Shown here: positions 1 through 29,425 of the stretch, one piece after another | Position numbering within the stretch: the stretch's first letter is position 1 | Layout: every line of letters begins with the position of its first letter | Origin: a virus | DNA: 29,425 nucleotides | Virus record (IMG/VR): IMGVR_UViG_3300009103_000121 | Coordinates: 1 to 29,425 of that record | Reading direction: 5' to 3' (one strand) | The notes under the pieces: generated by a model | The model's database searches: none | Told to the model about the DNA's origin: nothing | Seen by the model: only the letters and a program-made list of their open reading frames with translations | Translations under genes and position numbers: made by a program

Positions 1-132
1 GGTTATCGCATCGCAATCCACAACTCCCAGAGTCGCAAGTATATCAAGCGAGTGATTCGCAAGTATACCGACAGGATGGCAAGCCCATCCCATGCTGGAC
101 ATGGCAAGCCTGTTCACGTTGTCTGGAATTAA
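1..132 (+). CDS. C-terminal fragment of a small basic protein (5' truncated by window edge)
   Basis: Frame 1 is open from the first base to a TAA at 130-132, giving 43 residues rich in Arg, Lys and His (GYRIAIHNSQSRKYIKRVIR is its first part). The start lies outside the window. It is followed at once by the conserved promoter/leader of the next gene, as expected at a real gene boundary. Family not recognised; the basic composition would suit a nucleic-acid-binding tail, but that is only inference. Confidence 0.5.
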   Translation, partial: GYRIAIHNSQSRKYIKRVIRKYTDRMASPSHAGHGKPVHVVWN

Positions 133-136
133 GCCC

Positions 137-203
137 TTGACTTTACGCAAAAACCTGTCAGACTATTAAAAGAATTAAGATCCACCCAAAGAAAAAAACC
201 ATT
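137..203 (+). promoter_or_regulatory. Early-type promoter plus A-rich leader, copy 1
   Basis: A TTGACT box at 137-142 is followed by CTGTCAGACTATTAAAAG and an A-rich leader running to the ATG at 204. The same arrangement, with the same 67-nt distance from TTGAC to ATG and long identical blocks (ACTATTAAAAGAATTAAGAT), recurs at 1556-1622. The -10 assignment is uncertain: TATTAA at 164-169 is 21 nt from TTGACT, while GACTAT at 161-166 is 18 nt away. No Shine-Dalgarno is visible, so the A-rich leader may itself drive translation initiation. Confidence 0.65.
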
Positions 204-422
204 ATGAAAAACCTATCCGATCAAACTCTCGTCAACGCTCTCGTCTCCCGCATCCGTCTGGAACACAAGATTCCTTCCCTGCCATTGTTCGCAAACGAGT
301 CTCACAAGAAAGTTGCCCAAGAGGCAATTGCTTCAGTTGTGTGTGAAGTCCAAGACTTTATTGCTGAAGCTATTGGAGAAAAAGAAGCCAAGAATTTTGC
401 TTCTCGTTGCCTGAAAGATTAA
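204..422 (+). CDS. Small hypothetical protein (72 aa), early-region
   Basis: This 72-aa soluble, helical-looking protein starts MKNLSDQTLVNALVSRIRLE. The ATG at 204 lies exactly at the end of the conserved leader, which fixes the start. No catalytic motif, signal peptide or membrane segment is visible. It shares its N-terminal Met-Lys-Asn-Leu/Ile and leader with the gene at 1623, but the rest of the two proteins differs, so the common unit is regulatory rather than a gene duplication. The next gene starts 18 nt downstream, consistent with one transcript. Family not recognised. Confidence 0.7.
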   Translation: MKNLSDQTLVNALVSRIRLEHKIPSLPLFANESHKKVAQEAIASVVCEVQDFIAEAIGEKEAKNFASRCLKD

Positions 423-440
423 TTGAAAAAAAGATACACT

Positions 441-716
441 ATGCCAAACACTCACGCATTCACCGCAACCTACGAAGTCCTTTACTTTGATCGCAATGGC
501 GATCCAGTCGAGAAACGTCATCGAGACATCCGTTCTGGCTATGGCATCACCCTGGACGATGCTTGTGGTCGTAACTGGTTCGAGAGCGATGGACGGCACA
601 AGGTCGTAATTCTTGAATCTGAAAAGATCAGCATGGAACGCTACAACCAACTGCTGGGCTTTGATGAGTCCAAGCTTGCAGAAATTACTCGCCACCACAA
701 CAAAGGAATCGAATGA
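441..716 (+). CDS. Small hypothetical protein (91 aa)
   Basis: The reading frame is open from a TTG at 423, but ATG 441 (MPNTHAFTATYEVLYFDRNG) is the more convincing start. It follows an A-rich stretch like those before other genes of this region. The protein has alternating hydrophobic and charged residues typical of a small alpha/beta fold, and a central Arg/Asp-rich part. No membrane segment or known motif is seen. Its stop (TGA 714-716) overlaps the ATG of the next mini-gene at 713, implying translational coupling. Function unknown. Confidence 0.65.
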   Translation: MPNTHAFTATYEVLYFDRNGDPVEKRHRDIRSGYGITLDDACGRNWFESDGRHKVVILESEKISMERYNQLLGFDESKLAEITRHHNKGIE

Positions 717-799
717 GCATCACAATCGGAAAAAACTATCAAGTTATCAAAAACAAGAAAACCAACAATTACATTTTAGTATTTAAAAAAGCAAAGTGA
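713..799 (+). CDS. 28-aa mini-protein coupled to both neighbours
   Basis: ATG 713-715 overlaps the previous stop (ATGA), and its own TGA at 797-799 overlaps the GTG start of the next gene (GTGA). The peptide begins MSITIGKNYQVIKNKKTNNY and is strongly basic (about ten Lys). The overlaps at both ends suggest it is translated, either as a leader that delivers ribosomes to the gene at 796 or as a real micro-protein. Too short for family assignment. Confidence 0.45.
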   Translation: MSITIGKNYQVIKNKKTNNYILVFKKAK

Positions 800-1008
800 A
801 AAATTTATCAGAAGTCCCTTTCGTCCTTACCTCGTTAAACCAGTACAACATTATTTTACGTAAAGATAATTCATTTTATAAACCGACTGGTCGAGATCTA
901 CCAATGAGCATTGACTGTGTTCTAGCGAATGAAGATAGGCTTGAGGAAGTGACCGACCAGCTTAACCTGCCAAGCGACCAAGCGGTTTGGGTATTGCACG
1001 ACGAATAG
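796..1008 (+). CDS. Small hypothetical protein (70 aa), GTG start
   Basis: The 70-aa product starts at GTG 796 (MKNLSEVPFVLTSLNQYNII) and ends in an acidic tail (VLHDE). The GTG overlaps the stop of the 28-aa reading frame by four bases, which supports this start despite the lack of a Shine-Dalgarno. It looks like a compact soluble protein without Cys clusters or membrane segments. It is the last gene before the GC-rich structured element at 1031-1140. No family recognised. Confidence 0.5.
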   Translation: MKNLSEVPFVLTSLNQYNIILRKDNSFYKPTGRDLPMSIDCVLANEDRLEEVTDQLNLPSDQAVWVLHDE

Positions 1009-1030
1009 TTATGCATACAAATGCTATCAC

Positions 1031-1140
1031 GCTGCAGCCCGCTCTATGACTGGGCTGAGGGCCCGATGGCTTTTTGGCACGGGGCGTGCAGGCCGCCCCG
1101 TGCCATTTGGCTCTATCACTGGGCTGGCGGCCGATGCTTA
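1031..1140 (+). other. GC-rich structured intergenic element (candidate ncRNA or cis-regulatory RNA)
   Basis: An isolated GC-rich block lies in AT-rich surroundings. Its centre is a perfect 11-bp hairpin, GGCACGGGGCG (1076-1086) / CGCCCCGTGCC (1094-1104), with a 7-nt loop. The hairpin is flanked by a direct repeat of GCTCTATNACTGGGCTG (1041-1057 and 1110-1126), each copy continuing into a GGCC-containing GATG(G)C end. CAGCCC 1035-1040 can also pair with GGGCTG 1052-1057. No T-run follows the central hairpin, so it is not a standard terminator. No T-loop or acceptor pattern of a tRNA is present. The strand is not determined by the sequence. Confidence 0.55.
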
Positions 1141-1146
1141 GGTAAG

Positions 1147-1163
1147 TATTAACTTATATTAAA
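1147..1163. repeat. 17-nt exact direct repeat, copy 1
   Basis: TATTAACTTATATTAAA occurs here and, identically, at 1863-1879. Both copies lie downstream of a cluster of small genes. It may be a protein-binding site or promoter element; role unknown. Confidence 0.55.
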
Positions 1164-1177
1164 AGTAGTATTTTTCC

Positions 1178-1215
1178 CGAATTAAATTCGAATTAAATGG
1201 AATTAATTAATTTCC
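1178..1215. repeat. AT-rich short tandem direct repeats (GAATTAAAT units)
   Basis: Three successive GAATTAA-type units begin at 1179, 1190 and 1200 (10-11 nt period, about one helical turn), and the last runs into ATTAATTAATTTCC. Helically phased AT-rich repeats in a non-coding gap suit a binding site for a regulatory or replication protein. This is inference; there is no other origin signature nearby. Confidence 0.4.
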
Positions 1216-1383
1216 TGCTGAATTTCTCGCAATTTGGGGAGCTTTAAGCAATTTTTTGTGCATTTATTTTGCTGTTTGGCTCTATTAGTGGTCTCGTGGC
1301 GTGTTTTTTTTCTCGTATTTTCTGAAAAATGGTTTATTATGGTAACATACAAAATTAAGAAAGACCTAATTAAAAACCACATT

Positions 1384-1536
1384 ATGAAAAAAGAACAAAA
1401 AATCGCTCGCCTTCAAACTCAACTCAACGAGTGGACTGCTCGACTTAACAAGTCACGCAAGCCTTCCCTCATTGCCATGCGTTCGTTGCATGTCAACCAC
1501 ATCCAAAAAGAGTTGAACGCTCTAAAAGAAAGTTGA
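1384..1536 (+). CDS. Small basic coiled-coil protein (50 aa)
   Basis: Starting at ATG 1384 the product is MKKEQKIARLQTQLNEWTAR and about 30 further residues, basic and helical with Leu/Ile spacing that suggests a short coiled coil. The frame stays open upstream to 1234 and has another ATG at 1339. The stretch just before 1384 (AATTAAGAAAGACC, then an A-rich block and CCACATT) resembles the non-coding leader of the genes at 204 and 1623, so 1384 is preferred. A DNA- or RNA-binding role is possible but not shown. Family unknown. Confidence 0.5.
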   Translation: MKKEQKIARLQTQLNEWTARLNKSRKPSLIAMRSLHVNHIQKELNALKES

Positions 1537-1555
1537 AAAAAACTTTCCTATTCGC

Positions 1556-1622
1556 TTGACTTTGTCAAAATTTCTGTCAAACTATTAAAAGAATTAAGAT
1601 TAACCCAATTAAAAAAACCACT
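1556..1622 (+). promoter_or_regulatory. Early-type promoter plus A-rich leader, copy 2
   Basis: Second copy of the element at 137-203: TTGACT 1556-1561, CTGTCAAACTATTAAAAG, AATTAAGAT, then an A-rich leader ending at ATG 1623. The distance from TTGAC to ATG is again 67 nt. Conservation continues through the leader to the first codons, which suggests that both transcription and translation initiation signals are retained. Confidence 0.65.
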
Positions 1623-1859
1623 ATGAAAAACATCGCTGATCTCCCACAAGAATTCCAAAACCTCTTTGCCGAGCTTAAGGCTGAGAAAGATATCCAAGAG
1701 GGTATTGACGGCACGCAAACCCAAGCCTCGAAAGAGGACATTCTTGACGAAGTAGTTTTGCTCAAGACTGAGGTTGACGTTGACCCCATCGACGAAGACG
1801 ACGAAGAGCAGATTGACATGGACGCAGTCAGCCCTGCAATGCTCGCAATGTTCAAGTAA
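1623..1859 (+). CDS. Small acidic protein (78 aa)
   Basis: A 78-aa protein that starts MKNIADLPQEFQNLFAELKA, with a very acidic centre (a PIDEDDEEQIDMDA stretch near residues 55-68) and a hydrophobic C-terminal end (LAMFK). The start is fixed by the conserved leader. Such strong acidity is common among small phage proteins that bind host nucleic-acid enzymes or mimic DNA, but no family signature is present and this is only a suggestion. No membrane segment or Cys is seen. Confidence 0.65.
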   Translation: MKNIADLPQEFQNLFAELKAEKDIQEGIDGTQTQASKEDILDEVVLLKTEVDVDPIDEDDEEQIDMDAVSPAMLAMFK

Positions 1860-1862
1860 ACA

Positions 1863-1879
1863 TATTAACTTATATTAAA
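1863..1879. repeat. 17-nt exact direct repeat, copy 2
   Basis: Identical to 1147-1163 (TATTAACTTATATTAAA). It lies immediately after the stop of the acidic protein and four bases before the ATG of a 20-aa hydrophobic reading frame. Confidence 0.55.
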
Positions 1880-1882
1880 GTT

Positions 1883-1945
1883 ATGGGTATTGTAATTTTA
1901 GCTTCTGCCATTTTTATTTTCGTAGCCGTCGAGAACATAGACTAG
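1883..1945 (+). CDS. Possible 20-aa membrane mini-protein
   Basis: ATG 1883 to TAG 1943-1945 encodes MGIVILASAIFIFVAVENID, a single hydrophobic segment with a polar end, as in known one-helix membrane mini-proteins. There is no Shine-Dalgarno, and short AT-rich frames often look hydrophobic by chance, so this is tentative. Confidence 0.3.
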   Translation: MGIVILASAIFIFVAVENID

Positions 1946-1959
1946 TCAGTTCAAGCACT

Positions 1960-2025
1960 CCCCCCCCATTTTTCAAAAAAACGAGGGCCTGCAATTATTT
2001 TTTAGCGGGGGTGGGTGGTTTTTTT
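1960..2025 (+). terminator. Possible terminator of the small-gene region
   Basis: A run of eight C (1960-1967) and an A7 run can pair with a T6 run and a GCGGGGGTGGGTGG block (2005-2018), which is followed at once by T7 (2019-2025). This gives a long imperfect hairpin plus U-tract before the convergent minus-strand operon. The loop is large and the pairing has an internal loop, so confidence is limited. The G-rich block could alternatively form a G-quadruplex. Confidence 0.35.
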
Positions 2026-2045
2026 CACAATCAAAATCGATTTTT

Positions 2046-2081
2046 AAAAAAAAGAAACTACGTCACCACTTACCGTGGACG
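2046..2081 (-). terminator. Terminator of the minus-strand operon
   Basis: Read on the minus strand just after the last operon stop: CGTC-CAC, loop GGTAA, GTG-(GT)-GACG (2081 down to 2061), then TAGTTTC and a run of eight T (2053-2046). Hairpin plus U-tract in the right place suggests rho-independent termination. Confidence 0.5.
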
Positions 2082-2090
2082 ATATACGCC

Positions 2091-2831
2091 CTAGGAGAAG
2101 TTTCGATCGAACTCCATATACTTAGTGGTCAGATGGGTTTTAGTGGGGCGAGCATCTCCACCCGATTGTACAACCCTAAATTTCTGGCCGCTAACATCCA
2201 TCCAGACGCCAACGTTTGTGCTCCATCCAGGATTCTCTGAACCCACAAAATGCTTGTGGCTCCATAGTTGGCTTTCAATATATTTCTTATTCCACTTCTC
2301 CAAAACAGGAGTATTAGGAGGAGCATAAAACAAATCTCCATTATGATCTTTCAGCACAGGATAATTATTTTTGCGATCAACCCCCTTAAATTCAGGAAAT
2401 TTAAAATCACGCCAAATTTTAGGAGAAAGCATAATCCAATCAGTGGCGATACAGCCAGGACCCCAATCGTGAGAATATATATCAGCATCAAAATCAGAAA
2501 CATTTAAAATATTCTTAAAGCCCTCGTCCGCAATAACATCGCAAACAGTTAAAATTACAAGGCCATCAAAACCAACAGACTTTAAATGACTGAGGCCTAA
2601 ACTAAGTCCACATGTACAGCCAGGGATATGTCCTGGGTTTTTGAATTGTTGACTATGATCTACTAGGTCCCCCTTTTTATATTCTACTCCATTATCAACA
2701 GTAGAAATGTTATTAATGAGGTATGCCCGATCTCCGAGCATACCCCTAAACCAATTAGACCAAATTCTCTCTTCTTGGATTTTAAGTGGGGTGTTCATCC
2801 CCACGGAAATTAGAGCAATGTCTTGCTTCAT
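2091..2831 (-). CDS. Putative GT-A-like glycosyltransferase (246 aa)
   Basis: The start is placed at ATG 2831 (MKQDIALISVGMNTPLKIQE), because it overlaps the upstream stop by four bases (ATGA); a longer frame from 2867 would overlap that gene more deeply. The protein has a hydrophobic first strand, a central GLVILTVCDVIADEGF segment that resembles the strand-plus-acidic metal site of GT-A enzymes, and a later CIATDWIMLSPKIW segment typical of acceptor regions. A sugar-transfer role, for example on DNA, virion or host surface, is inferred from this pattern only. No membrane segment. Alternative: an unrelated phage protein of unknown function. Confidence 0.4.
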   Translation of the reverse strand: MKQDIALISVGMNTPLKIQEERIWSNWFRGMLGDRAYLINNISTVDNGVEYKKGDLVDHSQQFKNPGHIPGCTCGLSLGLSHLKSVGFDGLVILTVCDVIADEGFKNILNVSDFDADIYSHDWGPGCIATDWIMLSPKIWRDFKFPEFKGVDRKNNYPVLKDHNGDLFYAPPNTPVLEKWNKKYIESQLWSHKHFVGSENPGWSTNVGVWMDVSGQKFRVVQSGGDARPTKTHLTTKYMEFDRNFS

Positions 2832-3094
2832 CGTTGGGGGCTTGAAAAGCGATAGTACAATGTACATCTATGCCAAACACCTGGCTTATCAAAGCGAGCG
2901 CGGCTTTCTTGCGCCTTGCGTGGAATTTTAGACCGTGCTTCAGCGTAAGCTCTGGCTTCTGTCTTCCCAAAGCCATAACACACCCCAAAGATTACTCCTG
3001 TACGTTCTACATGAGAAGAGGGAGGTTGACTGTTTATAAGTGGTGCAGCAAAAAACCCTGCAAGTAATATAGATACAATAAGCCGTAGCTTCAT
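2828..3094 (-). CDS. Small exported protein with signal peptide (88 aa)
   Basis: The N-terminus MKLRLIVSILLAGFFAAPLI is a classic signal peptide: basic n-region, hydrophobic h-region, small residues near a cleavage site around residue 22. The mature part (about 66 aa) is basic with two Cys (GVCYGFGK and a later HRCTLYYRF), compatible with one disulfide outside the cytoplasm. There is no lipobox cysteine, so it is not an obvious outer-membrane spanin. Stop and next start overlap (ATGA), supporting operon membership. Function unknown; the neighbouring membrane/coiled-coil protein makes a cell-envelope role plausible. Confidence 0.6.
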   Translation of the reverse strand: MKLRLIVSILLAGFFAAPLINSQPPSSHVERTGVIFGVCYGFGKTEARAYAEARSKIPRKAQESRARFDKPGVWHRCTLYYRFSSPQR

Positions 3095-3117
3095 GAATTT
3101 CCTTTGTTTATGTTTGA

Positions 3118-3450
3118 TTAATTTAATACGTCGCTAACTACAGTCGAAGTATCGAGATCTTCTTCAGAGATAGTTGGATTGACTTGGGCTTGTACCCCTT
3201 GTCCTGCTCCTAACTGTTGTTCCAGCTGAAAGGTTTGATAATCACTATAAATTTGTTGCAGCTGTTCGGGAGGAGCTTCGGCAATGCGAGCTTTCCCTTG
3301 TGCGACACACTGGTTTTCAATCATGTTCAATACATAATTAAAAGAAATTGATTGGAACATTTTGCCAGCTACAAATTGCGCAAGCTGGTCGAGTTGTTCT
3401 TGAGTAAACTGAATTTCTGAATTTGTTTCTTGTTCTGACATAATTCCCAT
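3118..3450 (-). CDS. Hypothetical Gln-rich protein (110 aa)
   Basis: Product starts MGIMSEQETNSEIQFTQEQL; a second in-frame ATG at 3441 would remove three residues and cannot be excluded. The first 80 residues are helical and rich in Gln/Glu (EQLDQLAQFVAGKMF), and the tail is acidic and probably disordered (ISEEDLDTSTVVSDVLN). No catalytic motif, Cys pair or membrane segment. It is the fourth gene of the minus operon, with a 16-nt gap to the upstream gene. Family not recognised. Confidence 0.55.
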   Translation of the reverse strand: MGIMSEQETNSEIQFTQEQLDQLAQFVAGKMFQSISFNYVLNMIENQCVAQGKARIAEAPPEQLQQIYSDYQTFQLEQQLGAGQGVQAQVNPTISEEDLDTSTVVSDVLN

Positions 3451-3466
3451 AATAAACTAATCGACT

Positions 3467-3682
3467 TTAAAAGTCAACAGAAAAAGGATAAATTTTTTCA
3501 AAGTTTATGATGGAATGGGTCTTCGACTCTCTTATGATTCTTTTTGGCGCGTAATCTAAACACAATAAACTCTTAGTTAAATTTTTGAGCTCAAGGGTCT
3601 CAATCCTAACGATAATATTCGAGGCATCTCTATTATGAAAAATTTCGTGAGAAAAAGACTCGCATATTTCAATTGCTTCCAT
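3467..3682 (-). CDS. Small hypothetical protein (71 aa)
   Basis: Starts at ATG 3682 (MEAIEICESFSHEIFHNRDA) and overlaps the end of the upstream gene by 14 nt, a sign of translational coupling. The middle (NIIVRIETLELKNLTKSLL) looks like beta strands followed by a helix. No known motif. Because it directly follows a DUF2384-like gene, a toxin or partner role was considered, but it has none of the features of RES-type toxins and is too short. Function unknown. Confidence 0.5.
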   Translation of the reverse strand: MEAIEICESFSHEIFHNRDASNIIVRIETLELKNLTKSLLCLDYAPKRIIRESKTHSIINFEKIYPFSVDF

Positions 3683-3857
3683 TTTTTTTCTTTATATCTT
3701 TATTTAAAAGTTGGACCACATCTTCGATTTGATTTTGTTTAATATAGTCTGCGGGAGTCTGGTTGTTTAATTCTACTCTTCCCTTACTTAGCCATTTTGC
3801 TGCTTCGTAGAGAGAAAAGCTGGACGTGAGTTTTGTCATTAGTTCCATTTTATTCAT
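3669..3857 (-). CDS. Small protein resembling DUF2384 (Xre/MbcA/ParS-like antitoxin C-terminal domain)
   Basis: The 62-aa product starts MNKMELMTKLTSSFSLYEAA. Residues about 19-55 read AAKWL ... L-NN-TP-DYI ... DVVQLLNKDI, matching the usual DUF2384 pattern: Trp-Leu, then a Leu-Gly/Asn-x-Thr-Pro turn, then a C-terminal helix with paired Leu. In known systems this domain is the toxin-contacting part of antitoxins, usually behind an N-terminal DNA-binding domain that is absent here. It overlaps both neighbours (8 nt and 14 nt). A stand-alone anti-defence or regulatory role is possible. The motif match was made by eye and is modest. Confidence 0.45.
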   Translation of the reverse strand: MNKMELMTKLTSSFSLYEAAKWLSKGRVELNNQTPADYIKQNQIEDVVQLLNKDIKKKNGSN

Positions 3858-4110
3858 ATATCGCTCGTTGATTATAGTACAAATCCTTTTGGTATTTTTT
3901 TATTAATATTTGTTGTTGTTGAATAATTTTATCTTGACCCCTGCTAATTTTGATCAAATCATAAATTGCGACATCTGCTCGTAGTAATAGTTTATTATAT
4001 TGCTGAAGCTCTTCTTGGTAGGCTTTGTAATTTTGTGAGAGATAATACTCATATAAACAATACTGTCCGAGGGTATAGCTAATGAAAAGTATAAAAAATA
4101 ACGATCTCAC
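3850..4110 (-). CDS. N-terminal membrane segment + coiled-coil protein (spanin-like topology, 86 aa)
   Basis: The frame is open from 4176, but that start would lie inside the divergent PhoH gene. GTG 4110 is the likely start and gives a protein beginning MRSLFFILFISYTLGQYCLY: a single membrane helix followed by a long charged, Gln-rich helix (YKAYQEELQQYN, later QDKIIQQQQILIKKYQ). This inner-membrane anchor plus periplasmic coiled coil is the layout of Rz-type i-spanins, but size and sequence alone do not prove it. It is the first gene of the minus operon, and its stop overlaps the next ATG by 8 nt. The GTG start is uncertain. Confidence 0.5.
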   Translation of the reverse strand: MRSLFFILFISYTLGQYCLYEYYLSQNYKAYQEELQQYNKLLLRADVAIYDLIKISRGQDKIIQQQQILIKKYQKDLYYNQRAIYE

Positions 4111-4131
4111 GTTTAAATATACACATGAAGA

Positions 4132-4144
4132 GTGTATTATATAG
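4132..4144 (+). promoter_or_regulatory. Candidate late promoter (GTGTA motif) before phoH-like gene
   Basis: GTGTATTATATAG lies 15 nt before ATG 4147, inside the intergenic gap of two divergent genes. It is one of about nine similar sites next to late-gene starts. Confidence 0.5.
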
Positions 4145-4146
4145 CA

Positions 4147-4872
4147 ATGGCACAAAAAAAGGCTTCTCAACAACATGGAGAGAATTTGAAGGCGCTAGAC
4201 TTTAATGGTCTTACTTCTCATTTTCACGTACAATCTAAAAGGTTAACAGAAAAACAAAAGCAGTTTCTCGAAATAGCACTAGATTCCAAGACAAACATTA
4301 TTTTCTGCGCTGGGCCTGCTGGAACAACCAAGACCTACGTCGCGGTATATTCTGCTTTGCGATATTTGAGCGCAAATGTAGATCTCGACTTGCTCTATGT
4401 TCGAACTGTGGTAGAAAGCGGAGAAAGGAATCTCGGCTCTCTTCCTGGAGACATAGATGAAAAATTCAATCCTTACATGGCTCCTCTCGATGATAAATTA
4501 CGTGAGATGATTAAGCCGTCAATCATTCCTGAGTTGATATCTAAATCAAGAATTCAAGCAATGCCTATTAACTATTTAAGGGGAGCGAGCTGGAACAATA
4601 AGATTGTTGTGGCCGATGAAGCTCAAAATTTTACTTTTAAAGAATTAACTACTTTAGTGACTAGACTAGGGGAAAGTAGCAAACTTATCATTTGCGGGGA
4701 CTTCCTTCAATCAGATATTAATGGAAAGACAGGATTCAAAACCATGTTTGATTTATTTAATGATTCATCGAGTCAAAGGAGAGGGATTCATACTTTTGAG
4801 TTCACCAAGGAAGATATCAAGCGAAGTAAAATTCTTAAGTATATCATAGGTAAAATCGAAGGAGCAAGCTAG
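4147..4872 (+). CDS. phoH: PhoH-family ATPase
   Basis: ATP-binding P-loop protein of the PhoH family, common in phages; the cellular role is still unsettled (RNA metabolism or phosphate-linked functions have been proposed). Walker A is GPAGTTKT at residues 56-63, the family PINYLRGASW segment lies at 140-149, Walker B plus the following Gln is IVVADEAQN at 153-161, and CGDFLQSD lies near 183-190. The 241-aa length is normal for the family's catalytic domain. GTG 4132 is in frame but falls inside the promoter-like motif, so ATG 4147 is the start. First gene of the rightward late block, divergent from the minus operon. Confidence 0.9.
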   Translation: MAQKKASQQHGENLKALDFNGLTSHFHVQSKRLTEKQKQFLEIALDSKTNIIFCAGPAGTTKTYVAVYSALRYLSANVDLDLLYVRTVVESGERNLGSLPGDIDEKFNPYMAPLDDKLREMIKPSIIPELISKSRIQAMPINYLRGASWNNKIVVADEAQNFTFKELTTLVTRLGESSKLIICGDFLQSDINGKTGFKTMFDLFNDSSSQRRGIHTFEFTKEDIKRSKILKYIIGKIEGAS

Positions 4873-4877
4873 TCTTG

Positions 4878-4892
4878 GTGTATCTTAGAATA
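4878..4892 (+). promoter_or_regulatory. Candidate late promoter (GTGTA motif)
   Basis: GTGTATCTTAGAATA lies 17 nt before ATG 4895, in the only gap between phoH and the GAF-like gene. It is a weaker match than the sites at 4132 and 10850. Confidence 0.35.
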
Positions 4893-4894
4893 AG

Positions 4895-5470
4895 ATGGAT
4901 ATTATCATTGCCGCAACAATAGGAGCCGCTGCCACGATTGCAGCGGTCATTCTTAAAGCTTATCTAGGGTCTTTTTTAGAAAAAGGCAAACTTCAAAAAC
5001 ATACCATTCAAAACGAAGATGTTTATCGAGCGCTAGAATATTCGCGTAATAAAATTGAATGCGACAGGGTGGTAGTTTACGAGTTTCATAATGGAGATGT
5101 TTATTATTCAGGAAGTTCTCAGCAGAAATTTAGTAATACTTACGAAGTCTTATCTGAGGGAGTGAGCTCTGAACTCAAAAACCAACAAAACTTAAGGGTT
5201 TCTTCTTTTAATAGATTTATTAAACCTTTAGTGGATGAAGATGAATATGGGTTTTGGGACATAGACCAAGTGGAAGACATTGTAACAAAAACTTTTTTTG
5301 AAGATCAGGGCACAAAAAGTACATATTGTGTACCAATTCAGCTATTAACTGGAAAAATCATTGGCATACTAGGTATAGACTACGTTAAAGGAGGAAAGAA
5401 GCTAAGCGCCCAACAGAAGAATTTTATTAAAAATCAGTCATGTATTATTGCGGGCTATTTAAAAGCTTGA
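4895..5470 (+). CDS. Membrane-anchored GAF-like domain protein (191 aa)
   Basis: The N-terminus MDIIIAATIGAAATIAAVIL is a single hydrophobic membrane anchor (residues 1-24). The cytoplasmic rest has the strand order of a GAF-type sensor: RVVVYEFHNGD (about 57-68), then a ligand-pocket-like YYSGSSQQKFSNTYEVL, and the terminal pair YCVPIQL ... IIGILGIDYV (about 148-171). GAF domains bind small ligands or other proteins. In a phage, a membrane-bound copy could sense infection state or interfere with host signalling; both are inference. It lies between phoH and the zinc-ribbon gene on the same strand. Confidence 0.6.
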   Translation: MDIIIAATIGAAATIAAVILKAYLGSFLEKGKLQKHTIQNEDVYRALEYSRNKIECDRVVVYEFHNGDVYYSGSSQQKFSNTYEVLSEGVSSELKNQQNLRVSSFNRFIKPLVDEDEYGFWDIDQVEDIVTKTFFEDQGTKSTYCVPIQLLTGKIIGILGIDYVKGGKKLSAQQKNFIKNQSCIIAGYLKA

Positions 5471-5478
5471 AAAAAAAA

Positions 5479-5490
5479 GTATAATATAGT
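5479..5490 (+). promoter_or_regulatory. Candidate late promoter (GTATAATATAG motif)
   Basis: GTATAATATAGT directly abuts ATG 5491 after an A-run. If TATAAT acts as a -10 box, transcription would begin within or just after the start codon, implying a leaderless mRNA or a dual role in initiation of translation. Confidence 0.45.
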
Positions 5491-5874
5491 ATGAATATTC
5501 AATATTGTACGTCATGTGGCTTTAAAAATGTGTACGGGGCACAGGCTCCGAATTTTTGTGCAAAGTGCGGGGCGCCCATGTCCCACACTTCCGTAGCAAA
5601 AAATAACGCTAATAATCCTGTTGTCGAAGAGGTCGAGCACGAAATAGTTTCAGAGGGAATTCCTAATATACGGGGGTTGGAATATGAAATCCAGGGGATG
5701 AATGAATCCAAGGTGACTTTTGAGGATCTCGTAAGACAGGGTCCGAGCTCAGAAGCTCCTAGGTCAAAAAAGAAAGGTCGCAAACCAAAACCTCCTACGC
5801 AGGATAAGATTTTGAAGGATAGCCTAGATATATGTAAAAGTGCTAAATTTAAGCCTTCCGACGAAATTGAGTGA
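5491..5874 (+). CDS. Zinc-ribbon protein with basic C-terminal tail (127 aa)
   Basis: The N-terminus has two CxxC knuckles: C6-x2-C9 (CTSCGF) and C23-x2-C26 (FCAKCGAP), the zinc-ribbon pattern. An acidic, probably disordered middle follows, then a basic stretch (SKKKGRKPKPP, about residues 92-102). It directly precedes and overlaps (by 35 nt) the sigma-factor gene. Zinc ribbons are common in transcription accessory proteins, so a co-factor of the phage sigma is a reasonable guess, not a finding. No enzymatic motif. Confidence 0.6.
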   Translation: MNIQYCTSCGFKNVYGAQAPNFCAKCGAPMSHTSVAKNNANNPVVEEVEHEIVSEGIPNIRGLEYEIQGMNESKVTFEDLVRQGPSSEAPRSKKKGRKPKPPTQDKILKDSLDICKSAKFKPSDEIE

Positions 5875-6577
5875 GAGTTACAAAGATAAAGCGGCAGTTA
5901 TAGATAAAGAGCTTGCCAAGCGGCGCCACAAGTGGTTTCTTTATTCTGTTGCATGGATGGATTTTGATGATGTTTGTCAAATCATCCGAGCGCATATCCA
6001 CAAGAAATGGGATCAATGGGATCAAGAACGCCCTTTAGAGCCATGGCTTAATCGAATTATTTCAAACCAGCTTAAAAATATTCTGCGCAATAATTACGGA
6101 AACTATGTGCGGCCCTGCTTGAATTGTCCTTTTAATCAAAGCGGACCTCCAGAGGGAGACGCGGCAGGGCTATGTGGATTTACGGAAAGCGGATTACAAT
6201 GCTCGGAATGCCCTCTTTATGCCAAATGGGAAGCTACCAAAAAAGACGCATATAATACTAAGATGGCGCTCACATTAGAAAATCATGCTCAGGAGGCAGC
6301 TCTCCTGCCAGAGCCCACCTTCTATGGCCTAGAGACGTCTATTCAAAAGCTACACCACCGAATGAAGGAAGAATTAAGCGAAAAAAAATGGAAAATATAT
6401 AAGATGCTATATATCGATAACTTGGACGATGAAGAAGTGGCGGAGGTTATGGGTTATAGAACTTCAGAGAAGGGCAGGACTGCAGGATATAAGCAACTAC
6501 GTAATTTAAAGAAATTTTTTAAAGAGAAAGCACAGGAACTGCTTTTAAAGTATGATATTATAATCGATGACAGATAA
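5840..6577 (+). CDS. Late transcription sigma factor, gp55/ECF-like, with Cys-rich insertion
   Basis: Directs RNA polymerase to phage promoters. Region 2 resembles residues 36-86: DFDDVCQIIRAHIHKKW, then PLEPWLNRIISNQLKNILRN, the typical 'DD-Q ... fi-W-ri--N---D-lR' pattern for -10 recognition and melting. Region 4 resembles residues 178-228: KKWKIYKMLYIDNLDDEEVA then EVMGYR, a helix-turn-helix. Between them lie five cysteines (C93, C96, C112, C121, C124) that could bind zinc. The frame starts at GTG 5840, inside the upstream gene; TTG 5867 is an alternative and neither has a clear Shine-Dalgarno. Its position before the head genes fits late-gene control, with the repeated GTGTA motif as candidate target. 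Confidence 0.75.
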   Translation: MLNLSLPTKLSESYKDKAAVIDKELAKRRHKWFLYSVAWMDFDDVCQIIRAHIHKKWDQWDQERPLEPWLNRIISNQLKNILRNNYGNYVRPCLNCPFNQSGPPEGDAAGLCGFTESGLQCSECPLYAKWEATKKDAYNTKMALTLENHAQEAALLPEPTFYGLETSIQKLHHRMKEELSEKKWKIYKMLYIDNLDDEEVAEVMGYRTSEKGRTAGYKQLRNLKKFFKEKAQELLLKYDIIIDDR

Positions 6578-7625
6578 TGAGCTAACCTCCCAACAAAAAT
6601 CTTTTATTGACGTAAATCACAAGTCAATTCCTGATTTAATTGAATTAACTCGTAGGGTTTTCAATGATGACTCCTTAGATGGCAGAACTAAAGAGGGTAA
6701 GCTTGTGAGAGAATATTTAGTGGAGTGTGGATTTAAATATAACACCACAAAAAAGAAAAAGGCTAAAAGAATCTTACTCGACGATGAAGAGAAGGAATTC
6801 ATTGAGCGCTCTGCACAAGACGGCATGAATGCTTATCAAATCGCATGCATCGTTTGGCCTGAGAGTCATATCACTCCCCTCAGCAAAGAGACCTTGGTGG
6901 TAGGAGAACATATTAAGAAACAAAAGCCCAGCTTATTGAGAATGGAAGACTCTGCTCTAGGAGACCAGTACCAACCACCTCAAACAGTATCAGCGACAGT
7001 TAAATTGATTAATGTTTATGCGCATGGAGATTTAAAGATTGATAAATTGGCGCTAAGACAAAGAAAGTGCGTAGAGTCAGTTTTGCAGTTCTTATCTTCT
7101 CCTCGCCTACTACAAGTAATCAATAACTATACAGACGTTACAGACAGAGAGTTATTTGAAGCAGAGTTCATTCGTACTACTTGGGATAAGCCAGATCTAA
7201 CAGCAGATGAAATAAATCTATATATCAATGTATGTATAGACTATGTTAATCTAAAGAACATTAGTAAAGCAATGGAAAAACTAAATAGAATGTTCCATGA
7301 AGCTGAAGATCAAAGAGATATGACAGTAAGACTTGCTGAGTTATTAAAAACTAAAAGCGACGAATACAATCAATGTGAAAAAAGAATGGAGTCGCTCATC
7401 AACCGTTTAAACGGTGATAGAGCGCGTAGAATACAAGGAAAACAAGAGGAGAATGCATCTATCCTATCTTTAGTACAATTATTCCAGGATGAGAACGAGA
7501 GACAAATTATGCTTAGAATGGCAGAAATGCAAAAAGAAGTGGTAGAAGAAGAGGCAAGAAATATTGAATCTATGCCAGCCTGGAAGGCTCGTGTGCTTGG
7601 CATTAGTAAAGGTGATGTGACGTGA
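6567..7625 (+). CDS. Hypothetical protein upstream of terminase (352 aa); possible DNA-binding role
   Basis: ATG 6567 overlaps the sigma stop by 11 nt. The first 120 residues are charged with a Lys-rich patch (TTKKKKAKRILL, about 60-71) and a possible helix-turn-helix (GMNAYQIACIVWPESHIT, about 86-103). The middle (130-250) is helical. The C-terminus (about 235-345) is a long charged helix rich in Glu/Arg (ERQIMLRMAEMQKEVVEEEA), probably a coiled coil. No small terminase is otherwise evident, and a DNA-binding oligomeric protein encoded a few genes before the large terminase could fill that role. This is inference from position and shape only. Confidence 0.55.
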   Translation: MTDNELTSQQKSFIDVNHKSIPDLIELTRRVFNDDSLDGRTKEGKLVREYLVECGFKYNTTKKKKAKRILLDDEEKEFIERSAQDGMNAYQIACIVWPESHITPLSKETLVVGEHIKKQKPSLLRMEDSALGDQYQPPQTVSATVKLINVYAHGDLKIDKLALRQRKCVESVLQFLSSPRLLQVINNYTDVTDRELFEAEFIRTTWDKPDLTADEINLYINVCIDYVNLKNISKAMEKLNRMFHEAEDQRDMTVRLAELLKTKSDEYNQCEKRMESLINRLNGDRARRIQGKQEENASILSLVQLFQDENERQIMLRMAEMQKEVVEEEARNIESMPAWKARVLGISKGDVT

Positions 7626-8581
7626 TTGATCCATTGGCTCCAAATCTTTATTGCAAAATCTGTAGTGAAAAATTCAATACAGAAAGATCATTGCATGCCC
7701 ATTTCAAAAAACACAAATTAACTCTCGCAGAATATTATTGTCAAGAGTATCCTCGCATTAATAAATTAACTGGTGATCCCCTTCCTTTTAAAAATAAGTT
7801 TGATTATTTTACTAAGGATTTTAGTACAAGGGATCAGATGAATAAGTGGATTGATAAATCTCCCGAAGACGAAGTCAAGGAATACATTATTAATCAGTTA
7901 CGTTTTCGCATTCAACATAAAAAATTGAGATATGCTCCCTTTCATCTCGAATTAGAAATGTTAAAATTGCCTTCTCTTGACATTTTCATCAAATACTTTA
8001 ATGCATATTCTAATGTATGTAATCAACTTGACATTGAGCCTTTATTTAAACGGGGCCTTAAATCTCCCCAGCAATTTTTTGAGAAAAACAAAAAATTTGA
8101 AGAGGTACCTATATTCATTGATACTCGAGAGCAAAAGCCCTTAAGCTTTACAAATTCTCAATCCATGAAATTAGATTTCGGAGATTATACTACGGGAGGA
8201 GAAAATTATACATATACCTACGTTGACCGCAAGAGTGAGTCAGACTTCAAGGGAACCCTAAGCCAAGGCTTAAGCCGCTTTAAAAAGGAACTAGATCGCG
8301 CAAGAGAGTTTAATAGCTTCTTGTATATAGTAATAGAGAGCGACATTCGAAAGATACAAAAAAATAATCTATTCGGGCCACATAGGTCAAACCTGGAATA
8401 TATCTTTCATAACCTAAGGTCGTTAACCCATGAATATCATGATGTGTGTCAGTTTATGTTTACTGGGAGCAGGGAACATTCTGAAACGTTAATTCCTAAA
8501 TTACTTATTGGAGGAAAGAGTTTATGGAATATAGATTTTCAATATTATATAGATAGATATGGAACTTGTGGTCAGAATTAA
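7622..8581 (+). CDS. C2H2 zinc-finger + ERCC4/XPF-type nuclease (319 aa)
   Basis: A classical C2H2 finger lies at residues 11-31 (C11-x2-C14-x12-H27-x3-H31, CKICSEKFNTERSLHAHFKK). A helical linker leads to an ERCC4 nuclease domain at about 162-290, with IFIDTREQKPL (D167, R169, E170), LDFGDYT (D188) and YVDRKSESDF (D202-R203-K204-S205). These correspond to the family's D-x-RE / GD / ERKS metal-binding motifs, with Asp for the first Glu. Such enzymes cut branched or structured DNA. Between the sigma factor and terminase it may trim or resolve replicative DNA before packaging. Start is GTG 7622, overlapping the previous TGA (GTGA). Confidence 0.8.
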   Translation: MIDPLAPNLYCKICSEKFNTERSLHAHFKKHKLTLAEYYCQEYPRINKLTGDPLPFKNKFDYFTKDFSTRDQMNKWIDKSPEDEVKEYIINQLRFRIQHKKLRYAPFHLELEMLKLPSLDIFIKYFNAYSNVCNQLDIEPLFKRGLKSPQQFFEKNKKFEEVPIFIDTREQKPLSFTNSQSMKLDFGDYTTGGENYTYTYVDRKSESDFKGTLSQGLSRFKKELDRAREFNSFLYIVIESDIRKIQKNNLFGPHRSNLEYIFHNLRSLTHEYHDVCQFMFTGSREHSETLIPKLLIGGKSLWNIDFQYYIDRYGTCGQN

Positions 8582-8804
8582 AACCAGCCTTCCTTATCGA
8601 GGGGGCGGCCACTTTAAGTGTTTACCTGGGTTTATTAATCTATTCAGCAATGGCAAGTTTCTCGTAAAAGAAGGAGGGGTCGAGGTATATAGAGATATGG
8701 AAGACTATGATATTTACATTAAGCCTTACGATACGTGGCTCGATCTTGAGTATGCTTATGCAGAGGGCTTTCTGGACCCCTCAGAATTAAGGAGGTGGCC
8801 ATGA
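8559..8804 (+). CDS. Small hypothetical protein (81 aa) preceding terminase
   Basis: ATG 8559 lies inside the end of the nuclease gene (23-nt overlap), and its stop overlaps the terminase ATG (ATGA at 8801-8804). The product starts MELVVRIKTSLPYRGGGHFK and ends in an aromatic, acidic half (YDIYIKPYDTWLDLEYAYAE). The end of its coding sequence also supplies the strong Shine-Dalgarno of the terminase gene. Likely a small alpha/beta protein; a packaging accessory role is suggested only by tight coupling. Family not recognised. Confidence 0.6.
   Translation: MELVVRIKTSLPYRGGGHFKCLPGFINLFSNGKFLVKEGGVEVYRDMEDYDIYIKPYDTWLDLEYAYAEGFLDPSELRRWP
8789..8795 (+). promoter_or_regulatory. Strong Shine-Dalgarno of the terminase gene
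   Basis: AAGGAGG sits 5 nt before ATG 8801, one of the few perfect ribosome-binding sites in the window. It decides the start against the in-frame GTG at 8795, which overlaps the site itself. Confidence 0.8.
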
Positions 8805-10681
8805 GCTGGGAGGTAGGTAAGCAAAAGTATAAAAGCGGGAACGCTAATGAAAGGATTTCAAACAAGAAGGGGTTTCTTGAAGAAAAAGAAGCGAAGCTTT
8901 TGCTATACGAGTTCTTGAGAGAAAATACTACGTTCGCTGTTGATCTCCTTAGCGGAGTAAAGCTCTTTCCTTTTCAGCACATGGCTATTAAGGCTATGAT
9001 GGAGACTGACTATTTTTTAGGGGTGTGGTCGCGAGGCATGTCTAAATCGTTCACCACGGCTATTTTTGCTTATTTAGATGCAATTTTAAATCAAGGAGTA
9101 GAGATTGGTATTCTTTCTAAGTCCTTTAGACAGGCCAAAATGATCTTTAGGAAAATTGAAGACATCGCTGCAAAACCCGAGGCTAAATACCTGTCTCAAT
9201 GTATTACTCGCAAATCTAAACAAAATGACCAATGGACATTAGAGTTCGGAGATAGTAAGATTCATGCGTTGCCTCTTGGTGACGGAGAGAAGCTTCGTGG
9301 ATTCAGGTTTCATAGAATTATTATTGATGAATTTTTGCTTATGCCCGAAAGGGTTTATAATGAAGTTATTGTGCCGTTTTTGTCAGTTGTTCAAAACCCT
9401 ACTCAACGAGAGGATTTATACAAGCTTGAAAGCGCGTTAATTGATCAAGGTAAGCTGAGCGAGGAAGACCGACATAAGTGGCCAAATAATAAACTCATTA
9501 CTCTGTCGTCTGCTTCATATAAGTTCGAATATATGTATAAATTATATCAAGAATTTGAGAATCTTATTCATGGCCATATTAAAGAGGAAGAGAATCCGTA
9601 TGGAGAAAATGCTAGAAGGGTAATCATGCACTTCTCTTATGATTGTGCTCCTAAGGCTCTTTACGACCAAAACCTTATTAACCAAGCTAGGTCTTCTATG
9701 AGCCAGTCTCAGTTTGAGAGAGAGTTTGGGGCTGTATTTACTGATGATAGCTCTGGCTACTTTAAGACTTCTACAATGGCAAAATGTACAGTGCCCGACG
9801 GGGATACTCCTTCTATTGAAGTCGCTGGAGAGGCTGGAGCAAAATACCTTTTGGCTTTTGACCCCAGTTGGGCAGAAACAGAAAGTAGTGATGATTTCGC
9901 AATGCAAGTTATAAAACTTAATGATTCAAATAAAACTGGAGTGCTCGTCCACAGTTATGCATTGTCTGGATCGAAACTCAAGGATCACATTAATTATTTT
10001 CATTATATCTTAAAGAATTTTAATATTGTTGCTATTGTTGGAGACTATAATGGTGGAGTCCAATTTATTAATTCTGTTAATGAAAGTAAGCTATTTAAGG
10101 ATGATAACATCAAAATTAAAACTATCGACGCAAAACTTGATGACATGACCAAGTATAATGATTCATTACGAGAAGCGAAAAGGCAATATAAAGATGGTGC
10201 GATTTGCTACCTCAGGACCCCGACTTCTGCGTGGATTAGACAAGCAAACGAAATGTTACAAAAAAACTTTGATCACAAAAAGCTATGGTTTGCAGCTAGG
10301 GCTATTAATGATGAATATCATGCTCAGCGTACAAAAAAAATAAATGTTAAAAATATTAAGTATATTACGGATAAGGCCGACACTGCAAGCTTGATTATGG
10401 ACAATGACTCAAAAATGATAGATTTTTTAGAACATCAACACGATATGATAAATTTAACTAAGGCCGAATGTGCCCTTATTCAGATTAAAACGTCTCCCCA
10501 GGGTACGCAAACTTTTGACCTTCCCGACAATCTAAAAAGACAAACTGGCCCAAATAAAGCTCGGAAGGATTCTTATTCTGCTTTGGTTCTTGGAAATTGG
10601 ATGACCCAGATTTATTATGATATGATGAACTCTAAGGAAGCGCCTCCGCCAGTTGGGTTCACTCCTATGTTTATAAAGTAA
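8801..10681 (+). CDS. terL: Terminase large subunit (626 aa)
   Basis: ATP-driven DNA-packaging motor and headful nuclease acting at the portal. The N-terminal ATPase has FPFQHMAI (adenine motif, about 57-63), a variant Walker A WSRGMSKSFT (76-85) and Walker B RIIIDEF (172-178, catalytic Glu 177). The C-terminal RNase H-like nuclease has LLAFDPSWAE (D354), VAIVGDYNGG (D415) and a third acidic residue in KARKDSYSAL (D590). The length is typical for T4-like large terminases. ATG 8801 is chosen for the perfect Shine-Dalgarno. The stop overlaps the start of the next mini-gene (TAATG). Confidence 0.95.
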   Translation: MSWEVGKQKYKSGNANERISNKKGFLEEKEAKLLLYEFLRENTTFAVDLLSGVKLFPFQHMAIKAMMETDYFLGVWSRGMSKSFTTAIFAYLDAILNQGVEIGILSKSFRQAKMIFRKIEDIAAKPEAKYLSQCITRKSKQNDQWTLEFGDSKIHALPLGDGEKLRGFRFHRIIIDEFLLMPERVYNEVIVPFLSVVQNPTQREDLYKLESALIDQGKLSEEDRHKWPNNKLITLSSASYKFEYMYKLYQEFENLIHGHIKEEENPYGENARRVIMHFSYDCAPKALYDQNLINQARSSMSQSQFEREFGAVFTDDSSGYFKTSTMAKCTVPDGDTPSIEVAGEAGAKYLLAFDPSWAETESSDDFAMQVIKLNDSNKTGVLVHSYALSGSKLKDHINYFHYILKNFNIVAIVGDYNGGVQFINSVNESKLFKDDNIKIKTIDAKLDDMTKYNDSLREAKRQYKDGAICYLRTPTSAWIRQANEMLQKNFDHKKLWFAARAINDEYHAQRTKKINVKNIKYITDKADTASLIMDNDSKMIDFLEHQHDMINLTKAECALIQIKTSPQGTQTFDLPDNLKRQTGPNKARKDSYSALVLGNWMTQIYYDMMNSKEAPPPVGFTPMFIK

Positions 10682-10827
10682 TGTCCTTAGAAGTTATATA
10701 TAGTTTACGGCAAGAAGCTAGAAAGAAAGATCAACTCATAGAGCGCTTGAGGCTAGAGAACATAAGGCTTAAGCAACAGCTTGAGCGTCTTGCTAGATCC
10801 GCCCCTTTAAAGAAGTTGCAAAGTTAA
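10681..10827 (+). CDS. 48-aa leucine-zipper-like protein between terminase and portal
   Basis: ATG 10681 overlaps the terminase stop (TAATG). The peptide starts MSLEVIYSLRQEARKKDQLI and continues with a heptad-spaced Leu/Ile run (LIERLRLENIRLKQQLERL), predicting a parallel coiled coil, then a basic tail ending KKLQS. Its length is well below usual annotation cut-offs, but the overlap and heptad pattern make it credible. It could be an oligomeric packaging or head-assembly accessory (inference). It ends 36 nt before the portal ATG. Confidence 0.6.
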   Translation: MSLEVIYSLRQEARKKDQLIERLRLENIRLKQQLERLARSAPLKKLQS

Positions 10828-10849
10828 CTTTTAACTTTCGATAACTTTG

Positions 10850-10860
10850 GTGTATAATAT
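10850..10860 (+). promoter_or_regulatory. Candidate late promoter (GTGTATAATAT) before portal
   Basis: GTGTATAATATCGC immediately precedes ATG 10864, in a 36-nt gap. TATAAT at 10853-10858 would place the transcription start at about the ATG. It is the clearest member of the GTGTA motif set. Confidence 0.55.
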
Positions 10861-10863
10861 CGC

Positions 10864-12900
10864 ATGGCACGTAAATATACTAAACGATCGGAATATTGGG
10901 AAAAGTTTAAAACCAAGGGGGCAGAAAAGCCCTTGAGTGAGCTATACGAACTTAATTCTCCTTGGCAACCTAGCTTTGAGGGGGAGGCGTATTTCACTTC
11001 AAGCGCTGCTTATTCTCGGCGCGTGGGCGGCGGAAGTAATTCGGGCGGCTCTACAGGTTACCGTCAAAATGCAGCAGCTACCCAACGTATTTTAGGGCGT
11101 TATGCGAATATAGCTGAGGGAATGCTTCCTTACAATTATCGGGAGCACGGAGATGTAGACATGCAAGATGCGATTGAGTTATGCCAAAAGGCTTACGCAA
11201 ATATTGCTATGTTTAGAAATACAATAGATGTTATGTCCGAGTTTTCTAATTCTAATATTTATTTAGACGGGGGTAATGAAAAAGTTAGGAGATTTATTTA
11301 TAAGTGGCTGGAGAAAATTAAAATCTGGCAATTAAAGGACCAGTACTTTAGGGAATACTATCGGAGTGGAAATGTTTTTATTTATAGAATTGACGGCAAG
11401 TATTCTCCAGAAGACATTCGTAAAATGCAGACTATTTATGGGGGAAATAATAAATATATTTCTTCGGGCAAAATCCCTCTTATGTATGTATTTTTAAATC
11501 CTTATGACATAATAGCAAAGCGCGCATTGCTCTTTAGTTCAACAGAGGGAGAGTTTGGGAATTACTCAAAGCTTTTATCAGAATATGAGCTAGAGTCCTT
11601 GCGTAACCCAAAGACGGAATATGACGAAGAGGTTTTTAAGTCACTTCCAGAGTCAACACGAAATAAGATCAAAAAAGGGCAATGGACCCAGGATGGAATT
11701 TTAGTAAAGCTTGACTCTACTCGTTTGATATATTCTTTTTACAAAAAGCAAGATTATGAGCCTTTTGCTATGCCTTTTGGCTTTCCTGTTCTTGACGACT
11801 TAAACTGGAAGATTGAGCTCAAAAAGATTGATCAGGCTATAGTCAAAACTGTAGAAAATGTTATACTTTTAATAACTATGGGCGCTGAGCCAGACAAGGG
11901 TGGGATTAATCCTCACAACCTTACTGCCATGCAGTCTTTGTTTAAAAACGAAAGTGTAGGCAGGGTTCTCGTTTCGGATTATACTACTAAGGCTGACTTT
12001 GTGATGCCTGATTTAAATAAAGTACTTGGTTCTGAAAAATATAAAGTAGTTAATGAGGATATACGCGAAGGGTTACAGAATATAATTGTCGGTCACGAGA
12101 AATATAAAAATACTGAAGTAAAGGCTCGTTTGTTTTTAGAGAGACTAAAAGAGTCTAGGGAGGCGTTCTTAAATGATTTCTTGCAGCCTCAAATTAAATT
12201 AGTATGTGAGTCTTTAGGCTTTAGGGATTACCCTATTGCTTGTTTTGAGGATATTGATTTGAAGGACGAAGCTCAATTCCAAAGGGTTACGACTAGACTT
12301 ATGGAACTGGGCATACTTACTCCTGAGCAAGGCATAAGGGCTATTGAGACAGGTGTTTACCCCAATAAGGACGATATGACTGACGCTCAAAAAGAGTATG
12401 CAGACGAAAGGGAAAAAGGTTATTATAATCCTTTGGTAGGCGGAGTGCCTATGATACCTCCTGCTGTGGAAGAGTTTGATTCTGTGCCACAGACGCTTAA
12501 CAAACCTCCACAGGCAATTAATAAAACCCCGCAGTCTCCTGGGCGCCCATTGGGCACTAAAAAAATCCAACAAAACGCAGCGAAAACTCAATACAGTAGA
12601 GCCAACATACAGGAAATAGTTTATGCTACAGAAAAGTTTAGGAAATTTTTAACTCAAGAAATTAAAGGCTTTTTTAAGATCAAGAGAATGAGTAAGCAGA
12701 AAAAAGAACTTTTAAACACTTTGTCTGAAAGTATAGTGGTTTCTAAAAACCAAGACGAATGGGAGGCGGCAGCAAAAGCATGTATTGAAGATTTTTCTAC
12801 TATTGAAGGTCTCATGGCTCTGCCCGAAATTAATGAAATCGCTGCAACTCATGAATTAAAATTGTACGAGGCTGCATTATTATATCATAGCAATAAGTAA
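10864..12900 (+). CDS. Portal protein (678 aa)
   Basis: Forms the dodecameric DNA-entry channel at one capsid vertex, docking the terminase and later the neck. Assignment rests on the position directly after terL and on the portal-like order of parts: a Gly/Ser-rich loop (VGGGSNSGGSTGYRQNAAAT, about 54-73), a wing region (YREYYRSGNVFIYRIDGKY-type strands, about 163-180), a long central helix region (KKIDQAIVKTVENVILLITM, about 320-339) and a clip/stem part with DIREGLQNIIVGHEKY (about 399-414). A Pro/Gln-rich linker at about 540-560 (NKPPQAINKTPQSPGRP) leads to a helical C-terminal extension of about 110 residues. A strong late-promoter-like motif precedes the start. Confidence 0.8.
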   Translation: MARKYTKRSEYWEKFKTKGAEKPLSELYELNSPWQPSFEGEAYFTSSAAYSRRVGGGSNSGGSTGYRQNAAATQRILGRYANIAEGMLPYNYREHGDVDMQDAIELCQKAYANIAMFRNTIDVMSEFSNSNIYLDGGNEKVRRFIYKWLEKIKIWQLKDQYFREYYRSGNVFIYRIDGKYSPEDIRKMQTIYGGNNKYISSGKIPLMYVFLNPYDIIAKRALLFSSTEGEFGNYSKLLSEYELESLRNPKTEYDEEVFKSLPESTRNKIKKGQWTQDGILVKLDSTRLIYSFYKKQDYEPFAMPFGFPVLDDLNWKIELKKIDQAIVKTVENVILLITMGAEPDKGGINPHNLTAMQSLFKNESVGRVLVSDYTTKADFVMPDLNKVLGSEKYKVVNEDIREGLQNIIVGHEKYKNTEVKARLFLERLKESREAFLNDFLQPQIKLVCESLGFRDYPIACFEDIDLKDEAQFQRVTTRLMELGILTPEQGIRAIETGVYPNKDDMTDAQKEYADEREKGYYNPLVGGVPMIPPAVEEFDSVPQTLNKPPQAINKTPQSPGRPLGTKKIQQNAAKTQYSRANIQEIVYATEKFRKFLTQEIKGFFKIKRMSKQKKELLNTLSESIVVSKNQDEWEAAAKACIEDFSTIEGLMALPEINEIAATHELKLYEAALLYHSNK

Positions 12901-12914
12901 TATTGGAATTTTAA

Positions 12915-12927
12915 GTGTACCTAATAT
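12915..12927 (+). promoter_or_regulatory. Weak candidate late promoter (GTGTA motif)
   Basis: GTGTACCTAATAT lies 17 nt before ATG 12932, in the 31-nt gap between portal and protease/scaffold. It shares GTGTA and spacing with the other sites but is a poorer match afterwards. Confidence 0.3.
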
Positions 12928-12931
12928 TGGG

Positions 12932-14500
12932 ATGAAGGATTTTAAATATAAAACGAGTTTCTCAAGCTCTATATTGGCTTGTACTGATTTTGAAACATTG
13001 GGCCTCTCGGAGACAAAAGAAGAGGGTCCTTGGAATATAAGTAGAGCTTCTTTAGAATCCTTAAAAGAGGTGATGCCCGCAGGAATTGATTTAAATAAGA
13101 ATATTGATTTGCTGGGCGTGGCATTTAATGCCGCAGTGGTTAATACATTTAATAAGAATGGAGATGGCATCTCCACAGAAACCGCTCTCTCAATAAAAGA
13201 TTATTTTACTCATAAGCCTACAAATATTGAGCATGATCGACAAAAGGTTGTTGGGCATGTGGTTAGTAGTTCGTTTAGTGAGTTTGGTTCGAGCAAGCTT
13301 TTGACTAACGAGGAGGTTGCGTTAAAGAGAGACCCTTTTAACATCGCACTGGCGGCTGTAGTTTACAAAACAGTCAACCGCCCATTCGCTGCATTATTAG
13401 AGAACGCAGAAGAAGAAGAGTTCGGAGAAATTGTTTCTGCCAGTTGGGAGATTGGCTTTAATGATTATGTAATCGCATTAGGAAGCAAGAACCTAAGCGA
13501 AGCAACATTGATTACCGCTCCCGAACAAATAAAAGAATTTGATGAATTTTTATTATCCAATGGAGGAGAAGGTAAAACTGAGGATGGCCAAAATGTATAT
13601 CGCCTTGTAAAAGGAGAGGTTTACCCTTTGGGTATCGGTTTTACCACTAATCCCGCAGCTGATGTTAAAGGCCTAGTAGTTGTTAACGAGAATCAAGAGC
13701 GGTGTCTTGCGGTAGATAAAAAATCAAAAAACAGTTCACATTCAAAACAAACAGTTGTAAACACTGAAAAACAATCTAAAGCTATGGAAAATCAACAAAT
13801 TACAGAAAAGTTACAAGAAATTTTAGATAACAAGCTTTCCGAACAAAAATACGCAGAAGAAACCGTCGCTAATATTGTGACGGTAATTTCTGATGCAATC
13901 AAGGAAAAGAGCGCAGAATATGTAGAAGACCGCACCCGACTTGAAGAGGAGAAAGATCGCCTCGCAAAAGCCGAAGAAGAATTCAAAAGTTCTGTGTCTG
14001 AGCTCCAGGATAAACTTAAATCTACAGAATCTCAATTGTCTGAGTTGCAAAAAGAAAAAGACGAGCGCGAGAGTCAAGCTAGGTTTAATGAGCGAATGGA
14101 GTCCTTAGATGAAATCTACGAACTTGAAGATGAAGATCGTCAGGTTTTGGCAGAAGAAGTCTCTTCTTTGGATGACTCGGAAGAAAGCTTTGCATCTCTT
14201 CAAGGTAAATTATCTATTATGTGGAGACACAAGGATAAATCTTATCTTAAAGAACAACAGGACATTATGGAAGCTCGAGTATCTGAGCAGGTTAATAAAA
14301 GACTTGCTGAACTCGAGAAAACCGATGCTTCTGTCGAGGATGCACCCGAAAGTGAATCTACCGAAGAAATTTTAGCGAATGCAGAGGTGGAGGATGAGGT
14401 AATCACCAATAACAATGGTCAAGCTTCTAAGCAAGAAGCAACGCTTACCGAACAATTTAGAGCAGTTTTTAATAGAGAAAACGTTAACATTAAATATTAA
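12932..14500 (+). CDS. Prohead protease fused to scaffold (522 aa)
   Basis: The N-terminal half resembles caudoviral prohead proteases: YFTHKPTNIEHDRQKVVGHV (residues 91-110) with candidate catalytic His 101, followed about 70 residues later by EIVSASWEIGF (S169 or S171). From about residue 270 the sequence changes to a charged coiled coil (EEEKDRLAKAEEEFKSSVSE, SQLSELQKEKDERESQ) with an acidic, disordered end, the usual make-up of an internal scaffold. It lies between portal and capsid genes, as both functions should. An internal ATG at 13784 (residue 285, MENQQITEKLQEIL) marks the scaffold boundary and could start a separate scaffold protein. Protease class is inferred by pattern. Confidence 0.75.
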   Translation: MKDFKYKTSFSSSILACTDFETLGLSETKEEGPWNISRASLESLKEVMPAGIDLNKNIDLLGVAFNAAVVNTFNKNGDGISTETALSIKDYFTHKPTNIEHDRQKVVGHVVSSSFSEFGSSKLLTNEEVALKRDPFNIALAAVVYKTVNRPFAALLENAEEEEFGEIVSASWEIGFNDYVIALGSKNLSEATLITAPEQIKEFDEFLLSNGGEGKTEDGQNVYRLVKGEVYPLGIGFTTNPAADVKGLVVVNENQERCLAVDKKSKNSSHSKQTVVNTEKQSKAMENQQITEKLQEILDNKLSEQKYAEETVANIVTVISDAIKEKSAEYVEDRTRLEEEKDRLAKAEEEFKSSVSELQDKLKSTESQLSELQKEKDERESQARFNERMESLDEIYELEDEDRQVLAEEVSSLDDSEESFASLQGKLSIMWRHKDKSYLKEQQDIMEARVSEQVNKRLAELEKTDASVEDAPESESTEEILANAEVEDEVITNNNGQASKQEATLTEQFRAVFNRENVNIKY

Positions 14501-14508
14501 TTATAGTC

Positions 14509-15207
14509 ATGGCATTAAGAATATTACCATTTCGGCAATATGTCGAGCAAGACGTCATTAATCTTTATGCTCTTCAGGGGTCAGATGTAAATGCACAGCT
14601 TGACACCAGGGGCAATGGAGATGCGGGCGTATTTGTAAAAATTACGAATGGCGATTTAACCGATGGTCCGATTGAATATCAGACCGACAGTTATCTCGGC
14701 AAAACGGATTATCCGTACGTGGGCAGAGATCAGTATCCTGCTGTTAAGCTTCGCGTTGGCGTTGCAGGAACAGGAGATAACGTACTGGGACTGACCCTTA
14801 ACCAAACAGCCCTTAGGGATGAAAATGGAGAGAAGCTTCTCTATTACCCTCAGAAGGCATTAGAAAACCAAGCAGTATTGTCTGGACAAGCTGTACCTGT
14901 ATTAAGTCGCGGAGTGATCGCTCTCTCCTCTACTGCTGCAGGAGCAGGAGGCAATAATGGTTATACTAATGATTCAAATTGGGCTATTGGAAACAATGTT
15001 GTTATCGCTGAGGGTGCCGCAGGCAAGCTCAGTGGTGTGAATCCTGTTACCGCCCGCGTCGCTGGGCCTGACGGGGATATCGGCAGACAAGTTCTCGGTA
15101 CTATTTTAGCTACTGGAGAAAGAGATGCTACTAACCGCCAATCAGATCAATTTGTAGGCACTTCTCACGGAGCGTATTCAATTGTGAAGGTTGACTGCCG
15201 AGGCTAA
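14509..15207 (+). CDS. Capsid decoration / head-stabilising protein candidate (232 aa)
   Basis: It lies between scaffold and major capsid genes, where many phages encode a cement or decoration protein. It is beta-rich and Gly/Ala/Asn-rich without long helices. QAVPVLSRGVIALSST (about 126-141) and DIGRQVLGTILATGER (about 191-206) resemble the 'G-aVpvlsrGvv' and 'G-vLaTa' strands of cement proteins of the DUF2190 type. Ends VKVDCRG. The start ATG 14509 is preceded by TTAATTATAGTC, again an AT-rich element without Shine-Dalgarno. A small head-fibre base is an alternative. Confidence 0.6.
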   Translation: MALRILPFRQYVEQDVINLYALQGSDVNAQLDTRGNGDAGVFVKITNGDLTDGPIEYQTDSYLGKTDYPYVGRDQYPAVKLRVGVAGTGDNVLGLTLNQTALRDENGEKLLYYPQKALENQAVLSGQAVPVLSRGVIALSSTAAGAGGNNGYTNDSNWAIGNNVVIAEGAAGKLSGVNPVTARVAGPDGDIGRQVLGTILATGERDATNRQSDQFVGTSHGAYSIVKVDCRG

Positions 15208-15224
15208 GAAAGGAAGTTTAAAAA

Positions 15225-16316
15225 ATGAATATTACATTAAAAAGAACGGAAGAACAATTAGAACTTCTCAAGGCCATGGGCTCCCGCAATAGGGACGTAG
15301 CATATGAAGCGCAAGCCGCTATAGGCTCATTCATGTCCCCCATCCTCGCAGAGGTAATCAACAACGCTCCTGTAATCAGTAACCTGTTTACTACGCTGAG
15401 CTTTAACCCCGATGACAATCCAAGTTTGCCATTAGACCTGTATTACGATATAACTTCTGAAGATTATATCCAGGTTTATTCGCAGTCTATGCCTGGAGGA
15501 CTCCCGACCAATCATGTAGCTCCTACTGCTAGCGAGCTGAAGTTTGCTACCTATACTTTAGATAGCGCTGTCAGTTTTGATAAGAAGTACGCTGCAAAAA
15601 GCCGTCTGGATGTTGTAGGCAAGACCTTTACGCGAGTGGCACAAGAGATTCTTCTAAAACAAGAGAGGACATCTGCTAATTTGCTTTTAGGTACCCTTGC
15701 GGATACTCAAAGCGCTAGCACTTCTCATGTTATTACATCAGCCGCTGCTGGGCGATTCCTCTTGGCCGACCTTAACTCCTTGATCACTCGATCAAAGAGA
15801 GTTAATGAGTCCTGGTCTGGAGGCACCCCTCTTACCAAACGCAGCGGAGTTACTGACCTCTTGGTCAGCCCTGAAGTAGTAGAGGATATCCGAGGCATGG
15901 CTTACAACCCAATTAATACTGAGGGAGGCAACAAAGGAGACGGTGCCTTCGATAAGGATTGGGGTGTTACCGCTCCAGATGAAATCCGAAAAGCTCTCTT
16001 TAATGATTCTGGCGAAATGGCCAATTTCTTTGGAGTGAACATTATGGAAATCTATCAGCTAGGACCAAGTGAGTCATTCACTAACATCTTTGCTGGCTTG
16101 GGGAGCTTAACTCGCAATGATCTAGTTATCGGCCTCGATCGCTCACGGGAATCTCTTTTCCGCGCGGTCGTACTCGATTCCGACAGCGGTTCAGAGTTTA
16201 CTCTGTTAGCTGACGATCAATACAGTGTCCGTCAATCTAAGATTGGCTATTATGGCGCAGTAGAGGAAGGCAGAATGGTACTGGATAAACGTTGCGTATT
16301 TGGCGTCGAAGTTTAA
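15225..16316 (+). CDS. Major capsid protein (HK97-fold, 363 aa)
   Basis: Shell-forming protein of the head. Evidence: correct position after portal, protease/scaffold and decoration genes; an N-terminal charged helix region (KRTEEQLELLKAMGSRNRDV); an E-loop/P-domain-like middle with long helix (FTRVAQEILLKQERTSANLL, about 139-158); an A-domain with TDLLVSPEVVEDIRGMAY (about 208-225); and a C-terminal segment ending KRCVFGVEV typical of these proteins. It has one of the better ribosome-binding sites (AAAGGAAG, 12 nt upstream), and a strong terminator follows 24 nt after its stop, both fitting very high expression. Confidence 0.85.
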   Translation: MNITLKRTEEQLELLKAMGSRNRDVAYEAQAAIGSFMSPILAEVINNAPVISNLFTTLSFNPDDNPSLPLDLYYDITSEDYIQVYSQSMPGGLPTNHVAPTASELKFATYTLDSAVSFDKKYAAKSRLDVVGKTFTRVAQEILLKQERTSANLLLGTLADTQSASTSHVITSAAAGRFLLADLNSLITRSKRVNESWSGGTPLTKRSGVTDLLVSPEVVEDIRGMAYNPINTEGGNKGDGAFDKDWGVTAPDEIRKALFNDSGEMANFFGVNIMEIYQLGPSESFTNIFAGLGSLTRNDLVIGLDRSRESLFRAVVLDSDSGSEFTLLADDQYSVRQSKIGYYGAVEEGRMVLDKRCVFGVEV

Positions 16317-16340
16317 TCAGATCTTCTTAACTAATTGAAC

Positions 16341-16371
16341 AAAAGAGCCGCTCAATAGAGCGGCTCTTTTT
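16341..16371 (+). terminator. Strong rho-independent terminator after major capsid gene
   Basis: Perfect 13-bp stem AAAAGAGCCGCTC / GAGCGGCTCTTTT with loop AATA (16354-16357), ending in a T-run. It lies 24 nt after the capsid stop; because of its A/T symmetry it may work in both directions. Confidence 0.9.
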
Positions 16372-16393
16372 GTTTCTCTAAAAATGGATTTTT

Positions 16394-16420
16394 GTGTAAA
16401 AAATCTATAGAATAAATAAA
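16394..16420 (+). promoter_or_regulatory. Candidate late promoter after capsid terminator
   Basis: GTGTAAAAAATC (16394) followed by CTATAGAATAAATAAA (16405-16420) lies between the terminator and the next gene, where re-initiation is required. AATAAATA is close to the T4 late-promoter core TATAAATA. An AAGGATAAAGGA ribosome-binding stretch follows before ATG 16443. Confidence 0.5.
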
Positions 16421-16442
16421 CTTAAGGATAAAGGATTTTATT

Positions 16443-16865
16443 ATGACAAAAAAAAGGAAAACAAGTACAGGTAAGGCCACCGCTAAGGTTACTAAAGCGA
16501 AGGCAAAAAAAAGCAAGCTTGACTCGTTAACTCAGGTTAACGGAAAGGACGAGCAAATTCAGCGAGCTAAAGAGTTAGAGGAATTGGTGGGCATGAAGAC
16601 AATAAATCCATACGGGACAACTATTGCATCAGAATTTGATAACCAGTTAAATGATATGTCTCTGGTCGATTTACAAGAGTTGGCCGTAAGAGTGGGCGTT
16701 TTCCCAAGCGGAAACAAAACTACTTTGAAATCTAAACTTCAAAAAGGGTTTAGAGACTATAATAGGTCTAGTATGGTCGTTCCGTCTCCTAGGGAAATTA
16801 ATATTCCCGACACCAATAATCCTAAGACTCAAGAAGCGTTGCGCTTAATGAGAGAGGGTTTATAA
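16443..16865 (+). CDS. SAP-like domain protein with Lys-rich N-terminus (140 aa)
   Basis: The first 27 residues are very basic (TAKVTKAKAKKSK) and probably disordered. Residues about 75-108 (MSLVDLQELAVRVGVFPSGN followed by KTTLKSKLQKGF) match the SAP fold pattern: helix, Gly turn, then Lys-x-x-Leu-x-x-x-Leu helix. SAP motifs bind DNA in known proteins. The C-terminus carries Pro-rich SPREINIPD and a short helix. Directly downstream of the capsid transcription unit and before neck genes, it could contact packaged DNA at the head exit or be a minor head protein (inference). Confidence 0.6.
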   Translation: MTKKRKTSTGKATAKVTKAKAKKSKLDSLTQVNGKDEQIQRAKELEELVGMKTINPYGTTIASEFDNQLNDMSLVDLQELAVRVGVFPSGNKTTLKSKLQKGFRDYNRSSMVVPSPREINIPDTNNPKTQEALRLMREGL

Positions 16866-17381
16866 GTGAGTGAAATAGGGGATTTTTCTACAAATATTTG
16901 GGATACTGAATTCGGTGATGAAACTGGCGTTGCTCATAAGGCAGCTGAGGTTTCGTCTATTTCGGGATGGATTCAAGGTAATTTCGGCCTTTTAAATAAT
17001 TATATTTATACTGCATTTAGCGGATCGGCTGCGGGAGACGTATTTCCTGCAGGGTCTTTTAAGCTAGAGGAGCAGAATATCTATAAGCAAATTTACCTCA
17101 ACCATTATTACAAAAAAGCTGGCCGTAATGTCCTCAGGGGCATTGATGGCACTTTAAATGCAGACGTGGATTGGGTTAGGCTGAAAGAAGGAGATACTAT
17201 TATTCAACGGCCCAAGCGCACGGAAACTGCAAAGATATATCTGGATTTAGCCAAAGAGGCCGCAGAAGAGCTAAAAAACTTAGTATATTATTACAACTCT
17301 TACCAAGCGTCTCCAAGGCAAGTGGCTGGAGATGACGGGAGTCCTTATCCCGAATCGGGCGTAGCAATAGTGTATAGATAA
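16866..17381 (+). CDS. Head-tail connector / adaptor candidate (171 aa)
   Basis: GTG 16866 immediately follows the previous TAA. The product begins MSEIGDFSTNIWDTEFGDET; residues 30-60 and 125-145 are helical (TAKIYLDLAKEAAEELKNLV) and the middle is strand-rich with an exposed loop. Position after the capsid block and before tail-tube genes is where adaptor and stopper proteins occur. No distinctive motif supports one specific neck role, so only the general class is proposed. Confidence 0.5.
   Translation: MSEIGDFSTNIWDTEFGDETGVAHKAAEVSSISGWIQGNFGLLNNYIYTAFSGSAAGDVFPAGSFKLEEQNIYKQIYLNHYYKKAGRNVLRGIDGTLNADVDWVRLKEGDTIIQRPKRTETAKIYLDLAKEAAEELKNLVYYYNSYQASPRQVAGDDGSPYPESGVAIVYR
17370..17380 (+). 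promoter_or_regulatory. Candidate late promoter (GTGTA motif) inside end of upstream gene
   Basis: GTGTATAGATA lies 17 nt before ATG 17387 and overlaps the last codons (Val-Tyr-Arg-stop) of the previous gene. Because it is coding here, the match could be chance. Confidence 0.3.
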
Positions 17382-17386
17382 GCGTT

Positions 17387-17833
17387 ATGGCTGATTTATT
17401 TTCAGGGGCACAAAAAAACCAACTCGAAAAAGTGTTCGAAGATATGCATGATACTTTCGCTCGAGATATTACAATTTACAAAGTCAAGAAAGATATTTTT
17501 GTAGCAACAAATCAAACCTATAACGCTCTTTACTCTCGTATCAAAGATGCAACTTCATCTAAAAAGACCGTCTCTTCTACTACCGTAAGCGCACGAGTAC
17601 AATATTTATCCAAGCAATACGTTAGTGAAGAAGCGGGATTTAAGGCTCCCACTAATTTGCCTATCTCTGAGGGTCAGCTGCGAATCAAACTAAATGAATC
17701 GGGTTATACCTCTTTTAAGTTTGCCAATAGAATTGAAATAGATGGGGTAGTCTGGAAAATGAATACTGATGCATCTAGGGTGGGTTTATTTTCCCCCGCA
17801 TATTATGTGATATATCTAGAAAGATCAGGCTAG
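17387..17833 (+). CDS. Head-closure / neck protein candidate (148 aa)
   Basis: The protein starts MADLFSGAQKNQLEKVFEDM: an N-terminal helix, then a mainly beta part with TVSSTTVSARVQYLSKQYVS (about 62-81) and closing strands (VVWKMNTDASRVGLFSPAYY). Short beta-barrel proteins of this size between adaptor and tail terminator genes usually close the head after packaging. Stop and next GTG overlap (TAGTG). Assignment is from gene order and general shape only. Confidence 0.5.
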   Translation: MADLFSGAQKNQLEKVFEDMHDTFARDITIYKVKKDIFVATNQTYNALYSRIKDATSSKKTVSSTTVSARVQYLSKQYVSEEAGFKAPTNLPISEGQLRIKLNESGYTSFKFANRIEIDGVVWKMNTDASRVGLFSPAYYVIYLERSG

Positions 17834-18429
17834 TGAAAATACATAAACTTCAATTAGCTAAAACGATATCCAATCAGGCTCCCAAGGTATTGGCTCCGCG
17901 AATATTCAAACAACTAGAGGCGGAGTTTGAAAAGGCAAAAAGAGATTTAATTCAAAATTTTGAGCAACATCTAGTTACTAGAGAGCTGGATGCTGGGCCT
18001 GAGTCTTCAAATATTTCTAGCACGCTAGGAGGCGTAGGTAATCTACATGGATTTATAGGGTTCGAGCCGCACGATAACCCTACTCAAGCATTGAGGTCGT
18101 TAATTTTGGACCAAATTAAAATTCGATCAAAAAAGACATCTAAACAGGGGTTGATTTTTTCCATTGACATTAATATTCCAGGAGCGGACGACATTGCTGC
18201 TGTAACCCCGCTGCCGTGGGCTCCAGGATTAAGCTGGGCGGAGGGAATCGAAAAGGGGTTATCTGGCCTTGGGAATTATCTTGTAAAGAAAACAGGAGCT
18301 AGTAGATCTGGACAAGGAATACAGGTAGATGTCCAAGTTCGAGGAAGCTCTTTCTCTCGTCAAGATTACATGACCAAGCTACTGGCGGATTTCATTAAAG
18401 TACTAGAAGGGGGCATAGAGATTTTATGA
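17833..18429 (+). CDS. Tail-completion / HK97-gp10-like neck protein candidate (198 aa)
   Basis: GTG 17833 overlaps the previous stop by one base. The protein has an N-terminal helix (KQLEAEFEKAKRDLIQNFEQ, about 27-46), a GFIGFEPHDNP turn (about 73-83), a strand region, then PLPWAPGLSWAEGIEKGLSG (about 126-145) and a C-terminal helix. The order helix-strands-helix and its place just before the tail genes recall tail-completion proteins. No catalytic motif. Its stop overlaps the next ATG by four bases. Confidence 0.5.
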   Translation: MKIHKLQLAKTISNQAPKVLAPRIFKQLEAEFEKAKRDLIQNFEQHLVTRELDAGPESSNISSTLGGVGNLHGFIGFEPHDNPTQALRSLILDQIKIRSKKTSKQGLIFSIDINIPGADDIAAVTPLPWAPGLSWAEGIEKGLSGLGNYLVKKTGASRSGQGIQVDVQVRGSSFSRQDYMTKLLADFIKVLEGGIEIL

Positions 18430-19295
18430 AAGTAACATTTGATCATGAACTACAGTCTAGTTTTTATTTATGGTTTGATGACCGTTTAACCCGCATGGCT
18501 TCAGGTATTCAGCCTGACGTCTCTATGACTTTTACAAAATATTCGGACACTTCAGATGTTCCTACTAATTTAGACGCCTACTATGGTCCGTACCGCCAGC
18601 TAGTCGGCAATGGAGACTCTGTCCCAAGCGGAGTTTATATCGATGGCGTATTTAAAAATCAGAATACTTCCGCAGATGAATATTTATTAATTGATTTCAA
18701 CGAAGGGAGAGTGATCTTGGATCCAAATGAATATGGCACAAGCTTATCTGTTAGTGGGGATTTTTCCATTAAAGATTTTAATGTTTATATGACCAACGAT
18801 ACAGAAGAAGAGCTTTTGCTGGATAACACTTTTATTATAAATGATACAGATCAAACTCAACTCCAGGCAGCTCAAAAAGAAAACCTTAATCATTATTCTG
18901 TCCCCGCATGTTTTGTTACAAGCGTTACGTCAGAAAATAAGCCATTTTGCTTCGGTGGGACTGACACAACTGAAAGCAATTTAAGAACGGTAGTTTTAGC
19001 TAATAGCAATTATGGATTAGATGCTGTATTGTCCCATTTTAGAGATACAAAAAATTTAGGCCTATATATGTTTTCGTATGATGAATTTCCTTATGGAGAA
19101 TTTTTTCATATAAAGAGCCCGCCATATTCGTATAAAACCATGATAAGCGGCAAGATGCCAGACATTTGGGTAGAGAGTGTCAGGACCTCTAAGCTCTATG
19201 ATCGCAATAGCACTTTGCGTTTAACCAAGGGCATTAAGGTGGGTTTTATTGATTTTAAATTATCAGTAGTGAGAAACCCTCGCGTGCCCTCTTGA
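18426..19295 (+). CDS. Structural protein before tail tube; tail-terminator candidate (289 aa)
   Basis: ATG 18426 overlaps the previous TGA (ATGA). The protein is beta-rich and begins MKVTFDHELQSSFYLWFDDR; it contains YLLIDFNEGRVILDPNEYG (about 87-105) and FFHIKSPPYSYKT (about 220-232). It closes the neck cluster, and 87 nt of non-coding DNA separates it from the tail-tube genes. Gene order suggests a tail terminator or tail-collar protein; no family motif was recognised. A short hairpin (CCTCTT/AAGAGG, 19288-19302) overlaps its stop. Confidence 0.5.
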   Translation: MKVTFDHELQSSFYLWFDDRLTRMASGIQPDVSMTFTKYSDTSDVPTNLDAYYGPYRQLVGNGDSVPSGVYIDGVFKNQNTSADEYLLIDFNEGRVILDPNEYGTSLSVSGDFSIKDFNVYMTNDTEEELLLDNTFIINDTDQTQLQAAQKENLNHYSVPACFVTSVTSENKPFCFGGTDTTESNLRTVVLANSNYGLDAVLSHFRDTKNLGLYMFSYDEFPYGEFFHIKSPPYSYKTMISGKMPDIWVESVRTSKLYDRNSTLRLTKGIKVGFIDFKLSVVRNPRVPS

Positions 19296-19333
19296 AAAGA
19301 GGTTAAATAAATTTTCCCAAAGCATTGGGATTG

Positions 19334-19351
19334 CTGTAATAACGTATAAAG
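19334..19351 (+). promoter_or_regulatory. Candidate late promoter before tail-tube genes
   Basis: CTGTAATAACGTATAAAG lies in the 87-nt gap before the first tube gene (ATG 19383), downstream of a small hairpin TCCCAA-AGCA-TTGGGA (19315-19330). It carries TGTAATA and TATAAA cores similar to the other late sites. Confidence 0.35.
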
Positions 19352-19378
19352 TTTAAACCTTAACCTTAGAAATTAATT

Positions 19379-19414
19379 TAAAATGGCAGAAAGAAATAGA
19401 GTTTTATATCAATC
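19379..19414 (+). repeat. 36-nt exact repeat at start of tube gene 1
   Basis: From the four bases before ATG 19383 through codon 10 the sequence is identical to 20626-20661. It marks the tandem duplication of the two tube genes and keeps the initiation region the same in both. Confidence 0.9.
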
Positions 19415-20612
19415 TGAAGCATTGTGGGTCGGCCCAATAGCGGGTGGCGCACAGGGAGTACACCCCGAGTTGCACAGAATACAAGATATCAGTCACGATA
19501 TGGATATCACCCGTACTGATGTTTTTGAGTTTGGTAGATTGGCCGCGTTGACTCGCGAGATCATCGAACCACCTACAGTTAGCCTGGATTTTACTTATCT
19601 CCTGGCAGATGGCTCCAACGAAGCAAATATGGGCCTTGAAGTTTGTGATGGAGACGCCGCTGGCGGATCCACCCATTGGATCAACGGAAGTTTTCCTATG
19701 GCCGCAAGTGGAATCATCGCTGACACAGATAAGCAGGAAAAGAATTACTATGTAGTTACCGCTCCAGAATTTAAAGACCTCAATGATGACAAGGACGTCA
19801 GCGTAGCAGACGACACTCGTTCGGTTGTTGGATTCGGTAACGCTGCAATCTCAAATTACTCAGTTAATGCTGCGGTTGGGGATTTTGCACGCGCTAGCAT
19901 AAGCGCCGAAGCTTACAACTTAAACTTCCAATCGGGACTAGCGTCGTCCGCTGGTTATCTGCGCGGTGAAGTTCCTAGTATTAATAAGGAAACCAATAAG
20001 GCATATGATGGGCATTTTAACCTGTCGGAGCCAACTACTGGTGACCTTTCTGTGTTTGCTCTGCGCCCAGGCGATATTAGCCTGAAGTTCGGTGCAACCG
20101 ACGGAAGCAGAGATCAAACGTTACAGGTTGGTGGGGCTGTATTGCCGAATACCGATCCTGATGACACAACCGAGGACCTAAGTGATGGCTTGACTCCCAT
20201 GCATATTCAAAGCTTTAGCATTGAGATGCCTGTTACTCGTACGCCGCTTAATCGCTTGGGCTCAACCTTCCCTTACTACAGGGCTGTTGATTTCCCTCTG
20301 GATGTCACATTAAATGTTAGCGCATTTCTTGCTGATGTTAGTACTGGTAATTTAGTGGACCTTATGTGTAACGCTCAGGACAAGCGCCAAATTGATATTA
20401 TTTTGGACTTCCCTTGTAGTCATTCTCTTAATGACAGCTATGGTGCTAACATGGCCTATCGTTTAAAAGGGGCAGTATTGCAGAGCCAAAACTTTGCATC
20501 AACCATCGGAGATAACAAGACTGTTGACTTGACATTTACCGCTCAAATGGGAGGATCTACAGATACCTCTAACGGGCTGTTCATCTCGGGCTATCAGAAT
20601 GACGTTTCTTAA
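19383..20612 (+). CDS. Tail tube protein, paralogue 1 (409 aa, two tube domains)
   Basis: Predicted main building block of the tail tube. It has two similar halves: residues 31-80 start HRIQDISHDMDITRTDVFEF and residues 274-325 start HIQSFSIEMPVTRTPLNRLG. Each half has Ile-Gln, Ser, an acidic-Met pair, Thr-Arg-Thr and Gly, then a strand pair ending LLADGS or FLADVS. Such double-domain proteins (as in siphophage T5) can form trimers that mimic the usual hexameric ring. It is closely related to the following gene and more distantly to the two after that. Gene order (after neck, before chaperones and tape measure) agrees. Confidence 0.75.
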   Translation: MAERNRVLYQSEALWVGPIAGGAQGVHPELHRIQDISHDMDITRTDVFEFGRLAALTREIIEPPTVSLDFTYLLADGSNEANMGLEVCDGDAAGGSTHWINGSFPMAASGIIADTDKQEKNYYVVTAPEFKDLNDDKDVSVADDTRSVVGFGNAAISNYSVNAAVGDFARASISAEAYNLNFQSGLASSAGYLRGEVPSINKETNKAYDGHFNLSEPTTGDLSVFALRPGDISLKFGATDGSRDQTLQVGGAVLPNTDPDDTTEDLSDGLTPMHIQSFSIEMPVTRTPLNRLGSTFPYYRAVDFPLDVTLNVSAFLADVSTGNLVDLMCNAQDKRQIDIILDFPCSHSLNDSYGANMAYRLKGAVLQSQNFASTIGDNKTVDLTFTAQMGGSTDTSNGLFISGYQNDVS

Positions 20613-20625
20613 TATAGGAAGAAAA

Positions 20626-20661
20626 TAAAATGGCAGAAAGAAATAGAGTTTTATATCAATC
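20626..20661 (+). repeat. 36-nt exact repeat at start of tube gene 2
   Basis: Identical to 19379-19414. Here an AGGAAG Shine-Dalgarno 9 nt before the ATG precedes the repeat, whereas copy 1 lacks one, so the two genes may be translated at different rates. Confidence 0.9.
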
Positions 20662-21889
20662 GGAGTATGTGTACGTTGGTGGCCCAACGGGCTGGGGAGG
20701 CGGAACAGCCAACCAGATCCAACCTCTTCATAGAATCCAGGAGTTTAGTCATGGAATGGAAATCAATCGAACTGATGTTTTTGAGTTTGGTAGATTAGCA
20801 GCCCTGACTCGGGAGATCATCGATCCCCCTACAGTAACCGCCGACATGACATATTTGTTGGCTGACGGCTGGAATGAATCAGGAATTGGTTTTACCGTCT
20901 GCGGAGCAGGCGGCGTGGGCGACCAAAACGGCCGTTCATGGATGGCGGGAGATTTTCCTCCAGCTATATCAGGAATCCTTCAGGATGACGACGGAAATGA
21001 TGTTAGTGAAAAGAATTATTACTTGCTAACTTCCCCCGAATTCACAGACGCAGATGATGATGCGGGTGCAGCTGTAGCGGATATGACCCGTTCAGTTGTA
21101 GGCATCGGCAACGCCGCTGTTACGAATTATACAGTTAACGCTGCAGTGGGAGATTTTGCAAGTGCAAGCGTTTCGCTGGAAGCGTATAACGTTAACTTCA
21201 CATCGGGTCGTGCCGTAGGTGCCGCTGGTTACGTGGTTGAGGGAGAATCTCCTGATGTCAACAAGACTACGGCAGCTGCTGGAGGAAATCAGTATATACT
21301 TCCTGATCCTTCTACTGGTAATCTGAGCGTATTTGCTCTGCGTCCTGGGGACATCGAGATGGTTTTTGTATCAGGTTCGGATGGACTCCCTGTAGACTTG
21401 CAGGTTGGGGGCGCTGTATTGCCCACGCTGGATCCAGATTCGGCTACAGAACCCGCTCCAGATACCCCAATGCATATTCAAAGCTTTAGTATCGAAGCTC
21501 CTTTAGCTCGTACTCCTTTGAATAGAATTGGAAGTGTTTACCCTTACCACAGAGCGGTAGACTTCCCTCAAGACATTACCGTAAATGTTAGTGCATTCTT
21601 GGCGGACGTAACCACTGGTAATCTGGTAGATCTAATGTGTAACTCGAGCCAAACTCGAACAATTGATGTTCGTTGTAGGTTCCCGTGTGATTCTCATGAC
21701 AGAGGAGACATTCAGCAAGCAGGAAGCAGATACGACTTAATCTATCGTCTCAAAAATTGTCGCCTGCAAAGTCAAAACTTCGCGTCCACCATTGGTGACA
21801 ATAAATCCGTTGATTTGTCGTTTGTCGCTCAGTATGGCGGAGTCAGTGATACTGACAACGGTCTGTTTATCTCTGGTGTGATTGATTAA
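20630..21889 (+). CDS. Tail tube protein, paralogue 2 (419 aa, two tube domains)
   Basis: Close relative of the previous gene: same first twelve residues (MAERNRVLYQSE), the same VFEFGRLAALTREII core (about 50-64) and the same C-terminal FASTIGDNKSVDLSF-type segment. Internal repeat: residues 34-83 (HRIQEFSHGMEINRTDVFEF) and 282-333 (HIQSFSIEAPLARTPLNRIG). It differs mainly in insertions in surface loops (GGPTGWGGGTANQ near residues 17-29). Possibly both copies build one mixed tube, or one is a minor variant. A better ribosome-binding site and the terminator just downstream suggest strong expression. Confidence 0.75.
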   Translation: MAERNRVLYQSEYVYVGGPTGWGGGTANQIQPLHRIQEFSHGMEINRTDVFEFGRLAALTREIIDPPTVTADMTYLLADGWNESGIGFTVCGAGGVGDQNGRSWMAGDFPPAISGILQDDDGNDVSEKNYYLLTSPEFTDADDDAGAAVADMTRSVVGIGNAAVTNYTVNAAVGDFASASVSLEAYNVNFTSGRAVGAAGYVVEGESPDVNKTTAAAGGNQYILPDPSTGNLSVFALRPGDIEMVFVSGSDGLPVDLQVGGAVLPTLDPDSATEPAPDTPMHIQSFSIEAPLARTPLNRIGSVYPYHRAVDFPQDITVNVSAFLADVTTGNLVDLMCNSSQTRTIDVRCRFPCDSHDRGDIQQAGSRYDLIYRLKNCRLQSQNFASTIGDNKSVDLSFVAQYGGVSDTDNGLFISGVID

Positions 21890-21912
21890 TATCATTACTA
21901 AAACAACTTACC

Positions 21913-21943
21913 AAAAACCCCTGCAATTATGCAGGGGTTTTTG
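21913..21943 (+). terminator. Strong rho-independent terminator after tail tube genes
   Basis: Perfect 13-bp stem AAAAACCCCTGCA / TGCAGGGGTTTTT with loop ATTA (21926-21929), followed by GT. It lies 24 nt after the stop of tube paralogue 2, the same distance as the terminator after the capsid gene. Confidence 0.9.
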
Positions 21944-21953
21944 TATTATACAG

Positions 21954-21964
21954 GTGTAATACTT
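21954..21964 (+). promoter_or_regulatory. Candidate late promoter (GTGTAATACTT)
   Basis: GTGTAATACTT lies 14 nt before ATG 21968, between the terminator and the gene, a place where a new promoter is needed. Also note TATTATACA just upstream. Confidence 0.5.
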
Positions 21965-21967
21965 ACC

Positions 21968-22846
21968 ATGGGTTACCTGCGGAATATTTATGGCGACCAG
22001 AATATTTATATTCAGGGGCAGCAATTAAAGGGAGTGCAAGGCTTTGATGCCGACTTCAATGTGCCGCTTGAACCTATAAATGTGGCAGGGATAGGTTATG
22101 GCGTTGCTGTGGTAAATTCTAGCTTAGAAGGTAACTTTTCGGTGAATCGATTGGTAGTGACTAAGGAAGATCCTGTTGCGGGATATTTTGGAACTCCCAT
22201 TGATGGGCATGTAAAATACGGACTACAACAAGACGCTGATCCGTCGGTTAGTATGAAGTTTGCGTTTGGCACGGGCTATATTAATTCTTATTCTTCTGAC
22301 TGCGATATTGGTGGTATTCCTTCATTGGATTTTGGCGTGACTGTTTATGGAGACATGGGCAACGGAATTCGCACTGATTCTGAGGTGGATAATACATATG
22401 ATTTATTAGTAGCTAAGCCTGGGGATATAATCTTCTCGGGAGTAAGTGGAGAACTTAGCAATAGAATACAATCTTATTCATATAACGTCGATTTAGAGCA
22501 TCAACCCGAGTATGCAATTGGTAGCGGCTTTGACCCCGCATTTTGTATAACAAGATTACCTATTGAATTGAGCCTTGAAATTTCTATGGCGGTAGATGAT
22601 TTTAGATCTGAATCAATGCAGTCTTTAACATGTAAGGATGGGGTGGATGTTTCGGTAATATTAAGTGGGTGTGGCATGGATTCTCCTATTCGTGAATTTA
22701 AGATGCCTTTAGCTAGGATGACCAATGTTTCTGAGAGGTCTAGTATTGGCGAAGAGTTGATGGTAGATATTCAATATAAATCTTATGTATCAGGAACAAG
22801 TGAATTAACAAGTTTAGTAGGAGGCGTAAATGGCTATACAGTTTAA
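21968..22846 (+). CDS. Tail-tube-like protein, paralogue 3 (292 aa)
   Basis: The frame is open from ATG 21929, but that start lies in the terminator stem-loop; ATG 21968 (MGYLRNIYGDQNIYIQGQQL) follows the promoter-like motif and is chosen. It also has two related halves: residues about 22-69 (GVQGFDADFNVPLEPINVAG) and 166-212 (RIQSYSYNVDLEHQPEYAIG), both with the Ile/Val-Gln, strand and Gly pattern of the tube genes. Shorter than paralogues 1 and 2 because the loop regions are reduced. Possibly a tail-tip or tube-end variant. The next gene overlaps by 17 nt. Confidence 0.6.
   Translation: MGYLRNIYGDQNIYIQGQQLKGVQGFDADFNVPLEPINVAGIGYGVAVVNSSLEGNFSVNRLVVTKEDPVAGYFGTPIDGHVKYGLQQDADPSVSMKFAFGTGYINSYSSDCDIGGIPSLDFGVTVYGDMGNGIRTDSEVDNTYDLLVAKPGDIIFSGVSGELSNRIQSYSYNVDLEHQPEYAIGSGFDPAFCITRLPIELSLEISMAVDDFRSESMQSLTCKDGVDVSVILSGCGMDSPIREFKMPLARMTNVSERSSIGEELMVDIQYKSYVSGTSELTSLVGGVNGYTV
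22820..22826 (+). promoter_or_regulatory. Strong Shine-Dalgarno inside the upstream gene
   Basis: GGAGG within GTAGGAGGCG lies about 5 nt before ATG 22830 and fixes the start of the next gene, inside the end of the previous one. Confidence 0.7.
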
Positions 22847-23681
22847 AGATTGTCCTGTTATTCTTAATCCCGAAGATCCTCCAGGCAATAGGTTGTCTAA
22901 GGTTTTGGTTTTAGCTAAATCAGCTACGGTTTCTGATAATATATCTTTAACTGAAATAAACAATTTGGGTACAATCGGAGCAACAAAAGCCCGCCCTACG
23001 GATATAGTTAACGGCTCGATTAATATAGACTTTACGTATGGTAACGGAACGTTTACTGTAGGAGGAGAAACTCTATCTTCTCCCTTGTCTGCTTGGATAA
23101 ACGAGCTCAAGGGTTCTAATCAATTTATAAATGGGAGCATTGGCCCTTTCGAATTTAATAAGGCAGTTTTTCGCAGCTTTTCTATAAGTTGTAGCCCCAA
23201 CTCTGTGATCGACGCATCGTTGTCTTTTGATTTTTTTAATTCAACTTTTAAGCAAAACTCTTCTGGACCTACGATAACTCTAGCAAATATCTCTGCTATA
23301 GGACACGGAGGAAAAACATCTGCCGATTTCTCAGACGCCTCAATAGGCATGAATTCCCACCCCTTTTCTTTTTCTTATACAATCGATCAAGATTATGAAG
23401 TTCATAGACTTTTAGGAGAAGTTACTCCAAAATTAATCGAAAGAATCAATGGGAGTATTTCAGTAGATATGGAAGGAGATAATTTAGGTTCTGCTTTAAC
23501 ACGAGGAGCTAATACTATATGTCAAGATAAAATTACCGAAGCAGAATTTATTATTAAAGATTTGTGCTCTGCGAGTTTTACTGATAGTTATAAGGTTAAT
23601 GGCTATATACAAAGCCGAAATATTTCGCTCTCAGACAATGATATTGCTAGGGGTGAGCTTTCTATTGTGGATTACTTTTGA
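22830..23681 (+). CDS. Tail-tube-like protein, paralogue 4 (283 aa)
   Basis: The start at ATG 22830 is supported by a strong Shine-Dalgarno within the previous coding end. Two similar parts are seen: residues about 28-72 (LAKSATVSDNISLTEINNLG, then IVNGSINIDFTYG) and a second near 171-215 (SHPFSFSYTIDQDYEVHRLL, then RINGSISVDMEGDN). The INGSI/VNGSI strand repeats clearly. It is beta-rich without long helices. The resemblance to the tube genes is weaker than among the first three, so it may be a tube-end, baseplate-hub or tail-tip protein derived from the same fold. Confidence 0.55.
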   Translation: MAIQFKDCPVILNPEDPPGNRLSKVLVLAKSATVSDNISLTEINNLGTIGATKARPTDIVNGSINIDFTYGNGTFTVGGETLSSPLSAWINELKGSNQFINGSIGPFEFNKAVFRSFSISCSPNSVIDASLSFDFFNSTFKQNSSGPTITLANISAIGHGGKTSADFSDASIGMNSHPFSFSYTIDQDYEVHRLLGEVTPKLIERINGSISVDMEGDNLGSALTRGANTICQDKITEAEFIIKDLCSASFTDSYKVNGYIQSRNISLSDNDIARGELSIVDYF

Positions 23682-23701
23682 TAGAATATTTCTTTAATAT
23701 A

Positions 23702-23714
23702 TTTATAATAAGTT
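23702..23714 (+). promoter_or_regulatory. AT-rich late-promoter-like element
   Basis: TTTATAATAAGTT directly precedes ATG 23715 and resembles a T4-type late core (TATAAATA) more than the GTGTA motif. Situated in the 33-nt gap after tube paralogue 4. Confidence 0.35.
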
Positions 23715-24002
23715 ATGGAATTGGACCCTAAGGACGTGTTGGCATTTCAGGTGAAGAGAGATTTTGTGAATTTATATAAAAGCTTTCTGGTTATACTGGA
23801 AGACCTGGAAAAGGAAAATGAAATATCATTTAATAAGCTCAAGCGGCAAATACCCGCCGAAAAAAACTCTATTGAATGCGCCAATTATTTTGACGAGGCA
23901 AAAATGGAGTATTTAAGAAAAAAGATTTTAGATACAGGGAATGGGTATATTAGACGCTTCAATGGGGAGCTGGAAAAATACAAGATAGATTTTAACATAT
24001 AG
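23715..24002 (+). CDS. Small helical protein in tail region (95 aa)
   Basis: Starts MELDPKDVLAFQVKRDFVNL and is almost wholly helical and charged, with FLVILEDLEKENEISFNKLK (about 25-44) suited to a coiled coil. It ends 3 nt before the next ATG. The place between tail-tube genes and the tape measure is typical for assembly chaperones, which hold the tape measure before tube polymerisation. A chaperone partner is therefore plausible, but no family is recognised. Confidence 0.5.
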   Translation: MELDPKDVLAFQVKRDFVNLYKSFLVILEDLEKENEISFNKLKRQIPAEKNSIECANYFDEAKMEYLRKKILDTGNGYIRRFNGELEKYKIDFNI

Positions 24003-24005
24003 GTT

Positions 24006-24878
24006 ATGGCTAAAAGGGAATTATATAGTTTTACGGTAGATCTGGAACAGGAGGTTGAAAAGACTGTTGAGGTCGAAAAGGAAGTGGAGGTCGAAAAGGA
24101 AGTCGAAGTTGAAAAGCGGAGAAAAAACAAGAAGACCAATAAGTTTGAAAAGTACACAACCACGCAGTTGCGTAAGGTTAAGGAAAAGCAAATAGTAAAA
24201 GAATTACGCACAGAGATAGAGACTACTCCAGTTCGGATTATCCTTCGCAAGCCAAGCAGGTCTCAGCTCGAGGATGGAGATATGTTTTATAGCATCTGGC
24301 TTAATAAGTTTATTAAGATGGGGCTTCTGACTAGATCGATGCTTGCTAAGCAGCATTTGGATTTAGGCGGTACGTTAAGCGAAGACGAGAAACAAAGATA
24401 CGCCCAGTTATATGTCAAGCTATATGAGCAGCAAACCATTGTGCAGAGACTAGGAATCATCGCAGACGATAAAATGACCGTTGATCAAAAAGATAGATTA
24501 GATCGCGCCATTGCAGAGCTGGGAGTAATTAGAAAAGAGCTGACTGATTTTGAAACTGTGCAAGCTGCCATGTTTGAGCATACAGCAGATATTAAGGCCA
24601 GAAACAAGACAATTACTTGGTATTTGTTGCACCTGGCCCACTATCAGGTAGGCGAGTCGGATGACGCGGATATACTTCCAATGTTCGAGGGAGCAGACTT
24701 TGATGAAAAATATTCTTCGTATCAAAATAGAGACGAGGAAGAGGATGAGATTTATTTAAAAAGCATTGACCGACTCAGTTCTATCGCAACTATCTGGTAT
24801 ATGAGCGGAGTTCAGCAACAGGAAGATTTCGACAAGCTATTAGAGGAGGTTCAAGAAGAAACCTTACTCGATGTCTGA
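24006..24878 (+). CDS. Tail-assembly-chaperone candidate with VEKEVE repeats (290 aa)
   Basis: Near the N-terminus (residues 21-37) is a low-complexity VEVEKEVEVEKEVEVEK stretch encoded by an 18-bp repeat, followed by a Lys/Arg-rich patch. The central part (about 95-215) is helical (MFYSIWLNKFIKMGLLTRSM). The end is very acidic (RDEEEDEI, LEEVQEETLLDV). It lies one gene before the tape measure's partner gene and overlaps that gene by 8 nt, in the position occupied by gpG-type chaperones elsewhere. No slippery heptamer is visible at the overlap, so a frameshift fusion is not supported. Confidence 0.45.
   Translation: MAKRELYSFTVDLEQEVEKTVEVEKEVEVEKEVEVEKRRKNKKTNKFEKYTTTQLRKVKEKQIVKELRTEIETTPVRIILRKPSRSQLEDGDMFYSIWLNKFIKMGLLTRSMLAKQHLDLGGTLSEDEKQRYAQLYVKLYEQQTIVQRLGIIADDKMTVDQKDRLDRAIAELGVIRKELTDFETVQAAMFEHTADIKARNKTITWYLLHLAHYQVGESDDADILPMFEGADFDEKYSSYQNRDEEEDEIYLKSIDRLSSIATIWYMSGVQQQEDFDKLLEEVQEETLLDV
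24066..24116 (+). repeat. 18-bp coding tandem repeat (2.8 units)
   Basis: GTTGAGGTCGAAAAGGAA, GTGGAGGTCGAAAAGGAA and a partial, diverged third unit (GTCGAAGTTGAAAAG) encode VEVEKE units. Copy number could vary by slippage between related phages. Confidence 0.8.
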
Positions 24879-25914
24879 GGAAGAAACACAAGACGAAGGC
24901 TTTTTAGTAAAAAAAAAGACTGACGAAGATTTACTTCGCAGGGTTTTTTTACATGTTTCCAAGGGTTATTCTATTGGCTCTTATGAAGGGAAAAAAGTAT
25001 ACATTAAGCATACTACCGCCCTGGATCAAGACGTACTAGATGATCTAAAGCAAAAGCGAATAAAATACCTAGAGGATAAGGGCATTCCTTCTGAAAAGGA
25101 GCGGATGCAGCAGCTAAACGAAGAAGGAGTCTGGACTTCAAAAGATGAGGAATCCATCGCTCAACTGGAGTCTTTTTTGAAAAACCTCGTAGGTACAAAG
25201 AATACCCTTTTATTGCCGTCACAAGTGGGAGCTATGGAAACCAAGATCAAACAAACGGAAAGCGAGATATTTTCCAAGAAGCAAGACAGGGCGGCTTTAT
25301 TAACTGATACAAAAGAGGCGTACGCAGATAGATATATTAGTGACGAAACTCTATACTTTGCTTTTTATAAAGACCTGCAGCTCACTACCCCATTTTTTGA
25401 GCGTGAAGTTTTTGATGATATAGAGCGGGTGGATATGTATGGTTTGGTGCAAGTTTATAATGAATGCTTTAAGGATTTGTCTATACTTAACATTAAGAAG
25501 TGTGCTCTTAGCAATATGTTCACTAGTTATTATCAGCTCTGCGAGCAAGAGCCTTATAGATTGTTTGATCGTAAGCCGTTAGAGCTAAGTTATTATCAGC
25601 TTAATTTACTTAGTTACGGCAGGGTATTTAAATCTATATTGAAAAATATTCCTGACATTCCTGATGAAATCCGCGACGATGCGGAGAAATTGTTGGAGTT
25701 TGCAGAGACTGGGCACGAGAAGCAAGAAAAGATTAAAGAACTTCAAGGAAAGGGGAAAAATCTTGGATCTAAAAAGACCGCTCAATCTATTGTCGGCGCA
25801 ACCAAGGAGGACTTGGATAAAATGGGGTATAATCAAGAAAACGTCATTACTCCCATGGAGATGATGAGAAGAGCAGGAAAGACTTCTTTATCGTTGCTGA
25901 ACAATGATTTATAA
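24871..25914 (+). CDS. Second tail-assembly-chaperone candidate (347 aa)
   Basis: ATG 24871 overlaps the previous gene by 8 nt. The product begins MSEEETQDEGFLVKKKTDED, has a small strand region (YSIGSYEGKKVYIKHTT, about 33-49), then long charged helices (IKQTESEIFSKKQDRAALLT, about 127-146) and an all-helical part (about 150-280) with Cys-containing YQLCEQEPYRLFDRK. It lies directly before the tape measure. It may be the larger chaperone partner that coats the tape measure, comparable in place, not in sequence, to lambda gpGT. A run of nine A at 24909-24917 is a possible transcriptional slippage site. Confidence 0.45.
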   Translation: MSEEETQDEGFLVKKKTDEDLLRRVFLHVSKGYSIGSYEGKKVYIKHTTALDQDVLDDLKQKRIKYLEDKGIPSEKERMQQLNEEGVWTSKDEESIAQLESFLKNLVGTKNTLLLPSQVGAMETKIKQTESEIFSKKQDRAALLTDTKEAYADRYISDETLYFAFYKDLQLTTPFFEREVFDDIERVDMYGLVQVYNECFKDLSILNIKKCALSNMFTSYYQLCEQEPYRLFDRKPLELSYYQLNLLSYGRVFKSILKNIPDIPDEIRDDAEKLLEFAETGHEKQEKIKELQGKGKNLGSKKTAQSIVGATKEDLDKMGYNQENVITPMEMMRRAGKTSLSLLNNDL

Positions 25915-25950
25915 TTTAAAAAAATATTTACCAATAATATTGGACTCTGA

Positions 25951-25961
25951 GTGTAATTAGA
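25951..25961 (+). promoter_or_regulatory. Candidate late promoter (GTGTAATTAGA) before tape measure
   Basis: GTGTAATTAGA lies 21 nt before ATG 25972, in the 57-nt gap before the tape-measure gene, followed by an AAGGATA ribosome-binding stretch. Confidence 0.45.
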
Positions 25962-25971
25962 TTCAAGGATA

Positions 25972-28900
25972 ATGGCGGATATTTCAGTAAGAGTAAAAGC
26001 TGTAGGATTACAGCAAAGCATTACGCAGCAGGCTCAAGCAGCGCAGCGTACGGTAAGCCGTTTGAATTTAACCCCACGAATGGACGCCAAGGGACTGCAA
26101 CAACCCTTGGGAAGAATCACGGGAAACCTTAGTGAGTTTAATAAATCTCTTGACGCTTCTACCGCTCGTGTATTTGCCTTTGGAGCTACAGTATCAGTTA
26201 TTAATGGTATTGCTGATGCATTTAAGGGAGTTGTTTCTGCCGTAATAGAAGTAGAGCGAGCTCTAGAAAATATTAATGTAGTCATGGGGTTGACCACTGC
26301 TCAACTAGCCGATTACTCCGATGCTCTTTTTGATGTTGCGAAAAATACCAGTCAAACCTTTCAAACTGTAGCTACAGCCGCCACGGAATTTGCGAGGCAG
26401 GGCTTAAGCGCTGAAGAAACACTACAAAGAGTTAATGACGCCCTTATACTTACTCGTTTATCGGGATTGGGTGCAGAGCAGTCGGTTGCTTCGCTCACGG
26501 CGGTAGTTAATGGCTTTGCTCGGGAGAGCCTCAATACAACAGAAATCGTTAATAGACTAGCTAATGTTGACGCGAGTTTTGCGGTTAGCTCTAAAGATTT
26601 GGCAGACGCCTTGGCTCGAGCGGGAGCGACCGCACAGTCTGCGGGCGTAAACTTTAATGAACTTTTGGCCGTTGTAACATCAGTGCAGCAGCAGACCGCT
26701 CGTGGCGGGTCTGTTATTGGCAATGCTTTTAAAAGTATATTTACTCGTATACAGAGAGCAAAAGTACGAGAAACACTAGAGGGTGTTGGCGTTGCTACTA
26801 CAGATGCTTTCGGAAACTTTAGATCAGCAATTGCCATCTTGAAGGATTACGCTTCTGTTTATGGCACGCTTTCAGACGCGCAAAAAGCCTATACCGCTGA
26901 ACAAATCGCAGGAGTCTTCCAGGTTAATAATTTAAAAGCTTTAATTAATGATTTGAGTGGTGATTTTTCTATTTACGAACAAGCTTTAGGCACCGCAGCT
27001 GCCACCACCGACGAAGCCACTCGCAGAAACGAGCAATTAAATCAAACTTTTGCGGCATTGGGCGCCCAAGCTGGAGAGAGCATTCGGCAGTTGGCGGATT
27101 CTTTTGGAGAACTTACGCTTGAGCCCGCCATGGAAAGAGTACTCGGCATGGTTCAGACAATCGTGGACGCCTTGAGCGGAATGCTGGGAGAGAAAGATGG
27201 AGATAATTTAATGGGCAAATTCTTTAAGGGAATGGGAGCTTTTATTTCTGGCCCTGGCCTCGCTTTGATTTCTGCTGCATTTCTTAAATTGTTTATGTTA
27301 GTGGGAAAGCATGCGACTGCCGCTATCAGGGAGATGTTTAAAATTTCCTCCGAAGCCCAGCGACAAAAAGGGCTACAAGAAGCGATCTTACAGATACTAA
27401 TTAAAGATGAGCAGGCTTATACAAAAATCTTAGCCGCCAGCGGTAACCAAAATAAACAAGCAAAAATTTTAGTAGGCATAATAAAGCAGGCCAATGCGGA
27501 ATACGCAAAACAACAAGCTCTTCTTTCTAATTTGTCTAAATCAGGAGCCATGAAGGGGTTTGGCGTCGGGAAGAGTGGATACATACAGCCTATAAGCCGC
27601 AAGGCAGAAGGGCATACGCCGACTATGGCTGGAGGAGGCATGCCCGAAGTACAGGCTGCAGAAGATGCAGGTTATGCCTCTCCCGTAAAGCCACAACAGG
27701 TTAGGCAGATGAATGTCCCCAATTTGGGTAAGGTAATGTACAACACTCAGGAGAAAATCGTTAATGTTCCTAATTTGGCGCAACCATTTATTGTCCCACC
27801 TGCTTCTTCTAAGGCGTACCCTAATTATGCAAGCCAAGTTAAGGAGCAGTTTGGAGAGCCAATGGCCAAGAATGTTTTAGGTAGAGCGTTTACTCCAAAA
27901 CAAAGAGCTTTTGCTGAGGGGTTTAGCCCCATTAAAAAGGGTTCGTTAATGCTTGAAAAAGAATACGCAAGCAATGCTTCGGGTTTGGTTCCTAATTTCA
28001 TAGTTAAGCCCGCGCAGTTACAGCAGGAACTTATTAAACAAGGTTCATTAAGAAAAGGGGATATCCTGGATAATAAAAAAACTTATGAATATAAGTTTTC
28101 AGATGGAACTAGCGTACTCGGAAAGCCTGGAGAGCTTAGGGGTGCAGTTACCATGAATAATGGTAAGCTTGTTAAAAATGAAAACTCTTTATTTTTTAAA
28201 GATCGCTCAATAAATCCCGCTTCTAGGAAGAGTCTAGATCAAAGCTCTCGGGTTTCGATGCTGTTACCTGAAGCTACAGCAGGAGATGCAGCGACTCGTG
28301 TGGCGACACAAATTTCAGGGGGCACCTTAACCGAAACCCTAGGTAAACCAGGCGCACTGACAGAGATAGTGGGGCCTGGCACAATAAAAAAATTAGGAGG
28401 AGAGCAGTCTGCAAAAACCAAATTACAAACCGCATTCTCCAATGATGTTTTCGATGTTAAGTTTTCTAAGTCAGGAGTGCAAGATTTAGAAAACCAAACT
28501 TCACTGCGAGAAAAAATAGATAGCGATTTATCTTCAAAGGTCACGCAGGTTTTGACTGGAAACGCCAAACAACTTATTAGCAAGTCAAATTTAAAAAATG
28601 TACCAATTAATCAGGCAGAAGTCAAGGGCCAAGCCGAAAAATTAGTAGGCGCGAATTCTAAGATGACTGGCACAATGTTTGAGGATATTGTTACTATTGC
28701 CGTAGGCAAATCAAATGAATTCTCTAGTCAAGATCATTATAGAAATTGGGACTTCCAAGGAGTTGGTGCTTTAAACAATTTATTCGATAAGCGAGTTAAT
28801 GAGTTTGCTGATACAAAACGTTCTGATCTTCCTCACGCCCGCGCTTCAATGGCAAAAAAAATATTATTTGGCACTCCATTAGGAAAGCAAACCCTGAAAA

Positions 28901-29425
28901 GCGCAGCCCAACAGGCGCTCCCAACGCAGCGGGCAGCTAAGGCTAAGACTAGGGCGTCGGGCTTGGTTCCTAATTTAGGCCGACTAGATGGTCAGCAAGA
29001 GTTCTTTCGTAATGCAGGAAAAAAGATGGGAGGACGGAACCCTAGAGCTAAGATTTTTGATGTAGATGATACATTAATGGATACTTCTGTAGCTATGAAA
29101 AAGATGGGTATTAAGCCTGGAGATCAGAGAATCTATGGAGACAAAAATGTTTCACGAGACATCGCTAGACAGGCAAAGCCTACGCTTTTGGGAGAAAAAG
29201 TAAAAGCTCTAAAAAATAAAGATAATGTTTTTCTCTTAACTGACGCTGGTCCTGCGCGCAATCAAGTTCTTTCGGAAAAATTTGATATACCCCTAAAGAA
29301 AATAATTGCTTTACGGGATCCCGCGCAAATCTCAAAGTTTGGTTTGGATTCGGTAGTCCCCTCTGCCCAAGGTCTTCGTAGGCAGAAAAAAGACCCTTCT
29401 TATAAACTAGAAAAAGGTTCGCGGG
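25972..29425 (+). CDS. Tail tape-measure protein with embedded enzyme-like domains (3' end outside window)
   Basis: The frame is open from ATG 25972 to the window end (1151 residues so far, no stop). Residues about 70-340 are a TP901-type tape-measure core (LANVDASFAVSSKDLADALA, FNELLAVVTSVQQQTARGGS). A Gly-rich hydrophobic segment lies at about 416-443 (FISGPGLALISAAFLKLFML), as expected for a tape measure that enters the host membrane. From about 580 on come four VPN(L/F) motifs (581-585, 598-602, 672-676, 998-1002). Between the third and fourth is a PD-(D/E)XK-like region (E904, D927, D947-x-K949), and after the fourth a HAD-like start (FDVDDTLMD, D1030/D1032; LLTDA, T1090). Core function is sure; the enzyme parts are inferred by motif. 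Confidence 0.9.
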   Translation, partial: MADISVRVKAVGLQQSITQQAQAAQRTVSRLNLTPRMDAKGLQQPLGRITGNLSEFNKSLDASTARVFAFGATVSVINGIADAFKGVVSAVIEVERALENINVVMGLTTAQLADYSDALFDVAKNTSQTFQTVATAATEFARQGLSAEETLQRVNDALILTRLSGLGAEQSVASLTAVVNGFARESLNTTEIVNRLANVDASFAVSSKDLADALARAGATAQSAGVNFNELLAVVTSVQQQTARGGSVIGNAFKSIFTRIQRAKVRETLEGVGVATTDAFGNFRSAIAILKDYASVYGTLSDAQKAYTAEQIAGVFQVNNLKALINDLSGDFSIYEQALGTAAATTDEATRRNEQLNQTFAALGAQAGESIRQLADSFGELTLEPAMERVLGMVQTIVDALSGMLGEKDGDNLMGKFFKGMGAFISGPGLALISAAFLKLFMLVGKHATAAIREMFKISSEAQRQKGLQEAILQILIKDEQAYTKILAASGNQNKQAKILVGIIKQANAEYAKQQALLSNLSKSGAMKGFGVGKSGYIQPISRKAEGHTPTMAGGGMPEVQAAEDAGYASPVKPQQVRQMNVPNLGKVMYNTQEKIVNVPNLAQPFIVPPASSKAYPNYASQVKEQFGEPMAKNVLGRAFTPKQRAFAEGFSPIKKGSLMLEKEYASNASGLVPNFIVKPAQLQQELIKQGSLRKGDILDNKKTYEYKFSDGTSVLGKPGELRGAVTMNNGKLVKNENSLFFKDRSINPASRKSLDQSSRVSMLLPEATAGDAATRVATQISGGTLTETLGKPGALTEIVGPGTIKKLGGEQSAKTKLQTAFSNDVFDVKFSKSGVQDLENQTSLREKIDSDLSSKVTQVLTGNAKQLISKSNLKNVPINQAEVKGQAEKLVGANSKMTGTMFEDIVTIAVGKSNEFSSQDHYRNWDFQGVGALNNLFDKRVNEFADTKRSDLPHARASMAKKILFGTPLGKQTLKSAAQQALPTQRAAKAKTRASGLVPNLGRLDGQQEFFRNAGKKMGGRNPRAKIFDVDDTLMDTSVAMKKMGIKPGDQRIYGDKNVSRDIARQAKPTLLGEKVKALKNKDNVFLLTDAGPARNQVLSEKFDIPLKKIIALRDPAQISKFGLDSVVPSAQGLRRQKKDPSYKLEKGSR
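28654..28866 (+). other. PD-(D/E)XK-like region within tape measure
   Basis: Residues about 895-965: GTMFEDIVTIAVG (E904), RNWDFQGVG (D927), EFADTKRSD (D947-T-K949), then a helix SMAKKILFG. A helix Glu, an Asp, and D-x-K about 20 residues later is the metal-site layout of the PD-(D/E)XK nuclease fold. Whether the domain is active cannot be judged from sequence alone. Confidence 0.45.
29035..29425 (+). other. HAD-phosphatase-like domain within tape measure (cut by window end)
   Basis: Residues from about 1022: motif I IFDVDDTLMDTS (D1030, D1032, T1034) and motif II VFLLTDAGPARNQVLSEKF (T1090). A later Lys-rich segment (LRRQKKDPSYKLEKG) is where motif III Lys would fall; motif IV would lie beyond the window. 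The pattern recalls DNA/RNA 3'-phosphatase and other small HAD enzymes; the substrate is unknown. Confidence 0.65.

Follow-up and report, generated by a model that had tools for sequence, protein, structure and literature searches.

A conserved nuclease-like domain, probably of the PD-(D/E)XK type, in the tape measure protein of an uncultured tailed phage

The window analysed here, the whole stretch of DNA under study, is a complete IMG/VR record of 29,425 bases, and its final open reading frame (ORF) exits at the contig end. This ORF encodes a tail tape measure protein (TMP) whose 3' end is cut off by the contig boundary. The assignment was supported by matches to Pfam PhageMin_Tail (E 7e-28) and PHROG 4211 (E 2.7e-52), and by gene context: a long protein with a PhageMin_Tail/TMP core, located in a structural gene cluster with a terminase upstream. 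A further Pfam match to Osteoregulin (E 0.008-0.19) was under its cut-off and was taken as chance. Elsewhere in the window we observed a PhoH-like ATPase gene (4132-4872, E 4e-50), a gene containing a sigma-70 region 2 domain (5840-6577; PF04542, E 2e-6, above cut-off), possibly a phage late sigma factor, which sits shortly upstream of the terminase gene (8795-10681), and a possible capsid protease or scaffold gene (12932-14500) with a weak Phage_GPO match (E 2e-4, under cut-off). Features of the TMP gene are collected in Table 1.

Table 1. Features of the tape measure protein gene and its nuclease-like domain (positions in the window; domain counts refer to the alignment of 78 sequences).
Feature	Position	Strand	Basis or remark
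Tail tape measure protein (TMP)	25972-29424	+	ORF, first 1151 aa; Pfam and PHROG tape measure matches
Conserved TMP core, aa 38-443	26083-27300	+	42-50% identity to 7 relatives
Conserved linker segment VRQMNVPNLGKVMYN...PPASSKAYPNYASQVKEQFG	27670-27855	+	Counterpart in relatives
ASGLVPN motif 1, aa 669-675	27976-27996	+	N-terminal boundary of the inserted module
Small beta-rich segment before the nuclease-like domain, aa 679-738	28006-28185	+	pLDDT 71-85 locally in single-sequence model; weak
Nuclease-like domain, aa 749-979	28216-28908	+	AF2 with 61 homologues, pLDDT 87.7, pTM 0.80
Predicted catalytic third of the nuclease-like domain, aa 895-965	28654-28866	+	Alignment conservation
G900	28669-28671	+	Invariant, 78/78
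E904, predicted metal ligand, on helix	28681-28683	+	77 E and 1 D, n=78
D927, predicted metal ligand, directly before strand	28750-28752	+	77 D and 1 E, n=78
D947, D/E of (D/E)XK, on strand	28810-28812	+	63 D and 15 E, n=78
K949, K of (D/E)XK	28816-28818	+	78/78
K963, helix following DxK	28858-28860	+	Invariant lysine, 78/78; missed in the first-pass annotation
ASGLVPN motif 2, aa 995-1001	28954-28974	+	C-terminal boundary of the module

A first-pass annotation of this DNA had proposed a PD-(D/E)XK nuclease-like module lying between two ASGLVPN motifs of the TMP. Translation of the window placed E904, D927, D947 and K949 exactly where that annotation had them, and the flanking motifs were indeed found, beginning at aa 669 and 995. 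The span that it assigned to the module (28654-28866) holds the predicted catalytic residues but is only one third of the predicted domain, which runs from about 28216 to 28908 (aa 749-979). The spacing E-23-D-20-DxK falls within what we take to be the range for restriction enzymes and Holliday junction resolvases, and was used as a lead only. The annotation had also paired the nuclease with a phosphatase in the same protein, as a possible set for attack on host DNA, superinfection exclusion or shielding of the ends of incoming DNA. A HAD-like stretch with the motif KIFDVDDTLMDTS (DxDxT) is present from 29050-29088 (aa 1027-1039) onward, past the second ASGLVPN motif, but its Pfam E-value is just 0.19, and the domain is incomplete at the contig end.

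Searched by itself as a single sequence, the module gave no match in Pfam, PHROGs, PDB, 50,697 named phage records or IMG/VR. The TMP core (aa 38-443), which is independent of the module, was used as bait for relatives and returned two at 49%, both with a module at the same place between GFIPNF-type motifs, containing GAFEVGLGLALG...EFDV...LRKLFGYNTPLADFKINDSS...MADKI. Additional scans yielded 11 distinct relative sequences, and alignment of these with the window showed the columns of E904, D927, D947 and K949 to be invariant. An earlier profile of five close relatives left the window at shuffle level (4.2 bits), whereas the later profile, built without the window, placed the window module (23.1 bits) ahead of all 10,000 composition shuffles, the best of which scored 16.9; profile diversity therefore mattered. 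Viral contigs were also scanned with the window serving as the confirming sequence, and gave no match.

Recruitment by the TMP core only avoids selection by motif, and the best 80 of 560 IMG/VR relatives obtained in this way were kept. An HMM detected the domain in 64 of these 80 TMPs, 76 of which were long enough to judge. The 16 TMPs lacking it comprised 4 shortened by a contig end and 12 long proteins without a recognisable copy, so the domain is inessential to a tape measure. The pattern G-x-x-[FL]-E...D...[DE]-x-K...K occurred within aa 641-1020 in 56 of the same 80 TMPs; shuffles averaged 0.38 matches and never gave more than 2. The 64 copies start at a median of aa 760, mostly at aa 680-810, and 53 of them have PNF-type (GLVPN-like) motifs on both sides. 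The closest of the best 80 of 560, L037, at 74% in the core, has a homologue of the module over its full length (phmmer E 1e-63), and the linker segment that precedes the module in the window precedes it also in L037, L006 and L008-L010.

Several features of these relatives concern the neighbourhood of the domain. Five TMPs of the best 80 of 560 (L037, L038, L051, L054 and L056) contain two copies, and in the second copy of L037 (aa 1529-1660) D replaces the first E and ExK replaces DxK. In L002, L006, L008-L010 and L016-L020, the domain is followed by a short conserved module, SxRVGQDSRL..NP.GLGVYNTKDEPxGL, which is not in the window. The TMP of L103 has a GNAT acetyltransferase module at about aa 1560-1616 (within L103:12884-16186; PF00583, E 7e-6, above cut-off) between two PNF-type motifs, which lends support to the idea that enzyme modules are exchangeable. 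The gene after the tape measure encodes a tandem KYGYEQ-type repeat in L002 (15422-18955) and L003 (11545-15006), and its copy number differs between these two near-identical phages.

Conservation was evaluated in an alignment of 78 domain sequences whose mean pairwise identity is about 0.2 and of which 64 are at <80% identity. These were gathered by iterated profile, which favours motif bearers, and the core-only count given above serves as the control. Only eight positions are more than 80% conserved, and five of these are acidic or lysine, in catalytic order; when 113 window positions are ranked by conservation, E904, D927, D947 and K949 fall in the top 8, while F903 is kept in 76 of 78 and F938 in 72 of 78 sequences. 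Homologues lacking the four residues, which the first-pass annotation had named as evidence against itself, were clearly not what the alignment revealed, all four being near-invariant. The PD-(D/E)XK class is named for an exchange of D and E two residues before an invariant K, with E and D upstream. This signature, E...D...(D/E)-x-K, is conserved in the homologues, exchange included.

The rest of the domain changes quickly. It diverges far faster than the TMP core, with 548 pairs showing core identity >0.6 and domain identity <0.3 and a matrix correlation of 0.31 to 0.38, and the comparison revealed no pair with a close domain on distant cores. The domain therefore diversifies in place while the predicted catalytic residues are held. 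Such quick divergence around fixed residues would be expected for a domain engaged in genetic conflict, and suggests a changing target or inhibitor, such as host or rival DNA or a defence.

In the AF2 model of the domain, the N-terminal strands 752-765, 774-780 and 826-836 are followed by helices 845-871 and 881-894. E904 lies in helix 896-910, D927 immediately before strand 928-929, D947 in strand 945-948 with K949 next to it, and K963 in helix 954-967, matching the secondary-structure context of PD-(D/E)XK enzymes (E on alpha-1, D at beta-2, (D/E)xK on beta-3, followed by alpha-2). There is no strand between E904 and D927, the site of canonical beta-1, and residues 909-928 are the least confident of the model (pLDDT 67); the N-terminal strands may complete the sheet instead. 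A single-sequence AF2 model of aa 669-1000 (pLDDT 45.7) was kept out of fold claims. Foldseek against PDB and BFVD returned no match of any kind at E <= 0.001, hence none that is restriction-endonuclease-like, and VIA-align, run on Foldseek's own list only, likewise gave no restriction-endonuclease-like match, helical segments being dominant. A missing match is an absence, and neither shows nor excludes a restriction-endonuclease fold. The fold check proposed in the first-pass annotation gave a mixed outcome: the model is confident and places the residues in the right context, but no Foldseek match accompanies it and it shows no first core strand. By sequence, the domain has no family match in Pfam, PHROG or PDB. 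Comparison by hhalign with genome-built alignments of YraN, VRR-NUC, Mrr and RecB also gave no match, though this comparison was without power because five of six positive-control pairs failed too, only YraN-Mrr being recognised.

On the conservation and the model together, the domain is very probably an enzyme with an E/D/(D/E)xK site, and a nuclease is the likely form that this enzyme takes. We regard it as a probable PD-(D/E)XK-type nuclease, placed by signature and secondary-structure context rather than by a fold or sequence match. The nuclease reading first proposed for this locus holds for the residues, their order, their conservation and their secondary-structure context, but not for a restriction-endonuclease fold match. 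The explanation that we favour, and consider likely, is that the TMP has built into it, among modules separated by GLVPN-type linkers, a nuclease-like domain that is catalytically active, depends on metal and has a PD-(D/E)XK-type site.

Alternative explanations differ in how much of this evidence they accommodate. Chance likeness of scattered acidic residues in a low-information stretch could have produced empty single-sequence searches and a first small profile at shuffle level (4.2 bits), but not residues that are invariant in a family reached through the TMP core, nor a score for the window above all 10,000 shuffles; the alignment, the shuffle ranking, the L037 homologue and the core-only motif count exclude it, and its probability is close to nil. 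A module with a structural role, as spacer or in folding, whose residues are conserved for stability and not for catalysis, would suit the need of tape measures for long spacers and the spacer-like position of the module between linkers. It is very unlikely, because only eight positions exceed 80% conservation at about 0.2 identity and five of them are acidic or lysine in catalytic order, whereas in structural modules it is the hydrophobic positions that are conserved. An enzyme using a metal through the same E/D/(D/E)xK/K residues might instead be neither a nuclease nor of restriction-endonuclease fold, but an effector that modifies, say, nucleotides, sugars or proteins. That would agree with a confident model lacking any Foldseek match to known folds, with the missing sequence match to nuclease families, with a 230-residue domain whose N-terminal strands lie outside the canonical core order, and with the GNAT acetyltransferase module in another TMP of the group (L103). 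Against it, D/E exchange with an invariant K, in the order E-helix, D-strand, DxK-strand and K-helix, is the PD-(D/E)XK signature, and we know of no other enzyme class with the exact E/D/(D/E)xK/K pattern; we consider such a non-nuclease enzyme unlikely.

The target of a nuclease is a separate question, and processing of phage DNA ends is the main alternative to host DNA, rival DNA or a defence target. A nuclease acting on the phage's own DNA would trim or resolve the end beside the tape measure during packaging or ejection. This is a sub-case of the nuclease reading, so its probability, which we judge to be low, overlaps that of the favoured explanation. Virion or head nucleases of restriction-endonuclease (REase) fold with a packaging role do exist, such as T4 gp4 (PMC7824862), and the module has a fixed place in the N-terminal third of the TMP. 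However, a conserved assembly step accounts less well than a role in conflict for how quickly the domain diverges compared with the core, and for its absence from 12 long TMPs among the best 80 of 560.

For the favoured nuclease, the predicted active site consists of E904, D927, D947 and K949; K963 probably either joins them as a fifth active-site residue or contacts the DNA. TMPs in general are known to be ejected with the genome. The TMP would be packed inside the tail tube and ejected with or slightly ahead of the phage DNA, and the domain would fold or become exposed beyond the envelope. There it would cut nucleic acid where DNA enters, and its likeliest targets would be the DNA of the host or of a resident rival, or DNA-based defence intermediates; alternatively, the incoming phage end could be the substrate and be trimmed. 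We infer the nuclease chemistry, the use of metal, the TMP-linked ejection, the substrate and the benefit alike. The lambda TMP is located at the inner membrane during injection (PMC13190303), and a nuclease carried there with the TMP would act before expression of any phage gene. A co-delivered nuclease would need a means of sparing the phage's own DNA, and none was identified in this analysis. We also offer a broader proposal, as a serious possibility that falls short of being likely: that a large clade of uncultured tailed phages uses the tape measure as a delivery vehicle for a new nuclease family that diverges fast and combines a PD-(D/E)XK-like site with a permuted or otherwise new fold, threaded through the tail to attack nucleic acid at entry, beside exchangeable enzyme modules separated by GLVPN-type linkers.

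The distribution of the family was assessed in named phages and in cellular genomes. Six modules searched against named phages (~50,000 records, at tblastn sensitivity) gave only chance-level Gordonia matches (E 1). GTDB genomes searched by domain pattern gave no match, and 198 cellular genomes of one phylum gave a single match, in MAG G013, which holds the TMP contig L119; the only TMP relatives in GTDB were contigs in MAGs. Related tape measures on L117-L122 are on contigs binned to Neomarinimicrobiota, Halobacteriovorax and Flavobacteriales MAGs, which are host hints only, as binning may be wrong. The nuclease-like domain is an uncatalogued TMP domain family, absent from Pfam and PHROGs, and a search of ~5.4 million open papers, a corpus that mostly leaves subscription papers and preprints uncovered, turned up no tape measure described as carrying a PD-(D/E)XK domain. 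Tape measures are usually viewed as rulers and channels, and the enzymatic extras known in them are cell-wall hydrolase motifs. This uncatalogued domain occurs in 64 of the 76 assessable TMPs among the best 80 of 560, and if it is a nuclease, the tape measure would be a protein effector acting before phage gene expression.

Compared with known systems, the domain resembles the PD-(D/E)XK superfamily (restriction endonucleases, Holliday junction resolvases, VRR-NUC, Mrr, YraN and RecB-type nucleases) in having E on a helix, D before a strand and (D/E)xK on the next strand, in the basic residue conserved in the following helix, and in D/E exchange at the same place. It differs from the superfamily in lacking a sequence or fold match and a resolved beta-1, in its extra N-terminal strands and long helices, and in its location in a tail protein. 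Polyvalent proteins carry several enzyme domains per phage protein and are proposed to enter the host together with the DNA (Iyer et al. 2017, PMC5512222); they are stand-alone multidomain cargo, in contrast to the modules inside the tape measure described here, and the text of that paper makes no mention of tape measures. Possible content of a polyvalent type in the window would be the nuclease-like domain plus the HAD-like stretch (Pfam E 0.19); other TMPs have two domain copies or a GNAT module. Peptidoglycan hydrolase motifs are described in the TMPs of mycobacteriophage TM4 and enterococcal phage lysins (PMC10194240; a reference in PMC13277306), and such modules are enzymatic and inside the tape measure, as here, but act on the cell wall, whereas the signature found here is that of a nuclease of nucleic acid. 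The phage T4 head completion protein gp4 is a non-specific DNase required for packaging (PMC7824862), and is thus a virion-associated REase-fold nuclease of a tailed phage, but it is a head protein with a packaging role and is not in the tape measure. On the side of the bacterium, the nuclease SNIPE cuts DNA at the tape measure as it is injected (PMC13190303); a nuclease of the phage in the same place, if true, would be the mirror image of SNIPE, and bears on defence.

Follow-up and report, generated by a model that had tools for sequence, protein, structure and literature searches.

Exchangeable modules of tape-measure proteins from a group of uncultured phages are bordered by a conserved short linear motif

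Tape-measure proteins of phages are usually treated as rulers of the tail with an occasional wall-cutting domain. In another kind of system, the polymorphic toxins, a short conserved motif (VENN in CdiA) marks the start of a variable cargo domain. Wall-cutting domains embedded in tape measures are exemplified by Mt3 of mycobacteriophage TM4 (PMC1796659) and by pb2 of phage T5 (PMC10038345). The T5 tape measure is cleaved between its hydrophobic stretch and its enzyme domain, and the lambda tape measure is cleaved as well (PMC10038345); deletion of the enzyme motif in TM4 results in a tail ~20 nm shorter, as expected if the motif counts toward length (PMC1796659). The concept nearest to the proteins described below is that of the polyvalent proteins of phages and conjugative elements, which join many unrelated enzymatic domains and are thought to act early, and some of which contain zincin-like peptidases proposed to release the domains (Iyer et al. 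2017, PMC5512222).

The tape measures studied here resemble polyvalent proteins in having many apparently unrelated domains in one large polypeptide, but the carrier is a tape measure and a dedicated motif stands at the borders, whereas PMC5512222 describes neither tape measures nor linkers. With Mt3 and pb2 they share the presence of an enzyme domain within a tape measure; while tape measures of the TM4 and T5 type usually hold one muralytic domain, up to about 10 modules are found here, together with non-wall enzymes and a repeated border motif. Polymorphic toxins, to which the likeness is one of description only, have a single C-terminal toxin domain, in contrast to the many internal borders of a virion protein seen here. 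Among isolates, the tape measures of SPbeta-, Slash- and FADO-type Bacillus phages (PF10145) have a homologous core (23–30% identity), but only the core matches; a hand-written consensus of the motif-flanked short element found nothing significant in isolate phages. GFIPNF appeared in no paper of the open literature searched, a scope outside which most subscription papers fall, and the titles and abstracts held nothing on point about tape measures that contain a tRNA nucleotidyltransferase. We found no prior description of the motif in the literature searched (titles and abstracts, mostly non-subscription).

The window analysed, a linear virus record of 29,425 bases taken as a whole, contains an open reading frame at 25972–29425 (+) that is interrupted by the contig end, leaving 1151 aa visible and an open 3′ end. 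Its product matches the tape-measure profile PF10145 (7.2e-28) and PHROG tape-measure families (2.7e-52). The conserved core (approximately aa 48–428; 26113–27255, +), with PF10145 at aa 123–314, shows 34–43% identity to 28 relatives in an alignment. In eight relatives homologous genes stand in the same order, the tape measure being directly preceded by tail genes and a chaperone-like pair. The window protein, though truncated, belongs to a motif-bearing tape-measure group; the phages that carry the motif form a large, uncultured group.

The upstream pair consists of two ORFs (290 and 347 aa; 24006–25914, +) in tail-chaperone position, which are conserved in relatives (34–69% and 29–41%) and matched no family. 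The first of them (24006–24878) starts with a repeated VEKEVEVEKEVEVEK stretch and is among the window genes best conserved with relatives (69% with L078). Further upstream in the tail region, 19383–20612 and 20630–21889 are tandem paralogues, both starting MAERNRVLYQSE, at a site where the compared relatives appear to have a single homologue. On the other side of the tape measure, the next gene of two relatives (L002, 15422–18955; L003, 11545–15006) has KYGYEQ tandem repeats in copy numbers that differ between these otherwise very similar phages.

A preliminary description of the window protein had listed NVPNLGK (aa 581–587), NVPNLAQ (aa 598–604), ASGLVPNFI (aa 669–677; 27976–28002, +) and ASGLVPNLG (aa 995–1003; 28954–28980, +) as copies of one repeated motif, and had pointed to nearly the same codons in the last two. 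Residues and coordinates were confirmed for all four strings, and 21/23 nt are common to the two ASGLVPN copies. These two are genuine copies; the two NVPNL strings are not. When the first 660 aa of the window protein were aligned with its 28 relatives (29 proteins), both NVPNL strings (aa 581–604; 27712–27783, +) fell on a separate conserved block, MNIPG.G.V.YN.AE.VK.FPG..QPAIMPP, which in the relatives follows the first true motif copy and precedes the second. The true first copy of the window protein had been overlooked: it lies upstream of the NVPNL strings, aligned to KSxGFIPNF of relatives, and has decayed to KAEGHTPTM (aa 544–552; 27601–27627, +).

The same description had proposed that the motif be counted in related phages and compared with domain borders. 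Homologues were found to hold many more copies. From 478 distinct contexts we obtained the consensus (A/S)xG[FY][IV]PN[FY][AS], in which P and N are fixed by the search pattern, G is present in 99% and the flanks are near background. A total of 488 copies was counted in 116 related tape-measure proteins versus 0.1 expected from composition-preserving shuffles, which rules out a chance origin of the motif. None of 20,000 shuffles of the window protein had two matches to G[FYLM][IV]PN[FYLM]. One sample comprised 42 viral stretches matched by a DNA pattern for AGF(I/V)PNFA; most of them had several copies within one large tape-measure gene, and four of the 42 contigs were out-of-frame chance matches. 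In a second sample, for which proteins were picked by the tape-measure core and not by the motif, 79 of the 81 proteins with a length of 900 aa or more had at least two copies. Throughout whole viral contigs the motif was limited to the tape-measure gene, with up to 11 copies each, and among the matches listed the copies in whole viral records formed one cluster. A control with the reversed pattern gave hardly any matches: a single one among 43 records, and in the second search the viral records had none.

The first copy has a fixed place in the protein (median aa 541, IQR 538–545). Codons of the motif differ widely among copies and phages; across phages, the core of the peptide hardly varies. 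Copies agree in their codons little more than expected (0.53 vs 0.48; 0.56 vs 0.41 at the I/V position), so selection probably does not act chiefly on the DNA. At the protein level, variant residues match more often within one protein than between proteins, beyond what composition accounts for (z of 7.1 for I/V and 4.2 for F/Y); random I/V residues of the same proteins gave no such agreement.

Motif copies coincide with module borders. Within the modular region, 76–82% of BLAST alignment ends fell within 10 aa of a motif copy, compared to 22–26% of random points; the ends are not statistically independent of one another, yet the contrast is still large. The result holds with the motif masked or unmasked, while a control that masked segment midpoints instead of the motif gave 3–8%. 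Nearly every module border has the same site, as would be the case in a processed polyprotein. A module of ~150 aa is common to two relatives (L074 and L076) in different surroundings and has moved exactly from motif to motif: nucleotide identity is 0.5 before the motif, 0.65–0.87 across the module and 0.44–0.57 around the next copy. Short inter-copy elements of 60–90 aa constitute a separate recurrent group. We conclude that independently evolving, exchangeable modules are bordered by a conserved short linear motif, (A/S)xG[FY][IV]PN[FY]A; the earlier suggestion of a linker at such borders is well supported by the coincidence of copies and borders in relatives. As a separate observation, a 212-aa module of L098 (aa 900–1110) and L174 (aa 1154–1363) is 81% identical, other matching parts being ~40% identical; this is apparently a recent exchange that starts at a motif copy and ends without one.

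The module between the two genuine copies of the window protein (aa 678–994; 28003–28953, +) belongs to the commonest module family, which is marked by invariant G, E, D, K and K residues (G-E-D-K-K). Some 100 of the proteins have profile matches to this family, mostly right after a motif copy and at differing positions in different proteins. This link required an HMM built without the window, which matches window aa 669–973 at 1.4e-11, starting at the motif copy; single window modules searched against relatives gave no match by phmmer and one weak match by blastp. The five residues are invariant over 60 divergent members, E904, D927, K949 and K963 of the window being among them. Their arrangement corresponds to the PD-(D/E)XK nuclease pattern E...D...(D/E)xK, a short pattern that is not proof and makes the family a candidate nuclease only. 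Fold searches by Foldseek and VIA-align, for which models of the window segment (mean pLDDT 67) and of the L053 module of a relative (mean pLDDT 86) served as queries, gave no match, and neither did a profile search of the module alignment against PDB, so the nuclease reading draws on the residues themselves and the family is left unassigned.

The last segment of the window protein, after aa 1003, probably begins as an HAD-like phosphatase (29047–29424, +) and is ended by the contig end. By eye, KIFDVDDTL is seen at aa 1027 and FLLTD at aa 1087; aa 1020–1151 contain HAD motif I (DxDxT) and motif II, and motifs III and IV would fall at or beyond the contig end. No profile matched aa 1020–1151, and a DNA-pattern search of viral contigs for HAD relatives returned none. 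In a relative, L171, an HAD-like module with the complete HAD residue pattern lies just after a motif copy.

Clearer enzyme signatures are found elsewhere in the relatives. A complete tRNA CCA-adding enzyme, made of a head domain and an HD-like part, fills one inter-motif segment in L171 (aa 1543–2055) and in L169 (aa 1213–1677). It is recognized by PolyA_pol head-domain and tRNA nucleotidyltransferase profiles (PF01743, 4.3e-19 and 3.5e-14; PHROG, 3.7e-67), by the NCBIfam CCA addition/repair model (6.6e-51, under that model's own cut-off) and by PDB matches to CCA-adding enzymes and poly(A) polymerases (to 2.5e-22). Such an enzyme might restore tRNAs that host defences have cut. Three modules of L054, each between motif copies, are a GNAT (8.5e-7), a P-loop and a HELFH module. 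Thus, as judged from profile matches, some modules of relatives are enzymes, namely the CCA-adding enzyme (L171) and GNAT (L054); the proposal that the tape measure carries enzyme modules holds for these and is likely for the HAD-like segment of the window. Since HAD, P-loop and G-E-D-K-K modules are assigned by residue patterns, no single protein has two profile-supported enzymes. Most modules are without a match to any known family, and none of 91 modules matched an LPD or MPTase Pfam family.

AlphaFold2 models of the window segment have low confidence at both motif copies, including ASGLVPNLG. For the L053 module, confidence is ~90 or above over most of the body and 44–68 at the two motif ends. 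Low confidence is not proof of disorder, but the models fit a flexible linker with a recognised core that joins folded modules.

Several results lead us to read the motif as a recognition linker: the excess of copies over shuffles, their frequency in core-picked proteins, their confinement to the tape measure, the border statistics, the L074/L076 transfer, the CCA-adding enzyme filling one segment, the contrast between core and flanks, and the homogeneity of variants. Counted against this reading are the many modules without a known family and the non-independence of alignment ends. A conserved short core in low-confidence linkers, with variants homogenised within a protein, makes a specific partner likely, since a plain linker would not retain such a core. 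A phage-specific partner is the simplest explanation of the homogenised variants, although concerted evolution could also produce them, which counts against docking. We suppose that the phage itself encodes the partner that would bind the linker, and that this is most likely a factor of tail assembly or packaging, by which each module would be treated separately; the two ORFs upstream of the tape measure, whose chaperone role is suggested by their position, are candidates for it. A new module would then work at any insertion point if the flanking tag comes along. Judging from the tape-measure context, the modules may be cargo that travels in the tail and enters the cell together with the tape measure and DNA. 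A docking linker between exchangeable, probably injected, cargo modules is on balance the probable explanation.

Rather unlikely, though with analogies in its favour, is a processing site, as the preliminary description had also considered: a phage or host protease, or Asn self-cleavage, would act at each copy, and the tape measure would be a polyprotein that releases its modules. The copies lie in predicted flexible linkers at module borders, as cleavage sites might, and within-protein homogeneity fits one protease per phage. By analogy, cleavage of the T5 and lambda tape measures (PMC10038345) favours processing over docking. A general maturation protease, however, should have sites in other genes of the same contigs, which are without copies. 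Cleavage of the T5 and lambda proteins and the shortened tail after motif deletion in TM4 leave both docking and cleavage plausible, and we modestly prefer docking as our first choice.

Two further explanations fare much worse. The motif could be the first strand or turn of each module fold, kept for folding and not for recognition; its place just before modules and the fixed position of the first copy would suit this, but modules without detectable similarity have the same core residues, and the models are confident in the module and not at the motif, which makes such a cap highly improbable. It is equally hard to credit a conserved DNA seam that would favour homologous recombination between modules, the peptide being a by-product, because, for all the motif-to-motif movement and the slight surplus of codon identity, that surplus is small and codons vary widely where the peptide core is near-invariant across phages.

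A broader proposal can be offered, tentatively: the tape measure may be a cassette carrier. Any module flanked by G[FY][IV]PN[FY]A would be packed into the tail, reach the cell at the very start of infection and be treated as a unit. The cargo might include enzymes of the tRNA-repair type (CCA-adding enzyme, HAD phosphatase, P-loop) that would undo tRNA-cutting host defences before phage gene expression.

Two tape-measure ORFs, both without a stop codon, far exceed the family median of 2,285 aa, with 8,166 aa (L167 with L177, contig G044) and 10,437 aa (L171 with L178, contig G056); all motif copies of these two lie in the first 3,000–3,700 aa. In lambda, roughly 0.15 nm of tail corresponds to each tape-measure residue. 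At roughly this value a fully extended tape measure of 10,437 aa would give a tail of ~1.5 μm.

The presence of the motif at nearly every module joint suggests that tape measures double as carriers of ready-made enzymes into the infected cell. The whole phage group seems to have turned its ruler into a modular carrier whose parts are joined by a standard coupling. An old question, whether enzyme modules count as tail length, thereby becomes testable. If this reading is true, sequence alone is enough to predict cargo borders from the motif, and with them candidates for early effectors that are injected and for enzymes of counter-defence.

Follow-up and report, generated by a model that had tools for sequence, protein, structure and literature searches.

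The question raised by this locus is whether a phage tape-measure protein, normally a structural component of the tail, may also carry enzyme domains into the host cell. The window, that is, the whole stretch of 29,425 bases forming IMG/VR record IMGVR_UViG_3300009103_000121, ends inside a long open reading frame (ORF) whose last part had been described in an initial annotation as a haloacid dehalogenase (HAD)-phosphatase-like domain built into a tape measure. In a Pfam scan, the ORF starting at 25972 scores 98.3 bits against PF10145 (cut-off 33.2), the sole significant family in this incomplete protein, and it matches PHROG tape-measure families with a best E of 2.7e-52; judged from these profile matches, its product is a phage tape-measure protein. 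The layout of the ORF is as follows:

25972-29425, plus strand: tape-measure ORF, 1151 aa, open to the contig end (codons through 29424)
26338-26913, plus strand: PhageMin_Tail (PF10145) core, aa 123-314, E 7e-28
27982-27999, plus strand: separator GLVPNF, which opens cargo slot 1
28000-28959, plus strand: cargo 1, aa 677-996, 320 aa, PD-(D/E)XK-like nuclease domain by sequence, with 51 homologous segments found by profile
28960-28977, plus strand: separator GLVPNL, which closes slot 1 and opens slot 2
28978-29425, plus strand: cargo 2, aa 1003-1151 and beyond, HAD-like, with motifs I and II in frame, cut by the contig end

The long C-terminal part of the tape measure is missing from the window because the contig ends. 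Elsewhere on the contig, 19383-20612 and 20630-21889 are adjacent paralogous structural genes, both beginning MAERNRVLYQSE; their sequences suggest that a tail protein gene was duplicated in tandem, and the related locus L002 seemingly holds a single copy (4179-5285). A PhoH-like ATPase (PHROG 170, E 2.4e-63) lies at 4132-4872, and an ERCC4-type nuclease (PHROG 3490, E 1.4e-10), whose N-terminus includes a zinc-finger-like stretch, lies at 7622-8581, directly upstream of the terminase, which shares only some 25% identity with the terminases of Bacillus phages Slash and Staley.

The window tape measure belongs to a large environmental family. Core-based scans of viral contigs returned 80 loci at 36-45% identity, the range in which the N-terminal part of the window protein matches its relatives, and then 80 more, partly on the same contigs; in total, at least 574 tape-measure relatives were confirmed in IMG/VR viral contigs by tblastn, about 150 of which were read in detail. 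In these proteins the N-terminal part is constant, the central array variable and the C-terminal part long; nearly all of them contain multiple copies of the consensus xA[AS]xG[FY][IV]PNFA, in which G[FY][IV]PNFA splits the array into cargo segments. The 146 non-redundant tape measures hold a mean of 4.4 motifs each, with up to nine in one array. In 355,061 aa of related tape measures, 544 copies of the strict form G[FY][IV]PNF were counted, and this form is absent from 432,313 aa of other ORFs (at least 100 aa, same strand, same loci), so the VPN(F/L) landmark on which the initial annotation had relied is a real separator across the family. The nearest tape measures of cultured phages match in the N-terminal part only, and G[FY][IV]PNF was not found in those of phages 949 and Stills. 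Many arrays close with IRV..NPxGLGVYNTxDEPxGL, a conserved stretch some 70 aa long (for example, L002:10398-10643), which had no match in cultured phage records and resembles the module preceding the first cargo; together they may frame the array. Host labels were available for five binned loci, four of them Flavobacteriales/Flavobacteriaceae and one Verrucomicrobiales, binned viral contigs being weak evidence for the host.

The distribution of the separator, present at every cargo boundary and nowhere else, would also be expected of a polyprotein, in which G[FY][IV]PNFA is a processing site, a phage or host protease frees the cargo at assembly or entry as separate proteins of the virion or on the host side, and only the N- and C-terminal parts make up the tape measure proper. 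For polyvalent proteins, separation by peptidases within the polypeptide itself has been suggested (PMC5512222), and cargo with an HExxH motif is present in some arrays; by eye, this peptidase-like motif is seen in the cargo of L098 (aa 1225-1417) and L100, and such segments might release cargo. Against this, no protease that reads the motif was identified, the window contains no peptidase cargo, and a short hydrophobic motif might just as well serve for docking or chaperone binding, so that processing into separate products is considered unlikely here. Delivery of the enzymes as parts of the tape measure itself is the reading followed below, with the cargo of the window taken in order.

The first slot of the window is occupied by a domain that the initial annotation had not recorded. 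A profile built from cargo 1 and two relatives finds 51 homologous cargo segments, a type that is common in the first slot, and an alignment of 16 diverse members places the putative catalytic residues at:

28681, plus strand: E904, invariant
28750, plus strand: D927, invariant
28810, plus strand: D947, at least 90% conserved
28816, plus strand: K949, invariant

By this pattern of conservation, cargo 1 is a PD-(D/E)XK-like nuclease domain; it has the E ... D ... D-x-K signature of the PD-(D/E)XK nucleases, but profile and sequence searches gave no match to it in Pfam, PADLOC or the PDB. The HAD-like stretch, which had been presented as an isolated domain, is indeed there, but as one slot of a polymorphic array with a nuclease slot before it, both of which had been missed.

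In the second slot, the features that point to a HAD are the following:

29053-29076, plus strand: HAD motif I, IFDVDDTL (D1030, D1032), aa 1028-1035, its chance frequency estimated by shuffling
29227-29241, plus strand: HAD motif II-like strand VFLLT (T1090), aa 1086-1090, from the ORF translation and profile alignment
29404-29406, plus strand: tentative candidate for the motif III lysine, K1145 in SYK, from a MAFFT alignment with other phage HADs

IFDVDDTL shows the hydrophobic strand followed by DxDx[TV] that characterises motif I, and VFLLT is compatible with the hydrophobic strand closed by Ser or Thr of motif II. The first aspartate of motif I and the threonine of VFLLT are 60 residues apart, which fits HAD spacing, and the position of motif IV lies past the end of the record, where the window cargo has already stopped. 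Several results could be taken to mean that cargo 2 is no HAD at all and that IFDVDDTL arose by chance or is a relic. No significant match to the stretch was obtained in Pfam, NCBIfam, PHROG, PADLOC or PDB sequences, so that the profile search proposed at the outset yielded nothing from curated libraries; comparison of a profile of L096-type HADs with the window segment by hhalign gave no match, and no close relative of the window HAD was found in viral contigs, phage records or 170 tape measures. The AlphaFold (AF2) model of the segment, built from three sequences, has a pLDDT of 44 and was left out of the fold search, and MAFFT misplaces motif II when the segment is aligned with the L096-type family, for which reason identities in that alignment were not used. 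A phage HAD profile made from ten other HADs, several of them collected by their motif I pattern, matches cargo 2 with an E of 8e-5 in an alignment that spans motif I to motif II and is the best among untrained cargo, the window segment itself not being in the training set; once motif I is cut out of the profile, the segment is no longer recovered. On the other side, a motif I of this form arose in 10 of 100,000 shuffles of the C-terminal segment, and it occurs once in 655,278 aa of neighbouring ORFs other than tape measures. In the relatives' tape measures, 13 copies were counted (0.45 expected from shuffles), all of them within HAD-like cargo, and the HADs of the relatives sit in the same kind of slot. 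With these data, a chance or relic match appears rather unlikely, and cargo 2 is probably a HAD by its sequence motifs; the lack of a library match, the pLDDT of 44 and the location of motif IV past the record leave the assignment for the window probable and unproven.

Two further groups of phage sequences share this type of motif. The DNA pattern FD[VI]DDTL.DT led to three contigs of other phages that encode closely similar HADs, which are not in tape measures and were set aside. In addition, L199 and L200 are giant ORFs of other phages (1688 and 3001 aa) that lack G[FY][IV]PNFA and carry HADs with VFDFDDTLA..NVFVLTARP; after motif I, these are among the HADs most similar to that of the window (7 and 20 of 1000 shuffles, respectively, were as good), and the ORFs may represent another injected multi-domain protein.

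The relatives provide HAD cargo with a more complete set of motifs. Fourteen segments contain a YDWDGT motif I, a T.RP motif II, the lysine and a DD or DN motif IV, and fall into two length classes, 125 and 143-144 aa. A further HAD with motifs I to IV, in the same kind of slot, was recovered in L189 by a DNA pattern requiring the PNF separator and motif I alone; the other matches of such separator-plus-motif-I patterns were unrelated genes or chance. L023 holds a partial HAD cargo (E 0.044 to the HAD profile), and in L088, L093 and L189 the second aspartate of motif IV is replaced by asparagine. The AlphaFold model of the L096 HAD has a core pLDDT of about 90 and a weak C-terminal third. Foldseek with this model gave no match below E 0.05, and VIA-align placed it closest to HADs, which make up all the leading ranks, including the phage phosphatase AfhF (Z 7.4), 1xpj (Z 6.9) and the T4 Pnkp 3'-phosphatase (Z 6.6), values of 6-7 being middling for a common fold. 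Taken together, the four motifs and the Z values make a convincing case, from sequence and modelled structure, that the L096/L077-type cargo of the relatives is a HAD. Neither the T4 Pnkp 3'-phosphatase nor AfhF is known to form part of a tail protein. Like the L096 cargo, both (PDB 5uj0 and 9iqw, respectively) have a small HAD core with little cap. In the comparison with HAD 3'-phosphatases that had been suggested, the modelled fold of a relative lies near that of T4 Pnkp, and L096-type cargo has no match to T4 Pnkp or AfhF at the sequence level. The idea of a HAD within a tape measure is supported by the relatives' cargo with motifs I to IV and by one HAD-fold model, the window's own model being poor.

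HADs are only part of what these arrays contain, since different domains occupy the same places in hundreds of related environmental viruses. The 517 cargo segments were grouped by BLAST into 80 clusters, of which the largest is a single-linkage mixture and not to be taken as one family. Pfam matches among the cargo include SNase (E 1.8e-9), PcfJ (E 2.9e-7) and a P-loop domain (E 4.3e-4); among 57 representatives searched against Pfam, several segments match no enzyme family, and no peptidoglycan or wall hydrolase was detected. By eye, kinase-like, acetyltransferase-like and HExxH segments can be discerned, including small cargo resembling protein kinases or RIO kinases in L039 (aa 1088-1261), L176 (aa 1173-1400) and L041 (aa 1186-1379). 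The P-loop cargo resembles a kinase and is present in 7 of 16 tape measures with a HAD versus 5 of 129 without one (Fisher p 3e-5, overstated because the sequences are related).

The segments without an enzyme family, together with the altered motif IV of a few HAD copies, might suggest that the inserts are former enzyme domains, now inactive and kept for length, flexibility or packing of the tube. This is not what is seen in the catalytic residues, which are conserved across diverged HAD and nuclease copies, nor in the lengths of the proteins: arrays span 90 to 2199 aa, with no corresponding shift in the C-terminal part. The coefficient of variation in length is 0.09 for the N-terminal part, 0.55 for the array and 0.22 for the C-terminal part, and total length tracks the array (r 0.80), whereas array and C-terminal part are barely correlated (r 0.14). 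Array lengths that vary independently of the C-terminal part are difficult to square with a function as a ruler, and a purely structural filler is regarded as improbable.

With respect to the integrity of the gene, the codon-usage log-likelihood per codon over 28954-29424 is +0.18 in the tape-measure frame versus -0.38 and -0.44 in the alternative frames, and the GC content by codon position agrees with the rest of the ORF. Both indicate that the HAD-like stretch is coding in the tape-measure frame and no accident, and the earlier observation that this frame runs without a stop into HAD motifs I and II holds, with codon usage native to the gene. A frameshift or chimeric assembly that fused the end of the tape-measure gene to another gene is hardly credible, even though the stretch sits at the edge of its contig, a place more prone to misassembly, given the native frame and codons, the family separator at 28960 just before the stretch and the recurrence of this architecture in independent contigs from numerous samples.

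Tape measures occupy the tail tube until infection, when they leave it, and several carry cell-wall hydrolases (PMC6116005); that of lambda contacts inner-membrane proteins during injection (PMC13190303). The occurrence of different domains in the same slots of relatives suggests enzymes that enter the host with the viral DNA, and our main reading, to which we assign a probability of roughly 0.6, is that the tape measure carries enzymes that pass down the tail and are delivered together with the DNA. The protein would act as a carrier, with the usual core in its N-terminal part and an array of small globular enzyme domains in the middle. The cargo would be packed unfolded or partly folded inside the tail tube, exit ahead of the DNA as part of the tape measure, and fold once inside the host to act before any viral gene expression, most likely in early counter-defence or take-over. 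The separator may keep the cargo inside the tube, recruit a chaperone or serve as a cleavage mark. As for the HAD cargo, the fold neighbours of the relative's model, which include the T4 Pnkp 3'-phosphatase, and the association between HAD and P-loop cargo favour polynucleotide ends or nucleotides as targets; the removal of phosphates from them is nevertheless a doubtful assignment, put forward as a speculation.

Several components of this reading are already known, namely enzymes in tape measures, injected polyvalent proteins (PMC5512222) and tape-measure-related effectors (PMC13277306). In phages T5, TM4 and phiIPLA35, tape measures have peptidoglycan hydrolase domains (PMC6116005), and these resemble the present case in having an enzyme domain inside the tape measure, with use at entry as proposed here; their domains act on the cell wall, however, whereas here the cargo is nuclease-, phosphatase- and P-loop-like and is distributed over multiple slots with a shared separator. 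Polyvalent proteins likewise combine many unrelated effector domains in one polypeptide and are thought to enter with the DNA, and the text describing them makes no mention of tape measures, haloacid dehalogenases or phosphatases (PMC5512222). With regard to the features that define them, the window protein has several domains per polypeptide, and a peptidase-like HExxH is found in some relatives and not in the window; unlike in polyvalent proteins, a tape measure serves here as the carrier and G[FY][IV]PNFA delimits the domains. Sle1 and Tme of contractile injection systems (PMC13277306) share the tape-measure-like scaffold, an exchangeable domain and, by the reading adopted here, delivery through a tail-like tube, but they belong to bacterial particles and vary in their C-terminal domain, while the arrays reported here are internal and found in phages. 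A literature search that covered few subscription journals and preprints returned no description of phage tape measures in which non-wall enzymes form a variable array bounded by a motif, and a search with the motif string returned no relevant paper.

In a wider and more tentative interpretation, which we hold to be possible rather than probable, these viruses would represent a widespread, previously undescribed class of phages that use the tape measure as a modular injector, in which G[FY][IV]PNFA-bounded cassettes would turn over by gain, loss and exchange, as toxin domains do in polymorphic toxins, and be delivered before the genome against defences, and with a kinase and phosphatase pair in some lineages that would heal nucleic acid ends. 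How phage DNA is protected in the first moments, before the phage makes its own proteins, is poorly understood, and an enzyme-bearing tape measure would place enzymes in time at the entry site, the point of attack of defences like SNIPE (PMC13190303). By means of the separator motif, hundreds of these arrays can be located with ease, each slot being a candidate anti-defence enzyme, and the array shows how far a tape measure can grow without change elsewhere in the protein, which bears on how tail length is measured.
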